A stretch of DNA of 64,000 bases, taken from Asticcacaulis biprosthecium C19. GTDB lineage: Bacteria; Pseudomonadota; Alphaproteobacteria; Caulobacterales; Caulobacteraceae. Shown piece after piece: positions 1-64,000 of the stretch. Each line of letters opens with the position of its first letter. The stretch's first letter is position 1. The notes below the pieces were generated by a model, which saw only the letters and a list, made by a program, of their open reading frames with translations, made no database searches and was not told the DNA's origin. The DNA lies in NCBI RefSeq assembly GCF_000204015.1, contig NZ_GL883077.1:1820188-1884187 (forward strand), written 5' to 3'. A program made the position numbers and the translations under genes.

Positions 1-505
1 TCACCGCCGGCAGGCCGCCGATATGTTCCAGGGCGGCATAGGCTTCTTCCATGGTATGGGCGACGGCCGACTTGGCCGATTCCAGGCCCAGCTTGTCCAT
101 GGCGTTGCGGAACTTCAGGCGGTCTTCGGCCTTATCGATGACCTCGGCCTTGGCGCCGATCATCTCGACATTGTATTTCGCTAGGACGCCGGAGTTTTCG
201 AGCGCCAGGGCGGTGTTGAGCGCGGTCTGGCCGCCCATGGTCGGCAGCAGGGCGTCAGGGCGCTCGCGGGCGATGATCTTTTCGACGAATTCCGGTGTGA
301 TCGGCTCGATATAGGTGGCGTCGGCAACGTCCGGATCGGTCATGATGGTGGCCGGATTGGAGTTGACCAGGATGATACGGTAGCCTTCCTGGCGCAGTGC
401 CTTGCAGGCTTGCACGCCGGAATAGTCGAACTCGCAGGCCTGACCGATAACAATAGGCCCCGCGCCGATGATCAGGATGGACTTGATATCTGTACGTTTG
501 GGCAT
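1..505 (-). CDS. carB: Carbamoyl-phosphate synthase large subunit, N-terminal part (cut by window edge)
   Basis: The minus-strand frame opens at an ATG at 505 ([10 protein letters not shown]) and runs off the left end, giving about 168 residues of the usual ~1,080. It shows the first ATP-grasp half of CarB: the [17 protein letters not shown] start, [11 protein letters not shown] and the MGGQTALN loop are typical. CarB uses ammonia from CarA plus bicarbonate and two ATP to make carbamoyl phosphate for pyrimidine and arginine synthesis in the cytoplasm. An intrinsic terminator at 672-704 lies between it and the upstream minus-strand gene, so carB probably has its own promoter in 506-671. Identification is secure; only the first sixth is visible. 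Confidence 0.97.
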
Positions 506-671
506 GCTTGGTCTTCCGTAACAAGTAATCGCGCGCGAGCCGCGGCCTGTGCGAGGATGCGCAGGTCGTGGCGTAAGGTGCCGGTTTTGGGCTAAGCGGG
601 TGCTTTAGTGGCTATGAGTGTGCAGCGCAACCCGATTCTTAAATCTTTTAACGTGTTGCGGTGTCAGCGCG

Positions 672-704
672 AAAAAAAAACGCCGCCTCGGGTGCGAGGC
701 GGCG
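672..704 (-). terminator. Intrinsic terminator after the LytM-like gene
   Basis: Read on the minus strand, a perfect 10-bp GC-rich stem (CGCCGCCTCG / CGAGGCGGCG, loop of 4) at 681-704 is followed by nine T (672-680). It lies 39 bp after the stop of the 743-1249 gene and would insulate carB from it. Confidence 0.93.
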
Positions 705-742
705 GGAGGGGTTTGATGTCTGGTGAGGGACTTTCAAACCGA

Positions 743-1249
743 CTATTGCATCGCGACGGTCTTAACCGGCGTGGGGTTTACTGGCTCTTCGCCGCAACGC
801 AATTCCATGTACACAAAGGCCGCTTCGCCGTGAGCCGGGGCGGTGGCGCCCAGGCGGCCGCCCTGGGCGATGCGGTCGCCGGTGCGCACGCGCAGGCCCG
901 ACAAACCGGTGAGGACGACCCGGCGGTCGCCGCCAATGTTCAGGATGACGACCTGGCCCAGGTTTTCGACGGGGCCGGCGTATTCGACCTGGCCGGCGAT
1001 CGGGGCTGTGACGAGGGCGTTGGCGCTGGCGCGATAGACGATGCCGCGGCTGCCGACGGCGTCACTGCCGGTGAACAGCGGATTGGCCTCACCGTAGCCC
1101 TGCCAGACCTCTCCCTTGACCACCGGCGCCAGTTGGGCAACGCCGCAGACCTGGGCCTCAGCGCGGCCGCCAACCAGGAGAAGGCAAGCGGTGGCGATCA
1201 GCATCAGGCCGGTCAGTTGGGGCAGGGTATGCAGTTTGGAGGTCGTCAT
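743..1249 (-). CDS. Exported degenerate LytM/M23-like protein
   Basis: 168 residues with an N-terminal signal peptide (hydrophobic stretch about 13-32 ending GGRAEA). The rest follows the beta-sheet pattern of EnvC/LytM-type M23 domains: GIVYRASANALVTAPIAG, then GQVEYAGPVENLGQVVILN, then VRTGDRIAQGGRLG and a final YMELRCGEEPVNP. The zinc ligands of true M23 peptidases (H-x3-D and H-x-H) are absent; VVLTGL stands where YGH normally occurs. It is therefore likely a non-catalytic periplasmic protein, perhaps an amidase activator of the EnvC/DipM kind. That role is inference. It lies between the response regulator and carB and ends in a strong terminator. Confidence 0.72.
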   Translation of the reverse strand: MTTSKLHTLPQLTGLMLIATACLLLVGGRAEAQVCGVAQLAPVVKGEVWQGYGEANPLFTGSDAVGSRGIVYRASANALVTAPIAGQVEYAGPVENLGQVVILNIGGDRRVVLTGLSGLRVRTGDRIAQGGRLGATAPAHGEAAFVYMELRCGEEPVNPTPVKTVAMQ

Positions 1250-1475
1250 CTTAGCACCATCATATGTCGTTCGATGGGATGACTATGCCGTGTGAGGTTT
1301 AACACCGCGGGAAAACATTCTTACAGCGTTGTCGCAAGTTTTACCGCGGTGTCAGAATTTTGGGCGATAGTTCGGTTGGCACCGCGGCGATCGCACCGAC
1401 CTGTACCCCTCCGCCGGCTTTGCCGACAGCTCTCCAACTTTGTAGGGAGGAGGAAGCCAGCGACATCTTCAGTGA

Positions 1476-2192
1476 TTAACGCACGGGCCGGAACATGTAG
1501 CCGATGCCATAGACCGTCTGGATCAGATCTTCGTCGCCGTCGGCGCCAATGTATTTCAGTTTGCGGCGCAGGCGTGAGATCAGCGTATCCAGGGACCGGT
1601 CGGTGGAATCATCGTGCAGGTCCGACATCCGCTCCAGAACCTGTTCGCGGCGCAGGGGGCGGTCGCGCTGGGCCAGGAAGACGTGCAGCACGGCGAACTC
1701 GGCGGGCGACAGGATCAGCATCTTGTCGGCCGGAGAGGACAGGCGGCGGGTGCGGTTGTCCAGGCTCCAGCCGAAGAAGCGGACGACATCAACCTCATCG
1801 CGCACGGCGGCCGGCGTCCGACGCAGGACGATGCGGATGCGCAGGGCCAGTTCGTCGATATTGAATGGCTTGGCCATATAGTCTTCGGCGCCCAGATTCA
1901 GGCCACCGATACGGGCGACATCGTCGCCGCGGGCGCTAAGCATAATCACGGGCGGGCCATTGTTGGCGCGCAGGCGTTCGCATATGGCCAGGCCGTCTTC
2001 CCCCGGCATCATCGAGTCCAGGATAATCAGGTCGATCGGCGTATCGGCCAGCACAGCGTCCATTGCCTGGCCGCCGTCAGCCAGAAACACGCGGAAGTCC
2101 CGGCGGCTCAGGCCGGCCTTGATCAGCTCACGAATGGACTCGTCGTCGTCGACGGCGAGAATATTCGGCTTATCCGGCGCGGCGTCCGACAT
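1476..2192 (-). CDS. OmpR/PhoB-family response regulator
   Basis: About 238 residues from the second of two adjacent ATGs (2192; the other is 2195), with GAGG just upstream. The receiver domain (about 9-125) has the acidic pocket DDDES at 15-18, the phospho-acceptor Asp in IILDSMMPGEDG (about residue 59) and the conserved Lys in MAKPFN. The winged-helix DNA-binding domain follows, with LSPAEFAVLHVFL, the recognition-helix region DRSLDTLISRLRRKL and a C-terminal VYGIGYMF wing. No histidine kinase lies next to it, so it is an orphan regulator here. It sits on the same strand between carA and the LytM-like gene. The target is unknown. Confidence 0.92.
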   Translation of the reverse strand: MSDAAPDKPNILAVDDDESIRELIKAGLSRRDFRVFLADGGQAMDAVLADTPIDLIILDSMMPGEDGLAICERLRANNGPPVIMLSARGDDVARIGGLNLGAEDYMAKPFNIDELALRIRIVLRRTPAAVRDEVDVVRFFGWSLDNRTRRLSSPADKMLILSPAEFAVLHVFLAQRDRPLRREQVLERMSDLHDDSTDRSLDTLISRLRRKLKYIGADGDEDLIQTVYGIGYMFRPVR

Positions 2193-2297
2193 CATCCCTC
2201 GTCCAGCGAAAACATGGTTGCAGCGCAGATGCAGCGAGTCGCGCATGCGCGACAGCTATCATAGCGGGATTATACTGCTTTTTCGCGTGAAACGCAG

Positions 2298-3515
2298 TCA
2301 GGCGGGGACTTTTTTGTAAGCGCGCATGTTTTGGGCAAAGCGTTCGAACAGATAGAGGCTGTCGACCGGTCCGGGGGAGGCTTCCGGATGGTGCTGAACG
2401 CTGAACACAGGTTTGCCGGTCATGGCGATGCCGCAGTTACTGCCGTCGAACAAAGAGACATGGGTTTCGACCACGCCGGCGGGCAGGGTGGCCTGGTCGA
2501 TGGCGAAGCCATGATTCATCGAGACGATCTCAACCTTGCCTGTGGTCTCGTCCTTGACCGGGTGGTTGGCGCCGTGGTGGCCCTGGGCCATTTTGATGGT
2601 GGTGGCGCCCAGCGCCAGGCCCAGCATCTGGTGGCCCAGGCAGATGCCGAAGACCGGTACGCCGGCATCGACAATCTTGCGGATCACGGGAACGGCATAT
2701 TCGCCGGTGGCGGCCGGGTCGCCCGGACCGTTGGACAGGAGGACACCGTCCGGGGTGAGGGCGAGGATCTCCTCGGCCGAGGTCTTGGCGGGAACGATGC
2801 GGATATCGGCGCCGATATTGACCAGGGCGCGCAGAATGTTCTGCTTGACGCCATAGTCGATCACCACGACCTTGAATTCGTGTTTCGTGCCCTGGGTAAA
2901 GCGCTTTCCTTCAGTATATCCTTGGGGCCACTGCCAAAGGTCGGTGGTGAAGCCGGCCTGTTGCGCCACGGTGGCGTCAACCGCCAGATCGAGGCCGTCC
3001 AGGCCCTTCCAGGCGGCGGCCTTCTGGACCAGGGCCGGGATGTCGAAATGGCCGGCCGGATCGTGGGCGACGATACCGTGCGGCATGCCGTTCTCACGGA
3101 TGCGACGGGTCAGGGCGCGGGTGTCGATGCCAGAGATGGCGACGATGCCGCGTGCGGTCAGCCAGTCATTGAAGCTGAGGGTCGAACGCCAGTTGGCCGG
3201 CGGGGTCGGAGCGTCGCGGAAGATGGCGCCCTTGGCGGCGCGCTTCGGGGCATTTTCAGTTTCTGGACCCAGTTGCTCGACGTCGTCGGCATTGACGCCG
3301 ACATTGCCGATGTGGGGAAAGGTGAAGGCGATGATCTGTTCCATATAGGACGGATCGGTCAGGATTTCCTGATAGCCGGTCATGGCGGTGTTGAAGCAGA
3401 CCTCGCCCAGGACTTCGCCGGCGGCGCCGCAACCGATGCCCTGATAGACCGTGCCGTCGGCCAGGACCAGGACTCCCGTGCAACCTTCAAGCAGATTGTT
3501 GGTCTCTGGGGTCAT
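2298..3515 (-). CDS. carA: Carbamoyl-phosphate synthase small (glutaminase) subunit
   Basis: 405 residues. I place the start at the ATG at 3515 ([11 protein letters not shown]), with AGGAGA eight bases upstream, rather than the longer frame to 3575. The N-terminal CPSase small domain contains [11 protein letters not shown] and the C-terminal class I glutamine amidotransferase domain has [10 protein letters not shown], the catalytic Cys in [12 protein letters not shown] and the His/Glu of HHPEASPGP. It hydrolyses glutamine and channels ammonia to CarB. In many bacteria carA and carB are adjacent; here a response regulator and a LytM-like gene separate them on the same strand. Identification is secure. 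Confidence 0.97.
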
Positions 3516-3716
3516 TCGGGGAATCTCCTGTTGGGGCCATGTCCAGGTACTGGGCGCGCAAACGGCCGGACACATAGGGACATGAATCCTTCAGGTCAAT
3601 GCTTTATCTGGGCGTCATCCGGCGATTTCGCGAAATGGCCAGTGTCATAACGTTGTCATGTGAATGGTTAACAGTTGGGGGCTTGTGCTGAATATATAAG
3701 AACAGGGGCGTGCATT

Positions 3717-3986
3717 ATGACCAACGAAACACCCGCCATTCTTCTCACCTCGGCGGATATCGACACGATTGAGCAGGAAAAGGCCGGACTGGAAGCCGAA
3801 ATCTCGGCCATGGAGGTGCGCCGCGCCGAATTGGAGGTTCGCCGCAGCGAACTGAGCGACCGGCTGGCCAAGATCCGGGCGCTTCTGGACGCCTTGGGCC
3901 TCGGCGCGGTGAGCCAACTGGCCTCGAACTCGCTGTACGCGGCACGCAACGTCCGTTCCGTGTCGCGCAACGGCGTGATTTCTTAG
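3717..3986 (+). CDS. Small coiled-coil protein of unknown function
   Basis: 89 residues from the ATG at 3717 ([16 protein letters not shown]), with AGGGG about nine bases upstream. Residues about 15-60 are a charged heptad-like helix ([18 protein letters not shown], then [17 protein letters not shown]), predicted as a coiled coil; the tail is rich in Ser, Arg and Asn. No signal peptide. It is divergent from carA and convergent with the YbjQ gene, their stop codons overlapping at 3983-3986. I do not recognise a family. Confidence 0.7.
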
Positions 3987-4321
3987 CGGACCAGGCTGCC
4001 GGGCTGAATGGTTACGGCCGTGCCGGAGCAACTGACCATCAGCATGCTGCCACTCTGGCCGACGGTGGAGTAGTCGATATCGATGCCGACAATGGCGTTG
4101 GCGCCGCGCTTGGACGCTTCGGCCTCCATTTCGCGCAGAGCCGCGTCACGGCCTTCGCGCAGGACCTCTTCGTAGGCGTTCGACCGGCCGCCGACAATGT
4201 CGCGGATGCCGGCGAAAAAGTCGCGGAAGATGTTGGCGCCCAGGATGGCTTCGCCCGTGACGATGCCGTGATACTGGGAGATGTGCGAACCCTCGATCGT
4301 GTTGGTGGTGGTAACCTGCAT
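3983..4321 (-). CDS. YbjQ family (UPF0145) protein
   Basis: 112 residues. It carries the YbjQ signature: [20 protein letters not shown] at the N-terminus, [18 protein letters not shown], then a helix ending [22 protein letters not shown] and a C-terminal strand with VSCSGTAV. Members form compact pentamer-like beta/alpha assemblies and are loosely annotated as heavy-metal binding; the function is not firmly known. Full length for the family. It lies 52 bp after the Gfo/Idh/MocA gene on the same strand and may be cotranscribed. Confidence 0.9.
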
Positions 4322-4372
4322 GGCGAATCCTCCGGTTATGCCAGCGCAAGCTTGCCACAGCCGGTCCCAGGA

Positions 4373-5467
4373 TCAAGGCCTGAGCGTCACGGTCTTGCCG
4401 GTGCGGGCGCTTTCGCGGGCGGCGTCCAAGATTTCCATCACAATCAGGTTGTTCTCCAGCGAACCCGGATCGTATGGGGCTGGCGTGACCTCGCCGGCGA
4501 TCACCGCGCTGAACCAGGCAAACGGATCGTCAAACGGTGCGGTGCGGCCAGGCAGTTCGGATGTCTTCATGCTTTCCGGTGTTGCATCCCAGCGGCGCAG
4601 GGTGTCGCGGTCGTCGGCGATGATCTGACCGGTGGTGCCGTAGATCTCCATGTCCTTGCGCGACAACGGCCAGTTCCACGACGCTTGGATGATGCCTTGC
4701 GAGTCGGCATAGTCGACAATGATGGTCGCCTCGTCATCGACCTTCGGGTAGTTGCCGGGCTGGAAAGTACGCAAAGTCGCTGTCACGGCCACCGGTCGCA
4801 GGCCGCCGTTTATATATGTCATCAGGTTGGCGCCGTAGCAGCCAAAGTCGATGACTGCGCCGCCGCCGTTCTGGACCGGGTCGGTCAGCCACGACAGGAA
4901 CTCCTTCGACACACCGATGGTTTTCGGTCCCTGATGGCCGTCGTGGATGACCATCTTGCGCACCGGGCCGAGAGCGCCGGCCGACACGATGGATTTGGCT
5001 TCGGCCACCGACGGATACCAGCTTGTTTCATAGTTGGTCAGGACCTGGACATTGTGCTTCTGCGCCAGACCGGCCATTTCGCGGCCTTCGGCGGCGTTCA
5101 GGGCCAGGGGCTTTTCGACCATGACATGGACGCCGCGCGGCGCGGCGGCGCGGACGATCTTGACATGGTCGGAGATGGGACCGAAGCCGGCGACCGCCTG
5201 GGGCTTGGCCGCATCCAGCATGGCGCCGATATCGTCATAGACCAGGTCCATGCTGAACCCGTACTGGTCGGCATAGCGCTGAGCCAGGGCGCGGTCTTTT
5301 TCGACAATGCCGACGATTTTGACATCGCCGCGCTTCAGGTTGCCGAACAGCCAATGGACATGGTCGTGCGACAGGCCGACCACGCCGATCGGCAGGGGCT
5401 CTTTCGCCTGGACCGGTATAGCGATGGCGAACAGCAGCGCGATCAGTAGGCAAAACCGGGTCAGCAT
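4373..5467 (-). CDS. Exported Gfo/Idh/MocA family oxidoreductase
   Basis: 364 residues starting MLTRFCLLIALLFAIA, with a Sec signal peptide (cleavage near VQA-KEP, about residue 21) and GGGAG nine bases before the ATG. The Rossmann region reads IGVVGLSHDHVHWLFGNL, with the conserved VEKPLALNAAEG strand-turn near residue 120 that is typical of the superfamily, and the C-terminal alpha/beta dimer domain has GGGAVIDFGCYGANL. Such exported members often act in the periplasm on sugars with tightly bound NADP(H); the substrate cannot be told. Its 5' end and upstream leader recur as a broken copy at 6704-6949. Confidence 0.88.
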   Translation of the reverse strand: MLTRFCLLIALLFAIAIPVQAKEPLPIGVVGLSHDHVHWLFGNLKRGDVKIVGIVEKDRALAQRYADQYGFSMDLVYDDIGAMLDAAKPQAVAGFGPISDHVKIVRAAAPRGVHVMVEKPLALNAAEGREMAGLAQKHNVQVLTNYETSWYPSVAEAKSIVSAGALGPVRKMVIHDGHQGPKTIGVSKEFLSWLTDPVQNGGGAVIDFGCYGANLMTYINGGLRPVAVTATLRTFQPGNYPKVDDEATIIVDYADSQGIIQASWNWPLSRKDMEIYGTTGQIIADDRDTLRRWDATPESMKTSELPGRTAPFDDPFAWFSAVIAGEVTPAPYDPGSLENNLIVMEILDAARESARTGKTVTLRP

Positions 5468-5939
5468 GTCGTGTCACTCCCATATTTTCGGCATGTTTTG
5501 GGATGGACTATGCGGTGTTTGGCTCTGAATGCAAAGTGCAGGGCTTGGTGAGGGTGACGGTCGTGGCCCTCATGGTGGTCTGATTGTCGACCAGCGTGAC
5601 GACGACCGGGCTGGCGTCAGGACAGGTTGGTATGAAGGCCGGGCCCTGGGGCATGGCGACCGGCTTGATCATTGCGATGAATAGTCCTACCCAACGCAAA
5701 GGACTTTTGTAAGCGGCGCGATTGTCGTTATTTGGGCCGTCCACGTGTCAATTGTCATTTGGATCGGACGAGGGCAAATAAAGAACACTGATGTTATTTT
5801 CAGCCTAATGATAAAACTTCAGAAGGTGACGACGCGAAAATTGAAGATCGCGTCGCCTGTTACTTGTATCATTGTTTGTTATTATTTGTTTCTGCCTTAA
5901 GCATGGAGAAATTTTCGCCCTCATCATGCCTTTGCGAAA
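5468..5939. other. Intergenic region, no supported gene
   Basis: The leader of the Gfo/Idh/MocA gene occupies the left edge. The section to about 5700 has ordinary GC content, then it becomes strongly AT-rich up to and through the RidA-like gene. A 78-codon minus-strand frame at 5508-5744 has no recognisable domain and no convincing ribosome site; I do not call it. Confidence 0.6.
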
Positions 5940-6413
5940 TTATTCCGTTCGGACGGCAATTGTATCTATTTCTGCGACCATTTCGGGAAGATATAGGCGA
6001 TCAATTTGGATCCAGGTCGCTGCCGGGTATTTACCATTTCCATAGAATGATTTGCGCGCAGGAATTTGCTCCTTGAATGCATCTATGTCTTTTGTATATA
6101 CGGTTTCTTTTACTATATTTTCTGGCTTTAGATTTAACTTATCCAATATTACTTTGAGTTGACTGTAGCAGTCAGGAATCGCCTTGGCATAAGTCTCGCC
6201 ACTGCAGGCTACGCCAGAAAGATAGACTACGCCATTCACCTCTACCACTTGAGTATAGCCATTAACTTCCTCCCACGGTGGGTTCATTTCGTGGCGGGTA
6301 ATCGATGCCTTTTCAGGAGGTTTGCAGGCGGTGAGGCCGGACAAGACTATGGTTGCCGCCAAGGTTCCAAAAAGGAATTTTGGATGGGAATTGTGGGATC
6401 GAGGGATGCGCAT
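5940..6413 (-). CDS. RidA/YjgF-like lipoprotein, AT-rich
   Basis: 157 residues from ATG 6413 (MRIPRSHNSHPKF), with GGAG six bases upstream. A lipoprotein signal ends in the lipobox LSGLTAC, with the acylated Cys near residue 30. The mature part follows the RidA (YER057c/UK114) fold: VEVNGVVYLSGVAC, DCYSQLKVILDKLNLKPENIVKETVYTKD (split here only by reading), and a C-terminal ATWIQIDRLYLPEMVAEIDTIA. Cytoplasmic RidA deaminates reactive enamines using a conserved Arg near the C-terminus; that Arg position reads ATWIQID here, so activity is doubtful. Base composition is markedly AT-rich compared with neighbours, suggesting acquisition by transfer. Confidence 0.8.
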   Translation of the reverse strand: MRIPRSHNSHPKFLFGTLAATIVLSGLTACKPPEKASITRHEMNPPWEEVNGYTQVVEVNGVVYLSGVACSGETYAKAIPDCYSQLKVILDKLNLKPENIVKETVYTKDIDAFKEQIPARKSFYGNGKYPAATWIQIDRLYLPEMVAEIDTIAVRTE

Positions 6414-6703
6414 TGCAAACTCCAAGTTTAAAGGTGAAAAAGTATCAAATTCAACCAATGAATTCGCTTCAATGCGCGACTAGCACTCGATTAACAGTAA
6501 AATAGATCGGCTTTCCGTTAATGAGCAGACTCATAGTCCCCGCGACAAGCTCTTTTACACTGGAGTTAAACACCCGGCGGCCATTTTTAATGCGACGCGA
6601 CAAAATGTCGCCTTCGCGGAACTTTGCAGACGCAGGTCTGCGTTCGTTTCTATTATCCGCCAGTTCCCATTTGAGTGTTCGATGACAGTCGGTTAACCGT
6701 AAG

Positions 6704-6949
6704 CTAGCCCGCTGTAGGTGCGTTGTGAAGCCCAACTGCGAGTGAATAGGCTTGTTTTCGGCGGACCAGGGCGCGGTCCTTTTCGACGATGCTCATGATC
6801 TTAACGTCACCGCGTTTGAGATTGCCGAACAGCCAGTGGAGATGGTCGTGCGACAGGCCGACCACGCCGATCGGCATCGGATCTTTCGCCTGGGCCGGGG
6901 CGGCGAAGGCGAACAGCATCGCGATGAAGAGGCGGAGCCTGGCCAGCAT
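6704..6949 (-). pseudogene. Truncated second copy of the Gfo/Idh/MocA gene 5' end
   Basis: From the ATG at 6949 the frame reads MLARLRLFIAMLFAFA, then a signal peptide, then IGVVGLSHDHLHWLFGNLKR and VEKDRAL, closely matching the first ~65 residues of the 4373-5467 gene. Similarity stops near 6765 and the frame ends in unrelated sequence at 6704. The leader upstream of the ATG is also similar (shared ACTATGCG block and GGGAG ribosome site). It is the remnant of a duplicated gene and cannot make a folded enzyme. Confidence 0.85.
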
Positions 6950-7071
6950 GTCGTTTTCTCTCCCAAGTGTTTTAGCGTATTTTGGTAGGACTATGCGCGC
7001 ATCAGCAGCTATTACAAGCTCAGGGCTTGATGACCATAGCCAGTCCATCCCTAACGTTTGCAGCCTGTTAA

Positions 7072-7267
7072 GGGGACCACGGAACGCCGCTGAGCGGCTC
7101 CACGGAAACGGCCTGCGGCCGCAAACGGAATTCACGGAATTCGAGAACCGGAGGCTTGGGGGCGTAGCGCCCACGGGCTTTCGTCACAATGGCGCTTCGC
7201 GCAGCCGGTTGAATCGCTTGATGTTCCGAGATGCCTGTGACGCCGCGGCGCGGCGTTCCGTGGCCCC
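7072..7267. repeat. Decayed nested palindrome between the broken oxidoreductase copy and dnaG
   Basis: The outer arms CCACGGAACGCCGC (7077-7090) and GCGGCGTTCCGTGG (7250-7263) are perfect 14-bp inverted repeats within longer imperfect arms flanked by GGGG/CCCC. Inside, CCACGGAA recurs (7101-7108) and the inner part contains GTAGCGCC / GGCGCTTCGC. No gene is visible in 6950-7395 apart from this. Confidence 0.65.
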
Positions 7268-7395
7268 ATAGCGAGGTTCAATCGGTCTCGATCGGTCACA
7301 ATTTCTCTAACGCGACGTGAGCCCAAATCGGAGCTTTGTCGAATCGCCCGTATAAGGACCTTTTGGGACGGTGTGCGAAGGCGTATAGGCGTACA

Positions 7396-9258
7396 GTGCG
7401 ATTTGACGATCACTTTCTGGATGAGCTGAAAACCCGCCTGCCGGCCTCCGAGGTCATCGGCAAGTCGGTTAAGCTGCGCCGTAATGGCCGAGAATGGGTC
7501 GGGCTGTCGCCGTTCAGCAAGGAAAAGACGCCGTCCTTCTACGTCAACGACCAGAAGCGCTTCTTCCACGACTTTTCGTCGGGCAAGAGCGGCGACATCA
7601 TCACCTTCCTGCAGGAAACCGAACGGCTGTCGTTCAACGAGGCCGTTGAGAAACTGGCCGCCGAAGCCGGCATGGCGCTGCCCGCCGTCACCCCAGAGAC
7701 CCGCGCCTTCGAACAGAAGCGCCAGTCGCTCAATGACTGGATGGATCTGGCGCAGAAGTGGTTCATGGCGCGGCTGCAGGATCGTAATCCCGGCGCCCAG
7801 GCGGCGCGCGACTATCTTACCAAGCGTGGTCTGTCGCCCGAGGATATCCAGACCTACGGCCTGGGTTATTCGCCCAAGGAGCGTACCGCGTTGAAGGATG
7901 CCCTGGTGCAAAAGGGCGCCAAGGTGTCGGAACTGGTCGAATGCGGGCTGCTGATCGAGGTTGAGGGCGGCGGGGCGCCGTATGACCGGTTCCGCGACCG
8001 GCTGATATTTCCGATCCAGGACCAGCGCGAACATGTGGTCAGTTTTGGCGGCCGGGCGTTAAACCCCGACGAAAAGGCCAAGTATCTCAACGGCCCGGAT
8101 ACGACGCTGTTTCACAAGGGCCAGATGTTGTTCGGCCTGCCCAAGGCGCTGAAGATCCTGGGTGCCGAGCAGCACCATGCCGACCTGGTGGTGGTCGAAG
8201 GCTATATGGATGTCATCGCCTGCCAGCGCGCCAAGGTGGCGGCGGTGGCGCCGCTTGGCACGGCGTTGACCGAAGAACAGATCGATATCCTGTGGCGCCG
8301 TCACCCGGAGCCTACGCTGTGTTTCGACGGCGACAAGGCCGGGCAGAGGGCAGCCTATCGCGCGCTGGACCGCGCCCTGCCGAAGCTGAAACCCGGGAAG
8401 TCGTTTAAGGTCTGCCTGATCGTTGGCGGCAAGGACCCCGACGATGTACTGCGCGAAAAGGGCGCTTTGGCACTGCGCGAGGCGTTGAAGGATACCAAGC
8501 CCTTCGTCCACGTGCTGTTTCAGCGCGAGGCCGAGTTGGAGCCGCTGGACACGCCCGAACGCAAGGCGGGCTTCAAGAAGCGGTTGCGCGCCCTGGCGGC
8601 GCAGATCGAAGACAAGGACCTGGCCGACAGCTACCGCCATGATCTGCTGGCGCGGTATGACGAAATGTTTGCCGCCAAACCCCAGCCGCAAGGGCAGGGC
8701 AGCTTCCAGCCGTATAAGAAGGGCGAGTTCCGCAAGCGCGGTGAGGTCTATCTGGCGCCGGCCCTGCAGGAGTCTCGCACGGCGGCGGTCAAGCTGTCGC
8801 GGGCGCTGGATTCGATTTCGGCTTGTCTCGCCCAGGGGCTGCTGGATCATCCCGACTGGATGTCGGATCAGGTCGAGGGGCTGGAGGCGTTCGGCTTCGG
8901 TGATGAGACGCTGGACCCGCTGGCGCGCACCCTGGTGGCGATAAGTTTCCGTGGTGACCCCCTTGACAGCGAGGGGTTGAGCCGCCATCTGCACTCCCAA
9001 GGACTTGGTGCATTATTAAGCGAGATACAAAAGGCGGCCCTGAAATCAGGCGCGCCCTTCCTGTCACCGGACATCTCTCTCGCCGATGCTCATGCCCGTT
9101 GGATACAGGCGTTCAACGCGATGTCGCGTTTGACGGCCTTGGAACGTGCGCTGAATTCTTCCCGTGATCGTGTTGGGACAGAATTTTTTTCACGGCTCAA
9201 GCTGGAACGCGATGCCCTGCGGCGCACCCTTCGTAGCGGACAGATCTGGCAGGAATAA
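7396..9258 (+). CDS. dnaG: DNA primase
   Basis: 620 residues. I use the GTG at 7396 (VRFDDHFLDELKTRLPASEV, read as Met) because it gives the usual primase N-terminus; the frame stays open upstream to a TTG at 7336. The N-terminal CHC2-type domain is recognisable (PFSKEKTPSFYVND, FFHDFSSGKSGD) but the zinc-binding Cys/His positions are Leu, Ser, Asp and Ser. The TOPRIM core follows: VVVEGYMDVIA, APLGTAL and CFDGDKAGQRAA. The C-terminal third would bind DnaB. DnaG makes RNA primers at the replication fork. It precedes rpoD by 121 bp on the same strand, the usual order in the macromolecular-synthesis operon. Confidence 0.96.
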   Translation: MRFDDHFLDELKTRLPASEVIGKSVKLRRNGREWVGLSPFSKEKTPSFYVNDQKRFFHDFSSGKSGDIITFLQETERLSFNEAVEKLAAEAGMALPAVTPETRAFEQKRQSLNDWMDLAQKWFMARLQDRNPGAQAARDYLTKRGLSPEDIQTYGLGYSPKERTALKDALVQKGAKVSELVECGLLIEVEGGGAPYDRFRDRLIFPIQDQREHVVSFGGRALNPDEKAKYLNGPDTTLFHKGQMLFGLPKALKILGAEQHHADLVVVEGYMDVIACQRAKVAAVAPLGTALTEEQIDILWRRHPEPTLCFDGDKAGQRAAYRALDRALPKLKPGKSFKVCLIVGGKDPDDVLREKGALALREALKDTKPFVHVLFQREAELEPLDTPERKAGFKKRLRALAAQIEDKDLADSYRHDLLARYDEMFAAKPQPQGQGSFQPYKKGEFRKRGEVYLAPALQESRTAAVKLSRALDSISACLAQGLLDHPDWMSDQVEGLEAFGFGDETLDPLARTLVAISFRGDPLDSEGLSRHLHSQGLGALLSEIQKAALKSGAPFLSPDISLADAHARWIQAFNAMSRLTALERALNSSRDRVGTEFFSRLKLERDALRRTLRSGQIWQE

Positions 9259-9379
9259 CGTTGGTAAAACCTTATAGACTCAATTGCTTGGGTTAAGGGT
9301 TCATTGACGAAGTTTCTGGAATAAGACCATTTGGCGGGCGCTTGCGCTGACCCGCGGAGACCCATATGAGCGTGACAAA

Positions 9380-11479
<2,100 letters not shown>

Positions 11480-11516
11480 TGGGGTCTGGGGCCTGCGGCC
11501 CCAGGTCTTTTCCTTC

Positions 11517-11559
11517 AATGAAAAAGCCTCGTCCTCCTTTAGGACGGGGCTTTTTCATT
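11517..11559 (+). terminator. Terminator after rpoD
   Basis: A long stem AATGAAAAAGCCTCGTCCT paired with AGGACGGGGCTTTTTCATT (one G-T pair, 5-base loop) ends in a T-run. Its A and T tracts make it capable of working in both directions. A smaller hairpin (CTGGGGCC / GGCCCCAG) lies just upstream at about 11487-11504. Confidence 0.88.
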
Positions 11560-11650
11560 GACGTGAGGCGCCTTGGCCGTAGACGCCGCAGCCCTTGACT
11601 ACAGAGGCGATGCTGCCATCCTGTGGCTTCGAATGCGATAGGGACAAGGC

Positions 11651-12298
11651 ATGAAAGTCAAACAAAAGCAGGGAACGCGCGGTAGTCTCAAGTGGTTGCA
11701 GCTATGCGTGAACGGGCAACCCGAAGTGCTGCAGCATGTTGAGTTGGGTGACGTCACTTGGCTATCACCTTTGAAGGCGGACGATTATGCGGAATACCGC
11801 GATGCTGCTTTTCTTGATTGTGTAAAGCTGGGCCACCACGCCCACGATCTTGCCGCGTTCTGGCCCGCCCGTGGACCGCAATGGGATGCACTCGGAAGGG
11901 CAGGCGACAAGGTGGTCCTCGTTGAAGCCAAGGCCTATTTGAAGGAAATGGTGTCGACCTGCGCCGCAGGTGAGGCATCCAAAGCGCGTATCAGCGCGGC
12001 GTTTCGCCAAGTGTGCGACGATCTGGGCGTGCTGGACCACACACCGTGGCTGACGGGATATTACCAACTGGCCAACCGTATCGCACACTTGTGGTTCTTG
12101 CGTCAGGCGGGAGTCGATGCCCATCTGTTATTGGTCGGCTTCGTCAACGATGCCGACATGAAAGGCCCGACTGTCGCAGCTAAGTGGGAGACGGCTTATC
12201 GCGTAGCGGAGGCAGGCCTGGGCATCGCAGCGGGTCACAAGCTCTCACCCTATATTCACCACATCTATCCGGATGTGCGACGGATTGGGGTTTCCTGA
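11651..12298 (+). CDS. Putative PD-(D/E)XK-type protein, function unknown
   Basis: 215 residues from ATG 11651; no signal peptide. The motif pair PQWDALGRAGDK followed by VVLVEAKAY (about residues 76-98) fits the core of the PD-(D/E)XK nuclease fold: an Asp on one strand and E-x-K on the next. The C-terminal half (TGYYQLANRIAHLWFLRQAG, then HLLLVGFVND) is helical and strand-like without a known motif. It stands alone between the rpoD terminator and the GntR operon. I do not recognise the exact family; restriction-like or repair nuclease is possible, but activity is inference from the motif. Confidence 0.6.
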   Translation: MKVKQKQGTRGSLKWLQLCVNGQPEVLQHVELGDVTWLSPLKADDYAEYRDAAFLDCVKLGHHAHDLAAFWPARGPQWDALGRAGDKVVLVEAKAYLKEMVSTCAAGEASKARISAAFRQVCDDLGVLDHTPWLTGYYQLANRIAHLWFLRQAGVDAHLLLVGFVNDADMKGPTVAAKWETAYRVAEAGLGIAAGHKLSPYIHHIYPDVRRIGVS

Positions 12299-12350
12299 CC
12301 CCGCCTTTCGTCCGACGCCCCGCCGAGTCGAATTATTCCCCGCCACCCCC

Positions 12351-12386
12351 TTGCCCTCACGTCGTAACTGTATATACTGTGTATAT
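12351..12386 (+). promoter_or_regulatory. Promoter and GntR operator overlapping a leaderless start
   Basis: TTGCCC at 12351-12356, a 16-bp spacer and TATACT at 12373-12378 form a sigma-70-type promoter whose start would fall on the ATG at 12385. The palindrome ATATAC-TGT-GTATAT (12372-12386) covers the -10 box and start codon and resembles operators of YtrA-type GntR regulators, which suggests autorepression. Confidence 0.65.
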
Positions 12387-12753
12387 GAAATTCGGCTTCG
12401 TGTTCTCCCAGACCGACAGCAGCCCCATGTATCAGCAGATCATGGAGCAGATAAAACAGCGGATTGCCGTGGGGGACTGGCCGGCCAACACAGACCTGCC
12501 GTCCATCCGCGAGTTGGCGATCGACATCAAGGTCAGCGTCATCACAGTGAAGCGCGCCTATCTGGAACTGGAACGAGAAGGGGTGATCGTCACCCAGCAG
12601 GGCAGGGGCAGCCGGGTCAGTGACGCGCTCAATATGAGGTCGCTTCAACGCGAAGAGATGATCCAGCATCTGGAGCAGGCCGGCAGGCTGGCCAAGTCGC
12701 TGGGGCTACCGGACGACAAAGTCATGCAGATACTAAAACAGTATCTGGAATAG
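12385..12753 (+). CDS. GntR-family regulator, YtrA subfamily
   Basis: 122 residues starting MKFGFVFSQTDSSPMYQQI, the normal N-terminus of YtrA-type regulators. The winged helix-turn-helix spans about 15-75 (LPSIRELAIDIKVSVITVKR, LEREGVIVTQQGRGSRV) and a short C-terminal helical dimerisation tail follows, with no ligand domain, as expected for the subfamily. No ribosome site precedes the ATG and the -10 box is only seven bases away, so the transcript is probably leaderless. It heads an operon with an ABC ATPase, a permease and a serine hydrolase; regulators of this kind usually repress adjacent ABC exporters in response to cell-envelope stress. Confidence 0.92.
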   Translation: MKFGFVFSQTDSSPMYQQIMEQIKQRIAVGDWPANTDLPSIRELAIDIKVSVITVKRAYLELEREGVIVTQQGRGSRVSDALNMRSLQREEMIQHLEQAGRLAKSLGLPDDKVMQILKQYLE

Positions 12754-12765
12754 GGGATTACATCC

Positions 12766-13677
12766 ATGGACCTGCCTCTGGCAATCCAGTGCGAAGGCGT
12801 CAGCAAGCGCTACCCGCATTTTCACTTGCAGAATGTCGACCTGTCGTTCGAGCAAGGTACGGTCATGGGCCTGGTTGGGCCCAATGGCGCCGGCAAATCG
12901 ACGCTCATGCGGATGGTGATGGGGCTGATCGGTCCCGACAGCGGCTCGATCAGGGTCCTGGGCCATGCCATGCCGCACGACCAGATCGCCGCAAAACGCC
13001 ACATCGGCTTTGTCGCCGAGGATATGCGGCTCTACGAGAGCGAAACCATCGCCTTCCACATGGACTTTGTCAGGTCGATCTTCGACTCGTGGGATGATGA
13101 CTACGCCCAGGTCCTGTTGCGCCGGCTGGATCTCAACGAAAAGCAGAAGGTCAAGGGCCTGTCCCATGGCCAGAGAGTCAAGGCGACGCTTGTGCTGGCC
13201 CTGGCGCGGCGGCCCAGCCTGCTGGTGTTCGACGAGCCGACGACGGGCCTGGATCCCGCGGTCCGCAAAGAGGTGCTCGACGAAATGATGAACGCGCTGG
13301 CCGACGAGACGCGGTCCATTCTGTTCTCGTCGCACAACACCCTGGATGTCGAGCAGATCTCCGACTACATCACCTTCATCTATGGCGGTCGTGTTGTGGA
13401 ATCCTCGAACAAGGAAGACTTCCTCGACGGATGGCGGAGATTGCGCCTGACCAATCCGCACAACCGGCCTTTGCCCGACCTGCCCAATATCAAGGAGGCG
13501 CAGCAAAGCGGCCAGATATGGACGGTTACCGTCAACCAGTATGACGATGCGCTGCCGGCGCAGTTCACCCAGGCCGGCCTGACGGTGACTGCTGTCGAGC
13601 GTCTGACCCTGGAAGAGATCTTCCTCAGCATCGTCCTTAGCGCCAAGGCCAACATCCAGATGAAAGTCGCGTCATGA
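12766..13677 (+). CDS. ABC transporter ATP-binding protein
   Basis: 303 residues. The ATPase domain has Walker A GPNGAGKST (about 40-48), the Q-loop near HIGFVAEDM, a signature motif reading LSHGQ in place of LSGGQ, Walker B LLVFDEPTTGLDP and the switch SSHNT. The last ~80 residues form an accessory C-terminal region. It starts 12 bp after the GntR gene with AGGGG upstream, and its stop overlaps the permease start (ATGA). It would power the ABC-2-type permease encoded next. Substrate unknown. Confidence 0.93.
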   Translation: MDLPLAIQCEGVSKRYPHFHLQNVDLSFEQGTVMGLVGPNGAGKSTLMRMVMGLIGPDSGSIRVLGHAMPHDQIAAKRHIGFVAEDMRLYESETIAFHMDFVRSIFDSWDDDYAQVLLRRLDLNEKQKVKGLSHGQRVKATLVLALARRPSLLVFDEPTTGLDPAVRKEVLDEMMNALADETRSILFSSHNTLDVEQISDYITFIYGGRVVESSNKEDFLDGWRRLRLTNPHNRPLPDLPNIKEAQQSGQIWTVTVNQYDDALPAQFTQAGLTVTAVERLTLEEIFLSIVLSAKANIQMKVAS

Positions 13678-14363
13678 GCACCTCGATCGTTCCGCAACTG
13701 GTCGGCAAAGACCTTCGGCTGTTGAGCCGTATCATCCTCACCTTCGTCGTGGTCAGCCTCATCTTTATTGCCATTCTGGCCGCGATCTGGGACCATGTAC
13801 CGGCCGTGGTACAGGGCAATTTCGGCTTCATCCTGTTGATCGGACCTGCGGGTACATGCGGCATCGTCATGTTGATGAAGACGAACGTCCTGGAGAAGGA
13901 AAAGTCGACCCAGGCCTTCATCATGAGCCTGCCCGTCACCGTGAAGGAATTCACCCGAGCCAAGCTGTGGGTCAACCTGCCGGTTTTCGGCCTGTTCTGG
14001 GCGGCGATCAGTGCTGTTGCCTTCTATTTCGCCTTTGCGAGGGGCTTGTTCCCGCTGGGCGGCGTGCCGTTTGTGACGATGGTCTTCCTGGGCGGTTTCG
14101 TTGCCTATACCTGCATCCTGGCTGTCAGCCTGGTGTCCCAGAATCTGGGCATGACCGTTCTGTGTATTGCGCTCTTCGAGATGGCGACGTCGGGCTATCT
14201 GTGGGCGATCGCCTTCCTCAATCCCATCTCGCAGCATATCTGGGGGGCGGTCGCCGTGTGGAACCCGACGGCGGTCGGGATTGTAGCGGCGCAGCTTTTG
14301 GTCGCCGTGTCGGTGATCGTTGTGACCTTGCTTGTTCAGAACACAAAGCGGGACTTCATCTGA
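13674..14363 (+). CDS. ABC-2-type permease
   Basis: 229 residues, largely hydrophobic with about six membrane segments, for example ILTFVVVSLIFIAILAAI near the N-terminus and LLVAVSVIVVTLLVQNT at the C-terminus. The layout fits the membrane partner of the preceding ATPase; the two coding regions overlap by four bases, and the stop overlaps the next start by one base, so all three are probably translationally coupled. It is the only permease gene here, so the transporter would be a homodimer of permease plus ATPase. Substrate unknown. Confidence 0.88.
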   Translation: MSTSIVPQLVGKDLRLLSRIILTFVVVSLIFIAILAAIWDHVPAVVQGNFGFILLIGPAGTCGIVMLMKTNVLEKEKSTQAFIMSLPVTVKEFTRAKLWVNLPVFGLFWAAISAVAFYFAFARGLFPLGGVPFVTMVFLGGFVAYTCILAVSLVSQNLGMTVLCIALFEMATSGYLWAIAFLNPISQHIWGAVAVWNPTAVGIVAAQLLVAVSVIVVTLLVQNTKRDFI

Positions 14364-15397
14364 TGAAACGCCACGTGTGGCTGTTCAGGCTTGTTGCCTT
14401 CGCCGCGGCCATTGTCTGTGCCGCGGTCTTTGTGCCGTGGGACGTCGGCTATGCCTATTTCGCGCCCCTGCCGCAAACGGTTCAGGCGCAGGTCGACGAT
14501 GCGCACCGTCACGGCATGGACGGCGTCATCGTCTATGTCGACCAGGCGGGCAAGGCACCAGCCTTTTACGCTGCCGGCTGGAAGGACCGAAACGCCAAAG
14601 CACCGGCCGATCCCCACGCCCTGTTCAAGATCGCCAGCATCAGCAAGCTGTATATCGCTGTCGCCGCCGCCAAGCTGGCCGAGGACAAGCGATTGTCGCT
14701 GGATGGTACCCTGGCGGAATATCTGCCGGACCTGGCCGGACGCATCGCCAATGCTGATCGCATTACGCTGCGAATGTTGTTGCAACATCGCAGCGGCATT
14801 CCCAACTTCACCGATGTGCCCGGTTATTGGGACAGGCCTCGCGACAGTGCCGAGAGCCTCGGCCTCATCCTGGGCAAGCCAGCGGATTTCAAGCCGGGCA
14901 GCCGGCACAGCTATTCCAACACCAACTACGTGCTCGTCGGCGCCATCCTCGACAAGGTCCTGGGCTACAGCCACCGTGATTACATCAAGGCCGAAATCCT
15001 GACACCTCTGGGCCTGACCCACACCTATGGCCAATTAAGCGACGTCAACCCGGCGGATGTCGTCAGCGGCTATATCATCGGCTATGACGGCGACCTGAAG
15101 TCGTTCGACTATGTCAACCCAGGCGGATCCATGGTGGCCACCGCCCAGGATGTCGGAGTCTTCCTAAGGGCGCTAAACAATGGTGCCTTGCTGGATGATA
15201 ACGAACAGGCCATCTATTCGTCCATCTATGACTACGAGCATACCGGTCTGTTGCCGGGGTATCAGAGCATAGCTCGCTATCACAAGGATATCGACACGGT
15301 GGTTGTTCAGTTTGTCAGTACAAGCGGTGGCAATGCCTGGACGAAGTCGGAGGTGATCTACAAGCGCATTATACGCACCGTGCGCAAGGCTACCTGA
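14363..15397 (+). CDS. Beta-lactamase-like serine hydrolase, membrane-anchored or exported
   Basis: 344 residues with an N-terminal hydrophobic segment (LFRLVAFAAAIVCAAVFV). The penicillin-binding/class C beta-lactamase fold is indicated by the S-x-x-K motif in KIASISKLYIAVA, the Y-x-N motif in YSNTNYVLVGAILDK, and the helix-rich MLLQHRSGIPNF block common to this family. The usual KTG/HxG motif near the C-terminus is less clear. It is likely a periplasmic peptidase or esterase and not a resistance enzyme. Its start codon overlaps the stop of the ABC permease, which ties it to the exporter operon. Confidence 0.87.
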   Translation: MKRHVWLFRLVAFAAAIVCAAVFVPWDVGYAYFAPLPQTVQAQVDDAHRHGMDGVIVYVDQAGKAPAFYAAGWKDRNAKAPADPHALFKIASISKLYIAVAAAKLAEDKRLSLDGTLAEYLPDLAGRIANADRITLRMLLQHRSGIPNFTDVPGYWDRPRDSAESLGLILGKPADFKPGSRHSYSNTNYVLVGAILDKVLGYSHRDYIKAEILTPLGLTHTYGQLSDVNPADVVSGYIIGYDGDLKSFDYVNPGGSMVATAQDVGVFLRALNNGALLDDNEQAIYSSIYDYEHTGLLPGYQSIARYHKDIDTVVVQFVSTSGGNAWTKSEVIYKRIIRTVRKAT

Positions 15398-16073
15398 CCT
15401 CGACCTTTAGCTGGTTCCAGTCGGCGGTAGGGGCGTCTTCGTAATGCTTGACCTGGTCGTAGCGCTGTAAAGCCAGCGGCGCCAGCTTGCGGGCCTCGTT
15501 CAACGAATTGAACTCGCAGTCGCCGGCTTCGGGGGCAGGATCAAGCGGCGTTTCCTTGCGCTCCTTGCCTTCGGCGACGGGGGCGTAGTGCTCGGGCGGA
15601 TGGCGGGCGACGTCGAGGTCGCCGCAATCGAGGCTCAGGTATTCGAAGGCGTCGCTGGTCAGGCCGGATTTCAGCTCTAGCCCGCGGGGATAGCGGACGA
15701 TCATGTAGACGGCGCGGTCCGGCGTGCGGGTGAGGTTGAAGCCCATTAGCCAGTAGGTTCGGGCGTCGGCGTTGGTCTCGGCGACGATGGGGGTGAAGGC
15801 ATGCCAGGTGACGCCGGCATTGAACGGCTTTTCGGTGTTGGAGGTCAGATTGATGACCGTACCGGCATCCTCGCCGGCGCGGGGTTTGATGGTTATGTGC
15901 CGGGTTTTGTCGCGGCCATCGATACGAAACGGCTCGGTCATGACGACTTCGGCCGCGCCTTCGAACGGGCCATCGCCGCTAAGGTCGGGGCCGACGACGG
16001 ACTGGTCGTCGAAAACCTTGTTGCAGCCGGTGAGGGCCAAAGCGGCCACCAGAACGAGAGCCAAGTGTTTCAT
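15390..16073 (-). CDS. Lipoprotein of unknown family (paralogue of the next gene)
   Basis: 227 residues, ATG at 16073 with GGAGG upstream. Lipoprotein signal with lipobox ALTGC (Cys near 17). The mature part shares a pattern with the 16176-16862 product: VGPDL near the N-terminus, a THWHA/TYHA-like strand followed by AETN, then a PDRAVYMIVRYPRG strand, and a late CEFNSLNEA helix start. No known domain recognised. Two cysteines in the second half (SLDCGD, GDCEF) could form a disulfide. It converges on the serine hydrolase, overlapping by eight bases. Confidence 0.82.
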   Translation of the reverse strand: MKHLALVLVAALALTGCNKVFDDQSVVGPDLSGDGPFEGAAEVVMTEPFRIDGRDKTRHITIKPRAGEDAGTVINLTSNTEKPFNAGVTWHAFTPIVAETNADARTYWLMGFNLTRTPDRAVYMIVRYPRGLELKSGLTSDAFEYLSLDCGDLDVARHPPEHYAPVAEGKERKETPLDPAPEAGDCEFNSLNEARKLAPLALQRYDQVKHYEDAPTADWNQLKVEVR

Positions 16074-16175
16074 GATCGCCTCCTGAAGACAGTGTCGATC
16101 ACGGATCTGTGATCGTCAAGTGACAAAGGTTGTAAGCGTCATAGAATGGGGAACCGCCGGGCTGATCTACGGCGT

Positions 16176-16862
16176 CTAGGGCACCGTGATGGTAACCGGC
16201 TTCCATTCGTAATTGTCTTCCTGGCGGCTGGCCGGGACCTTGGCGTTGATGTCGGCTTCTTCCTGGGCGGCGGCGAGGACCTTGGGGCCGAAGGCATGGA
16301 CCTCTTCGATCGTGTTGAAGTCGCATCCGCCCATGATGTCGCCTAAGGCGCTGGCCAGCATCTCGGACTGTTCCTCTTCGGTCGCGTTGTCGTCGGCGTT
16401 ATACTTTGCTTCGATCTCGGCCTCGGACGGCATGCGCATGACGCAGGTCACCATCATGATCGAGCCCTCGGTTTCGCTGCCCGGGGCGAAGGTCGTTCCC
16501 TTCGGGTATTTGAGGATGGCATAGACCGAACGGTCGGCCGACTGAAACACATTGGCCGCGATCAGCCAGTTGGTCTCAGCCGCGGTGCCGTCTATCGCGT
16601 GATAGGTGACATCGCCTTCGTACGGCTTCTTGCCGAGCATCGGATAGGTGAGGGTGATCCTGTCGCCGTCGGGCGTATGGCGGATTTGAACGTCCATGCC
16701 TTCATCTGCGTTGGCGATGTCGACCTGGGCGGCGTTGCCGAACGGCGTCGGCGCCTTGGCCAGGTCCGGACCGACCGGGAACATGTTGCACGCCGACAGA
16801 GTGAGCATGGCCGCTGCGGCCGCCACCCGTTTGAAAAAGCCCAATCCCAACCGAACCTGCAT
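16176..16862 (-). CDS. Lipoprotein of unknown family (paralogue of the previous gene)
   Basis: 228 residues from ATG 16862 with GGGGAGG five bases upstream. Lipobox LTLSAC. It repeats the pattern of its downstream neighbour: VGPDLAKAP, VTYHAIDGTAAETN, SADRSVYAILKYPKG, a first Cys in MVTCVM, and GGCDFNTIEEV. The region between the cysteines is an acidic helix rich in Glu and Ala. The two genes are on the same strand about 100 bp apart and look like an old tandem duplication. Function unknown; envelope location is inferred from the signal. Confidence 0.82.
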   Translation of the reverse strand: MQVRLGLGFFKRVAAAAAMLTLSACNMFPVGPDLAKAPTPFGNAAQVDIANADEGMDVQIRHTPDGDRITLTYPMLGKKPYEGDVTYHAIDGTAAETNWLIAANVFQSADRSVYAILKYPKGTTFAPGSETEGSIMMVTCVMRMPSEAEIEAKYNADDNATEEEQSEMLASALGDIMGGCDFNTIEEVHAFGPKVLAAAQEEADINAKVPASRQEDNYEWKPVTITVP

Positions 16863-17046
16863 GTCATCCTCCCCAAAAAAACTCTCCACAATTTACGTTC
16901 CGGTACGGTGGGCGTCAATGCGCGTAATCGGCCACACCCTTGCCCCAGCGCAGACCGGTACCGCCTTTTCGCTTGCCGGGTGTTCGTTTGCCGCTACAGT
17001 AGGTTAACGATTTATGGTGGGTGCTGATTTGAGTTCGGGGGACGGT

Positions 17047-18564
17047 ATGAAGACCGGTCGCAAAGTGCGTTGGTACAAAGGTCTGGGGATAGGCGGCATG
17101 GCCGTGGCTATGGCCCTAGGCGCGGCTGCGCCCGCCTTTTCGGCCGCCGACGCGCCGGAAACCAGCCCCGGTACCGCGATCGCCATCATGCAGGCGGCTG
17201 CGGCCCTGCAGGGCGAAGACTGTGTGTCGGCGCGCGCGCCGCTGAACCTGCTGTGGAACGACCCCTATCTCGACCAGGCCGATCCGAACATGGCCGCGCA
17301 GATGCGCGCCGCCCTGATCGTCTGTACCGCCCAGACCGATGGCATGAAGGCCGCCATCGCCCTGTCGGCCAGCAATATCAAGCGCACCAACGCCACGGTT
17401 GCCGCCTATGATCTGCACGTCTTCCTTTTGATGGTCGATGGTCAGGTCCTGGCCGCCGGCACCTCGCTTAACGAAGGCCTGGAGCGTTTCCCGACAACAG
17501 CGCCCGCTCTGACCGACATGACTGTCCTGGGGCTGCTGGTGCAACTGAGCGCGGTTGACGGGGAGGCAAGCTTTGGCCTGCTGAACCGCCTGCAGGACGT
17601 GCGCTGGCAGGCTCATAATCCTGCCATGCGTCCGCTGATCGGGTTCCTGCGGGTCGAAGGCCTGCGCAAGGCCATCGCTGTCGGCGACGACGCCCGGGCC
17701 CGGCTGTACCGCCAGGATATCGCCCAGGACAGCCTGGTCTATGTGATCGCTCAGGGTGACGGTGAACTGAGCGATCCCAGTGTCCCGCCGATCGATGTCC
17801 GCCCGGTCATCGTGCGCGAGATCGAGGCCAATGCCTCCCGTGTCGCCGGAAACCCGGCCGAACTGATGGGGCTGCGCTACCTGATCATGCTGGAACGCGC
17901 CAATGACCAGAGTGCCCTGGCCCTGACCCAACTGGACGGCATCCTGAATCTGGTGGATCAGTATGGTCTGCAGAACTTCCAGAGCGTGGAATCCTATCCC
18001 GGTCTTCTGACCGACAAAGGGTCGCTGTTGGCCGATCTGGGCCGTTATGTCGATGCCGACAAGGCGTTCAAGGACGGTGCCGCCAAGCTGACGCCGGAAT
18101 ATGCCATCGATCACAATCTGATCTTCATGAACTACCTGACCGACAGTGGCCGCGAAAAGGACGCTCTGAACCTGGCCGCAACGCTGGTGCCGGAAGCGAT
18201 GGAACAGGACGACCGCTATCAACTGGTGGCGACACGGGCCTGCGCCTATGCCTATGCCGGTGATGAACCGGCCTATGCCCAGGCGGTTGAGGCGCTGGCG
18301 ACACAGCCGTTGCTGCGGGTCAAGCCGGCCCTGTGCGCCGGCGACAGCGAAGGCGCGGCCAAGGCCCTGATCGCGGCTATCAACGATCCCGACAGCCGTT
18401 TATCAGTGATCATGTTCATGCAGAACGGCCTGCCGGCCTTGCCGTTCGGCGAACGCGACAAGGGGTTCATTGCGGCGATGCAAGCCGTGAAGACACGGTC
18501 GGACGTCGTAGCGGCGGCTCAGGCGGCGAGGATCAATATCCGGACCTGGCCGCTGCGGTTCTGA
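17047..18564 (+). CDS. Large exported protein of unknown function, probably alpha-helical
   Basis: 505 residues from ATG 17047 (MKTGRKVRWYKGLGIGG), with GGGGGAC four bases upstream. Signal peptide with cleavage likely after AFSA (about 35). The mature protein is mainly Ala/Leu-rich helices of TPR-like amphipathic character (e.g. GSLLADLGRYVDADKAFKDG, REKDALNLAATL), with four scattered cysteines. No catalytic motif visible. It is transcribed away from the lipoprotein pair and converges with the next lipoprotein. Possibly a periplasmic scaffold; that is a guess from the helical repeats. Confidence 0.75.
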   Translation: MKTGRKVRWYKGLGIGGMAVAMALGAAAPAFSAADAPETSPGTAIAIMQAAAALQGEDCVSARAPLNLLWNDPYLDQADPNMAAQMRAALIVCTAQTDGMKAAIALSASNIKRTNATVAAYDLHVFLLMVDGQVLAAGTSLNEGLERFPTTAPALTDMTVLGLLVQLSAVDGEASFGLLNRLQDVRWQAHNPAMRPLIGFLRVEGLRKAIAVGDDARARLYRQDIAQDSLVYVIAQGDGELSDPSVPPIDVRPVIVREIEANASRVAGNPAELMGLRYLIMLERANDQSALALTQLDGILNLVDQYGLQNFQSVESYPGLLTDKGSLLADLGRYVDADKAFKDGAAKLTPEYAIDHNLIFMNYLTDSGREKDALNLAATLVPEAMEQDDRYQLVATRACAYAYAGDEPAYAQAVEALATQPLLRVKPALCAGDSEGAAKALIAAINDPDSRLSVIMFMQNGLPALPFGERDKGFIAAMQAVKTRSDVVAAAQAARINIRTWPLRF

Positions 18565-18625
18565 TAGCTGCCAGATTGTCTTTTCGTTTCCTCGCTACGA
18601 CGTGGGGAGGAGACGTAAGGCCGAT

Positions 18626-19114
18626 TTACTGCTGGTTGAGGTCGCAGCGGATGGTGTAAACCTGTTTCTGCAGAACTTCGACATAGTCCTGGGTGTCGTT
18701 GCACAGCATCGTCTCGACGCGTTTGCCGTCCTTCGCTGCGTAGGTCTCCAGACGGACGATCGGCTTGCCCTGGGAAATCTGCCCCAGTTTCGCCCGGTCA
18801 ATCGCCTTGGCTGTCAGATGGACGGTCTGGCCGTCCTTTACTTTCGGGTCGTACATGTCAGTACCGAGATGGATAGTGCCGTCGTTCGGATCAGCCAGAG
18901 ACACTGTCTCCTGGGTCACGATACCGAAGTAAAATGCCTTCAGCACCACCTTTTCACCCTTTTCACCGAGCTTCGCCACAGTTGCCGGGGTCAGCTTGAC
19001 CTCGACCGTGGAGCGGAAGTCGGTCGGCTTGGCCTCCTCTTCGCCGGATTGCGGGGAACACTGGACCAGACCAAGGCTCAGGACAGCGAACAGGGGAAGG
19101 GCAAACGCGCGCAT
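18626..19114 (-). CDS. Lipoprotein of unknown function
   Basis: 162 residues from ATG 19114 (MRAFALPLFAVLSLGL), with AAGG six bases upstream. The lipobox is LGLVQC. The mature part is a beta-rich domain (FRSTVEVKLTPATVAKLGEK, VHLTAKAIDRAKLGQI) with a pair of late cysteines (TMLCNDTQDY and YTIRCDLN) likely to form a disulfide. No family recognised. It follows the fucosidase gene by about 55 bp on the opposite reading side of a short gap, on the same strand. Confidence 0.75.
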   Translation of the reverse strand: MRAFALPLFAVLSLGLVQCSPQSGEEEAKPTDFRSTVEVKLTPATVAKLGEKGEKVVLKAFYFGIVTQETVSLADPNDGTIHLGTDMYDPKVKDGQTVHLTAKAIDRAKLGQISQGKPIVRLETYAAKDGKRVETMLCNDTQDYVEVLQKQVYTIRCDLNQQ

Positions 19115-19168
19115 GGGCAACCTTTCAAGAGTCAGGCCGTCCCATAGCTGTGAAATGCGACAGTTTTG

Positions 19169-20797
19169 TTAAACCAGCCCCGTTCCCATGATCTTCAGCG
19201 CCGGCGAGAAGGCCGGGCGGGCGTCCGGCAGCTTTACCGTCAGACCGTCCATGCCCAGTTCGAACGTCAGCGGCTGGCCGTGGCCCAGCAGTTCGACCCG
19301 CTCGACCGAACCCTTGCGCAGGGGTGAACCCTCGGCGAGGCTGATCAAGGTGACATAGCCGCTGGTCGGCCATTCCAGCGGCAGGGCATACAAAGCCCCT
19401 GCCTTGGTGGTGTAGCGGATGTCTTCGTGCGTAAACGGCTTGGCTTCCGCCTCGTTCATATGGCCTTCGACCACCTTGAACGGGCCTTCGCCGAAAACGG
19501 TGTAGGGGCGGGTGGCGAAGATGGCCTCGCCATTGACGTCCAGCCAGGCCTTCATTTCACCCAGGATGGCGACTTCCTTTTCGTCGATTTCGCCGTTGCC
19601 GCGCACCGGGATCGACAGAAGCATGTTGCCGTTTTTCGACACAATATCGACCAGACGCTGGATGACGTTTTTGGCGCTCTTGTAACCGTTGCGCTCATAC
19701 AGCCCGCGGTCGTAGTGCCAGTTGCCGATGCAGGTGCAGGTCTGCCAGACATTGTCGCGCAAGCGGTCGGAATAGCCGCGCTCGATGTCTTCGGTGATCG
19801 CCTTGCGCTGGGTGTCATCCAGCTTCTTGCCCGTGGCGATGACGTTGGCCGTGCCGTGCCACTTGACCGCCTGGTTGTAGTAGTAGGCCGTGGCGTCGAG
19901 GCCATATTGTTCCAACGGCAGGCCATAGTTATCGAAATAGACCAAATCCGGCCGGTACTTGTCGATCATGTCGTTCTGGCGCAGCAGCCACTTTTTGGCA
20001 TAGTAGGCGCCGTTGGGCGGTACGGTCTCCAGCCACTGACCCGAGGTGGTGTTGATGTGGTCCTGCATGGCCTTGATCGAGTTGATGCCGTCGGGTGGCG
20101 GCATGTCGCCGAAGCGGCCGGTGTACAATTCCTGCGGATCGTAGCCGTCCCACCACTTGCCCTTGCCGTCGGCCTTGGTCAGGCGGGCGGCGTCGTAGCG
20201 CAAGCCCTTGACCGGACCTTCGGCGTCATAGCCATAGGCCGTTTGCCACCAGTGCCAGGCGTGGGCGGCGTGGTTGGATAGGCCGAACTTCAGGCCGTGT
20301 TTGCGCGCGGCGGCGGCGAAGTCGCCGCAGATGTCGCGCTTGGGGCCTATATTGACCGAGTTCCAGTTCTGGTATTTCGAGTCATAGAGATCGAAATTGT
20401 CATGGTGGTTGGCCATGGCGACGAAGTATTTGGCACCGACCGATTTATAGAGGCCGATAAGGCCATCGGGATCGAACTTCTCGGCCTTCCAGTCCTTGAG
20501 GAACTCCATGAAGCCGAACTGAGCCGGGTGGCCGTAGGTTTTGGTATGGTGTTCGTAATAGAAGTTGCCCTGGATATACATCTGGCGGCCGTACCAGTCG
20601 CCGCATTCCGGGATACACTGCGGCCCCCAATGCGCCCACAGGCCCAGCTTGGCGTCGCGGAACCAGTCCGGGGTCTGGTAGGCTGAGCCCAGTGACTCCC
20701 AGGTCGCTTTGTAGGGGGCGGCGGCAGCATGAGTTACGGTGGGGAGCGCGGCGACTGCGGGCGCCGCGGTCAACAGATTACGACGGGACAGTTTCAC
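19169..20797 (-). CDS. Alpha-L-fucosidase, GH29
   Basis: 542 residues beginning at a GTG (20797) whose GTGA overlaps the stop of the upstream esterase. The N-terminus KLSRRNLLTAAPAVAAL is a twin-arginine-type signal. The GH29 barrel is shown by WFRDAKLGLWAHWGPQ, the YFVAMANHHDNFDLYDS strand, and PDLVYFDNYGLP, which holds the probable nucleophile Asp. A small C-terminal beta domain follows (about 430-542). It would remove terminal alpha-L-fucose from xyloglucan, glycans or sulfated fucans in the periplasm. The L-fucose catabolic cluster at 39-46 kb and the adjacent acetylesterase fit this role. Confidence 0.93.
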   Translation of the reverse strand: MKLSRRNLLTAAPAVAALPTVTHAAAAPYKATWESLGSAYQTPDWFRDAKLGLWAHWGPQCIPECGDWYGRQMYIQGNFYYEHHTKTYGHPAQFGFMEFLKDWKAEKFDPDGLIGLYKSVGAKYFVAMANHHDNFDLYDSKYQNWNSVNIGPKRDICGDFAAAARKHGLKFGLSNHAAHAWHWWQTAYGYDAEGPVKGLRYDAARLTKADGKGKWWDGYDPQELYTGRFGDMPPPDGINSIKAMQDHINTTSGQWLETVPPNGAYYAKKWLLRQNDMIDKYRPDLVYFDNYGLPLEQYGLDATAYYYNQAVKWHGTANVIATGKKLDDTQRKAITEDIERGYSDRLRDNVWQTCTCIGNWHYDRGLYERNGYKSAKNVIQRLVDIVSKNGNMLLSIPVRGNGEIDEKEVAILGEMKAWLDVNGEAIFATRPYTVFGEGPFKVVEGHMNEAEAKPFTHEDIRYTTKAGALYALPLEWPTSGYVTLISLAEGSPLRKGSVERVELLGHGQPLTFELGMDGLTVKLPDARPAFSPALKIMGTGLV

Positions 20798-22779
20798 GGG
20801 TTGTTCTCCATTTCACCAATTCTTAACTCAAAAGGACCCGCGGGCAGGTCGTCCTTGCTGTACAGGTTGACATAGGGGCTGTCGGCCCAAGCGTAGCGCA
20901 CCTTGACCACGCCGACGCGATTGGCGCCCTGCAGAATGACGCGGTCGCCGTCGGGTGTGGCTGAGACGAAGGTGCAGTCGGTTTCGGTACAGGCTTCGAA
21001 ACCCAGGGCGGTGGCGCCGGAATAGGTGACCAGACCGCCGTTGGTGTTCTTGAAGGTGACGATCAGGTCGTCGACCATGGGGGTAACGCTGACCGGCTCA
21101 GGGCCTGATGGGGTGGCGGATTTGCCGTAGACGACGCTCTGGGCGACGCGGGCCAGACGGTCGCCGACCACGGTCTTCTGGGTCGGGTGGATGTCGAAGC
21201 GGTCGCCGACGTCGAGGCTGATGGCCAGGCCGGCGTGAGGATCCGCCTTGACGGCCCGGCGTTGCGAGTCCCGCAGCCGCGCCCAGCCGGAATTGACCGG
21301 CTGGGACGCGACCGGGCCATAGTCGGCCAGTTGCACGATCAGGAAGGGCAGGGTGGGGTTGTCGAACTTCTGGCGCCAGTCGGCCATCCAGGCCGTCATC
21401 AGGGTCTGGTATTCAACCGGTGAATCGACATTGGCCTCGCCCTGATACCAGGCCACGCCCTTGAGGGTATAGGGCGCGACCGGCGCGATCATGGCGTTGT
21501 AAAGGGTGGTCAGGCCGTTGGGCACCGCCCAGGGTTCACCCTCGACCTTGGCGCCGGGGCGAATGGGGCCGGAAATCTTGTAACGCCAGACATTGGGCAG
21601 GGCGACCGTGCTGCCGTCGGCGAAACGGATCTTCTTATCAGCGGTCTTGCCGTACAGGCCGCCGCCGCCGCCGGTATCGGTAACGCGCACGACGATGGTG
21701 TTTCGCCCGGCCTTCAGGGTGCCGGCCTGCAGGTCATATTCGCGCGGCGCGTTCCAGCCATAGGTGGTGCCGGCCTTCACGCCATTGACCCAGGTAATGT
21801 CGACATCGTCGATGGGCCCCAGGCTCAGGCGCGCCGCCTGTGCCGCCTGGGCCTTTGTGACGTTGACGGTCGTCCGGTACCAGACGATGCCGTCGAAGCT
21901 CGCCAGATCCGGATCTGGCGAGCTCTCCCAGATGACGTCAGGGACGATGGTCTTCCAGTCGTTGTCACGGAACTTGGGGTCGATCCATTGCAGCTTGGTG
22001 GCCAGGTCGTCCTCGGTCGCCTTCCAGGCGTCCTGGGTGGCGGCGGCCCATTGGGTCTGGGCGGCGGCGCGGTCGCTGGCATAGAGGTTCAGAGCGTCGA
22101 GGCCCGGGCGATAGCTGGAGACCGTGCTCAGGCCCTCCTGGCTCATCCAGGCCTGGATAAAGGTGCCGCCCCACGAGGCATGGATCATGCCGACGGGGAC
22201 ATTCTCCGTCTTCGCCAGCGACTTGCTCATGAAATAACAGACGGCCGAGGCGTCGCCGACGGTTTGCGGCGAGACCACCTGCCACGGTGTCGCTTTGCTG
22301 AGCTCAGATTGCGGCGTGACGGCCGCGACGCGGTCGAGGGTAATAAAGCGCAGTTTATCGTTGCTGGTGTTCAGCTCGGCGCCGGCATTGGTGGTATAGC
22401 GGACGGTGAACTCCATGTTCGACTGGCCGGAACACAGATAGACGTCGCCGACCAGGATGTCATTCAGCGTCGTGGTCGCAATGCCGTCCGAGACGGCCAG
22501 GCTATAGGGGCCGCCCGCCTTTGTCGGCGGAAGTTGGGACGCCCATTTTCCGGCAGCGTTGGCGGTAGCGGTGGCTTTGGCGCCGTTGAAGGTGACAGTG
22601 ACGGCCGAACCTGGCACGGCGGTGCCCCAAACCTTGACCGCCGCGTCGCGCTGCAGGACGGCATGGTCGCCAAAGACGCCGGCGAACCGCGGTGGCTCCG
22701 CCGCATGAACGGTCCCGGGCAAGACGGTGAAAGTCAGAACGGCCAGGACGGCTGCGGAGGCGCGGAACGGTAACGGCAT
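20794..22779 (-). CDS. Sialate O-acetylesterase-type SGNH esterase
   Basis: 661 residues with a Sec signal (cleavage near VHA-AEP). The sequence follows the sialate O-acetylesterase family: GVFGDHAVLQRDAAVKVWG, a first beta domain, then the catalytic Ser in LCSGQSNMEFTV, an inserted galactose-binding-like beta domain (about 270-400, with TTVNVTKAQAAQAARL), and GVAWYQGEANVDSPVEY with the oxyanion residues. The C-terminal catalytic Asp/His pair lies near DIHPTQKTVVGDRLA. It removes acetyl groups from sugars, as reported for both sialic acid and xylan-type substrates. The stop overlaps the start of the alpha-L-fucosidase. Confidence 0.92.
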   Translation of the reverse strand: MPLPFRASAAVLAVLTFTVLPGTVHAAEPPRFAGVFGDHAVLQRDAAVKVWGTAVPGSAVTVTFNGAKATATANAAGKWASQLPPTKAGGPYSLAVSDGIATTTLNDILVGDVYLCSGQSNMEFTVRYTTNAGAELNTSNDKLRFITLDRVAAVTPQSELSKATPWQVVSPQTVGDASAVCYFMSKSLAKTENVPVGMIHASWGGTFIQAWMSQEGLSTVSSYRPGLDALNLYASDRAAAQTQWAAATQDAWKATEDDLATKLQWIDPKFRDNDWKTIVPDVIWESSPDPDLASFDGIVWYRTTVNVTKAQAAQAARLSLGPIDDVDITWVNGVKAGTTYGWNAPREYDLQAGTLKAGRNTIVVRVTDTGGGGGLYGKTADKKIRFADGSTVALPNVWRYKISGPIRPGAKVEGEPWAVPNGLTTLYNAMIAPVAPYTLKGVAWYQGEANVDSPVEYQTLMTAWMADWRQKFDNPTLPFLIVQLADYGPVASQPVNSGWARLRDSQRRAVKADPHAGLAISLDVGDRFDIHPTQKTVVGDRLARVAQSVVYGKSATPSGPEPVSVTPMVDDLIVTFKNTNGGLVTYSGATALGFEACTETDCTFVSATPDGDRVILQGANRVGVVKVRYAWADSPYVNLYSKDDLPAGPFELRIGEMENNP

Positions 22780-22907
22780 GACAGCACCCTTTACTTAAAT
22801 CCTGGCGGCGATAACGGCAAACAATGACCTATAATTCAAGTGCTTTTTGTATGACAACTGCCCCTTTGGCGTTTTGCCCGCCAAACGGATTTTATCAGCG
22901 AACGGAG

Positions 22908-22921
22908 TGTGACCGCTATCA
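22908..22921. promoter_or_regulatory. Weak candidate XylR site between the esterase and xylR
   Basis: TGTGACCGCTATCA matches the xylX operator TGTTAGCGCTAACA at 11 of 14 positions. It lies in the 240-bp gap between the divergent acetylesterase and xylR genes. Position is suggestive; similarity could be chance. Confidence 0.25.
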
Positions 22922-23019
22922 ACCCATTTGCCAAGCCAGGGTTTGCGTCCTATAGATGTTCGGAACCATAAGGCGCGGCATGATGAATCGCGCCCAGTTG
23001 AACAAGGGATGTAAACAGG

Positions 23020-24072
23020 TTGGCGCGCAAGGTCAGTCGCCGGGGCGGCAATATCGTCACCATTCACGATGTGGCGCGCCACGTCGGCGTGTCACCGATG
23101 ACGGTGTCGCGCGTGATCAATGGCGAAAAGAACGTCCGCGAGGAAACCCGCGCCAAGGTCCTGGCCTCGGTCGAAGCGCTGAACTATTCCCCCAACCTGG
23201 CGGCACGATCTCTGGCGACCCAGGATTCGGCGCGTATCGGCCTGCTGTACTCCAACCCGTCCGTCGCCTTTCTGAGCGAATTCCTGGTGGGTATCCTGTC
23301 GGAAAGCTCTCAGAGTGGCGCGCAGCTGCTGATTGAGTCCTGCGAAGGGCCCGAAGGCGCCACCGCGGCGCTGGAGAAGATGAAGGCCAATGGCTGCGAC
23401 GGGGTTATCCTGTCGCCGCCGCTCAGCGACTCGTCTCGGGTGGCGAAGGTGTTACGCGACATGGATCTGCCGTTCGTTGGCGTCGCCATGGCCCGGCCGG
23501 ATCCGCAGGTCTGCTGTGTTACGATCGACGACTTCAAGGCGGCGTTTTCGATGACGAAGCGACTCATCGAACTGGGGCATCAGCGCATCGGCTTCATCAA
23601 GGGGCATCCCAATGCCTATGCCAGTCAGACGCGCTTTGAAGGCTTCGAAGCGGCGATGCAGAAGGCCGGCATCACCGTCGACCCAGCCCTGGTAGCGCAG
23701 GGTTACTTCACCTACCGCTCGGGCTTCGACGCCGCCGAGCGCATGCTGAACTGCAAGGACCGTCCGACGGCCATCTTTGCCAGCAACGATGACATGGCCG
23801 CCGGCGCGGTTGCCACTGTCCACCGTATGGGCCTCGACGTTCCCGACCACGTCACCATTGTGGGCTTCGACGATACCGCCATGGCCTCCTCTGTATGGCC
23901 CGAGCTGACCACGGTGCGTCAGCCGATCGCCGACATGGCGGCGCTGAGCGTGCGGCTGATGAACGACCAGATTCGGGCCAAACGGCTGGGGAAACCGTTC
24001 GAACCCGTGCGTGAAATTCGCGATTTCGCTCTGATCGAACGACAGTCCTCGGCGCCGGTTGGGACGGCCTGA
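23020..24072 (+). CDS. xylR: LacI-family transcriptional regulator, likely xylose repressor
   Basis: 350 residues, apparently starting at TTG 23020 (no in-frame ATG nearby). The LacI helix-turn-helix is at about 13-60: VTIHDVARHVGVSPMTVSRV, then SPNLAARSLAT as the hinge. The periplasmic-binding-like ligand domain has IGLLYSNPSVAFLSEF, the PTAIFASNDDMAAGAV strand and VTIVGFDDTAMAS. It is followed by a perfect TGTTAGCGCTAACA palindrome in front of xylX, the type of site used by XylR of Caulobacter crescentus. It probably represses the xyl operon until xylose is present. The name rests on context and family. Confidence 0.88.
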   Translation: MARKVSRRGGNIVTIHDVARHVGVSPMTVSRVINGEKNVREETRAKVLASVEALNYSPNLAARSLATQDSARIGLLYSNPSVAFLSEFLVGILSESSQSGAQLLIESCEGPEGATAALEKMKANGCDGVILSPPLSDSSRVAKVLRDMDLPFVGVAMARPDPQVCCVTIDDFKAAFSMTKRLIELGHQRIGFIKGHPNAYASQTRFEGFEAAMQKAGITVDPALVAQGYFTYRSGFDAAERMLNCKDRPTAIFASNDDMAAGAVATVHRMGLDVPDHVTIVGFDDTAMASSVWPELTTVRQPIADMAALSVRLMNDQIRAKRLGKPFEPVREIRDFALIERQSSAPVGTA

Positions 24073-24132
24073 TCATTGGAAGCGCTTTCTGATTTCATTT
24101 TTACAAAAACGTCGCCAAATCCTAACTTTGAC

Positions 24133-24173
24133 TTGACAGGGCGTGGATCGTGTCTGATATGTTAGCGCTAACA
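24133..24173 (+). promoter_or_regulatory. xylX promoter with XylR operator
   Basis: TTGACA at 24133-24138 (-35) is followed 16-17 bp later by a weak -10 (TGATAT/GATATG, 24155-24161). The perfect 14-bp palindrome TGTTAGCGCTAACA at 24160-24173 overlaps the -10 and start region. This layout matches the known xylose-inducible promoter of Caulobacter crescentus. Confidence 0.88.
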
Positions 24174-24277
24174 AAGCGGTCCCGCCACGACGCGTTTGCG
24201 TCGGGGCAGAGGGCTGTCTATAAAACGGGTTGAGGAAGACCGCGGTTTTGTCCGCAAAGACTTTTAGGGACTTGCAC

Positions 24278-25471
24278 ATGCCTGACACTCTGAACCCGGC
24301 TTTTTTGCCCGAGGACTGGAAGAACGCGACCCTCGTCGGTCGCCTGGATACCCCTGATGGCCCGACCCCGATCCTGATCAAGGGCGGCGAGGTTTTCGAT
24401 ATGTGCGCGGTCGCGCCGACCGTGTCGCAACTGTTCAAGGTATGGCCGCAGACCGGCGCGCCTGAAGGCGGTCTGTCGCTGGGTAAGCTGGAAGACTTCA
24501 CCTTCGCAAAAAGCTGGGCCGGCGAACGCAAGGGCAACCAGCTTCTGTCGCCGATCGATCTGCAGGTCGTGAAGGCAGCCGGTGTGACCTTCGCAGTCTC
24601 GGCCGTTGAGCGTGTGATCGAAGAGCGCGCGCGTGGCGATTCCGACAAGGCCCAGGGCATCCGCGACGCCCTGGCTGAGCGTGTCGGTTCCGACATTCGT
24701 TCGGTCAAGCCGGGCTCTGAAGAGTCCGCCAAGCTGAAGGCCGCCCTGATCACCGACGGCCTGTGGTCACAATATCTCGAAGTCGCCATCGGCCCTGACG
24801 CCGAAGTGTTCACCAAGTCGGCGGTGCTGTCGAGCGTTGGATGGGGCGATGAGGTTGGCGTGCGCTCCGACTCGACGTGGAACAACCCTGAGCCCGAAGT
24901 TGTCATGGTCGTCGATCCGAACGGTCGCGCCATCGGCGCCACCCTGGGCAACGACGTCAATCTGCGCTGCTTCGAAGGCCGTTCGGCCCTGCTGCTGGGC
25001 AAGGCTAAGGACAATAACGCGTCGTGCGCGCTCGGGCCCTTCATCCGCGTGTTTGACGACGGTTTTACCATCGATGACGTCCGTTCGGCGGTGCTGGATC
25101 TGAAGATCGACGGGCCGGAAGGCTATGAGCTGGTCGGTCGTTCGACCATGAGTGAGATCAGCCGCGATCCGCTGGATCTGATTGCCCAGGCGATGAGCGA
25201 GCACCACTATCCCGACGGCTTCGTCCTGATGCTCGGCACGCTTTTTGCACCGACCCAAGACCGCGATGTCCCCGGCCGTGGCTTTACGCACAAGGTCGGT
25301 GATGTGGTCAAGGTATCCTCGCCCAAGCTGGGTTGCCTCGAAAACCGTGTTACCTTCTCCAAGGATGCGCGCCACTGGACCTTCGGTATCGCCGACCTGA
25401 TGCAAAACCTGGCCGACCGTGGCCTGTTGAAACCCCGTAATACCGCCCGGCCGCAAGCCCTGGCTTCTTAA
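24278..25471 (+). CDS. xylX: 2-keto-3-deoxy-D-xylonate dehydratase (FAH family)
   Basis: 397 residues from ATG 24278 (MPDTLNPAFLPEDWKNATL), with AGGGA upstream. It belongs to the fumarylacetoacetase-like fold: AVSAVERVIEERARGDSD, the metal-binding region NPEPEVVMVVDPNGR, and GLGN-like loop NDVNLRCFEGR. As the first gene after the XylR operator and followed by xylB, C and D, it corresponds to the Caulobacter xylX product, which dehydrates 2-keto-3-deoxyxylonate to 2-oxoglutarate semialdehyde in the Weimberg pathway. Gap to xylB is about 40 bp. Confidence 0.93.
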   Translation: MPDTLNPAFLPEDWKNATLVGRLDTPDGPTPILIKGGEVFDMCAVAPTVSQLFKVWPQTGAPEGGLSLGKLEDFTFAKSWAGERKGNQLLSPIDLQVVKAAGVTFAVSAVERVIEERARGDSDKAQGIRDALAERVGSDIRSVKPGSEESAKLKAALITDGLWSQYLEVAIGPDAEVFTKSAVLSSVGWGDEVGVRSDSTWNNPEPEVVMVVDPNGRAIGATLGNDVNLRCFEGRSALLLGKAKDNNASCALGPFIRVFDDGFTIDDVRSAVLDLKIDGPEGYELVGRSTMSEISRDPLDLIAQAMSEHHYPDGFVLMLGTLFAPTQDRDVPGRGFTHKVGDVVKVSSPKLGCLENRVTFSKDARHWTFGIADLMQNLADRGLLKPRNTARPQALAS

Positions 25472-25512
25472 GCGAAACTTGCGTCGTACTCGTACAGAAA
25501 GAACCCGTGACC

Positions 25513-26241
25513 ATGTCCTCAGCCATCTATCCCAGTCTCAAGGGCCGCACGGTATTGATCACCGGCGGAGGCTCCGGTATCGGCGCAGGCCTGGTCACCG
25601 GCTTCGTCCGTCAGGGCGCCATCGTCCACTTCATCGATCTGGCCGACAGTGTCTCGGCAACTTTGGAACCTGGTTCGGCCACGTTTCACAAGTGCGACCT
25701 GACCGATATCCCGGCGGTCGAGAAGGTGATCGCCGGCATTGGTCCGGTCGATATCCTGCTCAACAACGCCGCCAATGACGATCGTCACCGTCTGGAAGAC
25801 GTCACCGAGGCCTATTTCGACAACCGTATCGCGGTCAACCTGAAGCACCTGCTGTTCTGCGCCAAGGCAGTTGTGCCGGGCATGAAGGCCAAGGGCGGCG
25901 GCGCCATCATCAACTTCGGTTCGATCTCGTGGCACCTGGGTCTGCCGGATCTGGTCCTGTACGAAACGGCCAAGGCCGGTATCGAAGGCATGACCCGCGC
26001 ACTGGCGCGTGAACTGGGCCCTGACAATATCCGCGTCACCACCATCCTTCCCGGCAATGTGAAGACGCCGCGCCAGATGAAGTGGTACACGCCGGAAGGC
26101 GAGCAGCAGATCGTTGATGCCCAGTGCTTGAAAGGCCGTATCGAACCTGCCAACGTCGCCGCTCTGGCGCTGTTCCTGGCTTCGGACGACGCGTCGCTGT
26201 GCACCGGCCATGGTTACTGGATCGACGCCGGCTGGCGGTAG
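25513..26241 (+). CDS. xylB: D-xylose 1-dehydrogenase (SDR family)
   Basis: 242 residues. I take ATG 25513 (MSSAIYPSLKGRTVLITGGG) because it matches the Caulobacter enzyme; an in-frame GTG lies two codons earlier. The SDR cofactor motif is TGGGSGIG, followed by NNAANDD, the catalytic Ser in INFGSISWHLGL and the Y-x3-K of LYETAKAGIEG. The C-terminus DASLCTGHGYWIDAGWR is nearly the same as in Caulobacter XylB. It oxidises D-xylose to D-xylonolactone with NAD+. An inverted repeat of ~115 bp separates it from xylC. Confidence 0.95.
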   Translation: MSSAIYPSLKGRTVLITGGGSGIGAGLVTGFVRQGAIVHFIDLADSVSATLEPGSATFHKCDLTDIPAVEKVIAGIGPVDILLNNAANDDRHRLEDVTEAYFDNRIAVNLKHLLFCAKAVVPGMKAKGGGAIINFGSISWHLGLPDLVLYETAKAGIEGMTRALARELGPDNIRVTTILPGNVKTPRQMKWYTPEGEQQIVDAQCLKGRIEPANVAALALFLASDDASLCTGHGYWIDAGWR

Positions 26242-26255
26242 GCCTGAGTTAAGAG

Positions 26256-26370
26256 TACCCCTCCACCGCTTCGCGGTCCCCCTCCCCACAGGTGGGGAGG
26301 AGAGGGGAAGTCACTCCCTTCTTCTCCTCCCCACCTGTGGGGAGGGGGACGGCGAAGCGGTGGAGGGGTA
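26256..26370. repeat. Large palindromic repeat inside the xyl operon
   Basis: Two 47-bp arms (26256-26302 and 26324-26370) pair with one mismatch around a 21-base loop. The arms contain CACCGCTTCGCGGTCCCC and CCTCCCCACAGGTGGGGAGG; the latter is itself a palindrome. It lies 14 bp after the xylB stop and ends 10 bp before the xylC ribosome site, so it will form a strong hairpin in the operon mRNA. Similar hairpins are common between genes of Caulobacterales and related alphaproteobacteria. Confidence 0.92.
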
Positions 26371-26390
26371 TCTTTCTTTCGGAGGTTCCG

Positions 26391-27287
26391 TTGGCCGAAC
26401 TCTTTCAGCCCATCTGTGTCTGGGACCGCAAATGTACCCTGGGCGAAGGCCCGGTATGGAGCGCCAGAGACCACGCCCTGTGGTTCGTCGACATCAAACG
26501 CTCCGAGGTTCTGCGTTACGACGTCAATATCGGCTCGCACCAGGTCTTTCATGCCCCGTCGCCGTGCGGCTTTATCGCGCCGAAAAGGTCCGGCGGTTTC
26601 ATCGTCGGCTGCAAGACCGGGCTGTATGACCTGGACCCGAAGACCGGGCATTTTGAATTCCGTTTGCAGGTCGAACCGGGGCTGCCGACCAATCGGCTCA
26701 ATGATGGATTTGTCGATCACCATGGCCGGCTGTGGTTCGGCTCGATGGACGACGACGAGGTCAACCCGACCGGCAAGCTTTATCGCTACGATGCCCGCGG
26801 CCTGGTCGCCATGGACCACGACTATGTCATCACCAATGGCCCGGCGGTCAGCCCGGACGGCAAGACCCTCTATCACAACGACACCCTGAAGAAGATCATC
26901 TATGCCTTCGACCTGGACGGGGAGGGGCATATTTCCAATAAACGGGAATTCGCCCGCCTGGACGCTATGGGCAGGACGGGTGAACATGGCGAGGGCTATA
27001 TGGATGGCCCGCTGGTCGATGCGCAGGGCAATGTCTGGGTCGGGCTGTTCTTCGGCTGGGGCGTCAACGGCTATGCCCCGGACGGCCGTCTGATCCGCCA
27101 GGTCAAATTCCCGGTGTCCAATGTGACCAAGATTGCCTTTGGCGGTCATGACCTGAAAACGGTCTACGCCACGACGGCCGCCAAGGGCCTTAGCGCCGAC
27201 GATCTCAAACATCAGCCCCAGGCCGGCGGGCTGTTCCGCTTCGACGTCGATATTCCCGGCCAACCCCAGAACCTCTTCCAGGATTGA
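26391..27287 (+). CDS. xylC: D-xylonolactonase (SMP-30/gluconolactonase family)
   Basis: 298 residues from TTG 26391, with GGAGG five bases upstream; the frame continues upstream only through the repeat. SMP-30 beta-propeller motifs: CTLGEGPVWSA, a metal-binding NRLNDGFVDHHGRLWFGSMDDD, and VITNGPAVSPDGKTLYHNDT. It opens D-xylono-lactone to D-xylonate. Residues toward the end (PVSNVTKIAFGG, DLKTVYATTAAKGLS) match the Caulobacter lactonase pattern. The stop is five bases before xylD. Confidence 0.93.
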   Translation: MAELFQPICVWDRKCTLGEGPVWSARDHALWFVDIKRSEVLRYDVNIGSHQVFHAPSPCGFIAPKRSGGFIVGCKTGLYDLDPKTGHFEFRLQVEPGLPTNRLNDGFVDHHGRLWFGSMDDDEVNPTGKLYRYDARGLVAMDHDYVITNGPAVSPDGKTLYHNDTLKKIIYAFDLDGEGHISNKREFARLDAMGRTGEHGEGYMDGPLVDAQGNVWVGLFFGWGVNGYAPDGRLIRQVKFPVSNVTKIAFGGHDLKTVYATTAAKGLSADDLKHQPQAGGLFRFDVDIPGQPQNLFQD

Positions 27288-27292
27288 AAACC

Positions 27293-29080
27293 ATGACCAC
27301 GAGAAAACCCGCCACCTCCAACGGCCGTTTCCGCTCGCAGGAATGGTTCGAAGCGCCCGGACATATCGACATGGCGGCGCTCTATCTCGAACGCTTCATG
27401 AATTACGGAATTACCCCGCAGGAGCTGCGCTCAGGCCGCCCGATTATCGGCTTTGCCCAGTCGGGCAGCGACATCGCCCCGTGTAACCGAATTCACCTGG
27501 AACTGGCCAAGCGCACCCGTGACGGCATCCGCGACGCCGGCGGCATCTGCATGGAGTTTCCGGTCCATCCGATCTTCGAAAACTGCCGCCGTCCAACCGC
27601 GGCCATCGACCGCAACCTGTCGATGATGACCCTGATCGAGATCCTGCACGCCTACCCGCTGGACGCGGTGGTCCTGACCACGGGCTGTGACAAGACCACC
27701 CCTGCCGGCATCATGGCCGCCACCGCCGTCGACATCCCGGCCATCGTCTTGTCGGGCGGCCCGATGCTGGACGGCTGGCATGACGGTGACCTGGTCGGTT
27801 CCGGCACGGTCATCTGGCGCGCCCGTCGCAAGCTGGGCGCCGGCGAAATCACCGAAGACGAATTCCTCGACATGGCCTGCGCCTCGGCGCCGTCGGCCGG
27901 TCACTGCAACACCATGGGCACGGCTTCGACCATGAACGCGGTCGCCGAGACCATGGGCCTGTCGCTGCCGGGCTGCTCGGCTATTCCAGCGCCCTATCGT
28001 GAACGCGGCCAGATGGCCTATGAGACCGGCGTGCGCATCGTCGAGATGGCCTATGAGGACCTGAAGCCCTCCAAGATCCTGACCAAGGCGTCGTTCATGA
28101 ACGCCATCGCCGCCGTCGCCGCCATCGGCGGGTCGACCAATGCTCAGCCGCATATCACCGCCATGGCCCGCCATGCCGGGGTCGACATCACCGATGCCGA
28201 CTGGCGTGCGGCCTACGACATCCCCTTGCTCCTCAACATGCAGCCGGCCGGAAAGTATCTGGGTGAGCGCTTCCACCGCGCCGGCGGGGTTCCCGCCATC
28301 CTGCACGAACTGGCCGTCGCCAATCTGATCGACACCACGGCCGCCACCGTCACCGGCAAGACCCTGGGCGAAAACATCGAGGGCAAGGCGTCGAAAGACC
28401 GCGAGATGATCAAGACGGTCGCCGAACCGATGATGGAACGCGCCGGTTTCCTGGTGTTGAAGGGCAACCTGTTCGATTTCGCCATCATGAAGACCTCGGT
28501 GATCTCCAAGGAGTTCCGCGCGCGTTACCTGTCGCGTCCGGGTCATGAGAACATCTTTGAGTGCAAGGCCGTGGTGTTCGACGGTTCGACCGATTACCAC
28601 GACCGTATCAACGATCCGGCACTGAACATCGATGAGGACACCATTCTGGTCATCCGCGGCTCGGGCACGATCGGCTGGCCGGGTTCTGCCGAGGTCGTCA
28701 ACATGACCCCGCCGGACGCCCTGCTGAAGAAGGGCATTACCTCGCTGCCGACGCTGGGTGACGGCCGTCAATCGGGTACGTCGGACTCGCCGTCCATCCT
28801 GAATGCTTCGCCGGAAAGCGCGGCCGGTGGCGGCCTGTCGTGGCTGCGGACCGGCGATATGATCCGCATCGACCTCAATACGGGTGCCTGCGATGCCCTG
28901 GTCGAGGCCGATGTCATCGCCGAGCGCAAGACAGAGGGCCTGCCGCCGGTGCCGGAGAGCATGACCCCGTGGCAGGAGATCTACCGTAGTACGGTTTCGC
29001 AACTGCACACCGGCGGCGTCATGGAGCCCGCCCTTAAGTTTACCCGCATCGCCGAAAAGATGCCGCGACACAATCATTGA
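27293..29080 (+). CDS. xylD: D-xylonate dehydratase (IlvD/Edd family)
   Basis: 595 residues from ATG 27293 (MTTRKPATSNGRFRSQEW). The three cysteines expected to bind the Fe-S cluster are in SDIAPCNR (about 64), VVLTTGCDKTTPAG (about 132) and APSAGHCNTMGTAST (about 205). Length equals that of Caulobacter XylD. It removes water from D-xylonate to give 2-keto-3-deoxy-D-xylonate, the substrate of XylX. It closes the xylXBCD unit; a gene for the last Weimberg enzyme, 2-oxoglutarate semialdehyde dehydrogenase (xylA), does not follow. Confidence 0.94.
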   Translation: MTTRKPATSNGRFRSQEWFEAPGHIDMAALYLERFMNYGITPQELRSGRPIIGFAQSGSDIAPCNRIHLELAKRTRDGIRDAGGICMEFPVHPIFENCRRPTAAIDRNLSMMTLIEILHAYPLDAVVLTTGCDKTTPAGIMAATAVDIPAIVLSGGPMLDGWHDGDLVGSGTVIWRARRKLGAGEITEDEFLDMACASAPSAGHCNTMGTASTMNAVAETMGLSLPGCSAIPAPYRERGQMAYETGVRIVEMAYEDLKPSKILTKASFMNAIAAVAAIGGSTNAQPHITAMARHAGVDITDADWRAAYDIPLLLNMQPAGKYLGERFHRAGGVPAILHELAVANLIDTTAATVTGKTLGENIEGKASKDREMIKTVAEPMMERAGFLVLKGNLFDFAIMKTSVISKEFRARYLSRPGHENIFECKAVVFDGSTDYHDRINDPALNIDEDTILVIRGSGTIGWPGSAEVVNMTPPDALLKKGITSLPTLGDGRQSGTSDSPSILNASPESAAGGGLSWLRTGDMIRIDLNTGACDALVEADVIAERKTEGLPPVPESMTPWQEIYRSTVSQLHTGGVMEPALKFTRIAEKMPRHNH

Positions 29081-29110
29081 TTTGACGCTGCACGTGTTGC
29101 ACCGCGTCAC

Positions 29111-29124
29111 TGGTAGCGGTAACA
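29111..29124. promoter_or_regulatory. Probable second XylR operator, upstream of the sugar porter
   Basis: TGGTAGCGGTAACA matches the xylX operator at 12 of 14 positions and lies in the 251-bp gap between xylD and the sugar-porter gene, downstream of a TTGACG (29082-29087) and a TTGCAC (29097-29102). It would place the transporter under XylR as a second transcription unit. Confidence 0.68.
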
Positions 29125-29331
29125 AAATTAACGATAAATGCGCGCCAAATTTGGGGGATTTGGCGCGCAAATCCTTTTAAAATATAGCGTTCTGCGTATC
29201 CGACGCTTGCGTAAATTTGCGCAAAAAGTTAAGGTCCGCCCAAGTACCGCCCCAACGATAAGGCCACACAAAAAAGGTGCTTGAACAAGGTTAGGGAACG
29301 GGCAGCACGCCCGACTTCAAGGGAGTAGAGG

Positions 29332-30768
29332 ATGTCCTCGACAACAAAGACCGTGAACATGGGTCTGGTCATGGGGCTCGCCATCGGCGCGGCTCTGGGC
29401 GGGCTTCTGTTCGGCTACGATACGGCCGTCATTTCCGGCGCGGAAGCGTCGATCAAGTACAATTTTGTCACGCCCAACACCGCGTGGGACGAAACCAAGC
29501 AGAACTTTTTCCACGGTCTGGCCGTCGGTATCGCGCTTCTGGGCTGCGTTATCGGCTCTGCCATTGCCGGGCCGCTTGCCACCAAGTTTGGCCGTCGCTT
29601 CGGCATGATGGTCGCCGCAGCGCTCTTCTTCGTCTCGTCGGTGATGTCGGCCTTCCCGGAAACTTTCCTAGCGCCGATCGGGGGAATGGGCGTCGACGCG
29701 CTTTGGCCCTTCATGATCTATCGCATGTTCGGTGGCGTCGCCATCGGGATGGCATCGCTCATTTCTCCGATGTATATCGCTGAAATTGCCCCGGCCAAGC
29801 ATCGGGGACTGTTGGTGTCGCTGCAACAGATCGCTATCGTCGTCGGCATCACCCTGGTCTATTTCGTCAATATGAAGATCGCCCAGGCTGGCGGCGGCGA
29901 CGATACCTGGATCCACGCCTCGGGCTGGCGCTATATGCTGGCTTCGTGCGCCATTCCGGCCACCATGTTCCTTGTCGCCGCCTTCTTCATGCCCGACACC
30001 CCGCGCTGGTATGTCATGAAGGGCCATGACGCCAAGGCGGAAAAGCTGTTGCATGAGCTCAACGATCCCGACACGGCCAAGGCGACCATGGCGGAAATCA
30101 AGGACAGCCTGGTCGATCATTCGGGTAAGCTTTTGTCTTTCGGCGGCGGTGTCGTCGTTGTCGGCATACTTCTGTCGGTCTTCCAGCAGGTTGTTGGCAT
30201 CAACGCCGTTCTGTATTACGCGCCCAGCATGTTCAAGAATATCGGGATGGCGACGGATGCGGCCATGCTGCAAACTGTCATCATGGGCATTGCCATGGTG
30301 GTGTTTACGGTCATTGCTCTGTTCACTGTCGACAACTGGGGCCGCAAGCCTTTGCTGATCCTCGGCGCCGTGGTTATGGCGGCATCGTTGTTCTTCCTGG
30401 GCTACCTCTATCAGACCCACCAGCAGGGCATGATCTTCCTTGTCACGGCCATCGTCTACATCGCCGGTTTCTCGCTGTCGTGGGGCCCGATCGTGTGGGT
30501 TCTGCTGTCGGAAATGTTCCCGAACTCGATCAAGGGCGCAGCCATGTCGATCGCCGTCGCCGCGCAGTGGATCGCCAACTACATCGTGTCGCAGACCTTC
30601 CCGATGATGGACGGAAATTCGCAACTGATCGCGCTGTTCAACCATGGATTCTCCTTCTACGTCTATGGCGCGTGCTCGGTCCTGGCGGCTCTGTTCGTGT
30701 GGAAGTACGTACCGGAAACCAAGGGCAAGACTTTGGAGGCCATCGAAGGCCTCTGGAAGAAGCACTAA
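29332..30768 (+). CDS. Sugar porter MFS transporter (XylE-like)
   Basis: 478 residues, ATG 29332 with GGGAG/GAGG upstream. Twelve membrane segments are expected. Sugar-porter signatures are present: GGLLFGYDTAVISGAE in TM1, KFGRR in the loop after TM2, the VGIAIG-type GVAIGMASLISPMYIAE, QQVVGINAVLYYAP in TM7, and PETKGKTLE at the C-terminus. It is an H+-sugar symporter of the XylE/GalP group. Its position behind xylD and the candidate XylR operator argue for D-xylose uptake across the inner membrane. Confidence 0.93.
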   Translation: MSSTTKTVNMGLVMGLAIGAALGGLLFGYDTAVISGAEASIKYNFVTPNTAWDETKQNFFHGLAVGIALLGCVIGSAIAGPLATKFGRRFGMMVAAALFFVSSVMSAFPETFLAPIGGMGVDALWPFMIYRMFGGVAIGMASLISPMYIAEIAPAKHRGLLVSLQQIAIVVGITLVYFVNMKIAQAGGGDDTWIHASGWRYMLASCAIPATMFLVAAFFMPDTPRWYVMKGHDAKAEKLLHELNDPDTAKATMAEIKDSLVDHSGKLLSFGGGVVVVGILLSVFQQVVGINAVLYYAPSMFKNIGMATDAAMLQTVIMGIAMVVFTVIALFTVDNWGRKPLLILGAVVMAASLFFLGYLYQTHQQGMIFLVTAIVYIAGFSLSWGPIVWVLLSEMFPNSIKGAAMSIAVAAQWIANYIVSQTFPMMDGNSQLIALFNHGFSFYVYGACSVLAALFVWKYVPETKGKTLEAIEGLWKKH

Positions 30769-30777
30769 GTCGCGTAT

Positions 30778-30804
30778 CCGGGCGGCCTGTGACAGGCCGC
30801 CCGG
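30778..30804 (+). terminator. GC-rich hairpin between the sugar porter and the epimerase
   Basis: CCGGGCGGCCTGT pairs with ACAGGCCGCCCGG around a minimal loop, with no T-run after it. It begins nine bases after the porter's stop codon. It may attenuate read-through or stabilise the upstream mRNA rather than terminate fully. Confidence 0.6.
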
Positions 30805-30834
30805 CATTCCCTTAAGCGATATAAAGAGAATACT

Positions 30835-31686
30835 ATGCTGCGCTTAAGCTCCAACGAAACCACGCTGGATATCTGCCCCGACGTCGCGGGTAGTCTCTGG
30901 CGTTTTGTCCATCAGGGCCGCGATATCCTGCGGCCGACGGCGGACGGGACGACCGACGCCCTGATGACCTCCAGCTTCCCGCTGGTCCCCTATTGCAACC
31001 GCATCCGCAACGGCGAGTTTGCCTTTGAGGGCAAGAAGGTCAAGCTGACGCCGAATTTAGGCAATGGCCATCCGCATCCGTTGCATGGCCAGGGCTGGCG
31101 CCAACCGTGGCGCGTGATCGAGGCGTCGCCGACGCGGGCTGTGCTGTCCTATGTGCATGACGCCGATGAGTGGCCGTGGGCCTATGAGGCGGTGGTGGTC
31201 TACGAATTGCGGCCTGCGGGCCTGCGGGCCTATCTCAGCGTGAAGAACCTGTCGCGCAACACCATGCCGGCGGGTCTGGGCTTCCATCCCTATTTCCCGC
31301 GCACGCGCCAGACGCGTTTGAGGGCGGTGACGACGGGGATCTGGCGGGCCGATGACGACTGTCTGCCGGTGTCGTGGCATGCCGGCGTGCTGCGCAAGGA
31401 CTGGTCGAAGGGCGATATCGTCGATCACGAGGTGACGATCGATCACTGCTATACGGGCTTTGGCGGCCGGGCCGAGATTTTGGAAGGCGATACGACCGTG
31501 CTGAGCTTGCGGGCGTCACCGGACTGCAAGTGGTTGCACGTCTTTGCGCCGCTGGACCATCCTGACTTCTTCTGCGTCGAGCCGGTGAACCATATGCCGG
31601 ATCCGTTCAACCAGCCGAATTCGGGACTGAAGTGCCTGAAGGCCGGGGAAACCTCGATGGTGTGGATGGACATCGCTGTCAACTAA
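30835..31686 (+). CDS. Aldose 1-epimerase (mutarotase) family protein
   Basis: 283 residues. It shows the GalM-type beta-sandwich pattern: FPLVPYCNRIRNGEFAFEG, GNGHPHPLHGQGWRQPW with the catalytic His, GLGFHPYFPR with the second His, and FFCVEPVNHMPD with the Glu that acts as base. It interconverts anomers of aldoses, which would speed supply of the form used by XylB. It lies 66 bp behind the sugar porter and is probably in the same regulon. Confidence 0.92.
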   Translation: MLRLSSNETTLDICPDVAGSLWRFVHQGRDILRPTADGTTDALMTSSFPLVPYCNRIRNGEFAFEGKKVKLTPNLGNGHPHPLHGQGWRQPWRVIEASPTRAVLSYVHDADEWPWAYEAVVVYELRPAGLRAYLSVKNLSRNTMPAGLGFHPYFPRTRQTRLRAVTTGIWRADDDCLPVSWHAGVLRKDWSKGDIVDHEVTIDHCYTGFGGRAEILEGDTTVLSLRASPDCKWLHVFAPLDHPDFFCVEPVNHMPDPFNQPNSGLKCLKAGETSMVWMDIAVN

Positions 31687-31687
31687 C

Positions 31688-31796
31688 GGGGTTTGGGGCC
31701 GCATGGCTCTGGGCGTTCGGCGCGGAGATCGACCCACCGGGTCGATCTCATAAGCTTTGCCATGCGGCAAACCTTCGCTTCTCACCCCCAAACCCC
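31688..31796. repeat. Nested palindrome between two convergent genes
   Basis: Three nested pairs: GGGGTTTGGGG (31688-31698) with CCCCAAACCCC (31786-31796); GCCGCATGGC (31698-31707) with GCCATGCGGC (31759-31768); and a central perfect 11-bp hairpin GAGATCGACCC-ACC-GGGTCGATCTC (31725-31749). It could act as a two-way terminator for the epimerase and ABC-F genes. Confidence 0.88.
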
Positions 31797-31814
31797 ATTC
31801 GTATTCAGCGCTCC

Positions 31815-33443
31815 CTACCCGTTCGGATGCAGCCCCGGCGCTTCCTGGCCGGTGCGGGCGACATATTCGGTATAACCGCCACCATAGCTGTGGACGCCCT
31901 CCGGTGTCAGTTCCAGCACCCGGTTCGACAGCGCCCCCAGGAAATGGCGATCGTGCGACACGAACAGCATCGTGCCTTCGAAATCAGCCAGCGCCGCGAC
32001 CAGCATCTCCTTGGTCGCCATGTCCAGGTGGTTGGTCGGCTCGTCCAGCACCAGCAGGTTCGGCGGATCGAACAGCATCTTGGCCATCACCAGACGCGCC
32101 CTCTCGCCGCCGGACAAGACCCGGCACGGCTTTTCGACATCGTCGCCGGAGAACCCGAAGCACCCGGCCAGGGTCCGCAAGGCGCCCTGACCGGCCTGGG
32201 GGAAGGATCCGTCTAGCGACTCGAAAATCGTCTCTTCGCCGTCCAGCAGATCCATGGAATGCTGGGCGAAATAGCCCATCCGGACGCTGGCGCCGACCGT
32301 CACCGTCCCCTTGTCAGGTTCGGTCGTCCCGGCGGCCAGCTTCAGCAGGGTCGACTTGCCGGCGCCATTGGCCCCCAGCACACACCAGCGCTCCTTGCGG
32401 CGCACCTGGAAATCCAGGCCAGCATAGATTGACTGGTTGCCATAGCTCTTATGGACATTGCGCAGGTTCAACACGTCGTCGCCCGACCGCGGCGGGGTGC
32501 GGAACTCGAACTGCACCGACTGGCGCCGGCGCGGCGCCTCGACGCGTTCGATCTTGTCGAGCTTCTTCACCCGGCTCTGCACCTGGGCGGCGTGCGAGGC
32601 GCGTGCCTTGAAGCGCTCGATGAACTTGATTTCCTTGGCCAGCATGGCCTGCTGACGTTCGAACTGCGCCTGGCGCTGCTTCTCACTGAGCGCCCGCTGC
32701 TGCTCGTAAAAATCGAGATCGCCCGAATAGGTGATCAACGACCCGCCGTCGATCTCCACCACCTTGCCGATGATGCGGTTCATGAAGGCGCGGTCGTGGG
32801 ATGTCATCAACAAGGCGCCGTCATAGTCCTTGAGAAACGCCTCCAGCCAGATCAGACTTTCCAGATCCAGGTGGTTGCTGGGTTCGTCCAGCAACATCCC
32901 GTCGGGCCGCATCAACAGGATACGGGCCAAGGCCACGCGCATCTTCCACCCGCCGGACAATAGCCCGACATCGCCGTCCATGCGTTCCTGGCTGAAGCTC
33001 AAGCCCGCCAGCACCTCGCGCGCCCGCGCCTCCAGGGCATAGCCGTCCAGCTCCTCGAACCGCTCCTGGACCTCGCCATAGCGCTCGATGATGGCGTCCA
33101 TCTCGTCGGCCTGGTCCGGATCGACCATGGCGGCCTCCAGCTTCGCCATCTCGGCGGCCAAAGCGCTGACCGGTCCGACGCCATCCATGACCGCGGCGAC
33201 CGCGCTCTGGCCGGACATTTCGCCGACATCCTGGCTGAAATAGCCGATGGTCATGCCGGCATCGATGGCGACCTGGCCGTCGTCGGGCAGCTCCTGGCCG
33301 GTGATCATGCGGAAGAGCGTGGTCTTGCCGGCGCCATTGGGGCCAACCAGGCCCACCTTCTCGCCTTTCAGAACGCCCATCGAAGCGTCGATAAACAGGA
33401 TCTGGTGGCCGTTCTGCTTGCTGATATTGTCGAGGCGGATCAT
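31815..33443 (-). CDS. ABC-F family ATPase
   Basis: 542 residues from ATG 33443 (MIRLDNISKQNGHQ); the longer frame upstream has no support. Two ATPase domains without membrane segments: first Walker A GPNGAGKTT, signature LSGGWKMRVALA, Walker B GMLLDEPSNHLD; second GANGAGKST, LSGGERARLVMA, LLVLDEPTNHLD. The linker between them is the charged helical pair (EKQRQAQFERQQAMLAKEIK) that reaches the ribosome. ABC-F proteins act on stalled or initiating ribosomes, and some give antibiotic protection. The layout resembles YheS/Uup-type housekeeping members; I cannot assign the subfamily. Confidence 0.93.
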   Translation of the reverse strand: MIRLDNISKQNGHQILFIDASMGVLKGEKVGLVGPNGAGKTTLFRMITGQELPDDGQVAIDAGMTIGYFSQDVGEMSGQSAVAAVMDGVGPVSALAAEMAKLEAAMVDPDQADEMDAIIERYGEVQERFEELDGYALEARAREVLAGLSFSQERMDGDVGLLSGGWKMRVALARILLMRPDGMLLDEPSNHLDLESLIWLEAFLKDYDGALLMTSHDRAFMNRIIGKVVEIDGGSLITYSGDLDFYEQQRALSEKQRQAQFERQQAMLAKEIKFIERFKARASHAAQVQSRVKKLDKIERVEAPRRRQSVQFEFRTPPRSGDDVLNLRNVHKSYGNQSIYAGLDFQVRRKERWCVLGANGAGKSTLLKLAAGTTEPDKGTVTVGASVRMGYFAQHSMDLLDGEETIFESLDGSFPQAGQGALRTLAGCFGFSGDDVEKPCRVLSGGERARLVMAKMLFDPPNLLVLDEPTNHLDMATKEMLVAALADFEGTMLFVSHDRHFLGALSNRVLELTPEGVHSYGGGYTEYVARTGQEAPGLHPNG

Positions 33444-33746
33444 TAGGGACTTAACTGACTGAAAATGGGAGGATCGTCGACCTAACGGCCATGACGCGGC
33501 TTCGCGCAGGCCTGTACAGGAGCACAGCCAGTTAGGGAAGGGCAAGCCTTGCAGTCATTTCGCCAGACGGAGCGGAAGGCAAATGAGCCTCAGCTTATCC
33601 AAGATCGCCATTCCGTCGGTAGGCCGTCATTATACGCGCGTCACTTTCGGCCCGAGGTCAGATCAATGCTGTGAAACGACCACGCATTTCAACACCTGTT
33701 CATGAAGTATGCGCGGCGGACGATGAGTTGAGTTCCTTTTGATGTT
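33444..33746. other. Intergenic region, nothing recognised
   Basis: About 300 bp between the ABC-F start and the end of the SHOCT-like gene. The left part should hold the ABC-F promoter. GC content drops toward the right, marking the edge of the AT-rich island. No gene, repeat or structured RNA stands out. Confidence 0.5.
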
Positions 33747-34814
33747 CTATTCATCGTCACGGCCATCACAAAAAACCTTGTAGTCCACGACAACTGGATC
33801 ATCTGATTCCCCCTGCGTAATAATAGAAAGTTTCGCCACCCCTCCTTTAGCCTGGAGAGTAAAGAAACAGTACGCGTAACCCGTTCCGGAGCAACTGTCC
33901 AGTTCTGGAAATCGCAGAGGATCTACTTGCGCATCATCACCAACAAATCTTTCCTTCGTGCCTGGTGGTGCTTTCCATCCCGAATTTCCCAGCAATTCCC
34001 GGGCTTTCGAAAACGTCTGACCAAATACGACCGGCACATTGTATTCCCCGCCACAGACCACGTCACTTCCTGTGATTTTATCAAATGTAAGACTATGATT
34101 TTTGAGACTAATTTGGCCAACAGGAATGACATCATCCGAAACTCGCAGATGGTCACCGACAATTTCTATATTGTTTATTCCGATTGCGTTTTTCCCCTTA
34201 CCATATAAGACACCAATCAGTTGACCACCGTCGAAAAATGCCAAATTCGCATCTTTAGTGAAGCAATGCCCACTGGTGCCTGGATCGTAACCGCGAATTA
34301 TAAATACAGAGTCCAGCCGTTGAAACGCCTCCTCTTTTACTACGCGCCACCCTTGTTGCTGTGCTATTTTTCCGCCGGGCGTCTGAGCTTTATATTGATC
34401 GGGATCACCGCAATAGTTATCCGCATCGCCGTCATATGACTTAACGGCGGGCAACTGCTGCAGACGTACGAGACTCGCACCGGCAACATTGGAACGAAGG
34501 GCATATTCCTTTGGCTGCGGCGATTCCGCACCAGCGACTGAGAAACTCGTTTTCCAGTTCGTATGTGACAAGGATAAGACTAGCCATGAGAGCAATACAA
34601 GAAAGCCAGCGGCCCCAGCAATTAAGGCAAACGGTGTTGAGTTCTGGCGCTTTGCGGTGAGGCGGGAAGCCAAATCTGTCACTGTAATCTGCGACTTTTC
34701 GTCGGGACTATCCGTTTCAAGAATTCGTCGTTTTTGCGCCGCAAATTCTTCGTCTGAGAGAAGCCCTTCGGCGTGAAGTTTGCCCACACGTTCTAGCTCA
34801 TCCCAGCGCTTCAT
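33747..34814 (-). CDS. SHOCT-like membrane protein with exported C-terminal domain, AT-rich
   Basis: 355 residues from ATG 34814 (MKRWDELERVGKLHAEGL), with GGGG upstream. Residues about 3-35 form a short SHOCT-type helical module (LHAEGLLSDEEFAAQKRRIL). One membrane helix follows at about 62-85 (ALIAGAAGFLVLLSWLVLSL). The C-terminal ~260 residues would face the periplasm and contain several Cys (DNYCGD, GHCFTKD, VVCGGEYN, DSCSGTGYAYC, KVFCDG). No enzyme motif. Base composition is AT-rich compared with the flanks, like the reverse transcriptase gene next to it. The role is unknown. Confidence 0.78.
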   Translation of the reverse strand: MKRWDELERVGKLHAEGLLSDEEFAAQKRRILETDSPDEKSQITVTDLASRLTAKRQNSTPFALIAGAAGFLVLLSWLVLSLSHTNWKTSFSVAGAESPQPKEYALRSNVAGASLVRLQQLPAVKSYDGDADNYCGDPDQYKAQTPGGKIAQQQGWRVVKEEAFQRLDSVFIIRGYDPGTSGHCFTKDANLAFFDGGQLIGVLYGKGKNAIGINNIEIVGDHLRVSDDVIPVGQISLKNHSLTFDKITGSDVVCGGEYNVPVVFGQTFSKARELLGNSGWKAPPGTKERFVGDDAQVDPLRFPELDSCSGTGYAYCFFTLQAKGGVAKLSIITQGESDDPVVVDYKVFCDGRDDE

Positions 34815-35146
34815 TGACAATTCCCCTATCAGAGCCCGGTCGCTCTCCGCTTAAGGGAAGATAGACCGAGATCCAGTCTTAGGGAAGACTTAGGAATTGC
34901 AGGAATTTCGGGGAATGGCTTAGTCGATTTATTCTTTCAATTATCTGTTGCGGCCAGCTGGGTGGTCGAACAAGAGGGAGGAATCAAGTCTGTAGTCTAC
35001 GCTGATTTGGATATCACCGTTGGACCTCCTCGCCGCCGACCAACTGAAGGCAAAAGAAATCTGCAGTGTACTCAAAATCTCCAGCAGTGCATTGCCGAAT
35101 TATCTACTCGTTAGCCATTGCCCAGCATCCGTCGAAATCCAGACAA
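34815..35146. other. Gap between SHOCT-like and reverse transcriptase genes
   Basis: AT-rich to mixed sequence. A small perfect hairpin AGTCTT-AGGG-AAGACT lies near 34875-34890. On the plus strand, codons at about 35023-35100 read LLAADQLKAKEICSVL then KISSSALPNYL, reminiscent of a recombinase helix-turn-helix, but the frame is short. No convincing gene or structured RNA. Confidence 0.4.
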
Positions 35147-36775
35147 CTAGAACGGCTCGCGATCTTCAAAGTGATCATGACCTAGAGCGTCGTAGCTCTG
35201 CCTGTCATCTTCGTCTTCGTTGTTGTCATATCCATATCTAGTACGACTGATCGCGCGTCGATTTTCTTCTTTTACATGTACAATATGCTCACCAAAGTCT
35301 AACAACTTGATATGGCGACCAGCCAGATGTGAGAATTCTTCAGCATAGAGGCCAGAAAATGACGCTCCGGAAAAGCCCTGTGATCGCGCTACAAGGTTCA
35401 CAAGCCAACCGGAATCCACGGTCGATAAGCCAGAGCCCAGAGATAACTTTGGCCGCCGCTTGATTTTTCCGTCTACATGCGCCTGAACAAGAAGTGCACG
35501 AACATGTGCGTTACGATATTTGGATAATTCTTCTATCATCGCGGGTGGTATGTCTATTTCGCATATTATTAATAGCCAAAGCATCCACAAAAGTTCATGG
35601 TCGTGATTAAGTGCAAGGCACTTTCGGATAATAATCTCGGCGACGGCCTGCCAACCCTCTAAGTCGATAGGTTCACCTAACGCCTTCCGTTTGGCAACAA
35701 GAAGGCAAGCATAATCAATTGCGTGAGGATGTTTTTGAATTATTCTTTGAATGTTTTGTTCGACAAAACCCCAATGAAACGAACGATAAACGCGCCCTTC
35801 GTCAAATGCCCTGAAAAGAATTTTCACGGGGCTATCTGAACCAATCTCCCTCGCGTATGTGACGGCTTCAGTAATTGCCCGTTCAATTTTTTCAGGGCGT
35901 ATGGCAAATCCGAAAAAACCCATATGGTCTCTAAGTCTTTGAGCCCATAGGTCGTTGATAGGTTCCAAACTGGAAAGAATTTTTGTTTTTTGATCATTAA
36001 GATTTAGCTCATATGTGGCTAATACATCCCTCAGATAAGACAGAACCGATTGTGCTTCATGCTCCGTTCGGAGTCCTATGTAATAGTCATCCACATGGCG
36101 AACGGCCCCTACGATCAAATGCCCGACCGCCTGCTTAAGCTCTGTGTCGAGTTTTGCTAGTACAAATTCAGCGATTAATCTATAAGCATCTGGCCCCACC
36201 AGAACACCTCTAGTGTTGCCGCGTTGACCATTCCGCACAAAAAAATCTAATGCATTAAAGAAATTTGCCTCAGAACTTCTATCTGTATCTGATTTCGAAG
36301 ATTCAATACCATGCATCGACCAAGCAATAGAATGAGTGTAAAGACTTGGAAAACACTGAGCTATGTCCGCTTTAAGGACAAATGGAGCAAATCTTAGATT
36401 TTTTGAAGCGCGTTTCGACAGTTCGGAGAGCGATGGAACCTTAACTGCTCTCTCGTCGCTTTCGCCCATGAGCATCGGCGCACCGATTGAGTATTCAGAA
36501 CGGGCATAATTCGATTCAAAGTGCTTCCAGTTCTTCCAGACGAAGCTCGATATGTAGAAATATGAAATTATGTTTGGCGTGCCGAAGAAGCGCCGACTCC
36601 CGTCATGCTTTGTACCGCTGTATCGAACATATTCGGTTTTTCTTTCATGAAACTGATTGTCGTCTAACTTTCCAACAATGCCATGAAATGCGCGCTTAGC
36701 ATCCTTAGACACAAAGCATGGGGGAAGCGTTTCGGGATATAGGCCTAAGTTGATAAGCGTAAATCGAGTCTTCAT
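35147..36775 (-). CDS. Reverse transcriptase of the Abi/DRT (defence-associated) type
   Basis: 542 residues, ATG 36775. The RT palm is clear: motif A FVLKADIAQCFPSLYTHSI with Asp near 137; motif B NTRGVLVGPDAYRLIAEF (about 187-204); motif C AVRHVDDYYIG with catalytic Asp-Asp near 229-230; then NLNDQKTKI. About 240 mostly helical residues follow. There is no maturase, HNH or integrase domain, and the retron motifs are not evident. The YTHSI and GxxxGPD pattern is the kind I associate with abortive-infection and unknown-group RTs used in phage defence. The gene is AT-rich compared with flanking DNA, has its own promoter (36797-36825) and sits in a small island. Subgroup not assignable without a tree. 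Confidence 0.88.
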   Translation of the reverse strand: MKTRFTLINLGLYPETLPPCFVSKDAKRAFHGIVGKLDDNQFHERKTEYVRYSGTKHDGSRRFFGTPNIISYFYISSFVWKNWKHFESNYARSEYSIGAPMLMGESDERAVKVPSLSELSKRASKNLRFAPFVLKADIAQCFPSLYTHSIAWSMHGIESSKSDTDRSSEANFFNALDFFVRNGQRGNTRGVLVGPDAYRLIAEFVLAKLDTELKQAVGHLIVGAVRHVDDYYIGLRTEHEAQSVLSYLRDVLATYELNLNDQKTKILSSLEPINDLWAQRLRDHMGFFGFAIRPEKIERAITEAVTYAREIGSDSPVKILFRAFDEGRVYRSFHWGFVEQNIQRIIQKHPHAIDYACLLVAKRKALGEPIDLEGWQAVAEIIIRKCLALNHDHELLWMLWLLIICEIDIPPAMIEELSKYRNAHVRALLVQAHVDGKIKRRPKLSLGSGLSTVDSGWLVNLVARSQGFSGASFSGLYAEEFSHLAGRHIKLLDFGEHIVHVKEENRRAISRTRYGYDNNEDEDDRQSYDALGHDHFEDREPF

Positions 36776-36796
36776 GGTTAGAGCATAACGGGAAAT

Positions 36797-36825
36797 TTGA
36801 TATTTTCACAACCCTAAAAGGTCAA
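36797..36825 (-). promoter_or_regulatory. Promoter of the reverse transcriptase gene
   Basis: On the minus strand TTGACC (36820-36825) and TATCAA (36797-36802) are separated by exactly 17 bp. Transcription would start about 10-15 bp before the ATG, leaving a very short leader without a clear ribosome site. Confidence 0.6.
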
Positions 36826-36960
36826 TCGTGGAGCTGGCAATCATTAGCTTGAGCCCATTGTTTACCCATAGCAAAGGCACCGGTGTCACTTTGGTTTTCG
36901 TCAATGCGCCATTCCCGAACCTGTCAGATATGGGTCCAGACAACCGCTACACGCCAGCCC

Positions 36961-37920
36961 CTATTTCCCACGCGGACTGAGCCACCCCTCCGACGTCATC
37001 CAGTCGATGATGGCGCCTTGCCAGTCGTCACGCGGCAGCAGCGGAAAGCCATGCTCTCCCTTGGCAAACAACCGCGCCTCGGCCGGCACGCCGGCATGAC
37101 GTAGCGCCTGGAAATAGACGATGGCGTTGTCGACATCGACCAGGGTGTCGTCGGCAGCGTGCAGGATCAGGGCCGGCGGCGTCTGGGCCGTGACCTGCTT
37201 TTCGTTGGAAAATTCAGCGACCTTGTCTGGTGAAGGTGACATCCCCAGAAGCCCTTCGCGCGATCCCATGTGCGTGATCTTGGCGTCCATGCTGATCACC
37301 GGATAGACCAGAACCTGGAAGTCGGGACGCAGACTCAGCGAATCCGGATTGGCAACATAGGCCGTGTCGAAATGCGTGGCCAAGGTAGCCGCGAGATGTC
37401 CGCCCGCCGAAAAACCGACCACACCGACGCGGGCCGGATCGAGGTTCCATTCGGCAGCATGTTGCCGAACGAAGCGCAGCCCGGCTTGCGCATCCTGAAT
37501 CGGCCCGATCGACGGGGCCTGCATGGTCGCAGCACTCGGCAGCCGGTACTTCAGCACGATGGCAGCAATGCCGTGATCGACGAAGTACCTGGCCTGCTCG
37601 ACGCCCTCATATTCAAAGGTGAGGCCGGCATAGCCTCCGCCCGGAATGATCAGAACGCTGGCGCCTGTGGCCTTCGCCCTGGCCGGCAGATAGACTTGCA
37701 ACATCGGCCGCGACACCTGCTGTACCCATCCCGTGCCCGTGCCCTTTTCGGTGTCCGGACCCGGCTTGGAATTGGGAATGGCGCCGTCGCCATACAGGGC
37801 AAAGCTTTGCATCTTGGCCGGGAACATGGCGTCGCGATCCGGCTCGGCCGCCATCGCCGGCAGGGCGAACAACGCCGCCGCAACCATCAGACACACAGAC
37901 CTCAATCCCATTAGCTTCAT
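36961..37920 (-). CDS. Exported alpha/beta hydrolase, esterase type
   Basis: 319 residues with a Sec signal (cleavage after AMA, about 24). The alpha/beta hydrolase elements are ASVLIIPGGGYAGLTFEYEG (oxyanion region), the nucleophile elbow GVVGFSAGGHLAA, the acid in LHAADDTLVDVDN and the His in AKGEHGFPLL. Such HGG-type enzymes next to polysaccharide genes are often acetylxylan or carbohydrate esterases, and the sequence fits that group. Its ATG overlaps (ATGA) the stop of a fossil molybdopterin oxidoreductase frame. It precedes the reverse transcriptase island on the same strand. Confidence 0.9.
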   Translation of the reverse strand: MKLMGLRSVCLMVAAALFALPAMAAEPDRDAMFPAKMQSFALYGDGAIPNSKPGPDTEKGTGTGWVQQVSRPMLQVYLPARAKATGASVLIIPGGGYAGLTFEYEGVEQARYFVDHGIAAIVLKYRLPSAATMQAPSIGPIQDAQAGLRFVRQHAAEWNLDPARVGVVGFSAGGHLAATLATHFDTAYVANPDSLSLRPDFQVLVYPVISMDAKITHMGSREGLLGMSPSPDKVAEFSNEKQVTAQTPPALILHAADDTLVDVDNAIVYFQALRHAGVPAEARLFAKGEHGFPLLPRDDWQGAIIDWMTSEGWLSPRGK

Positions 37921-38066
37921 CCTTTGAAAATCCTCACCGGTGTCGCCTTGAACGCCGGCGTCTTGCCACGCGGATCCACCATCGCCCGAACCCGCACACT
38001 GGCCTGCGGATAATAGGCCATCACCGTGCCCTTGGCGATGTCGAAGGCCCGCACCGTCACGAGAAA
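37917..38066 (-). pseudogene. C-terminal remnant of an FdhF/YdeP-type molybdopterin oxidoreductase
   Basis: The minus-strand reading just before the esterase start is VTVRAFDIAKGTVMAYYPQA, then a short linker, DPRGKTPAFKATPVRIF and a stop that overlaps the esterase ATG. The DIAKGTVMAYYP and KTPAFKATPV blocks match what I know of the last ~45 residues of FdhF/YdeP oxidoreductase alpha subunits. There is no start codon context and no upstream homology past about 38066, so the rest of the ~770-residue gene has been deleted. Confidence 0.72.
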
Positions 38067-38272
38067 TTAATCGGTTATCACTGGGTCATCGTTTATCCTG
38101 CATTATTTAGAATGCGGACTTAATATGACCGGGTTCGCGGAAGACTCTGCAACCCATTATATGCCACCCAATTTCTGCAAGTTGGCTTGACGAAAGGCCT
38201 TTGCGTCTTCCTAGTTACAAGGCAAGCGCGGAGCCCGTTTGACAACGCGGTATTCAGCGAGAAGGGGCAAAC

Positions 38273-38944
38273 ATGTCTGTAAGAACTGCCGAAGGGCCTT
38301 CTCGAAGCCACAAGGGCTGGGCCGTGGGGGCAGCGTTGACGGGCATTACGGGAGCCTTGCTGGCAATCGAGTTTCCCATTATCGGCGATCTGGCCACGCC
38401 GGACTATGATGCTTTGCGTCAATTTATCAGCGAGCTCGGTGCCGGTGGTGCCACAAACGCCCAATGGATCAACCACTTCGGTTTCCTTCCCGCCGGTGTC
38501 TTGCTGACGTCTTTTTCCGTCCTGGCCTGGATGGCTTTGCCGCGAAAGGGAGCGACCACGGCTGGCTTTTTGGGCACTGCCCTCTATGCCATCGGCTATA
38601 TCGCCGCGGTCTTTTTTCCGTGCGGTGCCGGTTGCGCCGTAGACAGTGAGGACCCCGTGCAGTTACTGCACAATTTTTTCGGCATCGCTGGCTATCTGAC
38701 GGCGCCGGGCGCTCTGATCTGTTTCGCGATCGGCGCGAGGGCCTGGCCGGACGCGAACCTCCTGAGCCGACTTGGATGGGTGTATGCGGCTGTCGCGGCA
38801 TTGGGTTTGGCGGGACTAATGACGGATTTGCCATACCGCGGACTTTGGCAGCGCATTCTGGAGGCAGGCGTTCTGATATGGTGTCTGACCGGCGCGCTGT
38901 ACCTGGCGCGACAGCCTTTCAAGTCGCGGAGTATCGGTACTTGA
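38273..38944 (+). CDS. DUF998 family membrane protein
   Basis: 223 residues with six to seven predicted membrane segments (e.g. WAVGAALTGITGALLAI, ALYAIGYIAAVFFPC, VYAAVAALGLAGLM). The RQFISELGAGG motif after the first helix and the conserved FFPCGAGC/VQLLHNFFGIAGY region identify DUF998. Function not established for the family. It is divergent from the esterase fossil region and stands alone. Confidence 0.85.
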   Translation: MSVRTAEGPSRSHKGWAVGAALTGITGALLAIEFPIIGDLATPDYDALRQFISELGAGGATNAQWINHFGFLPAGVLLTSFSVLAWMALPRKGATTAGFLGTALYAIGYIAAVFFPCGAGCAVDSEDPVQLLHNFFGIAGYLTAPGALICFAIGARAWPDANLLSRLGWVYAAVAALGLAGLMTDLPYRGLWQRILEAGVLIWCLTGALYLARQPFKSRSIGT

Positions 38945-39176
38945 TACCAATCGCACTATAGTTTCTGCTTCCGTCTCCAGCGTCTGGCGCTCGTTCAGTT
39001 TTCGTCGATTTCGTGTCAGGACGACTATTTTGACCGACCTGCCGGCCCCCAAGACCTGGTCTGCCAGATATACGACCGGCCGGCCTGCGCTAGTTCCGGT
39101 ACTGACGCGCGACTCGAAAATCCTGGACTATGCGCTGAGCGGGAATGTGACCGCGATCGCCTGTAAAATCCAGCTC

Positions 39177-39920
39177 TCAGTTTATCCAGCCGCCATCGAT
39201 GATATGGATCTGGCCGGTGGTGAAGCTCGACTCGTCCGACGCCAGATACAGGGCGAGGTTGGCCAGTTCTTCGACTCGGCCGAAGCGGCCCATGGCCTGG
39301 CGGGCGGTGAATTCACTGTAGGCCTTGTCGAAGTCGCCGGTGTCGCGCAGGCGCTGCAGCAGGGACGGGGTCTCGACCGTGCCCGGGCAGATGGCGTTGC
39401 AGCGGATGCCCTTGGTCACGAAGTCGGCCGCCACCGCCTTGGTCAGGCCGATCACGGCGGCCTTGGTGGCGCCGTAGGCGAAGCGGTTGGGGATGCCCTT
39501 TACCGATGAGGCGATCGACGACATGTTGATGATCGATCCGCCGCCCCCAGACTTTTCATAGTTGGCCAGCATGCCGGGCAGGAAGGCGCGGACCGTGCGG
39601 TACTGCGCCGTCACGTTGAGGTCGAGCGAGAACTGCCAGGCATCTTCGTCGCAATCCAGAATCGTGCCGGCGTGAACGTAGCCGGCGCAATTGTAGAGTA
39701 CGTTCACTTCCGGAAATTCGGAAGCGATGGTCTTAACCGCTTCGGCATTGGTGACATCGAGCACGCGCGGGATGGCGCCTTCGATCGTGCCGATCAGGTC
39801 TGCCTTGATATCGGTGGCGATGACCGTGGCGCCTTCGGCGATGAAGCGTTCGGCGGTGGCGCGGCCAATGCCCTGGCCGGCAGCGGTGATGAGGGCGGTT
39901 TTCCCGGCAAGACGTGGCAT
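39177..39920 (-). CDS. SDR dehydrogenase, probably 2-keto-3-deoxy-L-fuconate dehydrogenase
   Basis: 247 residues. SDR signature: KTALITAAGQGIGRATAE, NVLYNCAGYVH, catalytic Ser in INMSSIASSVKG, Y-x3-K in FAYGATKAAVIG, and a C-terminal TTGQIHIIDGGWIN. The AAGQGIG cofactor loop and overall layout fit 2-keto-3-deoxy-L-fuconate 4-dehydrogenases of bacterial L-fucose oxidation. It is the last gene of the minus-strand fucose cluster, separated from the UxaA-type gene by a palindromic repeat. Confidence 0.85.
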   Translation of the reverse strand: MPRLAGKTALITAAGQGIGRATAERFIAEGATVIATDIKADLIGTIEGAIPRVLDVTNAEAVKTIASEFPEVNVLYNCAGYVHAGTILDCDEDAWQFSLDLNVTAQYRTVRAFLPGMLANYEKSGGGGSIINMSSIASSVKGIPNRFAYGATKAAVIGLTKAVAADFVTKGIRCNAICPGTVETPSLLQRLRDTGDFDKAYSEFTARQAMGRFGRVEELANLALYLASDESSFTTGQIHIIDGGWIN

Positions 39921-39969
39921 AGGTGGTCTCTTCTTAAGCCGCGGCGCGGCGTCAACGATGGAAAAGGTT

Positions 39970-40080
39970 GTCCACAGATAAGCCAGATAAGCCAGATAAG
40001 ACAGATTTCAGGTTTTTCCGGAAAGGGCTGAGTGCGTAGCGCCGCTCGAACCATCTGACTTATCTGGCTTATCTGTGGAC
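39970..40080. repeat. Palindromic element with 9-bp tandem units, in the fucose cluster
   Basis: Left arm 39970-40006 is GTCCACAGATAAGC followed by CAGATAAG units ending in ACAGAT; right arm 40053-40080 is the reverse complement with one 9-bp unit fewer (ATCTGACTTATCTGGC then TTATCTGTGGAC). The loop is 46 bp. The arms match the 61.2-kb element closely. It sits between the UxaA-type and SDR genes of one operon. Confidence 0.92.
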
Positions 40081-40112
40081 ATCCCTTGGGGAGGTAAGGC
40101 CGCTGCGCGGCC

Positions 40113-41324
40113 TCAGAACTGTTTCAACGGCAGGCAGGCGGGGCCTACGGGGTCGAACGCCTTGTAGGTCAGGATGAACTCCTGGTGCCCCATGGCTTCG
40201 CTCAGGGTCTTGCGGCCGGCGGCGACGTCCAGAACCAGGCTGGTGATTTCCTCGCCGACCTCGTCCAGAGTGCCGCGACCTTCCATGATGCGGCCCGCGT
40301 CGATATCCATATCGGCCGCCAGCTTGCGGTAGGTTTCCGGGTTGGCGCAGACCTTGATCACCGGCGAAATGGCCGAGCCGACGACGCTGCCGCGGCCGGT
40401 GGTGAACAGGGTCACGTGCGCACCGCAGGCGATCAGTTCGACAATTTCCGCATTGTCGGAAATGTTAGGGAAGCCGAAGCGCGGCTCCCCGTCCGGTACC
40501 ACGTCCAGCAGATAGAGCCCGCCGGTCGGTGGCTGGTCGCCCGGCTTGAGAATTCCGCAGATCGGTGCCGCCCCCGACTTGGAATAGGCGCCCATCGACT
40601 TTTCTTCCTGGGTGGTCAGGCCGCCCTCGGCATTACCGGGTGCGAACGAGCCGAAGCCCATGATGGTGTAATAGGCCTCGGCCTTCTGGACGCAGGCTTC
40701 GAGTTCGGCGCCCAGTTCTGGCGTGATGGCGCGCGAGGCCATGATCTTCTCGCAGCCGACCAGTTCGCCGGTTTCCTCAAAGATGCAGGCGGCGCCCAGG
40801 GCGCCCAGGGTGTCAAAAGCCCGGCCGACGGCCGGATTGGCGGTAATGCCCGAGGTGCCGTCGGAGCCGCCGCAGATGGTGGCGACGATCAGCTCCGACA
40901 CGTCCATCTGGCCACGCGGGGTCTGGTTGGCGACGGTCTGGATGCGGCGGACGGCCTCCAGGCCCTTGCGAATGGTTTCGGCGGTGCCGCCCTCGTTCTG
41001 GATGACGAAGGTCTCGACGGGACGACCCGAGGCCTCGATGGCGCGGGTCAGCGAACTGCGGTTGAAGCTCTCGCAGCCCAGCGATACCAGCACGACACCG
41101 CCGACATTGGGATGGGTGCACAGCTTTTCCATCATGTCGTAGGCGTATTGGTTCGGATAACAGCCCGGAAAGCCGATCAGGTGGACCTCGGCGTCGTCGG
41201 CCTTGTCGACGATGCGGCGGGCGACGTGGTGGGCGCATTCGACCAGATAGGCGACGGCGATGACATTGCGGATGCCCTTGCGGCCATCGGGGCGCAGCCA
41301 GGCTTGAAACTGCTTTTCAGCCAT
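40113..41324 (-). CDS. UxaA-family dehydratase, large subunit; probable L-fuconate dehydratase
   Basis: 403 residues from ATG 41324 (MAEKQFQAWLRPDGRKGIRN). UxaA (altronate/galactarate dehydratase) family: GRKGIRNVIAVAYLVEC, HLIGFPGCYPNQYAYD, VSLGCESFNR, VATICGGSDGTSGITANPAVG, and TGRGSVVGSAISPVIKVCANP near the end. The N-terminal SAF domain is on a separate short gene just upstream. In this cluster it is the only dehydratase candidate, so I infer that it turns L-fuconate into 2-keto-3-deoxy-L-fuconate. That assignment is from context. Confidence 0.82.
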   Translation of the reverse strand: MAEKQFQAWLRPDGRKGIRNVIAVAYLVECAHHVARRIVDKADDAEVHLIGFPGCYPNQYAYDMMEKLCTHPNVGGVVLVSLGCESFNRSSLTRAIEASGRPVETFVIQNEGGTAETIRKGLEAVRRIQTVANQTPRGQMDVSELIVATICGGSDGTSGITANPAVGRAFDTLGALGAACIFEETGELVGCEKIMASRAITPELGAELEACVQKAEAYYTIMGFGSFAPGNAEGGLTTQEEKSMGAYSKSGAAPICGILKPGDQPPTGGLYLLDVVPDGEPRFGFPNISDNAEIVELIACGAHVTLFTTGRGSVVGSAISPVIKVCANPETYRKLAADMDIDAGRIMEGRGTLDEVGEEITSLVLDVAAGRKTLSEAMGHQEFILTYKAFDPVGPACLPLKQF

Positions 41325-41616
41325 GACCGGTCGCCTCACGCGTATGGGAACTGATGTAGTCGCTTTTCATATTGTGCATGTGGACATGGTTGCCGCGTTT
41401 GGCATCGGCGGTCATCGAACCGATCGGGGCGCCGTATTTCAGCACCTTGTCACCGATGGTGACGTCGTAGCGGGCGATCTTGTGGCCAACGTCGATATCG
41501 GCCGACAGGATTGCATCGGCGCCGTCGAAGCTGACCACCTGGCCGACCGCGGCATGTTCGCGGCAGACCAGGACGTTGTCGTCCGGATGCAGCAGGATGA
41601 AGGGGCCGAAGTTCAT
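41317..41616 (-). CDS. UxaA-family dehydratase, small SAF-domain subunit
   Basis: 99 residues from ATG 41616. It is the N-terminal SAF-like domain of UxaA on its own: FILLHPDDNVLVCREHAA, AGHKIARYDV-type VGHKIARYDVTIGDKVLKYG, and the closing HVHMHNMKSDY. Start overlaps the aldo-keto reductase stop (ATGA), and its end overlaps the large subunit start by eight bases, so the three are translationally coupled. The two-gene form of the dehydratase is known in other bacteria; here it makes a complete enzyme only with the next gene. Confidence 0.87.
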   Translation of the reverse strand: MNFGPFILLHPDDNVLVCREHAAVGQVVSFDGADAILSADIDVGHKIARYDVTIGDKVLKYGAPIGSMTADAKRGNHVHMHNMKSDYISSHTREATGHG

Positions 41617-42644
41617 GACACCACCGGCTTTTTCGTATCCTGGGGCGTAGGGGCGTCTTCGTGCAGCAGGCCTTCGTGTTTCAGGGCGTTCCACAACTCG
41701 GCCGGGATGTCGGTGTGGAACAGTTCGAGATTGGTCTCGACCTGGCCGGCCGAAACCATGCCCGGAATGACGCAGGCGACGGCCGGGTGGGCGAGGGGGA
41801 ATTGCAGCGCGGCGGCGGGCAGGGGCACGCCGTGGTCAGCGCATAACCGGCCCAGGGCCTTGGCCTTCTTGACGACGTCTTCGGGGGCGGCGCCGTAGTT
41901 GTAGTGGTTGTCGCCGACCAGGATACCGGAGTTGAACGGCCCGCCCAGGATGATCGACACCTTGCGGCGCAGACATTCCGGCAGCAACTCATCCAGAGCG
42001 CCCTGTTCCAGCAAGGTATAGCGGCCGGCCAGCAGGATGGTGTCCAGGTCGGTATAGGGCAGGACCTCCAGGCAGATGCCCGTCTCATTGACCCCTAAGC
42101 CGATGGCGCCGACATTGCGCGCCGCCTTCAGCTCGTCCATGGCGCGGTAGCCGCTATTGAGGAAGATCTTGGTGTGGTGGGCCGCATTGTCGCCATGCGG
42201 CATCTCGCCGATATCGTGGCACAGCAGGATGTCGATATAGTCGCGCTTCAGCCGGGCGGTGCTGGCCTCGAACGAGCGCATGATGCCGTCGTAGGAATAG
42301 TCGAAGCGCGGCTCAAACGGGTCGCCGTCGACAAAGCCGTGGCGCTCGGTGCCCGGCGGTGGCGGCGAAATCGAGTCGAGTACGCGGCCGACCTTGGTCG
42401 ACAGACTTGCACGCGTCGGCAGGTTGGCGCCGACTCTGCGCTCTGACAGGCCCTGGCCATAATGCGGGGCGGTGTCGACATAGGCGATGCCGTGGCGAAA
42501 GGCGTAGTCCAGGGCTTTTTCGGCGTCTTCGTCGGCGACCGTGCGATACAGGTTGCCGATACCCGCGGCGCCGAAGCCAAGCGCGGTGACGCTCACGGCG
42601 GTGGTGCCGATGGTGTTTCGGGGCAGGGAAGAGGTGAGGCTCAC
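41613..42644 (-). CDS. Aldo/keto reductase, probable L-fucose 1-dehydrogenase
   Basis: 343 residues from a GTG (42644). AKR barrel motifs: LGFGAAGIGNLYR, DTAPHYGQGLSERRVG with the catalytic Asp/Tyr, LSTKVGR with the Lys, IDILLCHDIGEMPHG with the His, and a C-terminal AVACVIPGMVSAGQVE cofactor strand. The sequence follows D-threo-aldose/L-fucose dehydrogenases, which oxidise L-fucose to L-fuconolactone. It is followed directly by the dehydratase genes. Confidence 0.88.
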   Translation of the reverse strand: MSLTSSLPRNTIGTTAVSVTALGFGAAGIGNLYRTVADEDAEKALDYAFRHGIAYVDTAPHYGQGLSERRVGANLPTRASLSTKVGRVLDSISPPPPGTERHGFVDGDPFEPRFDYSYDGIMRSFEASTARLKRDYIDILLCHDIGEMPHGDNAAHHTKIFLNSGYRAMDELKAARNVGAIGLGVNETGICLEVLPYTDLDTILLAGRYTLLEQGALDELLPECLRRKVSIILGGPFNSGILVGDNHYNYGAAPEDVVKKAKALGRLCADHGVPLPAAALQFPLAHPAVACVIPGMVSAGQVETNLELFHTDIPAELWNALKHEGLLHEDAPTPQDTKKPVVS

Positions 42645-42743
42645 GGGGTACGCGTTTCGTCGCTGAGATTTACGTTTAAAACTGTTCTTATAGATGAAAT
42701 TAATAACAACCCATCATGTCATAGGCAAGGGAATTATCGGGTA

Positions 42744-43523
42744 TTATCCCGGCCCACCCAAGGATTTGCTGAGGGTTTTTGCGGCGTTTTTCAGCCGTTG
42801 CAGGGCTTCGTCGTGGGTGACGCCGTCATGGATGTGGATATAGGGCATGGTCAGGGCCGCAACGGTCGTGACGTCGTTCATCACCGGCGCCGACAGGTCG
42901 GTAATGCCGTCGATATATTCCGACAAAGAGGTGAAATGTCCCAGGGACAGGGCCTTTTCGGCGTGGGTTTCGAAGGCTTTCCACTCATCGCCGGTAGCGC
43001 CGGACTTGAGCAGGGTGCGCCATTGCTCGCGAATCTTGGGCTTTTGGAAGGCGTAGAGCACGACGCCCGAGGTCGAATGGATCAGCGGGCGCTGGTAGCC
43101 GACGCGGACTGAGAAACCGAGATCGCCGGGTGCTTCGATACGGGCGATGACCACCATGCGGTCGTCAGAGGCGATGGTCAGGTGGCAGGCTTGACGGGTG
43201 GCGTCGCTCAGGGACTGCATCATCGGCAGGGCGCTGGCCAGCAGGTTCTGGCTGGGGCCGCGCGAAATGCCCAGCGAAAACAGCTTGTTGGTCAGTTCAA
43301 AGCCATCGCCGCGCGGCGAGGCGCCGACATAGCCGCGCGATTCGAGCACCTGGACCATGCGAAAGAGTTCGCTGACTGAGCGATCGAGGCGCTGGGATAT
43401 CTGCGACAGGGTCATAGGCTGTTTGGCACCGGCCAGCAGTTCCAGGACGTCGAGGCCTTTTTCCAGCGCAGGAGCGCGGTATTTGGTGGCGGCAGAGTCT
43501 TTACTTATCGTGTCTTTAGGCAT
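42744..43523 (-). CDS. IclR-family transcriptional regulator of the fucose cluster
   Basis: 259 residues from ATG 43523 (MPKDTISKDSAATKY), which lies inside the last codons of the lactonase gene (8-base overlap). Winged helix-turn-helix at about 15-75 (MTLSQISQRLDRSVSELFRM, VLESRGYV), then the IclR ligand domain (RMVVIARIEAPGDLGFSV, LIHSTSGVVLYAF). IclR proteins sense small acids or sugars. Being embedded between lactonase and dehydrogenase, it probably controls this operon and is itself cotranscribed. Confidence 0.92.
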   Translation of the reverse strand: MPKDTISKDSAATKYRAPALEKGLDVLELLAGAKQPMTLSQISQRLDRSVSELFRMVQVLESRGYVGASPRGDGFELTNKLFSLGISRGPSQNLLASALPMMQSLSDATRQACHLTIASDDRMVVIARIEAPGDLGFSVRVGYQRPLIHSTSGVVLYAFQKPKIREQWRTLLKSGATGDEWKAFETHAEKALSLGHFTSLSEYIDGITDLSAPVMNDVTTVAALTMPYIHIHDGVTHDEALQRLKNAAKTLSKSLGGPG

Positions 43524-44346
43524 TTTGCAGGGCCTCATCAAAGGCGTAGAGACGGCGGGCATTGCCGCCCAGAATAGCGTCACGTGTGGCCGGGTCCTTA
43601 TCGGCTAACCAGGTTGTCGTCCAGTCGAACCAGGCGCGGTAGCTGTCCTTGAGCAGAACCACCGGCCAGTCGGAGCCCCACAACAGCCGGTCGGGGCCAA
43701 AGGTGTCGAACAGATGGTCGGCATAGGCGGTGACGGGTTGGCCGTCCGCTTCGGTCAGAAGGCCCGACAGCTTGCAGGCGACGTTGGGGTTTTCGGCGAC
43801 TTTTGCGATTTTGTCGGCCCAGGGCTGCATCTGTCCGGCGCCGATCGGTGGCTTGCCGCCGTGGTCAATGATGATGCGCAAGGTGGGATAGTCTTTGGCG
43901 ATGCGGTCAATGGCGCTGAGGTGACGGGTAAACACCAGGGCGTCAAAGGTCAGGCCGCGAGCGGTCATTTCCTCCAGCGCCGGGCGGCAGGCGTCTTGGA
44001 GGATCCAGTCGTCATCCAGCCCTTGCAGCGTGGGGCGCAGGCCTTTCAGCTTTGGCTGGTGCGACAGGTAGGCAATGCGGTCAGTCGATTTCGGCGCGGC
44101 GAAATCGGTCCAGCCGACCACGGCCTTGATCAACGGTTCGGCCTTGGCCAGGGACAGCAGCCACATGGTGTCGGTTTCGGACGGCTGCGACTGAACCAGG
44201 ACGGTGCCAGTGACGCCGCAGTCCGCCGTCACCTCACGCAGGTCGGCAGCGACGAAATCGCGGCAAATCTCCGGCAAGTCCGGTGTCGGCCACGACTGGT
44301 CGTTGCGGCCGATGTGCCAGAGATGCTGATGGGCGTCGATGATCAT
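43516..44346 (-). CDS. Amidohydrolase-fold lactonase, probable L-fuconolactonase
   Basis: 276 residues from ATG 44346 (MIIDAHQHLWHIGRNDQSWP), whose A is the last base of the permease stop. COG3618-type amidohydrolase: DAHQHLW metal ligands, LRIIIDHGGKPPIGAGQM, ACKLSGLLTEAD, and RLLWGSDWPVVLL with the final Asp. Members hydrolyse L-fucono- and L-rhamnono-lactones. It performs the second step of L-fucose oxidation in the cytoplasm. Confidence 0.9.
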   Translation of the reverse strand: MIIDAHQHLWHIGRNDQSWPTPDLPEICRDFVAADLREVTADCGVTGTVLVQSQPSETDTMWLLSLAKAEPLIKAVVGWTDFAAPKSTDRIAYLSHQPKLKGLRPTLQGLDDDWILQDACRPALEEMTARGLTFDALVFTRHLSAIDRIAKDYPTLRIIIDHGGKPPIGAGQMQPWADKIAKVAENPNVACKLSGLLTEADGQPVTAYADHLFDTFGPDRLLWGSDWPVVLLKDSYRAWFDWTTTWLADKDPATRDAILGGNARRLYAFDEALQNA

Positions 44347-45653
44347 CAATGCGACGACGCGGGAAGGCTGTCGACCTTTACGCCCTTGGGGGCGGTGAAG
44401 GCGTACAGAGCAATGACGCCGAAACAGGCGGCAACGACCGCGAAGGACGTACGGATGTCACTCTGGTCGGAGACGAAGCCCATGATCGCGGTCAGAACCG
44501 CACCGCCGATGATGCTCATGACCAGCAAGGACGAGCCGGTCTTGGTCAGGTTGCCCAGGCCGGCGATCGAGGTGGCGAAGATGGTCGGGAACATGATCGA
44601 CATGAAGAAGGACGAGGCGACCAGAGCCCACATGCCGGTTTCTCCGCCCAGGACCACGGCAGCGATCATCAAACCGATGTTGATGACAGCGAAGACGCCC
44701 AGGATCAGGTTGGGTGACAGCTTGCTCATCAGGGCTGTACCGAAGAAGCGGCCGGCGGCGAAAGCGGCCAGAGCGTAGTAGAGATAGGTGGCCGCGTCCT
44801 TATCGACCAGGCCGATTTCCTTTTGGCCATAGCGGATCATGTAGCTCCAGATGCCGACCTGTGCGCCGACATAGAAGAATTGCGCGACCACACCCATAAG
44901 GAAGCGCGGCTTGCTGAACAGGCGGCCAATCGAGGCGAAGAAGCCGACCTGTTCGCCGGTGTCTTCCTCGGCGTTCTTCGTCGCGGCGTCGGGGAACTTG
45001 CTGAACAGGACCAGGGCGGCCCAGGCGAGGACGACAACGCCGATGATCAAATACGGCGTCTGCACGGCCTTGACCTCGGAAATGTAGAAGGCCTGGCGGG
45101 CGCCTTCGGTCATGGCGGCGAGCGCCGTTTCATCGTGCTCGATGCCTGACAGGATGAAGCTCTGGCCGATCCAGATGCCGGCCAGCGAGCCCAGCGGATT
45201 GAAGGCCTGGGCCAGGTTGAGGCGGAAGGCTGCTTTATCCGGCGAACCCAGCACGGTGATCAGCGGATTGGCCGACGTTTCGAGGAAGGCCAGGCCCGAG
45301 GCGATGACGAACAGGGCGCCGAGGAATGACGTATATTGGTGGTTCTCGGCGGCCGGCCAGAACAGGAAGGCGCCTAGGGCGTACAGGACCAGCCCGACGA
45401 TGACCGCCGCCTTGTATCCCAGTTTGCGCATCAGGAAGGCTGCAGGCAGGGCGAGGATAAAATAGCCCATATAGAAGGCCGACTGCACCAGGCCCGATTG
45501 CAGGTCGGTGAGGATAAAGGCCTTCTTGAATTGCGGGATCAGAATGTCGTTGAGATTATTGGCCATGCCCCAGAAGAAAAACAGAGCAGTGATCAGCAGC
45601 ACGGGCCAGAGCGCGTTACGCGCCGGCGTGCCGGAAGCAGGCGAAGTCGACAT
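44346..45653 (-). CDS. fucP: L-fucose:H+ symporter
   Basis: 435 residues from ATG 45653 (MSTSPASGTPARNALWPV), with AGGGA upstream. FHS-family MFS carrier: FFFWGMANNLNDILIPQFKK in TM1, GYFILALPAAFLMRKLGYKA, and FLETSANPLITVLG in TM4 with the conserved Glu and Asn used by FucP. Twelve membrane helices. First gene of the minus-strand fucose cluster, which supports L-fucose as substrate. Confidence 0.93.
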   Translation of the reverse strand: MSTSPASGTPARNALWPVLLITALFFFWGMANNLNDILIPQFKKAFILTDLQSGLVQSAFYMGYFILALPAAFLMRKLGYKAAVIVGLVLYALGAFLFWPAAENHQYTSFLGALFVIASGLAFLETSANPLITVLGSPDKAAFRLNLAQAFNPLGSLAGIWIGQSFILSGIEHDETALAAMTEGARQAFYISEVKAVQTPYLIIGVVVLAWAALVLFSKFPDAATKNAEEDTGEQVGFFASIGRLFSKPRFLMGVVAQFFYVGAQVGIWSYMIRYGQKEIGLVDKDAATYLYYALAAFAAGRFFGTALMSKLSPNLILGVFAVINIGLMIAAVVLGGETGMWALVASSFFMSIMFPTIFATSIAGLGNLTKTGSSLLVMSIIGGAVLTAIMGFVSDQSDIRTSFAVVAACFGVIALYAFTAPKGVKVDSLPASSH

Positions 45654-45783
45654 GAAAAATTTCCCTGTTGTGTGGGCTTGCAAAAACCCTTGTTCTTGTG
45701 CGGTATTTAACATCACATATGAACGCGATGGTCAAATATGAAATTCGACAAGCGCGCTTTAACCTGCACCAGACGAGGATGCC

Positions 45784-46134
45784 ATGCCGGAGCCACTGTA
45801 TTTCGCCCTGGACCTGAAGGACGATCCGGAGCTTATTGAACGCTATAAAGCCTGGCATGCACCCGGAGCGGTGCCGGCGGCCATCAACGCCTCGATTCGC
45901 GATGCCGGTATCGACGGGCTTGAGATCTTCCTGGCCGGCAACCGGCTGTTTATGATCCTGACGCCAGGCGAGGGCTTCGATGCCGAGGCCAAGGCGCGCG
46001 CCGACGCCGCCAGCCCGCATGTTCAGGCCTGGGAAAAGCTGATGTGGGAGTTCCAGCAGCCCTTGCCATTTGCCGCTGCGGGTGAAAAATGGCGGCAACT
46101 GGAAAAAATCTACGACCTGGCCCTTCAAACATGA
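45784..46134 (+). CDS. L-rhamnose/L-fucose mutarotase family protein (DUF718)
   Basis: 116 residues, ATG 45784 with GAGG upstream. It has the small ferredoxin-like mutarotase pattern: LIERYKAWH with the catalytic His, a DGLEIFLAGNRLFMIL strand pair, and VQAWEKLMWEFQQPLP followed by GEKWRQLEKIYDL at the C-terminus. Divergent from fucP with a 130-bp shared control region, so it most likely acts on L-fucose anomers. Stop overlaps the next start (ATGA). Confidence 0.88.
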   Translation: MPEPLYFALDLKDDPELIERYKAWHAPGAVPAAINASIRDAGIDGLEIFLAGNRLFMILTPGEGFDAEAKARADAASPHVQAWEKLMWEFQQPLPFAAAGEKWRQLEKIYDLALQT

Positions 46135-46646
46135 GCCTGCCCCTTATCCCTGAACGTTCGTGCAGCGGCTGCACCCTGTGCTGCAAGCTGCTGGGCATTC
46201 AGGTTCTGCAAAAGCTGCCGGGGATCCTGTGTTCGCATTGCCTGCCGAACAAGGGCTGCGGCATCTATGCGCAGCGGCCAAGCGACTGCGCCACCTTCCA
46301 CTGCAGTTGGCGGACGTGGCGTAACCTCGGCGACCACTGGTTCCCGGCGCACAGCCACCTGATGGTGATCTTGGCCCCCGATGACAGCCGTCTGCTGATC
46401 AAGGTCGATGCTGCCTGGCCGGAGGCCTGGAAGGTGCAACCGTTCTACGACGAGATCAAGGCCATGGCGAAGAAGATGGTGCCCGGTGGTTACCAGGTGG
46501 CGGTCCAGGTAGGGGACAGCTTTACGTTCGTTCTGCCCGATCGCGAGGTCGAGATGGGGGCAATCGCCGCTGATGAACGGGTGGTTTTCTCGCGGCGGGC
46601 GACTCCCGCCGGACCGCAGTTCGACATCCGCAAGATCAAGGCCTGA
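46131..46646 (+). CDS. YkgJ-like Cys-cluster (metal-binding) protein
   Basis: 171 residues from ATG 46131, coupled to the mutarotase by an ATGA overlap. The N-terminal half carries a dense Cys pattern: SCSGCTLCCKLLGI, LCSHCLPNKGCGIYAQRP and DCATFHCSW, typical of the YkgJ family thought to bind iron or zinc. The C-terminal half (about 80-171) has no known motif. No signal peptide. The function is not established and its coupling to a mutarotase is unusual. Confidence 0.83.
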   Translation: MSLPLIPERSCSGCTLCCKLLGIQVLQKLPGILCSHCLPNKGCGIYAQRPSDCATFHCSWRTWRNLGDHWFPAHSHLMVILAPDDSRLLIKVDAAWPEAWKVQPFYDEIKAMAKKMVPGGYQVAVQVGDSFTFVLPDREVEMGAIAADERVVFSRRATPAGPQFDIRKIKA

Positions 46647-46757
46647 AGCGCCACGGTCACGCCGCTGAAAAAATTTGTCTTACAATTTGCCAGACGCCTT
46701 TTCATACAGTAAGGCAGGCCGATAAACGTGTCAGGTCAGACCCGAAAGAGGAAACAG

Positions 46758-47705
46758 ATGGGACAATTTTCTGCCAGCAAGCCGCTCAAAATCGGTCTGA
46801 TTGGTCTGGGTAAGATCGCGGTGGATCAGCATATCCCGTCGATCCGGAGCAACCCGTCTTTGCGCCTGGTGGCCGGCTGCAGCCCCAGTTCACGCGTAGA
46901 CGGACTGGCGTGCTACAATTCCATGGAAGAGATGCTGGCAGCTCATCCGGACATCGACGCCCTCTCCATCTGTACCCCGCCGCAGATCCGTCATTCTATC
47001 GCCAAGAAGGTCATTGCCGCCGGCAAGCATACCTTCCTGGAAAAGCCCCCCGCGGCCACCCTGGGTGAGGCCGAAGCCATCGCCGCCCTGGCCAAGGCCA
47101 AGGGCGTGAGCCTGCTGGCATCGTGGCATTCGCGGTTTGCCCCGGCGGTGGAAGCCGTGCGTCTGTGGATTGCCGAGCGTAATATTTCGTCACTCAAGAT
47201 CGTGTGGAAGGAAAACGTCCGTCAGTGGCACCCGGGCCAGAAGTGGATTTTCGAGGCCGGCGGCATGGGCGTGTTCGATCCCGGCATCAACTCCCTGTCG
47301 ATCCTGACGGCGATCCTGGCCGAGGCGGTGATCGTGAAAAAGGCCGACCTGCATATTCCGGTCAACTGTGATGCGCCGATCCAGGTCGAGATGGACATGA
47401 CGACCGAGAGTGGCCTGCCGATCCGGGCGGAATACGACTTTCTGCAGACCGGGATTCAGACCTGGAGCATCTACATCGAGAGCGCCAAGGGCGAGAAGCT
47501 GGCCCTGCACCTGGGTGGGACGGAACTGGAGATCAACGGCCACGTCAAGATCAAGGAAAAGGAAGCCGAGTATTCGGGCCTGTATGCCCATTTCCTGAGC
47601 CTGGTGAATGCCGGGGCTTCGGATGCCGACTTCGCGCCGCTGCGTATCGTGGCTGACGCCATGCTGCTGGGCAAGCGTATCGCCGCGCCGGAATATATCG
47701 AGTAG
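46758..47705 (+). CDS. D-galactose/L-arabinose 1-dehydrogenase (Gfo/Idh/MocA family)
   Basis: 315 residues from ATG 46758 (MGQFSASKPLKIGLIGLG), with AGAGGA upstream. Rossmann motif IGLIGLGKIAVDQH, SICTPPQIRHSIA, FLEKPPAATLGEA with the conserved Lys, SLLASWHSRFAPAVEA, and RQWHPGQKWIFEAGGMGVFDPGIN. This layout matches bacterial NAD(P)-dependent galactose and L-arabinose 1-dehydrogenases, which make the aldonolactone. It gives the organism a third non-phosphorylating sugar entry step in the window. Which of the two sugars is preferred cannot be read from the sequence. Confidence 0.88.
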   Translation: MGQFSASKPLKIGLIGLGKIAVDQHIPSIRSNPSLRLVAGCSPSSRVDGLACYNSMEEMLAAHPDIDALSICTPPQIRHSIAKKVIAAGKHTFLEKPPAATLGEAEAIAALAKAKGVSLLASWHSRFAPAVEAVRLWIAERNISSLKIVWKENVRQWHPGQKWIFEAGGMGVFDPGINSLSILTAILAEAVIVKKADLHIPVNCDAPIQVEMDMTTESGLPIRAEYDFLQTGIQTWSIYIESAKGEKLALHLGGTELEINGHVKIKEKEAEYSGLYAHFLSLVNAGASDADFAPLRIVADAMLLGKRIAAPEYIE

Positions 47706-47720
47706 ATTATTCTGAACCAT

Positions 47721-47857
47721 CCGCGAAGCGGCCTTTACAGAAAGTGGGTCCACAGATTACACAGATTAGATGGATTAAGTAAGAAAGAACGCGTATCTAA
47801 TCTTTCTAATCTGTGAAATCTGTGGATCCCCTTGCTTACGAATATTCCGCTTCGCGG
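47721..47857. repeat. Nested palindromic element with 9-bp tandem units
   Basis: Outer arms CCGCGAAGCGG (47721-47731) and CCGCTTCGCGG (47847-47857) are perfect. Inner arms (about 47747-47775 and 47796-47830) are imperfect and built of CACAGATTA-like 9-bp units (TCCACAGATTACACAGATTA / TAATCTGTGAAATCTGTGGA). It fills most of the gap between the galactose dehydrogenase and cdd genes. Confidence 0.88.
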
Positions 47858-47969
47858 GCGTTCAGGATGAACCGAAAAACCGGGGTTCCCAAACCGATTA
47901 AACGTTTCACTTGGCAAAGCACCGTCAAGGTGACAGTCTGACCTGCCCTCTGTATCGGAAGGCAAAAGT

Positions 47970-48362
47970 TTGTCCCAGGATTTGTTCGAGGCGGCCCGCG
48001 CCGCCATGCGGCACAGCCACTCTCCCTATTCGAACTTTAAAGTTGGCGCGGCTCTGCGCGACGAAGACGGCCGTATCCATGCGGGCTGCAATATCGAAAA
48101 CGTTGCCTTTCCGGAAGGCATCTGCGCCGAAGGTACCGCCATCGCCCATCTGATCATGGCCGGTGCCAGACAGATCTTGGAAGTCGCCGTCATAGCCGAA
48201 CGTCGGGACCTGGTGGCGCCGTGCGGGGGCTGCCGGCAAAAGCTGGCCGAGTTCGCTTCACCGGAAACGCGGGTCTGGCTGTGCGATGCGAACGGGCCGC
48301 AAAAATCTTTCACACTGTCGGAGCTTCTGCCGGCGGCCTTTGCGACTGACAGCCTCGGCTGA
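47970..48362 (+). CDS. cdd: Cytidine deaminase
   Basis: 130 residues from a TTG at 47970, with GGAAGG seven bases upstream. The small homotetrameric form: SPYSNFKVGAALR, GCNIENVAFPEGICAEGTAI with the catalytic Glu and first zinc Cys, and PCGGCRQKLAEF with the two further zinc Cys. It converts cytidine and deoxycytidine to the uridine forms for pyrimidine salvage. It converges with pyk. Confidence 0.94.
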   Translation: MSQDLFEAARAAMRHSHSPYSNFKVGAALRDEDGRIHAGCNIENVAFPEGICAEGTAIAHLIMAGARQILEVAVIAERRDLVAPCGGCRQKLAEFASPETRVWLCDANGPQKSFTLSELLPAAFATDSLG

Positions 48363-48379
48363 GCCTCCCAAACACTCAC

Positions 48380-49840
48380 TCACGCGTCGTCGACGAACTC
48401 GGCTTCTTCGGTGTTGGTGCGGGTGACGCGGGCGACGCGCAGGGCGTTGGTTGAGCCCGACTTGCCGAACGGCATGCCGGCCACGATCACGATATCCTGG
48501 CCCGGTTCGGAAATGCCTTCCGTGCGGGCCAGCTTGGTGGCGACGGCCACCGTCTCGGTCATCGAGTGGGTAATCGGCGTCAGGACCGGGTGCACGCCCC
48601 AGGTCAGGGCCAGGCGGCGGGCCGTCTGCATATTTGGGGTCAGCCCCATGATCGGCGCGGTCGGGCGTTCGCGGGCGACGCGCATCACGGTGCTCGACGA
48701 ATTGGTCATGGCGGCGATGGCCGAGGCGTCGATAGTCTGGGCGACCTGACGGGCAGCGGCAGCAATGGCGCCCGAGGTGCTCTTTTCCGGTTCCGGGCGG
48801 CGGCGATCGGTCATGGTGCGCCAGCCGTCGTCCTGTTCGACGCGGGCAATGATGCGGTCCATGATGGTCACGGCTTCGATCGGGTACTGGCCGGCGGCGG
48901 TTTCGGCCGACAGCATGACAGCGTCGGCGCCGTCGAACACGGCGGTCGCCACGTCGGAAGCTTCGGCGCGGGTCGGGGTCGGGGCGGTGATCATCGATTC
49001 CAGCATCTGGGTGGCGACGATGACGGGCTTACCATGGGCGCGGGCAGCCTGGACGATACGCTTCTGGGCCAGGGGAACTTCTTCGGGCGGCAGTTCGACG
49101 CCCAGATCGCCGCGGGCGACCATGACGGCGTCGGACAGGCGGATGATCTCTTCAAGATTGTCCAGAGCCTGCGGCTTTTCGAGCTTGGACAGCACCCAGG
49201 CGCGGCCCTTGATGATTTCGCGCGCTTCAAGGACGTCTTCAGGACGCTGGACGAAGCTCAGGCCGACATATTCGATGCCGCGCTCCAGAGCGAACTCCAT
49301 GTCGGAGCGGTCTTTTTCGGTCAGGGCCGGGATCGGCAGGACGACGTCCGGGACATTGACGCCCTTGCGGTCACTGAGCCGTCCGCCGATGACCACGATG
49401 GTTTCCAGATGATCTTCGCGCACATGGGTGACACGCAGCTTAAGCTTGCCGTCGTCCAGCAGCAGGTGCGAGCCGATCTGGGCGGCGGCGATGATTTCGG
49501 GGTGGGGCAGGGTGGCGCGGCGGGAATCGCCCGGCGTCGGGTTCAGGTCGAGGCGGAACGGCTGGCCGGGAGTCAGCACCACGGCACCGCCCATGAAGCG
49601 ACCGACGCGCAGTTTCGGGCCCTGGACGTCAGCCAGGATGCCGATCGGATGTTTGGTTTTTGCTTCGAGGTCGCGGATCAGGTCGATGTTGCGACCGTGG
49701 TCCTCATGACTGCCGTGCGAAAAATTCAGCCGGAAAACGTCGGCGCCCGCCTGGTGCAATTGCGCCAGCATGTCAGCGTTTGAGCTGGCAGGGCCTAAGG
49801 TGGCGACGATCTTGGTTTTGCGGCGGCGGAGGATTTTCAA
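48380..49840 (-). CDS. pyk: Pyruvate kinase
   Basis: About 486 residues. The start is uncertain: TTG at 49840 (LKILRRRKTKIVATLGPAS) is best placed relative to the family, and the open frame runs back to 49921. The barrel shows KIVATLGPASSN, FRLNFSHGSHEDH, ILADVQGPKLRVG, the active-site VLSKLEKPQALDN and MVARGDLGVELP, and ATQMLESM. The C-terminal allosteric domain follows (about 340-480). It makes pyruvate and ATP from phosphoenolpyruvate. The terminal acidic tail (EEAEFVDDA) is typical of alphaproteobacterial enzymes as far as I recall. Confidence 0.95.
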   Translation of the reverse strand: MKILRRRKTKIVATLGPASSNADMLAQLHQAGADVFRLNFSHGSHEDHGRNIDLIRDLEAKTKHPIGILADVQGPKLRVGRFMGGAVVLTPGQPFRLDLNPTPGDSRRATLPHPEIIAAAQIGSHLLLDDGKLKLRVTHVREDHLETIVVIGGRLSDRKGVNVPDVVLPIPALTEKDRSDMEFALERGIEYVGLSFVQRPEDVLEAREIIKGRAWVLSKLEKPQALDNLEEIIRLSDAVMVARGDLGVELPPEEVPLAQKRIVQAARAHGKPVIVATQMLESMITAPTPTRAEASDVATAVFDGADAVMLSAETAAGQYPIEAVTIMDRIIARVEQDDGWRTMTDRRRPEPEKSTSGAIAAAARQVAQTIDASAIAAMTNSSSTVMRVARERPTAPIMGLTPNMQTARRLALTWGVHPVLTPITHSMTETVAVATKLARTEGISEPGQDIVIVAGMPFGKSGSTNALRVARVTRTNTEEAEFVDDA

Positions 49841-49980
49841 TGCACGACTCGTTGAAAAGGTTCGTTTTTTCTCACGTTGCCCTGACGTGCAATAAGGCCC
49901 GGCGGGCAATCGGCGCCACAAAGCCCTTGTTCTGCCTCAGGGTCAAGTCAAATTTAGGTGGTGGGATGACAGCGTTGTCT

Positions 49981-50008
49981 TTAGGCGATATAGTTAAATA
50001 TCGCCTAA
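49981..50008. promoter_or_regulatory. 28-bp perfect palindrome upstream of pyk and the hexose transporter
   Basis: TTAGGCGATAT-AGTTAA-ATATCGCCTAA: 11-bp arms around a 6-bp AT-rich centre. It lies in the 361-bp gap between divergent pyk and the transporter gene. Size, symmetry and lack of a T-run fit a dimeric repressor operator better than a terminator. The rest of the gap is AT-rich near 50090-50150 and holds no gene. Confidence 0.6.
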
Positions 50009-50201
50009 GACGCATTCGCACTTGTCGGACAAAAGGTCGCAGGCTAACGTAGAAGTAAGCAAATCGTAAAAATCTTCGCTCGAACGATGTTTTTCATTTG
50101 CCAACCATGCAAAAGCGCGCTTTTTGCAATTTGATTTAATTAATCGGTGAGGTCAGGGTCGCGCCGCGTCACTCATCGCATAACGTGTACAGGCAGGTAA
50201 A

Positions 50202-51551
50202 ATGTCAGAATCTCAAACCGCAACCAAACCAGTTGGCGGTCTCGCCCTGGCGGTTGTTTATGTGACAGCGCTCTTCTTTATATGGGCGCTGGTTACCAAT
50301 CTTCTCGATCCGCTGTTGAAGACGATGAAGACCGTCTTCACCCTGACCCCAGTCCAGGCCAACCTTACCGGTTTCGCCTTCTTTATCGCGTACGGTGTGA
50401 TGTCGCTGCCGTCGGCGGCTTTCCTCTCCAAGATTGGCTATGCCAATTCGGTGATGGTCGGTCTGGCCGGCATCGTTATCGGTTGCTTTATGGCGATCGC
50501 CGCCGCGCACATGCACGTCTACACCATCTTCCTGATCGCCCTGTTCGTCATGGCCTCGGGCGTGACCTTGCTTCAGGTTGCCGCCAACCCGCTGATCGCC
50601 TCGATGGGCAAGCCTGAAGGCTCGGCCTTCCGCCTAAACCTGTCGCAGTCGTTCAATTCACTGGGTGCGGCCTGTGGCCTGTTCTTCGGCGCCAAGTTCC
50701 TGCTGAACGGCGAAATCTTCGAAAAAGACGTGGTCATCACCGATGTCATGCGTGAAGAAGCCCTGGGCTTCGTCTCGAACGTCTATCTCGGTATCGGCTG
50801 TGCGCTTCTGGCCTTCATCATCGCTATCTTCCTGGTCCGTCACAAGATCACGGCTGCGGCTCCGAAGACCGGCAAGCTGGTTCTGCCGTTCGTTGCCCTG
50901 ACCTCGAAATGGGCCAATCTCGGCTCGCTCGGCATCTTCCTGTATGTCGGCGCCGAAGTGGCTATCTCCCTCAACCTGCTCCTGTTCCTCGAGCAGAAGA
51001 ACATCCTGAACATCGAAGCCCAATCGGCGGGTCAGTTGACCACCTTCTACATGCTGTTCGCCATGATCGGCCGTTTCACCGGTTCGGCCCTGCTGCGGGT
51101 GGTCAAGGACTACTATCTGCTGGCCTTCGTGGCTGTCGGCGCCATCGCGCTGAGCCTGGTGGTTATCTTCACCAAGGACCTGATTCCTTCGGCGCATGAG
51201 GGCATGATCAATGTCATCCTGACGGAAGTTCCGGTGACCACCGGCCTGATCCCGGCCTTTGCGGCACTGCTGATCGGCCTGTTCAACTCGATCATGTTCC
51301 CGACCATCTTTACGCTGACCCTGCAACGTTCCTCGGCGCCGACCTCGGCGACCTCGGGTCTGCTCTGCATGGCCATCGTCGGCGGCGCTTTCCTGCCGCT
51401 GGCCTTTGCCAAGATCCAGGAAATGACCGGCAGCATGTCGATGGGCTTCATCGCTCCGCTGATCTGCTACGTCTACGTCCTGTGGTTTGCTTTTGCGGCC
51501 AAGAAGGCCCCGACTCACGCCATCGAAGAAGGCGTCAGCTCGGGTCACTAA
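50202..51551 (+). CDS. FHS-family sugar MFS transporter (GluP/FucP-like)
   Basis: 449 residues, ATG 50202. FHS motifs: YVTALFFIWALVTNLLDPLL in TM1, SLPSAAFLSKIGYANS, and ASGVTLLQVAANPLIASMG in TM4, where Gln replaces the Glu seen in FucP. Twelve membrane segments. It resembles glucose/galactose transporters more than fucose permease. Divergent from pyk, followed by a terminator and then a sugar kinase gene. Probable glucose, galactose or fructose uptake. Confidence 0.9.
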   Translation: MSESQTATKPVGGLALAVVYVTALFFIWALVTNLLDPLLKTMKTVFTLTPVQANLTGFAFFIAYGVMSLPSAAFLSKIGYANSVMVGLAGIVIGCFMAIAAAHMHVYTIFLIALFVMASGVTLLQVAANPLIASMGKPEGSAFRLNLSQSFNSLGAACGLFFGAKFLLNGEIFEKDVVITDVMREEALGFVSNVYLGIGCALLAFIIAIFLVRHKITAAAPKTGKLVLPFVALTSKWANLGSLGIFLYVGAEVAISLNLLLFLEQKNILNIEAQSAGQLTTFYMLFAMIGRFTGSALLRVVKDYYLLAFVAVGAIALSLVVIFTKDLIPSAHEGMINVILTEVPVTTGLIPAFAALLIGLFNSIMFPTIFTLTLQRSSAPTSATSGLLCMAIVGGAFLPLAFAKIQEMTGSMSMGFIAPLICYVYVLWFAFAAKKAPTHAIEEGVSSGH

Positions 51552-51568
51552 ATCGCGTTTGGTAACGG

Positions 51569-51598
51569 CCCCCGGGTGTCAAAACCCGGGGGTTTTTT
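51569..51598 (+). terminator. Intrinsic terminator after the hexose transporter
   Basis: CCCCCGGGT pairs perfectly with ACCCGGGGG around a 6-base loop, followed by TTTTTT. It begins 18 bp after the transporter stop and separates it from the ROK kinase gene. Confidence 0.93.
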
Positions 51599-51635
51599 CT
51601 GCTTTCGAATTCTTAAAACAAAGACTGAAAATTTA

Positions 51636-52562
51636 ATGCTGTATGTCGGTGTAGACTTTGGGGGAACCAAGATCGAAGCGGCAGCCCTGTCGCAGAATGG
51701 TACCTTCCTGTCGCGTCAGCGTGAACCCAACCCGGGCAATTACAAGGACGCGCTTGAGACGGTCTGCCAGTTGATCGCCCGGGTCGAAGCCGAAGCCAAG
51801 CAGGCCGATCCCAGCCTGGCCACCCGCGTCGCCACCATCGGGGTCGGCGCGCCCGGTTCGGTCAGTCCGCGTACCGGTGTGATGCGCAACGCCAATTCGA
51901 CCTGGCTGAACGGCATGACCTTTCGTGAGGACCTGGAGGCCGCTATCAAGCGCCCGGTCCGCCTGGCCAACGACGCCAACTGCCTGGCGCTCAGTGAAGC
52001 GATCGATGGCGCCGCCAAGGGACTGAAATCCGTTTTTGCGATCATCGTTGGTACCGGCTGTGGTGGCGGCCTGGTGATCGATGGTCATCTGATCGAAGGC
52101 GCCAACGGGCTGACCGGCGAATGGGGCCATATTCCCCTACCGTGGCAAAAACCTGAAGAATTTCCCGGACCGACCTGCTGGTGCGGCCATAAGGGGTGTT
52201 TGGAGACCTGGGTGTCGGGCACCGGTTTCGCCCGAGATTTCCACGCCGTGACCGGCAAGGCGCTGCGCAGCGAGGAGATCATCAATGGCATGCGGTCCGG
52301 TGATGCAGAATGCGAAGCCGCTTTCGATCGCCTGATGGACCGGCTGGGCCGGGCCATGGCGGTGACCGTCAATATGCTGGACCCCGATGCGTTTGTATTC
52401 GGCGGCGGGCTGTCCAACGTGCATGAAATTTATGACCGTCTGCCGGCTAAGATCCTGCCGCACGTGTTCAGTGACGGCTGGCAGGCGGAGCTGAAGCCGG
52501 CCCAGTGGGGCGATAGTTCCGGCGTGCGGGGCGCCGCCTATTTGTGGGCTCAGGGGCACTAG
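51636..52562 (+). CDS. ROK-family sugar kinase (fructokinase/glucokinase type)
   Basis: 308 residues from ATG 51636 (MLYVGVDFGGTKIEAAAL). ATP-binding DFGGTKIEA, VGAPGSVSPRTG, catalytic Asp in RLANDANCLALSEA, IVGTGCGGGLVIDG, and the ROK zinc site HIPLPW...TCWCGHKGCLETWVSG. ROK kinases with this pattern are fructokinases, glucokinases or N-acetylsugar kinases. It lies after the hexose transporter but beyond a terminator, so it likely has its own promoter. It feeds hexose-6-phosphate into the Entner-Doudoroff pathway, unlike the non-phosphorylating pentose routes. Confidence 0.92.
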   Translation: MLYVGVDFGGTKIEAAALSQNGTFLSRQREPNPGNYKDALETVCQLIARVEAEAKQADPSLATRVATIGVGAPGSVSPRTGVMRNANSTWLNGMTFREDLEAAIKRPVRLANDANCLALSEAIDGAAKGLKSVFAIIVGTGCGGGLVIDGHLIEGANGLTGEWGHIPLPWQKPEEFPGPTCWCGHKGCLETWVSGTGFARDFHAVTGKALRSEEIINGMRSGDAECEAAFDRLMDRLGRAMAVTVNMLDPDAFVFGGGLSNVHEIYDRLPAKILPHVFSDGWQAELKPAQWGDSSGVRGAAYLWAQGH

Positions 52563-52639
52563 CCCAAAACGTCGGTGTGAGTCTGCGCTTGTCGCTGCGG
52601 CGGATTTTTGCCAAGCTCAAGAAAAACAGGGGCGGAATC

Positions 52640-54364
52640 ATGATCCGGAACAGTCTGATCGGTCTCACCGTAGCGGTGCTGGCAACAACAGCCGCTGCCC
52701 AGACCCCGCCGCCCAAAAGTCCCAACGGTCGTTTCAACCTGGTCATTCCGCCTGGAAGGCCGAAGGTGGCGCCACCGACCGTCATGACGGCGCCGCCTGT
52801 TCAGGTCCAGTCCGTGCAACTCGCGCCTGTTCAGGTGCCGCCCGCTCACGGCGAACCGATCGCGCAGCAGACTGTTGAAGCACCGCCTCCGGCCCCACCC
52901 GCGCCAGCAGGTGCTCGGCCGGATATTGTGGTCGCGACCACTGCCGGTCAGTTGGGCGGCGAGGCGCTGTGGGACGGCAGCCACGTCTTCCGCGCTGTGC
53001 CGTTTGCCCGACCGCCGGTGGGTGATTTGCGCTGGCGGGCGCCACAGGACCCTACGCCGTGGCAAGGTGTGCGCTACGCCACGGAGTCCGCGGCGGCCTG
53101 TTTGCAGGTCGATCTCGGCTGGCAGTCGGCGATGTCCAGGTCCAGTTCCGAGGACTGTCTCTATCTCGAGGTTCGTACGCCCGACACGGCAAGAAAGCTG
53201 CCGGTCATGGTCTTTATCCATGGCGGGGCCAATCGCGCCGGTGGTGCCACCGGCACGGTCATGGCCGGCTTTGCGCCCAAGGGTGTGGTCATCGTTTCGA
53301 TCCCCTATCGTCTGGGCGCGCTGGGGTTTCTGTCGCATCCGGCCCTGACGCAGGAGCAGGGCGGGGCGTCCGGCAACTATGCCCTGATGGACCAGGTCAA
53401 GGCGCTGGAATGGGTGCGCGACAATATTGCGGCCTTTGGCGGTGACCCGGGCAATGTCACGATCTTTGGTCACAGCGCCGGCGCCCAGGATGTCGGCCTG
53501 TTGCTGACCTCGCCGCTGGCCAAGGGGCTGTTCCATAAGGCGATCTCGCAGTCGGGTCCGCCGCAGTTCGGTTTGCCGGCGCGCACCTTGGCGCAAAACG
53601 AGGCCATCGGGGTTGAACTGGCCAGCGAGATCAGCATGAGTCCGCCCGACAGCGCCCAGGCCCTGGCCGATCTGCGCCGCCAGCCGGCCATCTCGATCCA
53701 GGAACTGACCGACAAGATCCCGCCACCGGTCGAGGACGCTTCCTTCATCTGGTTGCAGGCCATCGTCGACGGCAAGGCCTTGCCGCGGGCGCCGCAGGAC
53801 GTATTCCGCGCCGGTGAGGCGGCCAGAGTGCCGCTGATCATCGGTGTTTCGGCGCAGGAACTGGGCCTGCACGGCGGGGAGGCCAATATCTACAAGGCGG
53901 TGTTCAACGCCTTTGGGCTGGGGCGGTTCAGGGCGATGAGCTTTTACCGGATCGACAAGGGTAAGCCGCCCAAGGCTGATCCTCTGCTGGGCGATACAGC
54001 AATGCAGATTTCGACCGATATCATGATGCGCTGCCCGGCGGACTGGACTGCGGCGCAGATGACGCAGGCGGGGAATGAGGCGTACCTCTATCATCTGGGT
54101 GTCGATAAGGACGGCAAGATCCACCACGGCTCGGAACTGAATTTTGTGATGAACCCGCGGCCGGACGGGCAGGGGGATGCGGTGTGGCCGCCGTTGCTGG
54201 ATCATTGGGTGGCCTTTGCGACGACGGGCAATCCCAACGGTCCCGGGTTGCCGCAGTGGCCGGCCTATGGCGGGGACAAGGCCTATATCGACTTTACCAC
54301 CAGCGGTCCGTATGCGCGGACACAACTGCGCGGTCCGGTGTGCGCCCTACGGGATACGCCGTGA
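52640..54364 (+). CDS. Exported type B carboxylesterase
   Basis: 574 residues from ATG 52640 (MIRNSLIGLTVAVLATTAA), Sec signal ending TAAA. A proline-rich linker follows (about 20-90; PPPKSP, VPPAHGEP, APPPAPPAPAG). The carboxylesterase domain has GALWDGSHVFRAVPFARPP, SEDCLYLEVRTPD, FIHGGANRAGG (oxyanion), and the nucleophile in TIFGHSAGAQDVG; the acid/His region lies in IHHGSELNFVMN. Typical of para-nitrobenzyl/cinnamoyl-type esterases that may act on plant esters. It ends just before the large composite repeat. Confidence 0.9.
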   Translation: MIRNSLIGLTVAVLATTAAAQTPPPKSPNGRFNLVIPPGRPKVAPPTVMTAPPVQVQSVQLAPVQVPPAHGEPIAQQTVEAPPPAPPAPAGARPDIVVATTAGQLGGEALWDGSHVFRAVPFARPPVGDLRWRAPQDPTPWQGVRYATESAAACLQVDLGWQSAMSRSSSEDCLYLEVRTPDTARKLPVMVFIHGGANRAGGATGTVMAGFAPKGVVIVSIPYRLGALGFLSHPALTQEQGGASGNYALMDQVKALEWVRDNIAAFGGDPGNVTIFGHSAGAQDVGLLLTSPLAKGLFHKAISQSGPPQFGLPARTLAQNEAIGVELASEISMSPPDSAQALADLRRQPAISIQELTDKIPPPVEDASFIWLQAIVDGKALPRAPQDVFRAGEAARVPLIIGVSAQELGLHGGEANIYKAVFNAFGLGRFRAMSFYRIDKGKPPKADPLLGDTAMQISTDIMMRCPADWTAAQMTQAGNEAYLYHLGVDKDGKIHHGSELNFVMNPRPDGQGDAVWPPLLDHWVAFATTGNPNGPGLPQWPAYGGDKAYIDFTTSGPYARTQLRGPVCALRDTP

Positions 54365-54393
54365 CCCTTTGTGCAGTGACACCCTCCGAATTT

Positions 54394-54682
54394 GGAACCA
54401 CGGATGGACACAGATAAATAGGGATTTCAGGTCATTCTGATGCGCAGCGCTTAAGCGGTGCCATCGAATATTGTAACCGCGAATGAACGCGAATAAGCGC
54501 GAATATCAGGTCGTATTGTTTTGGCGCGTAGGCCAGGCCTTATCGGATGCGCCTTCGGCGTGCTCTCATTCGCGCTTATTCGCGTTCATTCGCGGTTACA
54601 TACCTTGAGACGTTGCCGCTTGACGGCGCAACGTCTCAAGGTTGGCTCAAGATCCGTGTTTATCTGTGTCCATCCGTGGTTC
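54394..54682. repeat. Composite nested palindrome with 10-bp tandem units
   Basis: Outer arms 54394-54425 and 54651-54682 pair over 30 of 32 bases (GGAACCACGGATGGACACAG...). Middle arms 54473-54504 and 54568-54599 pair perfectly over 32 bases (GTAACCGCGAATGAACGCGA...). A third perfect 14-bp hairpin (CCTTGAGACGTTGC) lies at 54604-54642. Arms are tandem 10-bp units (CACGGATGGA/CACAGATAAA; CGCGAATGAA/CGCGAATAAG). It fills the gap between the esterase and ybgC and ends 32 bp before the ybgC start. Confidence 0.93.
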
Positions 54683-54714
54683 CCAATCTGCCTTTGGCGG
54701 GCTACAAACAGCCC

Positions 54715-55179
54715 ATGAGCGATATTCCCGAACAGTCCCTGGCCGGCCGCCTGGTCGGCGATGAGCATCATCTGCTGGTGCGTGTGTATTATGAAGATAC
54801 CGACTTTTCCGGTGTCGTCTATTACGCCAACTATATGAAGTTTTTCGAGCGCGGGCGGTCCGACTATCTGCGCCTGATCGGTGTGCATCATTACGAACTG
54901 GCCCAGATGGACCCGCCACTGGCCTTCGCCGTCACCCATATCGACATCACCTACAAGGCGCCCGCCAAGATCGACGATATCGTCCTGGTCCGGTCGCGCT
55001 CTACCGGTGTCAAAGGCGCGCAGTTCTTCCTGCATCAGCGAATCGAACGCGACGGCGTGCTGTTGTGCGAAGCGCACTTCGATGCGGTCTGTATCGGCTT
55101 CGATGGGCGCCCCCGGCGGCTGCCGCGTTTGCTTGTTAACGCTATAAATCACACGGTTACCGATAAAAAACCCGAATAG
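54715..55179 (+). CDS. ybgC: Tol-Pal associated acyl-CoA thioesterase
   Basis: 154 residues from ATG 54715. Hot-dog fold thioesterase: VRVYYEDTDFSGVVYYANYMKFFERGRSDYL with the catalytic Asp, and FAVTHIDITYKAPAKIDD. First gene of the tol-pal cluster as in many proteobacteria. It hydrolyses short or medium acyl-thioesters and is linked to phospholipid metabolism in the cytoplasm. Confidence 0.93.
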   Translation: MSDIPEQSLAGRLVGDEHHLLVRVYYEDTDFSGVVYYANYMKFFERGRSDYLRLIGVHHYELAQMDPPLAFAVTHIDITYKAPAKIDDIVLVRSRSTGVKGAQFFLHQRIERDGVLLCEAHFDAVCIGFDGRPRRLPRLLVNAINHTVTDKKPE

Positions 55180-55356
55180 GGGGTCATGTCTCTCTTTCTC
55201 TTTGGTGCAGTTTTACGAAAAAGATGCTGACACTTTTTCTAAACGTGCTTGCACGCCATAGAATTGTCGTGAAACTTGGGGCAAAGTGCTTCACATATGG
55301 CCTAGCCACGTATCGTGGACCTATTTTTGGGCATTAACTGTTTTTGGGGGTGCATT

Positions 55357-56061
55357 ATGAGCGCCGGAACTGCCTCTCCTGTCTCGCTGGATTTTATCGA
55401 CCTGTTCATGAACGCCGACCTGGTGGTCAAGGTGGTGATGATCGTTCTGGTCTTCTCGTCGCTGTGGTCGTGGGCGATCATCGTGCAGAAGTCGCTGTCC
55501 CTGGGTAAGATCAACAAGGAGGCTGATACCTTCGAATCGGCGCTTGGCTCCGGGCGCGCGCTCGATGATATCGCCGCCGCGCTGGGGCCTCATCCCAAGG
55601 AACCGTTCCAGAAGCTGCTGGTGACCGTGACCTCGGCGTGGCGCGACTATAAGGGCAAGCCGATGAACCCGACCCAGGGTGAACTGCTGATGGCTCAGGT
55701 CGATCGCGAAATGTCGCATATCGTCACCTCTGAAGCCGACAGCGTTGAAGACGGCCTGTCGATCCTGGCCGTCATCGCCACCGCAACGCCTTTCCTGGGG
55801 CTGTTCGGCACGGTGTGGGGCATTATGAATGCGTTCTCGGCCATCGCCGCCCAGGGTGACACCAACCTGGCAACCGTCGCCCCGGCGATTTCCGAAGCGC
55901 TGTTCGCCACGGCCATGGGTCTGTTCGCCGCTATTCCGGCCTATGTCGCCTTCAACCTGTTCAATGCCAAGGTGTCGCGCTTCGCCAGCCGCATGGAAAG
56001 CTTTGCCGATGAATTGATGGTGTCGCTGACGCGTCGTCTTGGCGAAAAGCTGGGGGGCTGA
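55357..56061 (+). CDS. tolQ: TolQ, inner-membrane proton channel subunit
   Basis: 234 residues from ATG 55357 (MSAGTASPVSLDFIDLF). ExbB/TolQ/MotA family: a first membrane helix LVVKVVMIVLVFSSLWSWAII, a long cytoplasmic loop, and two further helices (ILAVIATATPFLGLFGTVWG and ALFATAMGLFAAIPAYVAF). With TolR it uses the proton gradient to energise TolA during cell constriction. Its stop is four bases before tolR. Confidence 0.96.
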   Translation: MSAGTASPVSLDFIDLFMNADLVVKVVMIVLVFSSLWSWAIIVQKSLSLGKINKEADTFESALGSGRALDDIAAALGPHPKEPFQKLLVTVTSAWRDYKGKPMNPTQGELLMAQVDREMSHIVTSEADSVEDGLSILAVIATATPFLGLFGTVWGIMNAFSAIAAQGDTNLATVAPAISEALFATAMGLFAAIPAYVAFNLFNAKVSRFASRMESFADELMVSLTRRLGEKLGG

Positions 56062-56065
56062 TCCG

Positions 56066-56563
56066 ATGGCCATGGGTTCTGCCGGATCGGGAGGCAGCCG
56101 CCGCGGCAATCGCCGTGTCCGCCGCCGTTCAGCCCTCTCCGAAATCAACGTCACCCCGATGGTCGACGTCATGCTGGTCCTGCTGATCATCTTCATGATC
56201 TCGGCGCCGCTGCTCAATTCGGGCATCGATATCAACCTGCCCAAGACCGAAGCCGCCGCGCTCAAGGAAGAGAGCGATCCGATCACCGTGTCGGTCGACC
56301 GTGCCGGCCGCCTCTATGTCAACGACAATCCGGTAAGCTATGACACCCTGGCTCCGCGCCTGGTGGCCATGACGCAAGGTGAAACAGATCGGCCGATCTA
56401 TGTCCGCGGCGATGGCGATTCCTCGTGGAAAATGGTCGCTCAGGTAATGGGCAAGTTGTCGAGTTCCGGCTTCACCAAGATCAGCATCGTCACCGATCCG
56501 ATGGGTAAGACCTCCGGCGGGGCCGCGTCTTCCGCAGCGGCCGGTACGGGGGCATCGTCTTAA
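56066..56563 (+). CDS. tolR: TolR, inner-membrane proton channel subunit
   Basis: 165 residues from ATG 56066 (an ATG two codons later is also possible). A basic, Gly-rich head (GGSRRGNRRVRRRSALSE) leads to NVTPMVDVMLVLLIIFMI, the single membrane helix with the conserved Asp of the proton path. The periplasmic part has DINLPKTEA, VYVNDNPV-type strands and a Ser/Ala-rich tail. Partner of TolQ and TolA. Confidence 0.95.
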   Translation: MAMGSAGSGGSRRGNRRVRRRSALSEINVTPMVDVMLVLLIIFMISAPLLNSGIDINLPKTEAAALKEESDPITVSVDRAGRLYVNDNPVSYDTLAPRLVAMTQGETDRPIYVRGDGDSSWKMVAQVMGKLSSSGFTKISIVTDPMGKTSGGAASSAAAGTGASS

Positions 56564-56568
56564 GTCCT

Positions 56569-57372
56569 ATGCAGCGTCACCTTCCGTCATGGCTGGTTTC
56601 GATTCTCCTGCACGCGGGCTTGCTGGCGATCGCCTATATCGGCTGGGCGACGTCCGCCAAACCCGTTCGTGTGACAGCGGTGGCGGTTGAAATCATTTCG
56701 GATGTGACCAGCCGGGAGATGGTGGCGACGCCTGTCGACGAACTGGCGGTCAATAAGCCGGAGCCTGTCCCTTCGGAAGCGGATGTCGCTGTGCCGGAAC
56801 CGGACGCGCAACCTGCGCCGGAGCCGCAGAAGCCTGCTGCCCCGGCGAAGCCCGACAAGAAGCCTGAGCCAATAAAGAAGGATAAGGCGCCGCCCGACCC
56901 CAAGGGCAAGAAGGCGCCGGTGCCTGACAAGAAAGCACCGCAGCCTAAGACCCTGGACCTCGACAATCTTAGCAATCCGCCGCCGGCCCCGAAAAACAAG
57001 GGCCGCGCCAATCCCAATACCCAGCAAAGGAATGGCGGGTCGTTGAACGGCTCCGGGCCACAGGATGCCGGGGAGAAGGCGGAAATGGCGGCCCTGACCA
57101 AGCGATTGGGGCGCTTGTGGCGACTGAATTGCGATATTCCCGGCACGCGCCAGGTCAAGATTGTGGTCGGGTTCCAACTTTCGCGGAGCGGACGCCTGAT
57201 TAAGGGGCCGACATGGGTCAATCGCCGTTCCGACGCCGTATGGGTTTCAAACTCGCAACTCGCCATTGCGGCTGTCAATCGCGGGGCGCCCTTCACAGAC
57301 CTTTCGGATGGGCTGTATGAACGCGACCTTGAAGTCGAGTTCGATGCGGAAAAGGTCTGCCGTGGCTATTAG
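56569..57372 (+). CDS. tolA: TolA, energy-transducing envelope protein
   Basis: 267 residues. Membrane anchor at about 8-25 (LVSILLHAGLLAIAYI), then a Pro/Lys/Glu-rich periplasmic arm (about 60-160; KPDKKPEPIKKDKAPPD), then a C-terminal TonB/TolA-C-like domain (about 175-267; VKIVVGFQLSRSGRLIKGP) ending AEKVCRGY. It spans the periplasm between TolQR and TolB/Pal. The arm is shorter than in Escherichia coli, as is usual in alphaproteobacteria. Confidence 0.93.
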   Translation: MQRHLPSWLVSILLHAGLLAIAYIGWATSAKPVRVTAVAVEIISDVTSREMVATPVDELAVNKPEPVPSEADVAVPEPDAQPAPEPQKPAAPAKPDKKPEPIKKDKAPPDPKGKKAPVPDKKAPQPKTLDLDNLSNPPPAPKNKGRANPNTQQRNGGSLNGSGPQDAGEKAEMAALTKRLGRLWRLNCDIPGTRQVKIVVGFQLSRSGRLIKGPTWVNRRSDAVWVSNSQLAIAAVNRGAPFTDLSDGLYERDLEVEFDAEKVCRGY

Positions 57373-57853
57373 AGCGGGAGGCATTCTGGGGCTTGCGATT
57401 GCCATGTCGGCCTGGACCGCCGTGGCAGGGCCAGGTCAGACGGAAAGTCCGCAGGACGATTCGGCCTGGCTGGAGTCACTGGCCAAGCCGTCAGGCGATC
57501 TGTCTACGCGTCCGTCGGGGACGTCAGCCGTAAGGCCGCGGGATGACACAGGCGCACGCGCCAACATGACCGGCCTGGTTCGTGGGATGGCGCGACGCTG
57601 GAACGTCGACTGCAAGGATGCCACGGTGCGAAAGGCCAAGATCGAGGTCCAGTTTCGGATCTCGGCGAATGGTCGGATTGCCGAAGAGCCGGTGTGGGTG
57701 AACCCGAGCCCCAAGCCGGCGCTTCAGACCGCGTATCGGCAGGCGGCGTACGCAGTAACTTCGGGTCAGCCATATTCTGGCCTGGGCCCGGATTTATACG
57801 ACAGGACTTTAGAGGTTCAATTCAGTGCCGTTTCGGTGTGTCGAGATTATTAA
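57344..57853 (+). CDS. Exported paralogue of the TolA C-terminal domain
   Basis: 169 residues from ATG 57344, overlapping the tolA end by 29 bases in another frame. A signal peptide (about 10-30; GGILGLAIAMSAWTAVAG) replaces the TolA anchor and arm. The domain (about 80-169) follows TolA-C step by step: MTGLVRGMARRWNVDC, AKIEVQFRISANGRI, EPVWVNPSP and a final SVCRDY against VCRGY in TolA. It would be a free periplasmic TolA-C-like protein produced with the Tol machine, perhaps competing for TolB, Pal or other partners. Function not known to me. Confidence 0.85.
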   Translation: MRKRSAVAIRAGGILGLAIAMSAWTAVAGPGQTESPQDDSAWLESLAKPSGDLSTRPSGTSAVRPRDDTGARANMTGLVRGMARRWNVDCKDATVRKAKIEVQFRISANGRIAEEPVWVNPSPKPALQTAYRQAAYAVTSGQPYSGLGPDLYDRTLEVQFSAVSVCRDY

Positions 57854-57865
57854 GGAAGCCAAGTC

Positions 57866-59215
57866 ATGACGAAGACTTTCCCCTCCCTGTCCCGCCGGAC
57901 GCTTTTGCACACGCTTCCGGCGGCGGGTGCCCTGACCGCGATGGCGGGGTCGGTTGCTGCCCAGAGCCAGGGGCCCTTGCGCGGCACGGTCGATGAGGCG
58001 GACGTTCAGCCTCTGGCGATCGCTATTATGATCAGCGGTACGGATCCGTCGGGCAACACTATCGGCGAGCAGCTGACCAAGGTGGTCATCAACGACCTGC
58101 AGAGCTCGGGCTATTTCGCGCCGATCGATCCGCGCGCCTTTATCGAGACCTCGCTGGACGTCAATTCGCCGCCGACCTGGGAAAACTGGACCGCCATCAA
58201 CGCGCAGTTCCTGGCCAATGGCCGCGCCTATATCAACGCCAACGGCCAGGTGCAGGCGGATGTTCGGGTGTGGGACATCTACTCCCAGAAGGAAGCCTTC
58301 CCAGGCGCCGGCCACATGATTACGCCCGAGCAGTGGCGGCGGCTGGCGCACAAGCATGCCGACGCCATCTATGAGCGGCTGACCGGAGAAAAGGGTTATT
58401 TCGATACGCGTATCGCCTTCGTTGCCGAAAGCGGTAAGCGCGGCGACCGGGTCAAGCGGCTGGCCATGATGGATCAGGACGGCGCCAATCCCCAGTATCT
58501 GGCCGTCGAGGGCTCGGGCAAGATCATCACGCCGCGGTTTTCCGCCGACGGTACCGAAATCGCCTATATGGCCCTGTCGGCGGACAGCGCGCGTATCTTC
58601 CTGTACGACCTGGAGGCCCGGCGCGGGGAACAGGTGGCGCAGGTGCGTGGCATGGCCTTTGCGCCACGCTATTCGCCCGACGGCACGAAGCTGGCGTTTT
58701 CGGTGTCGCAGGGCGCCAATTCCGACATCTATGTCACCAATCTGAACACCCGGTCGTTGTCGCGCCTGACCTCGGATCCGGCTATCGATACGTCGCCGTC
58801 CTTCTCGGCCGACGGCTCGCGCATCGCCTTTACATCGGATCGCGGCGGCTCGCCCCAGATCTATGTCATGGGAGCCGACGGTTCTGGGGCGCGCCGCATT
58901 ACCTTCGGCGGCGGGCTCTACTCGACGCCGGTGTTTTCGCCCAAGGGCGACCTGATCGCCTTCACCAAGCAGTCCAAGGGACGTTTCTCGATCGGGGTGA
59001 TGAATCCGGATGGGTCGGGTGAGCGCCTGCTGACCTCGTCCTACCTGGAGGAGGGGCCGACCTGGGCGCCGAATGGCCGCTACATCATGTTCTTTCGCGA
59101 ACCGCCGGGCGGCATGCCGTCGCTGTGGATGGTGGAGGTCAATGGCCGCATCGAACGACCCGTCCCCTATACGGGCGGGGCGTCGGATCCGGCCTGGTCA
59201 CCCTTGCTTCCGTAA
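57866..59215 (+). CDS. tolB: TolB, periplasmic beta-propeller protein
   Basis: 449 residues, ATG 57866. The N-terminus [20 protein letters not shown] is a twin-arginine-like signal with cleavage near SVAA-QSQ (about 34). The N-terminal domain ([20 protein letters not shown]) is followed by a six-bladed propeller with repeated [14 protein letters not shown]-, [14 protein letters not shown]- and [14 protein letters not shown]-type blades. It binds Pal and peptidoglycan-associated partners and releases them on TolA action. Full length for the family. Confidence 0.95.
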
Positions 59216-59385
59216 GCTTTCATCCGTTACGCGAAAAGCCGTTGCAGATGGAATTTATGCCGCCTTTAGTTTGACAAATTAACAAAGGCATATCATCGTG
59301 ACAGCCGATAAGTTCAGGTGACATCCGATTGTCGCAGAACCATGAAAAATATCCCTGGTTTCATAATTTCGTGAGAGGAACAATT

Positions 59386-59943
59386 ATGACCCTATCGACT
59401 AAGTCCATCGTGAAGGTGGCCCTGGTAGCTTTTGTTATGACCTCGGTGGCTGCCTGTACGAAGAAGGCCGAGCCGGTGGTGCCGAAGACCCCCGACGTGG
59501 TGACGACGCAACCGCAGCCCACTCAGCCGACCGTTCCCCCGAAGCAGACTGCTCTGCCGCCCGTCGGCGTTACGCCGGGTTCGCAACAGGACTTCGTCGT
59601 CAACGTCGGCGACCGCGTCTATTTCGACACGGATCAATCGTCGATCCGCGCCGACGCGCAAGCCGTCCTGTCCGCTCAAGCCGCTTGGCTGGTCCGCTAT
59701 CCGGCCGTCAAGATCCGCATCGAAGGCAATGCTGACGAACGCGGCACGCGTGAATACAACTTCGCTCTGGGTGCGCGTCGTGCCCAGGCCGTCGCCGACT
59801 TCCTCACCTCCAAGGGTGTTGTGCCGTCACGTATCTCGACCATCTCCTATGGCAAGGAACAACCGATTGCCACCGGTGCTGACGAGGATGCCTGGCAGCA
59901 AAACCGGAACGGCCATACGGCGATCACTTCGGGCGCCAACTGA
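59386..59943 (+). CDS. pal: Pal, peptidoglycan-associated lipoprotein
   Basis: 185 residues from ATG 59386, with AGAGGAAC upstream. Lipobox SVAAC (Cys near 24), a Pro/Thr linker (about 30-75), and the OmpA-like domain: DRVYFDTDQSSIR, VKIRIEGNADERGTREYN with the peptidoglycan-binding Asp/Arg, and RRAQAVADFL. It links the outer membrane to the cell wall. A terminator follows, but cpoB continues on the same strand. Confidence 0.96.
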   Translation: MTLSTKSIVKVALVAFVMTSVAACTKKAEPVVPKTPDVVTTQPQPTQPTVPPKQTALPPVGVTPGSQQDFVVNVGDRVYFDTDQSSIRADAQAVLSAQAAWLVRYPAVKIRIEGNADERGTREYNFALGARRAQAVADFLTSKGVVPSRISTISYGKEQPIATGADEDAWQQNRNGHTAITSGAN

Positions 59944-59963
59944 GTTTTCGATCCCATCTGATG

Positions 59964-59996
59964 AAAGGCCTTCCGCTGCGGCGGGAGGCCTTTTTC
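59964..59996 (+). terminator. Terminator after pal
   Basis: AAAGGCCTTCCGC pairs with GCGGGAGGCCTTT (one G-T pair) around a 4-base loop, with T's at the 3' side. It is 20 bp after the pal stop. Confidence 0.85.
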
Positions 59997-60124
59997 ATGC
60001 GCGCTGCGGAGGTCGGACAATTGGGGTTTACGTCTTATTTCAGCCCGACTATGCTGTTAGCCCTAGGGTAGGCCGTTCGACCGGCATTTATGTGTAACAG
60101 TTTACAAGGGCGGGGTACGAGCCT

Positions 60125-61078
60125 ATGGCGCATAACGGATTTTCGCAAAAAATCGTGACGTGGACGTCGCGCGGCCGGATGGCAGCGGGTGCGTCGATTG
60201 TGGCGCTGACCCTGGCGTTCGGGGCGGTGACGACGGTGGCCTTCCTGCCGTCGGTGTCGCAAGCACAGATTTTCGGCGATGAAGATGAGGAAGAAGACCT
60301 CGGCCGCCCGGCCACACCGGCGGGTGCGTGGGACGAAAAGCGCCTCAACCGGCTTGACCGCAATGTGCGCAAGCTGGAGCGCGCCGTGGCCCGCGTCGAG
60401 AACAAGAAGACACCGCCGATCCTGATCGAGCCCGACCCGGAAGTGGTCGCCTTGCAGGCCACGGTCGACAGCCTGTCGCGCAAGCAGGATGAGCAGTCCG
60501 ACGTGATCACACGCCTGACCGGCCAGTTGGAAGAGGCGCTGTATGCCAACCAGCAACTGCAAGGGACGGTCAACGCCCAGAATGCCCGCATCGACGTCCT
60601 GTCGCGGCGCGCCGACAATGCCGATGCCCATCTGAAGGACATCGACGCCCTGCTGGCGCCGCCGCCGCCGCCGCCGGCTTCGACAGGATCGGCTGAGGGG
60701 GACTTTGATCAGGCCTTTGCTTTGATGACGTCGGGCCAGACGGACGATGCCAGCCGCGCCTTTGAGGCCTTCACGACGACCTGGCCTGAGGCGGCGCAAC
60801 TGCCGGAAGCCTGGTTCCGTCTGGGCCAGATCCGCAGCATGAAGCAGGATGCCGGCGGCGCCGTTGCCGCCTATGCAACGGCGCTGAAGGGCTGGCCCAA
60901 GACGTCGTGGGCGCCGGAAGCAACCGTGCGACTGGCGGGGGCTTTGACGGATTCCAACCGGCCGAGCGACGCCTGCCTGGCCTTGTCGCAGTTCGACAAG
61001 CTGTATGCCAAGACGGCGACCAATGAACACAAGTCGATGGCCAAGACGCTCAAGACCCGGAGCAAGTGCGCGGCTTAG
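60125..61078 (+). CDS. cpoB: CpoB/YbgF, Tol-Pal system TPR coordinator
   Basis: 317 residues. Signal anchor (about 20-46; ASIVALTLAFGAVTTVAF) with cleavage near SQA-QIF. An acidic patch DEDEEEDLG is followed by a coiled coil (about 75-165; NRLDRNVRKLERAVARVENK) and a polyproline spacer, then TPR repeats (about 190-317; DFDQAFALMTSGQTDDASRA, AWFRLGQIRSMKQDAGGAVA). It coordinates peptidoglycan synthesis with outer-membrane constriction. Last gene of the tol-pal region. Confidence 0.93.
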   Translation: MAHNGFSQKIVTWTSRGRMAAGASIVALTLAFGAVTTVAFLPSVSQAQIFGDEDEEEDLGRPATPAGAWDEKRLNRLDRNVRKLERAVARVENKKTPPILIEPDPEVVALQATVDSLSRKQDEQSDVITRLTGQLEEALYANQQLQGTVNAQNARIDVLSRRADNADAHLKDIDALLAPPPPPPASTGSAEGDFDQAFALMTSGQTDDASRAFEAFTTTWPEAAQLPEAWFRLGQIRSMKQDAGGAVAAYATALKGWPKTSWAPEATVRLAGALTDSNRPSDACLALSQFDKLYAKTATNEHKSMAKTLKTRSKCAA

Positions 61079-61138
61079 TCTGTCCATAAGGATTTTGGAG
61101 CGAAGGATCCTCGACGGGGCAGTGTAGCGGTGTTCTAA

Positions 61139-61397
61139 GCGCGAAGCGCACTCGCTGATGTTTTGACATTTCAGAGTAAGGCGCGTTGACGCTGTCCATC
61201 TGACTTATCTGGCTTATCTGTGGATCAACTCTTCCTTGGGTTTCGTCGCCTGATTGTCGGGGATCTATCCTGAACGTTCAAAGTCGCTAAACCTGGGCAA
61301 GAAGGTCTATCCACAGATAAGCCAGATAAGTCAGATGGACAGCGTAAACGAGGTGCCTTCGAGGACTTGCGGAGGCGTCGTCTAAGGCGCTTCGCGC
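61139..61397. repeat. Nested palindromic element upstream of tilS
   Basis: Inner arms 61191-61225 and 61309-61343 are a perfect 35-bp inverted repeat (GCTGTCCATCTGACTTATCT ... / ATCCACAGATAAGCCAGATA ...), loop 83 bp. Outer arms GCGCGAAGCGC (61139-61149) and GCGCTTCGCGC (61387-61397) are also perfect. The CAGATAAGC 9-bp units equal those of the element at 40 kb. No other gene is visible in 61079-61414. Confidence 0.93.
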
Positions 61398-61414
61398 ATG
61401 AGGGGTACTGGGCG

Positions 61415-62647
61415 GTGATTGCAAACAGGCCCACTGTTATTTCCGATTTTTCCACGCTCCTGAACGGCGACGGTCCGATCGGGGTTGCGGTGTCTGGGGG
61501 CGGTGATTCGGTTGCGCTTTTATACCAACTCGCCGATTGGGGCCGGCGGCCCCTGCACGTCTTTCACGTAGATCACGCCCTCCAGGCCGACAGCGGGCTT
61601 TGGGCCGATGCCGTCGCCGCTCACGCAAAGCACCTCAAACTCTCTTTTACGCGTCTGACCTGGAGCGGCGACAAGCCAACGACCGGCATCTCTGCCGCCG
61701 CCCGCGGGGCGCGTCATGCCCTTCTCGCTGAAGCCGCGCGGGCGGCCGGCATCAAGGTCGTCTGCCTGGCCCACACCTGCGATGATGTCGCCGAGGCCGC
61801 CTACATGCGCCAGCATGGCTCCAATGTCGGTACGCCGCAAACCTGGTCACCGTCGCCGGTATGGCCCCATGGCAGGGGCGTCTTTCTGTGCCGGCCGCTA
61901 CTGAGCGCGCGCCGTGCCGACCTGCGCCAATACCTGATGGATCGCAAGCTGTCCTGGATCGATGACCCCGCCAATGAAAATGCGAAGTCTCTGCGTGTGC
62001 AGGCGCGTCAGGCCTTGCTGGGGCTGACCAGCGCGCCATTGCCGCCGCCGGTGCGTTTGCCGAGGGGCGAGGTCGAGACGCTGTTGCACGACCCCGAAGG
62101 CTGGTCCGCCCTCGGACTCCTGCGGTTCAAGGCCGACGCCTTTTACCAACTGCCAAACGATACCGCGCTGCATCTGCTGGCGACGGCCGCCGTCTGTGCC
62201 GGTGGTGGTGATCGCCTGCCGCGCCGTCACAAAGTCGAAACCTTATACGAAAGCCTGGCCGATGGCCGGTCACACACCCTGGCCGGCGCCCGAATCCGCC
62301 AGGCCGGCGGCTTCATCCATGTGCTGCGCGAAGCGGGCGACATCGGCCGAAATGCGGAGCCGGGGCAGGGGGATCTATGGGACGGACGCTTCCAGCTTTT
62401 GGGTCGTGTCGTCGCGACCGGGCGTGACCGTGGCCGGCTCGATGACCGTGATCGGGCGTTTCTCAGAACCCTGCCGCCGGACCTGCGGGCAAGCTTGCCG
62501 GCGATGGAAGTTTCAGGCCCGCATCTTGCATTGCCCCTTTATGGCCTACCGGGGCAGAAGCATAATGAGACGGTGACGACGAGCTGCTGGGTGCTGCCGC
62601 GTTTGCTGGCCAGCGTCTGTCGGATCGAGCGTGAAACCGATTTGTGA
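61415..62647 (+). CDS. tilS: tRNA(Ile)-lysidine synthetase
   Basis: About 410 residues. I choose GTG 61415 (VIANRPTVISDFSTLLNG) with GAGGGG upstream; a TTG at 61367 would run through the repeat arm. The N-type ATP-pyrophosphatase P-loop is GVAVSGGGDSVALLY, then VFHVDHALQADSG, and CLAHTCDDVAEAAYMR where HHxDDQ is usual. PLLSARRADLRQYL and WIDDPANEN complete the synthetase domain, followed by a less conserved tRNA-binding part. It modifies C34 of the tRNA that reads AUA. tilS next to ftsH is a common order. Confidence 0.92.
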   Translation: MIANRPTVISDFSTLLNGDGPIGVAVSGGGDSVALLYQLADWGRRPLHVFHVDHALQADSGLWADAVAAHAKHLKLSFTRLTWSGDKPTTGISAAARGARHALLAEAARAAGIKVVCLAHTCDDVAEAAYMRQHGSNVGTPQTWSPSPVWPHGRGVFLCRPLLSARRADLRQYLMDRKLSWIDDPANENAKSLRVQARQALLGLTSAPLPPPVRLPRGEVETLLHDPEGWSALGLLRFKADAFYQLPNDTALHLLATAAVCAGGGDRLPRRHKVETLYESLADGRSHTLAGARIRQAGGFIHVLREAGDIGRNAEPGQGDLWDGRFQLLGRVVATGRDRGRLDDRDRAFLRTLPPDLRASLPAMEVSGPHLALPLYGLPGQKHNETVTTSCWVLPRLLASVCRIERETDL

Positions 62648-62748
62648 TCCCGCCCGGAAAAGTCCTGTAGCGAAACGACACGGCTCTCCCTATATGGGGG
62701 AAAATGTGCAAGACGGTCCCCAGCGGGACCAGACGAGGATTGTAAGGC

Positions 62749-64000
<1,252 letters not shown>

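Follow-up and report, generated by a model that had tools for sequence, protein, structure and literature searches.

DRT4 is a single-gene system that makes random ssDNA without a template, and phage ORF55 shields the 3′ end of that ssDNA, which then accumulates; one of the two papers that report this describes DRT4 as tyrosine primed (PMC13213688, PMC13314766). In the available text of the same papers, DRT6 is homologous to DRT4 and is likewise activated by ORF55, but its product chemistry is less resolved and is called unresolved there, hence its interest. According to the accessible portions of other reports, AbiK primes with Tyr44 and Abi-P2 needs Tyr61, both in the fingers loop (PMC9508834), AbiA primes with Tyr298/303 (PMC11077055), and DRT1 primes with Ser402 (PMC13275509). 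The primer lies near the C-terminal end in DRT3b (Tyr666; PMC13174585), probably in the C-terminal tail in DRT9 (Tyr496/498; PMC12483538), and at the C-terminus in DRT10 (Ser456 or likely Tyr444; PMC12632851). No DRT6 priming residue is named in the available parts of PMC13213688 or PMC13314766, and closed literature may name one.

We analyzed a reverse transcriptase (RT) gene in a 64,000-nucleotide stretch of the Asticcacaulis biprosthecium C19 genome, hereafter the window. The profile and the fold that best match the protein are both those of DRT6. This RT probably belongs to the class 1 defense RTs of group DRT6 (UG12) and works as a single-gene anti-phage system, a role deduced from its relatives. 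What is new here is a conserved block in the C-terminal tail, AISRTRYGYD, a candidate lead on where DRT6 primes.

The reverse transcriptase and its family

The gene and its catalytic codons are as follows.

35147..36775, minus strand: DRT6-type reverse transcriptase gene, 542 aa (open reading frame, profile, Pfam, model and fold evidence)
36365..36367, minus strand: Asp137 codon (motif A), the residue being identical in all 16 rows of alignment A2
36086..36091, minus strand: Asp229-Asp230 codons (motif C, VDDYY), both residues being identical in all 16 rows of alignment A2

The reading frame (36775-35147) is intact, with an ATG start and no internal stop. Motif A, LKADIAQCFPSLYTHS, contains D137, the codon position of which was computed from the start of the frame and then read in the sequence; motif B is TRGVLVGPDAYRLIAE, and motif C, VRHVDDYYIG, contains D229-D230. 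The catalytic residues are identical in 12 sequences, the window RT and 11 relatives at 48-75% identity. Pfam, searched to E 1, gave RVT_1 as its sole match (31.8 bits against a cut-off of 29.6). An AlphaFold2 model built from the 16 rows of alignment A2 had a mean pLDDT of 82.1 and a pTM of 0.83, and the domain borders were taken from its secondary structure: an RT-like domain (residues ~1-275), a helical, alphaRep-like domain (~276-507) and a tail (508-542), with residues 276-514 mostly helix plus three short strands. The GC content of the gene is 0.446, versus 0.597 for the remainder of the surrounding 12 kb, and the RT gene has a lower GC content than its flanks in all 13 DRT6 loci compared. 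The initial annotation of a stand-alone, AT-rich Abi/DRT-type RT that carries motifs A to C and the Asp-Asp pair but no maturase or nuclease domain is thus borne out by D137 and D229-D230, by RVT_1 alone in Pfam, by the base composition and by an AbiK-like helical domain in the fold search. The ~240 helical residues that it placed after the RT motifs were also correct, since the model is mostly helix over 276-514.

Among PADLOC profiles Drt6, which we take to be UG12, came first by about 200 bits (467 bits, E 1.6e-140, residues 2-525 on profile positions 2-510 of 511), followed by the best Drt4 profile (268 bits), AbiK (127) and Abi-P2 (96). The RT scored 181 bits on NCBIfam Drt4 (NF041749; 450 required), 44 of the 300 bits required by the group II intron RT model TIGR04416 and 20 of the 235 required by the retron RT model retron_St85. 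A sequence search of solved structures returned 9wy8 first (E 1.2e-36) and DRT4/UG15 chains next (E 3.1e-22). Foldseek against the PDB also ranked 9wy8_A first, an entry titled hexameric DRT6 (E 2.8e-22, 22% identity; TM 0.78 by query and 0.85 by target), with UG15/DRT4 at ~0.70, AbiK and Abi-P2 at up to 0.56 and group II and retron RTs at ~0.3 by query. The first reading of the sequence could name no subgroup and considered an undescribed clade; the full-length Drt6 profile match and the 9wy8 fold match rule this out, and the RT is an ordinary member of an already described kind. A group II intron or retron RT, the case named beforehand as counting against a defense RT, was rejected on the low maturase and retron model scores and the TM of ~0.3 by query. 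DRT4 identity was also set aside on the NCBIfam score, though the tree alone allows a join to DRT4.

Applied to 21 of the 31 DRT6-side rows described below (all but L006-L011, L013, L015, L016 and L048), the Drt6 profile gave 370-617 bits. Among the comparison rows, which were scanned except for L004, it gave 279-292 bits for four DRT4 rows, 162 and 180 for two Abi-P2 rows and 143 and 154 for two Drt3b rows, and no match to the Drt3b row L054 at a limit of 1e-40. The PADLOC names Drt4 and Drt6 seem mixed, because the solved DRT6 piece (9wy8) reached 678 bits on PDLC02179 versus 559 on Drt6, the viral rows L168-L171 scored highest on PDLC02179 and L050 did so on PDLC02177, both profiles being named Drt4.

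Like the window RT, DRT6 (UG12, 9wy8) has a two-domain fold, an aromatic-Asp motif in a long acidic tail and, according to the accessible parts of reviews, a single gene; unlike it, 9wy8 is only ~22% identical and falls outside the deep alphaproteobacterial lineage of the window. DRT4 (UG15; 9vdo, 9l9s, 21ou) shares the class 1 fold with a helical domain, the single gene and, in our alignments, the same catalytic residues, but a tail tyrosine is absent from all four of its rows in which the C-terminus is visible, two of which lack a tail. AbiK and Abi-P2 also combine an RT-like with a helical domain and lack a thumb, but they have weaker profile scores and, in the available descriptions, primers in the fingers loop.

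Trees were built without UG14, UG30, UG31, AbiK, group II intron or retron rows; L017 and L049, whose open frames run to only 181 and 349 aa, and loci matching in the RT core only were left out of alignments and trees. A search for UG30 rows matched 4 of 299 genomes at 1e-40, all of them the window, L019, L020 and L021. With 34 rows, the window fell in a 13-row alphaproteobacterial clade (support 100/100), which formed 17 rows with L002, L078, L079 and L080 (97/94), within a 24-row DRT6 side that includes 9wy8 (89/95). With 42 rows, the 17-row clade was recovered (100/96) and a branch with support 79/95.7 set the 31 DRT6-side rows apart from the others. Approximately unbiased (AU) tests on the 42 rows allowed the window lineage to join the 9wy8 clade alone (p-AU 0.418; absent from the best tree) and did not reject its join to DRT4 (p-AU 0.279). 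As far as these alignments go, the 13-row lineage is sure and its deeper joins are not sure, that to the solved DRT6 appearing moderately supported. On this reading of the trees, the window RT belongs to a deep lineage of alphaproteobacterial sequences that falls on the DRT6 side. The named hosts of the 13 rows represent nine families (Caulobacteraceae, Erythrobacteraceae, Sphingomonadaceae, Aestuariispiraceae, Phyllobacteriaceae, Roseobacteraceae, Aurantimonadaceae, Paracoccaceae and Rhizobiaceae), a further row is a viral contig, and the gene has probably passed between hosts.

A stand-alone gene in a variable slot

The RT gene shares a variable segment with one other gene.

33541..36953, strand not applicable: variable segment of 3.4 kb, in place of which the nearest relative carries 4.35 kb of different DNA
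33747..34820, minus strand: second gene of this segment, encoding a 357-aa SHOCT-domain protein (Pfam SHOCT, 30.9 bits)

The nearest of 24 same-genus genomes (G007) was chosen by the two genes flanking the segment, which keep their order there at 89% DNA identity and are the sole matches between the window and that genome in the stretch compared. Its version of the slot (L155, contig C4, 4183-8358) encodes an ApeA-type protein, with PF18862 at 55.4 bits and PF18739 at 30.5 bits, both above cut-off, together with a nucleotidyltransferase (PF12281) and a 248-aa frame whose HTH match is below threshold. The locus comparison suggested at the outset thus found the RT segment absent from the slot in the sister species and an ApeA-type gene in its place. 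Conservation at the same site with chromosomal GC content, which had been named as evidence against the defense reading, was not what we found. With DRT6 in this species and an ApeA-type gene in its sister, the slot is a clean, small case of defense-gene swapping at a chromosomal site.

The RT gene is stand-alone. No partner is evident, because its relatives have neither a neighbor gene nor flanking DNA in common: no frame of at least 80 aa was common at E 1e-6 to the 13 DRT6 loci, in a frame set verified to contain the 13 RTs themselves. The SHOCT gene had no PADLOC match, and as a partner of the RT it is unsupported, no neighbor frame being common to these loci. Flanking DNA of the 13 loci yielded nothing beyond chance, either in plus-strand BLAST over up to 1,500 nt per side or in k-mer counts over 400 nt against simple shuffles; L006, L012 and L013 had one-sided short flanks, and the matches were a 125-nt repeat pair within L006 and a single 35-nt stretch shared by L008 and L013. 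Rfam gave no match over 33500-37100. A class 2 DRT templated by a noncoding RNA was rejected, no adjacent conserved noncoding RNA being found in these flanks or with Rfam, searches that speak to a conserved adjacent RNA and not to a relative-specific or in-gene one. The private promoter proposed initially was not recovered: a sigma-70-like scan of 34800-37000 found none between 36776 and 36960, and its total of 4 is at the level of shuffles (mean 3.3, sd 1.8).

Four of 60 relatives of the window's genome had any match at E 0.001: one is 30% identical over residues 8-527 (G018), another 24% over 8-468 (G033), and two match in the RT core only, namely L005 of G020, which is Drt3b, and L004 of G016, which falls with Drt3b rows in the tree. 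Of 385 genomes sampled across the class, 5, including that of the window, exceeded 300 bits on the 13-row alignment. A family search in 398 genomes matched 90, mostly through short RT-core pieces, with 3 reaching 400 bits. One scan of genome contigs gave 12 loci at 45-77% identity to the RT, L017 being a piece only, and a DNA similarity search with L050 found no Escherichia coli copy.

Neighbor scans covered 16 of 63 listed neighbor frames, picked by eye. In a viral contig (L048, 243-9574), the DRT6 gene has phage terminase on one side and capsid/portal genes on the other. The RT gene adjoins a relaxase and ArdC in L015, AbiEii-like and Fic-like genes in L012, and an integrase-core transposase in L006, where the 125-nt direct repeat (78% alike) surrounds it, ~440-310 bases before and 125-250 after. 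PADLOC on 10 neighbor frames left 7 unmatched and gave a weak Cas3c match in L007 and two matches in L012. Elsewhere in the window, a further GC dip lies at 6001-7000 (0.496, versus 0.55-0.66 over most of the window).

The C-terminal tail and a candidate priming residue

By analogy with its relatives, the window RT would use its helical domain to assemble as a trimer or hexamer, and D137, D229 and D230 would add dNTPs without a nucleic-acid template. It would prime on a hydroxyl residue of its own, with Y516 in AISRTRYGYD as the candidate, and protein-bound ssDNA would accumulate during infection and stop the cell or the phage. Phage-triggered, template-free ssDNA synthesis by this RT is likely; we infer the oligomer, the template-free synthesis, the protein priming, the phage trigger and the toxicity from relatives. 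Two features of the tail matter here.

35225..35254, minus strand: conserved block AISRTRYGYD, residues 508-517, with candidate priming Y516 (column conservation)
35150..35224, minus strand: variable acidic tail, residues 518-542, pLDDT below 50 (model and alignment)

Mean column conservation in the 17-row clade is 0.84 over residues 508-517, compared with 0.42 over 490-507 and 0.30 over 518-542. Y516 and D517 are invariant (17/17), and the Y514 position holds Tyr in 13. Over the 31 DRT6-side rows, the Y516 column has Tyr in 20 (17 of them in the window's clade), Phe in 7, including the solved DRT6, and another residue in 4; the 14 rows outside the clade, with 3 Tyr, 7 Phe and 4 others, need long gaps to align. 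A tyrosine occurs somewhere in the tail in 30 of the 31 rows. Tyrosine makes up ~3% of residues in proteins, so that in tails of 33-110 residues chance gives most of this count; the case for Y516 therefore rests on its fixed position in 17 of 17 rows. The remaining row, L099 from Azospirillum brasilense plasmid p1, has no tail Tyr and carries His at the Y516 column.

The tail motif is RYGYDN in the window and RYGYDD in most of its relatives, versus FDFDDMDEEYFDS in 9wy8, as taken from an alignment print that stops short of the last residue. MAFFT placed a Phe of 9wy8 at the Y516 column, and HMMER set the column one residue later, on Asp; seven residues beyond this Phe there is a Tyr. DRT3b, and probably DRT9, prime DNA on C-terminal tyrosines, as proposed here for Y516, and the DRT9 peptide end NYDYE is similar in look to RYGYDD; however, DRT9 requires RNA and DRT3b teams with a second RT that uses RNA, and no such partner was seen here (PMC12483538, PMC13174585, available text). 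From column conservation, Y516 is a candidate priming tyrosine to which we give a little less than an even chance. More tentatively, and clearly short of even, the lineage may be a distinct DRT6 variant that primes on Y516 of a disordered acidic tail and carries its ssDNA on a mobile tether, without RNA, a nearby tail Tyr (EEYFDS) serving in the solved DRT6. If so, tail priming would be the common design and the fingers-loop tyrosine of AbiK the exception. An invariant tail Tyr in a small single-gene lineage offers a handle on the DRT6 priming site.

A serious competitor, though on balance we doubt it, keeps the same family and moves the primer to Y52 of the fingers loop or to a Ser/Thr. Y52 lies roughly in the region of AbiK Tyr44 and Abi-P2 Tyr61, both fingers-loop residues in the accessible account (PMC9508834). 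It is present in 13 of 13 rows of the window lineage and in 3 of 4 sister rows, but among the 31 DRT6-side rows 11 have Phe and one has Leu in its column, so that a hydroxyl at this position is not generally needed; as a general DRT6 primer Y52 was rejected for the same substitutions. The Ser/Thr version has a precedent in DRT1, which primes on Ser402 according to the available text (PMC13275509).

It is unlikely, but consistent with part of the data, that the aromatic-acidic tail acts instead as an autoinhibitory DNA mimic in the DNA channel or as a partner-docking peptide, in some members with an SSB-tip-like end. The aromatic residue followed by Asp/Glu is kept more widely across the group than Tyr itself. 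Of the 30 DRT6-side tails whose end is visible, seven have a terminal Phe and four or more acidic residues in the last 10 (the window, 35150-35170, with the end EDREPF, and L006, L016, L048, L078, L079 and L080), and 23 lack a terminal Phe; the rows are related and the counts not independent. Among background frames, a small set that contains unverified ones, 1 of 121 has an acidic Phe end and 7 of 121 any Phe end. The SSB paralog of the window's genome (L162) ends in DLDDEIPF, a reading taken from this paralog and not from the main SSB (L161). The resemblance of the acidic, Phe-ended tails to SSB tips may be chance among relatives.

That the RT gene is a horizontally acquired, idle relic or has a non-defense function is very improbable: the sigma-70-like scan shows no upstream promoter-like site, but the frame is open, the window RT and 11 relatives at 48-75% identity agree in their catalytic residues, and an ApeA-type gene occupies the same slot in the sister species.

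The window's genome encodes two more RTs, a Drt5 (667 bits; contig C2, 1628305-1628685, L164) and a retron type III-A RT (349 bits; contig C5, 306358-306918, L163), the latter adjoined by a gene weakly like WH_III-A (22 bits).
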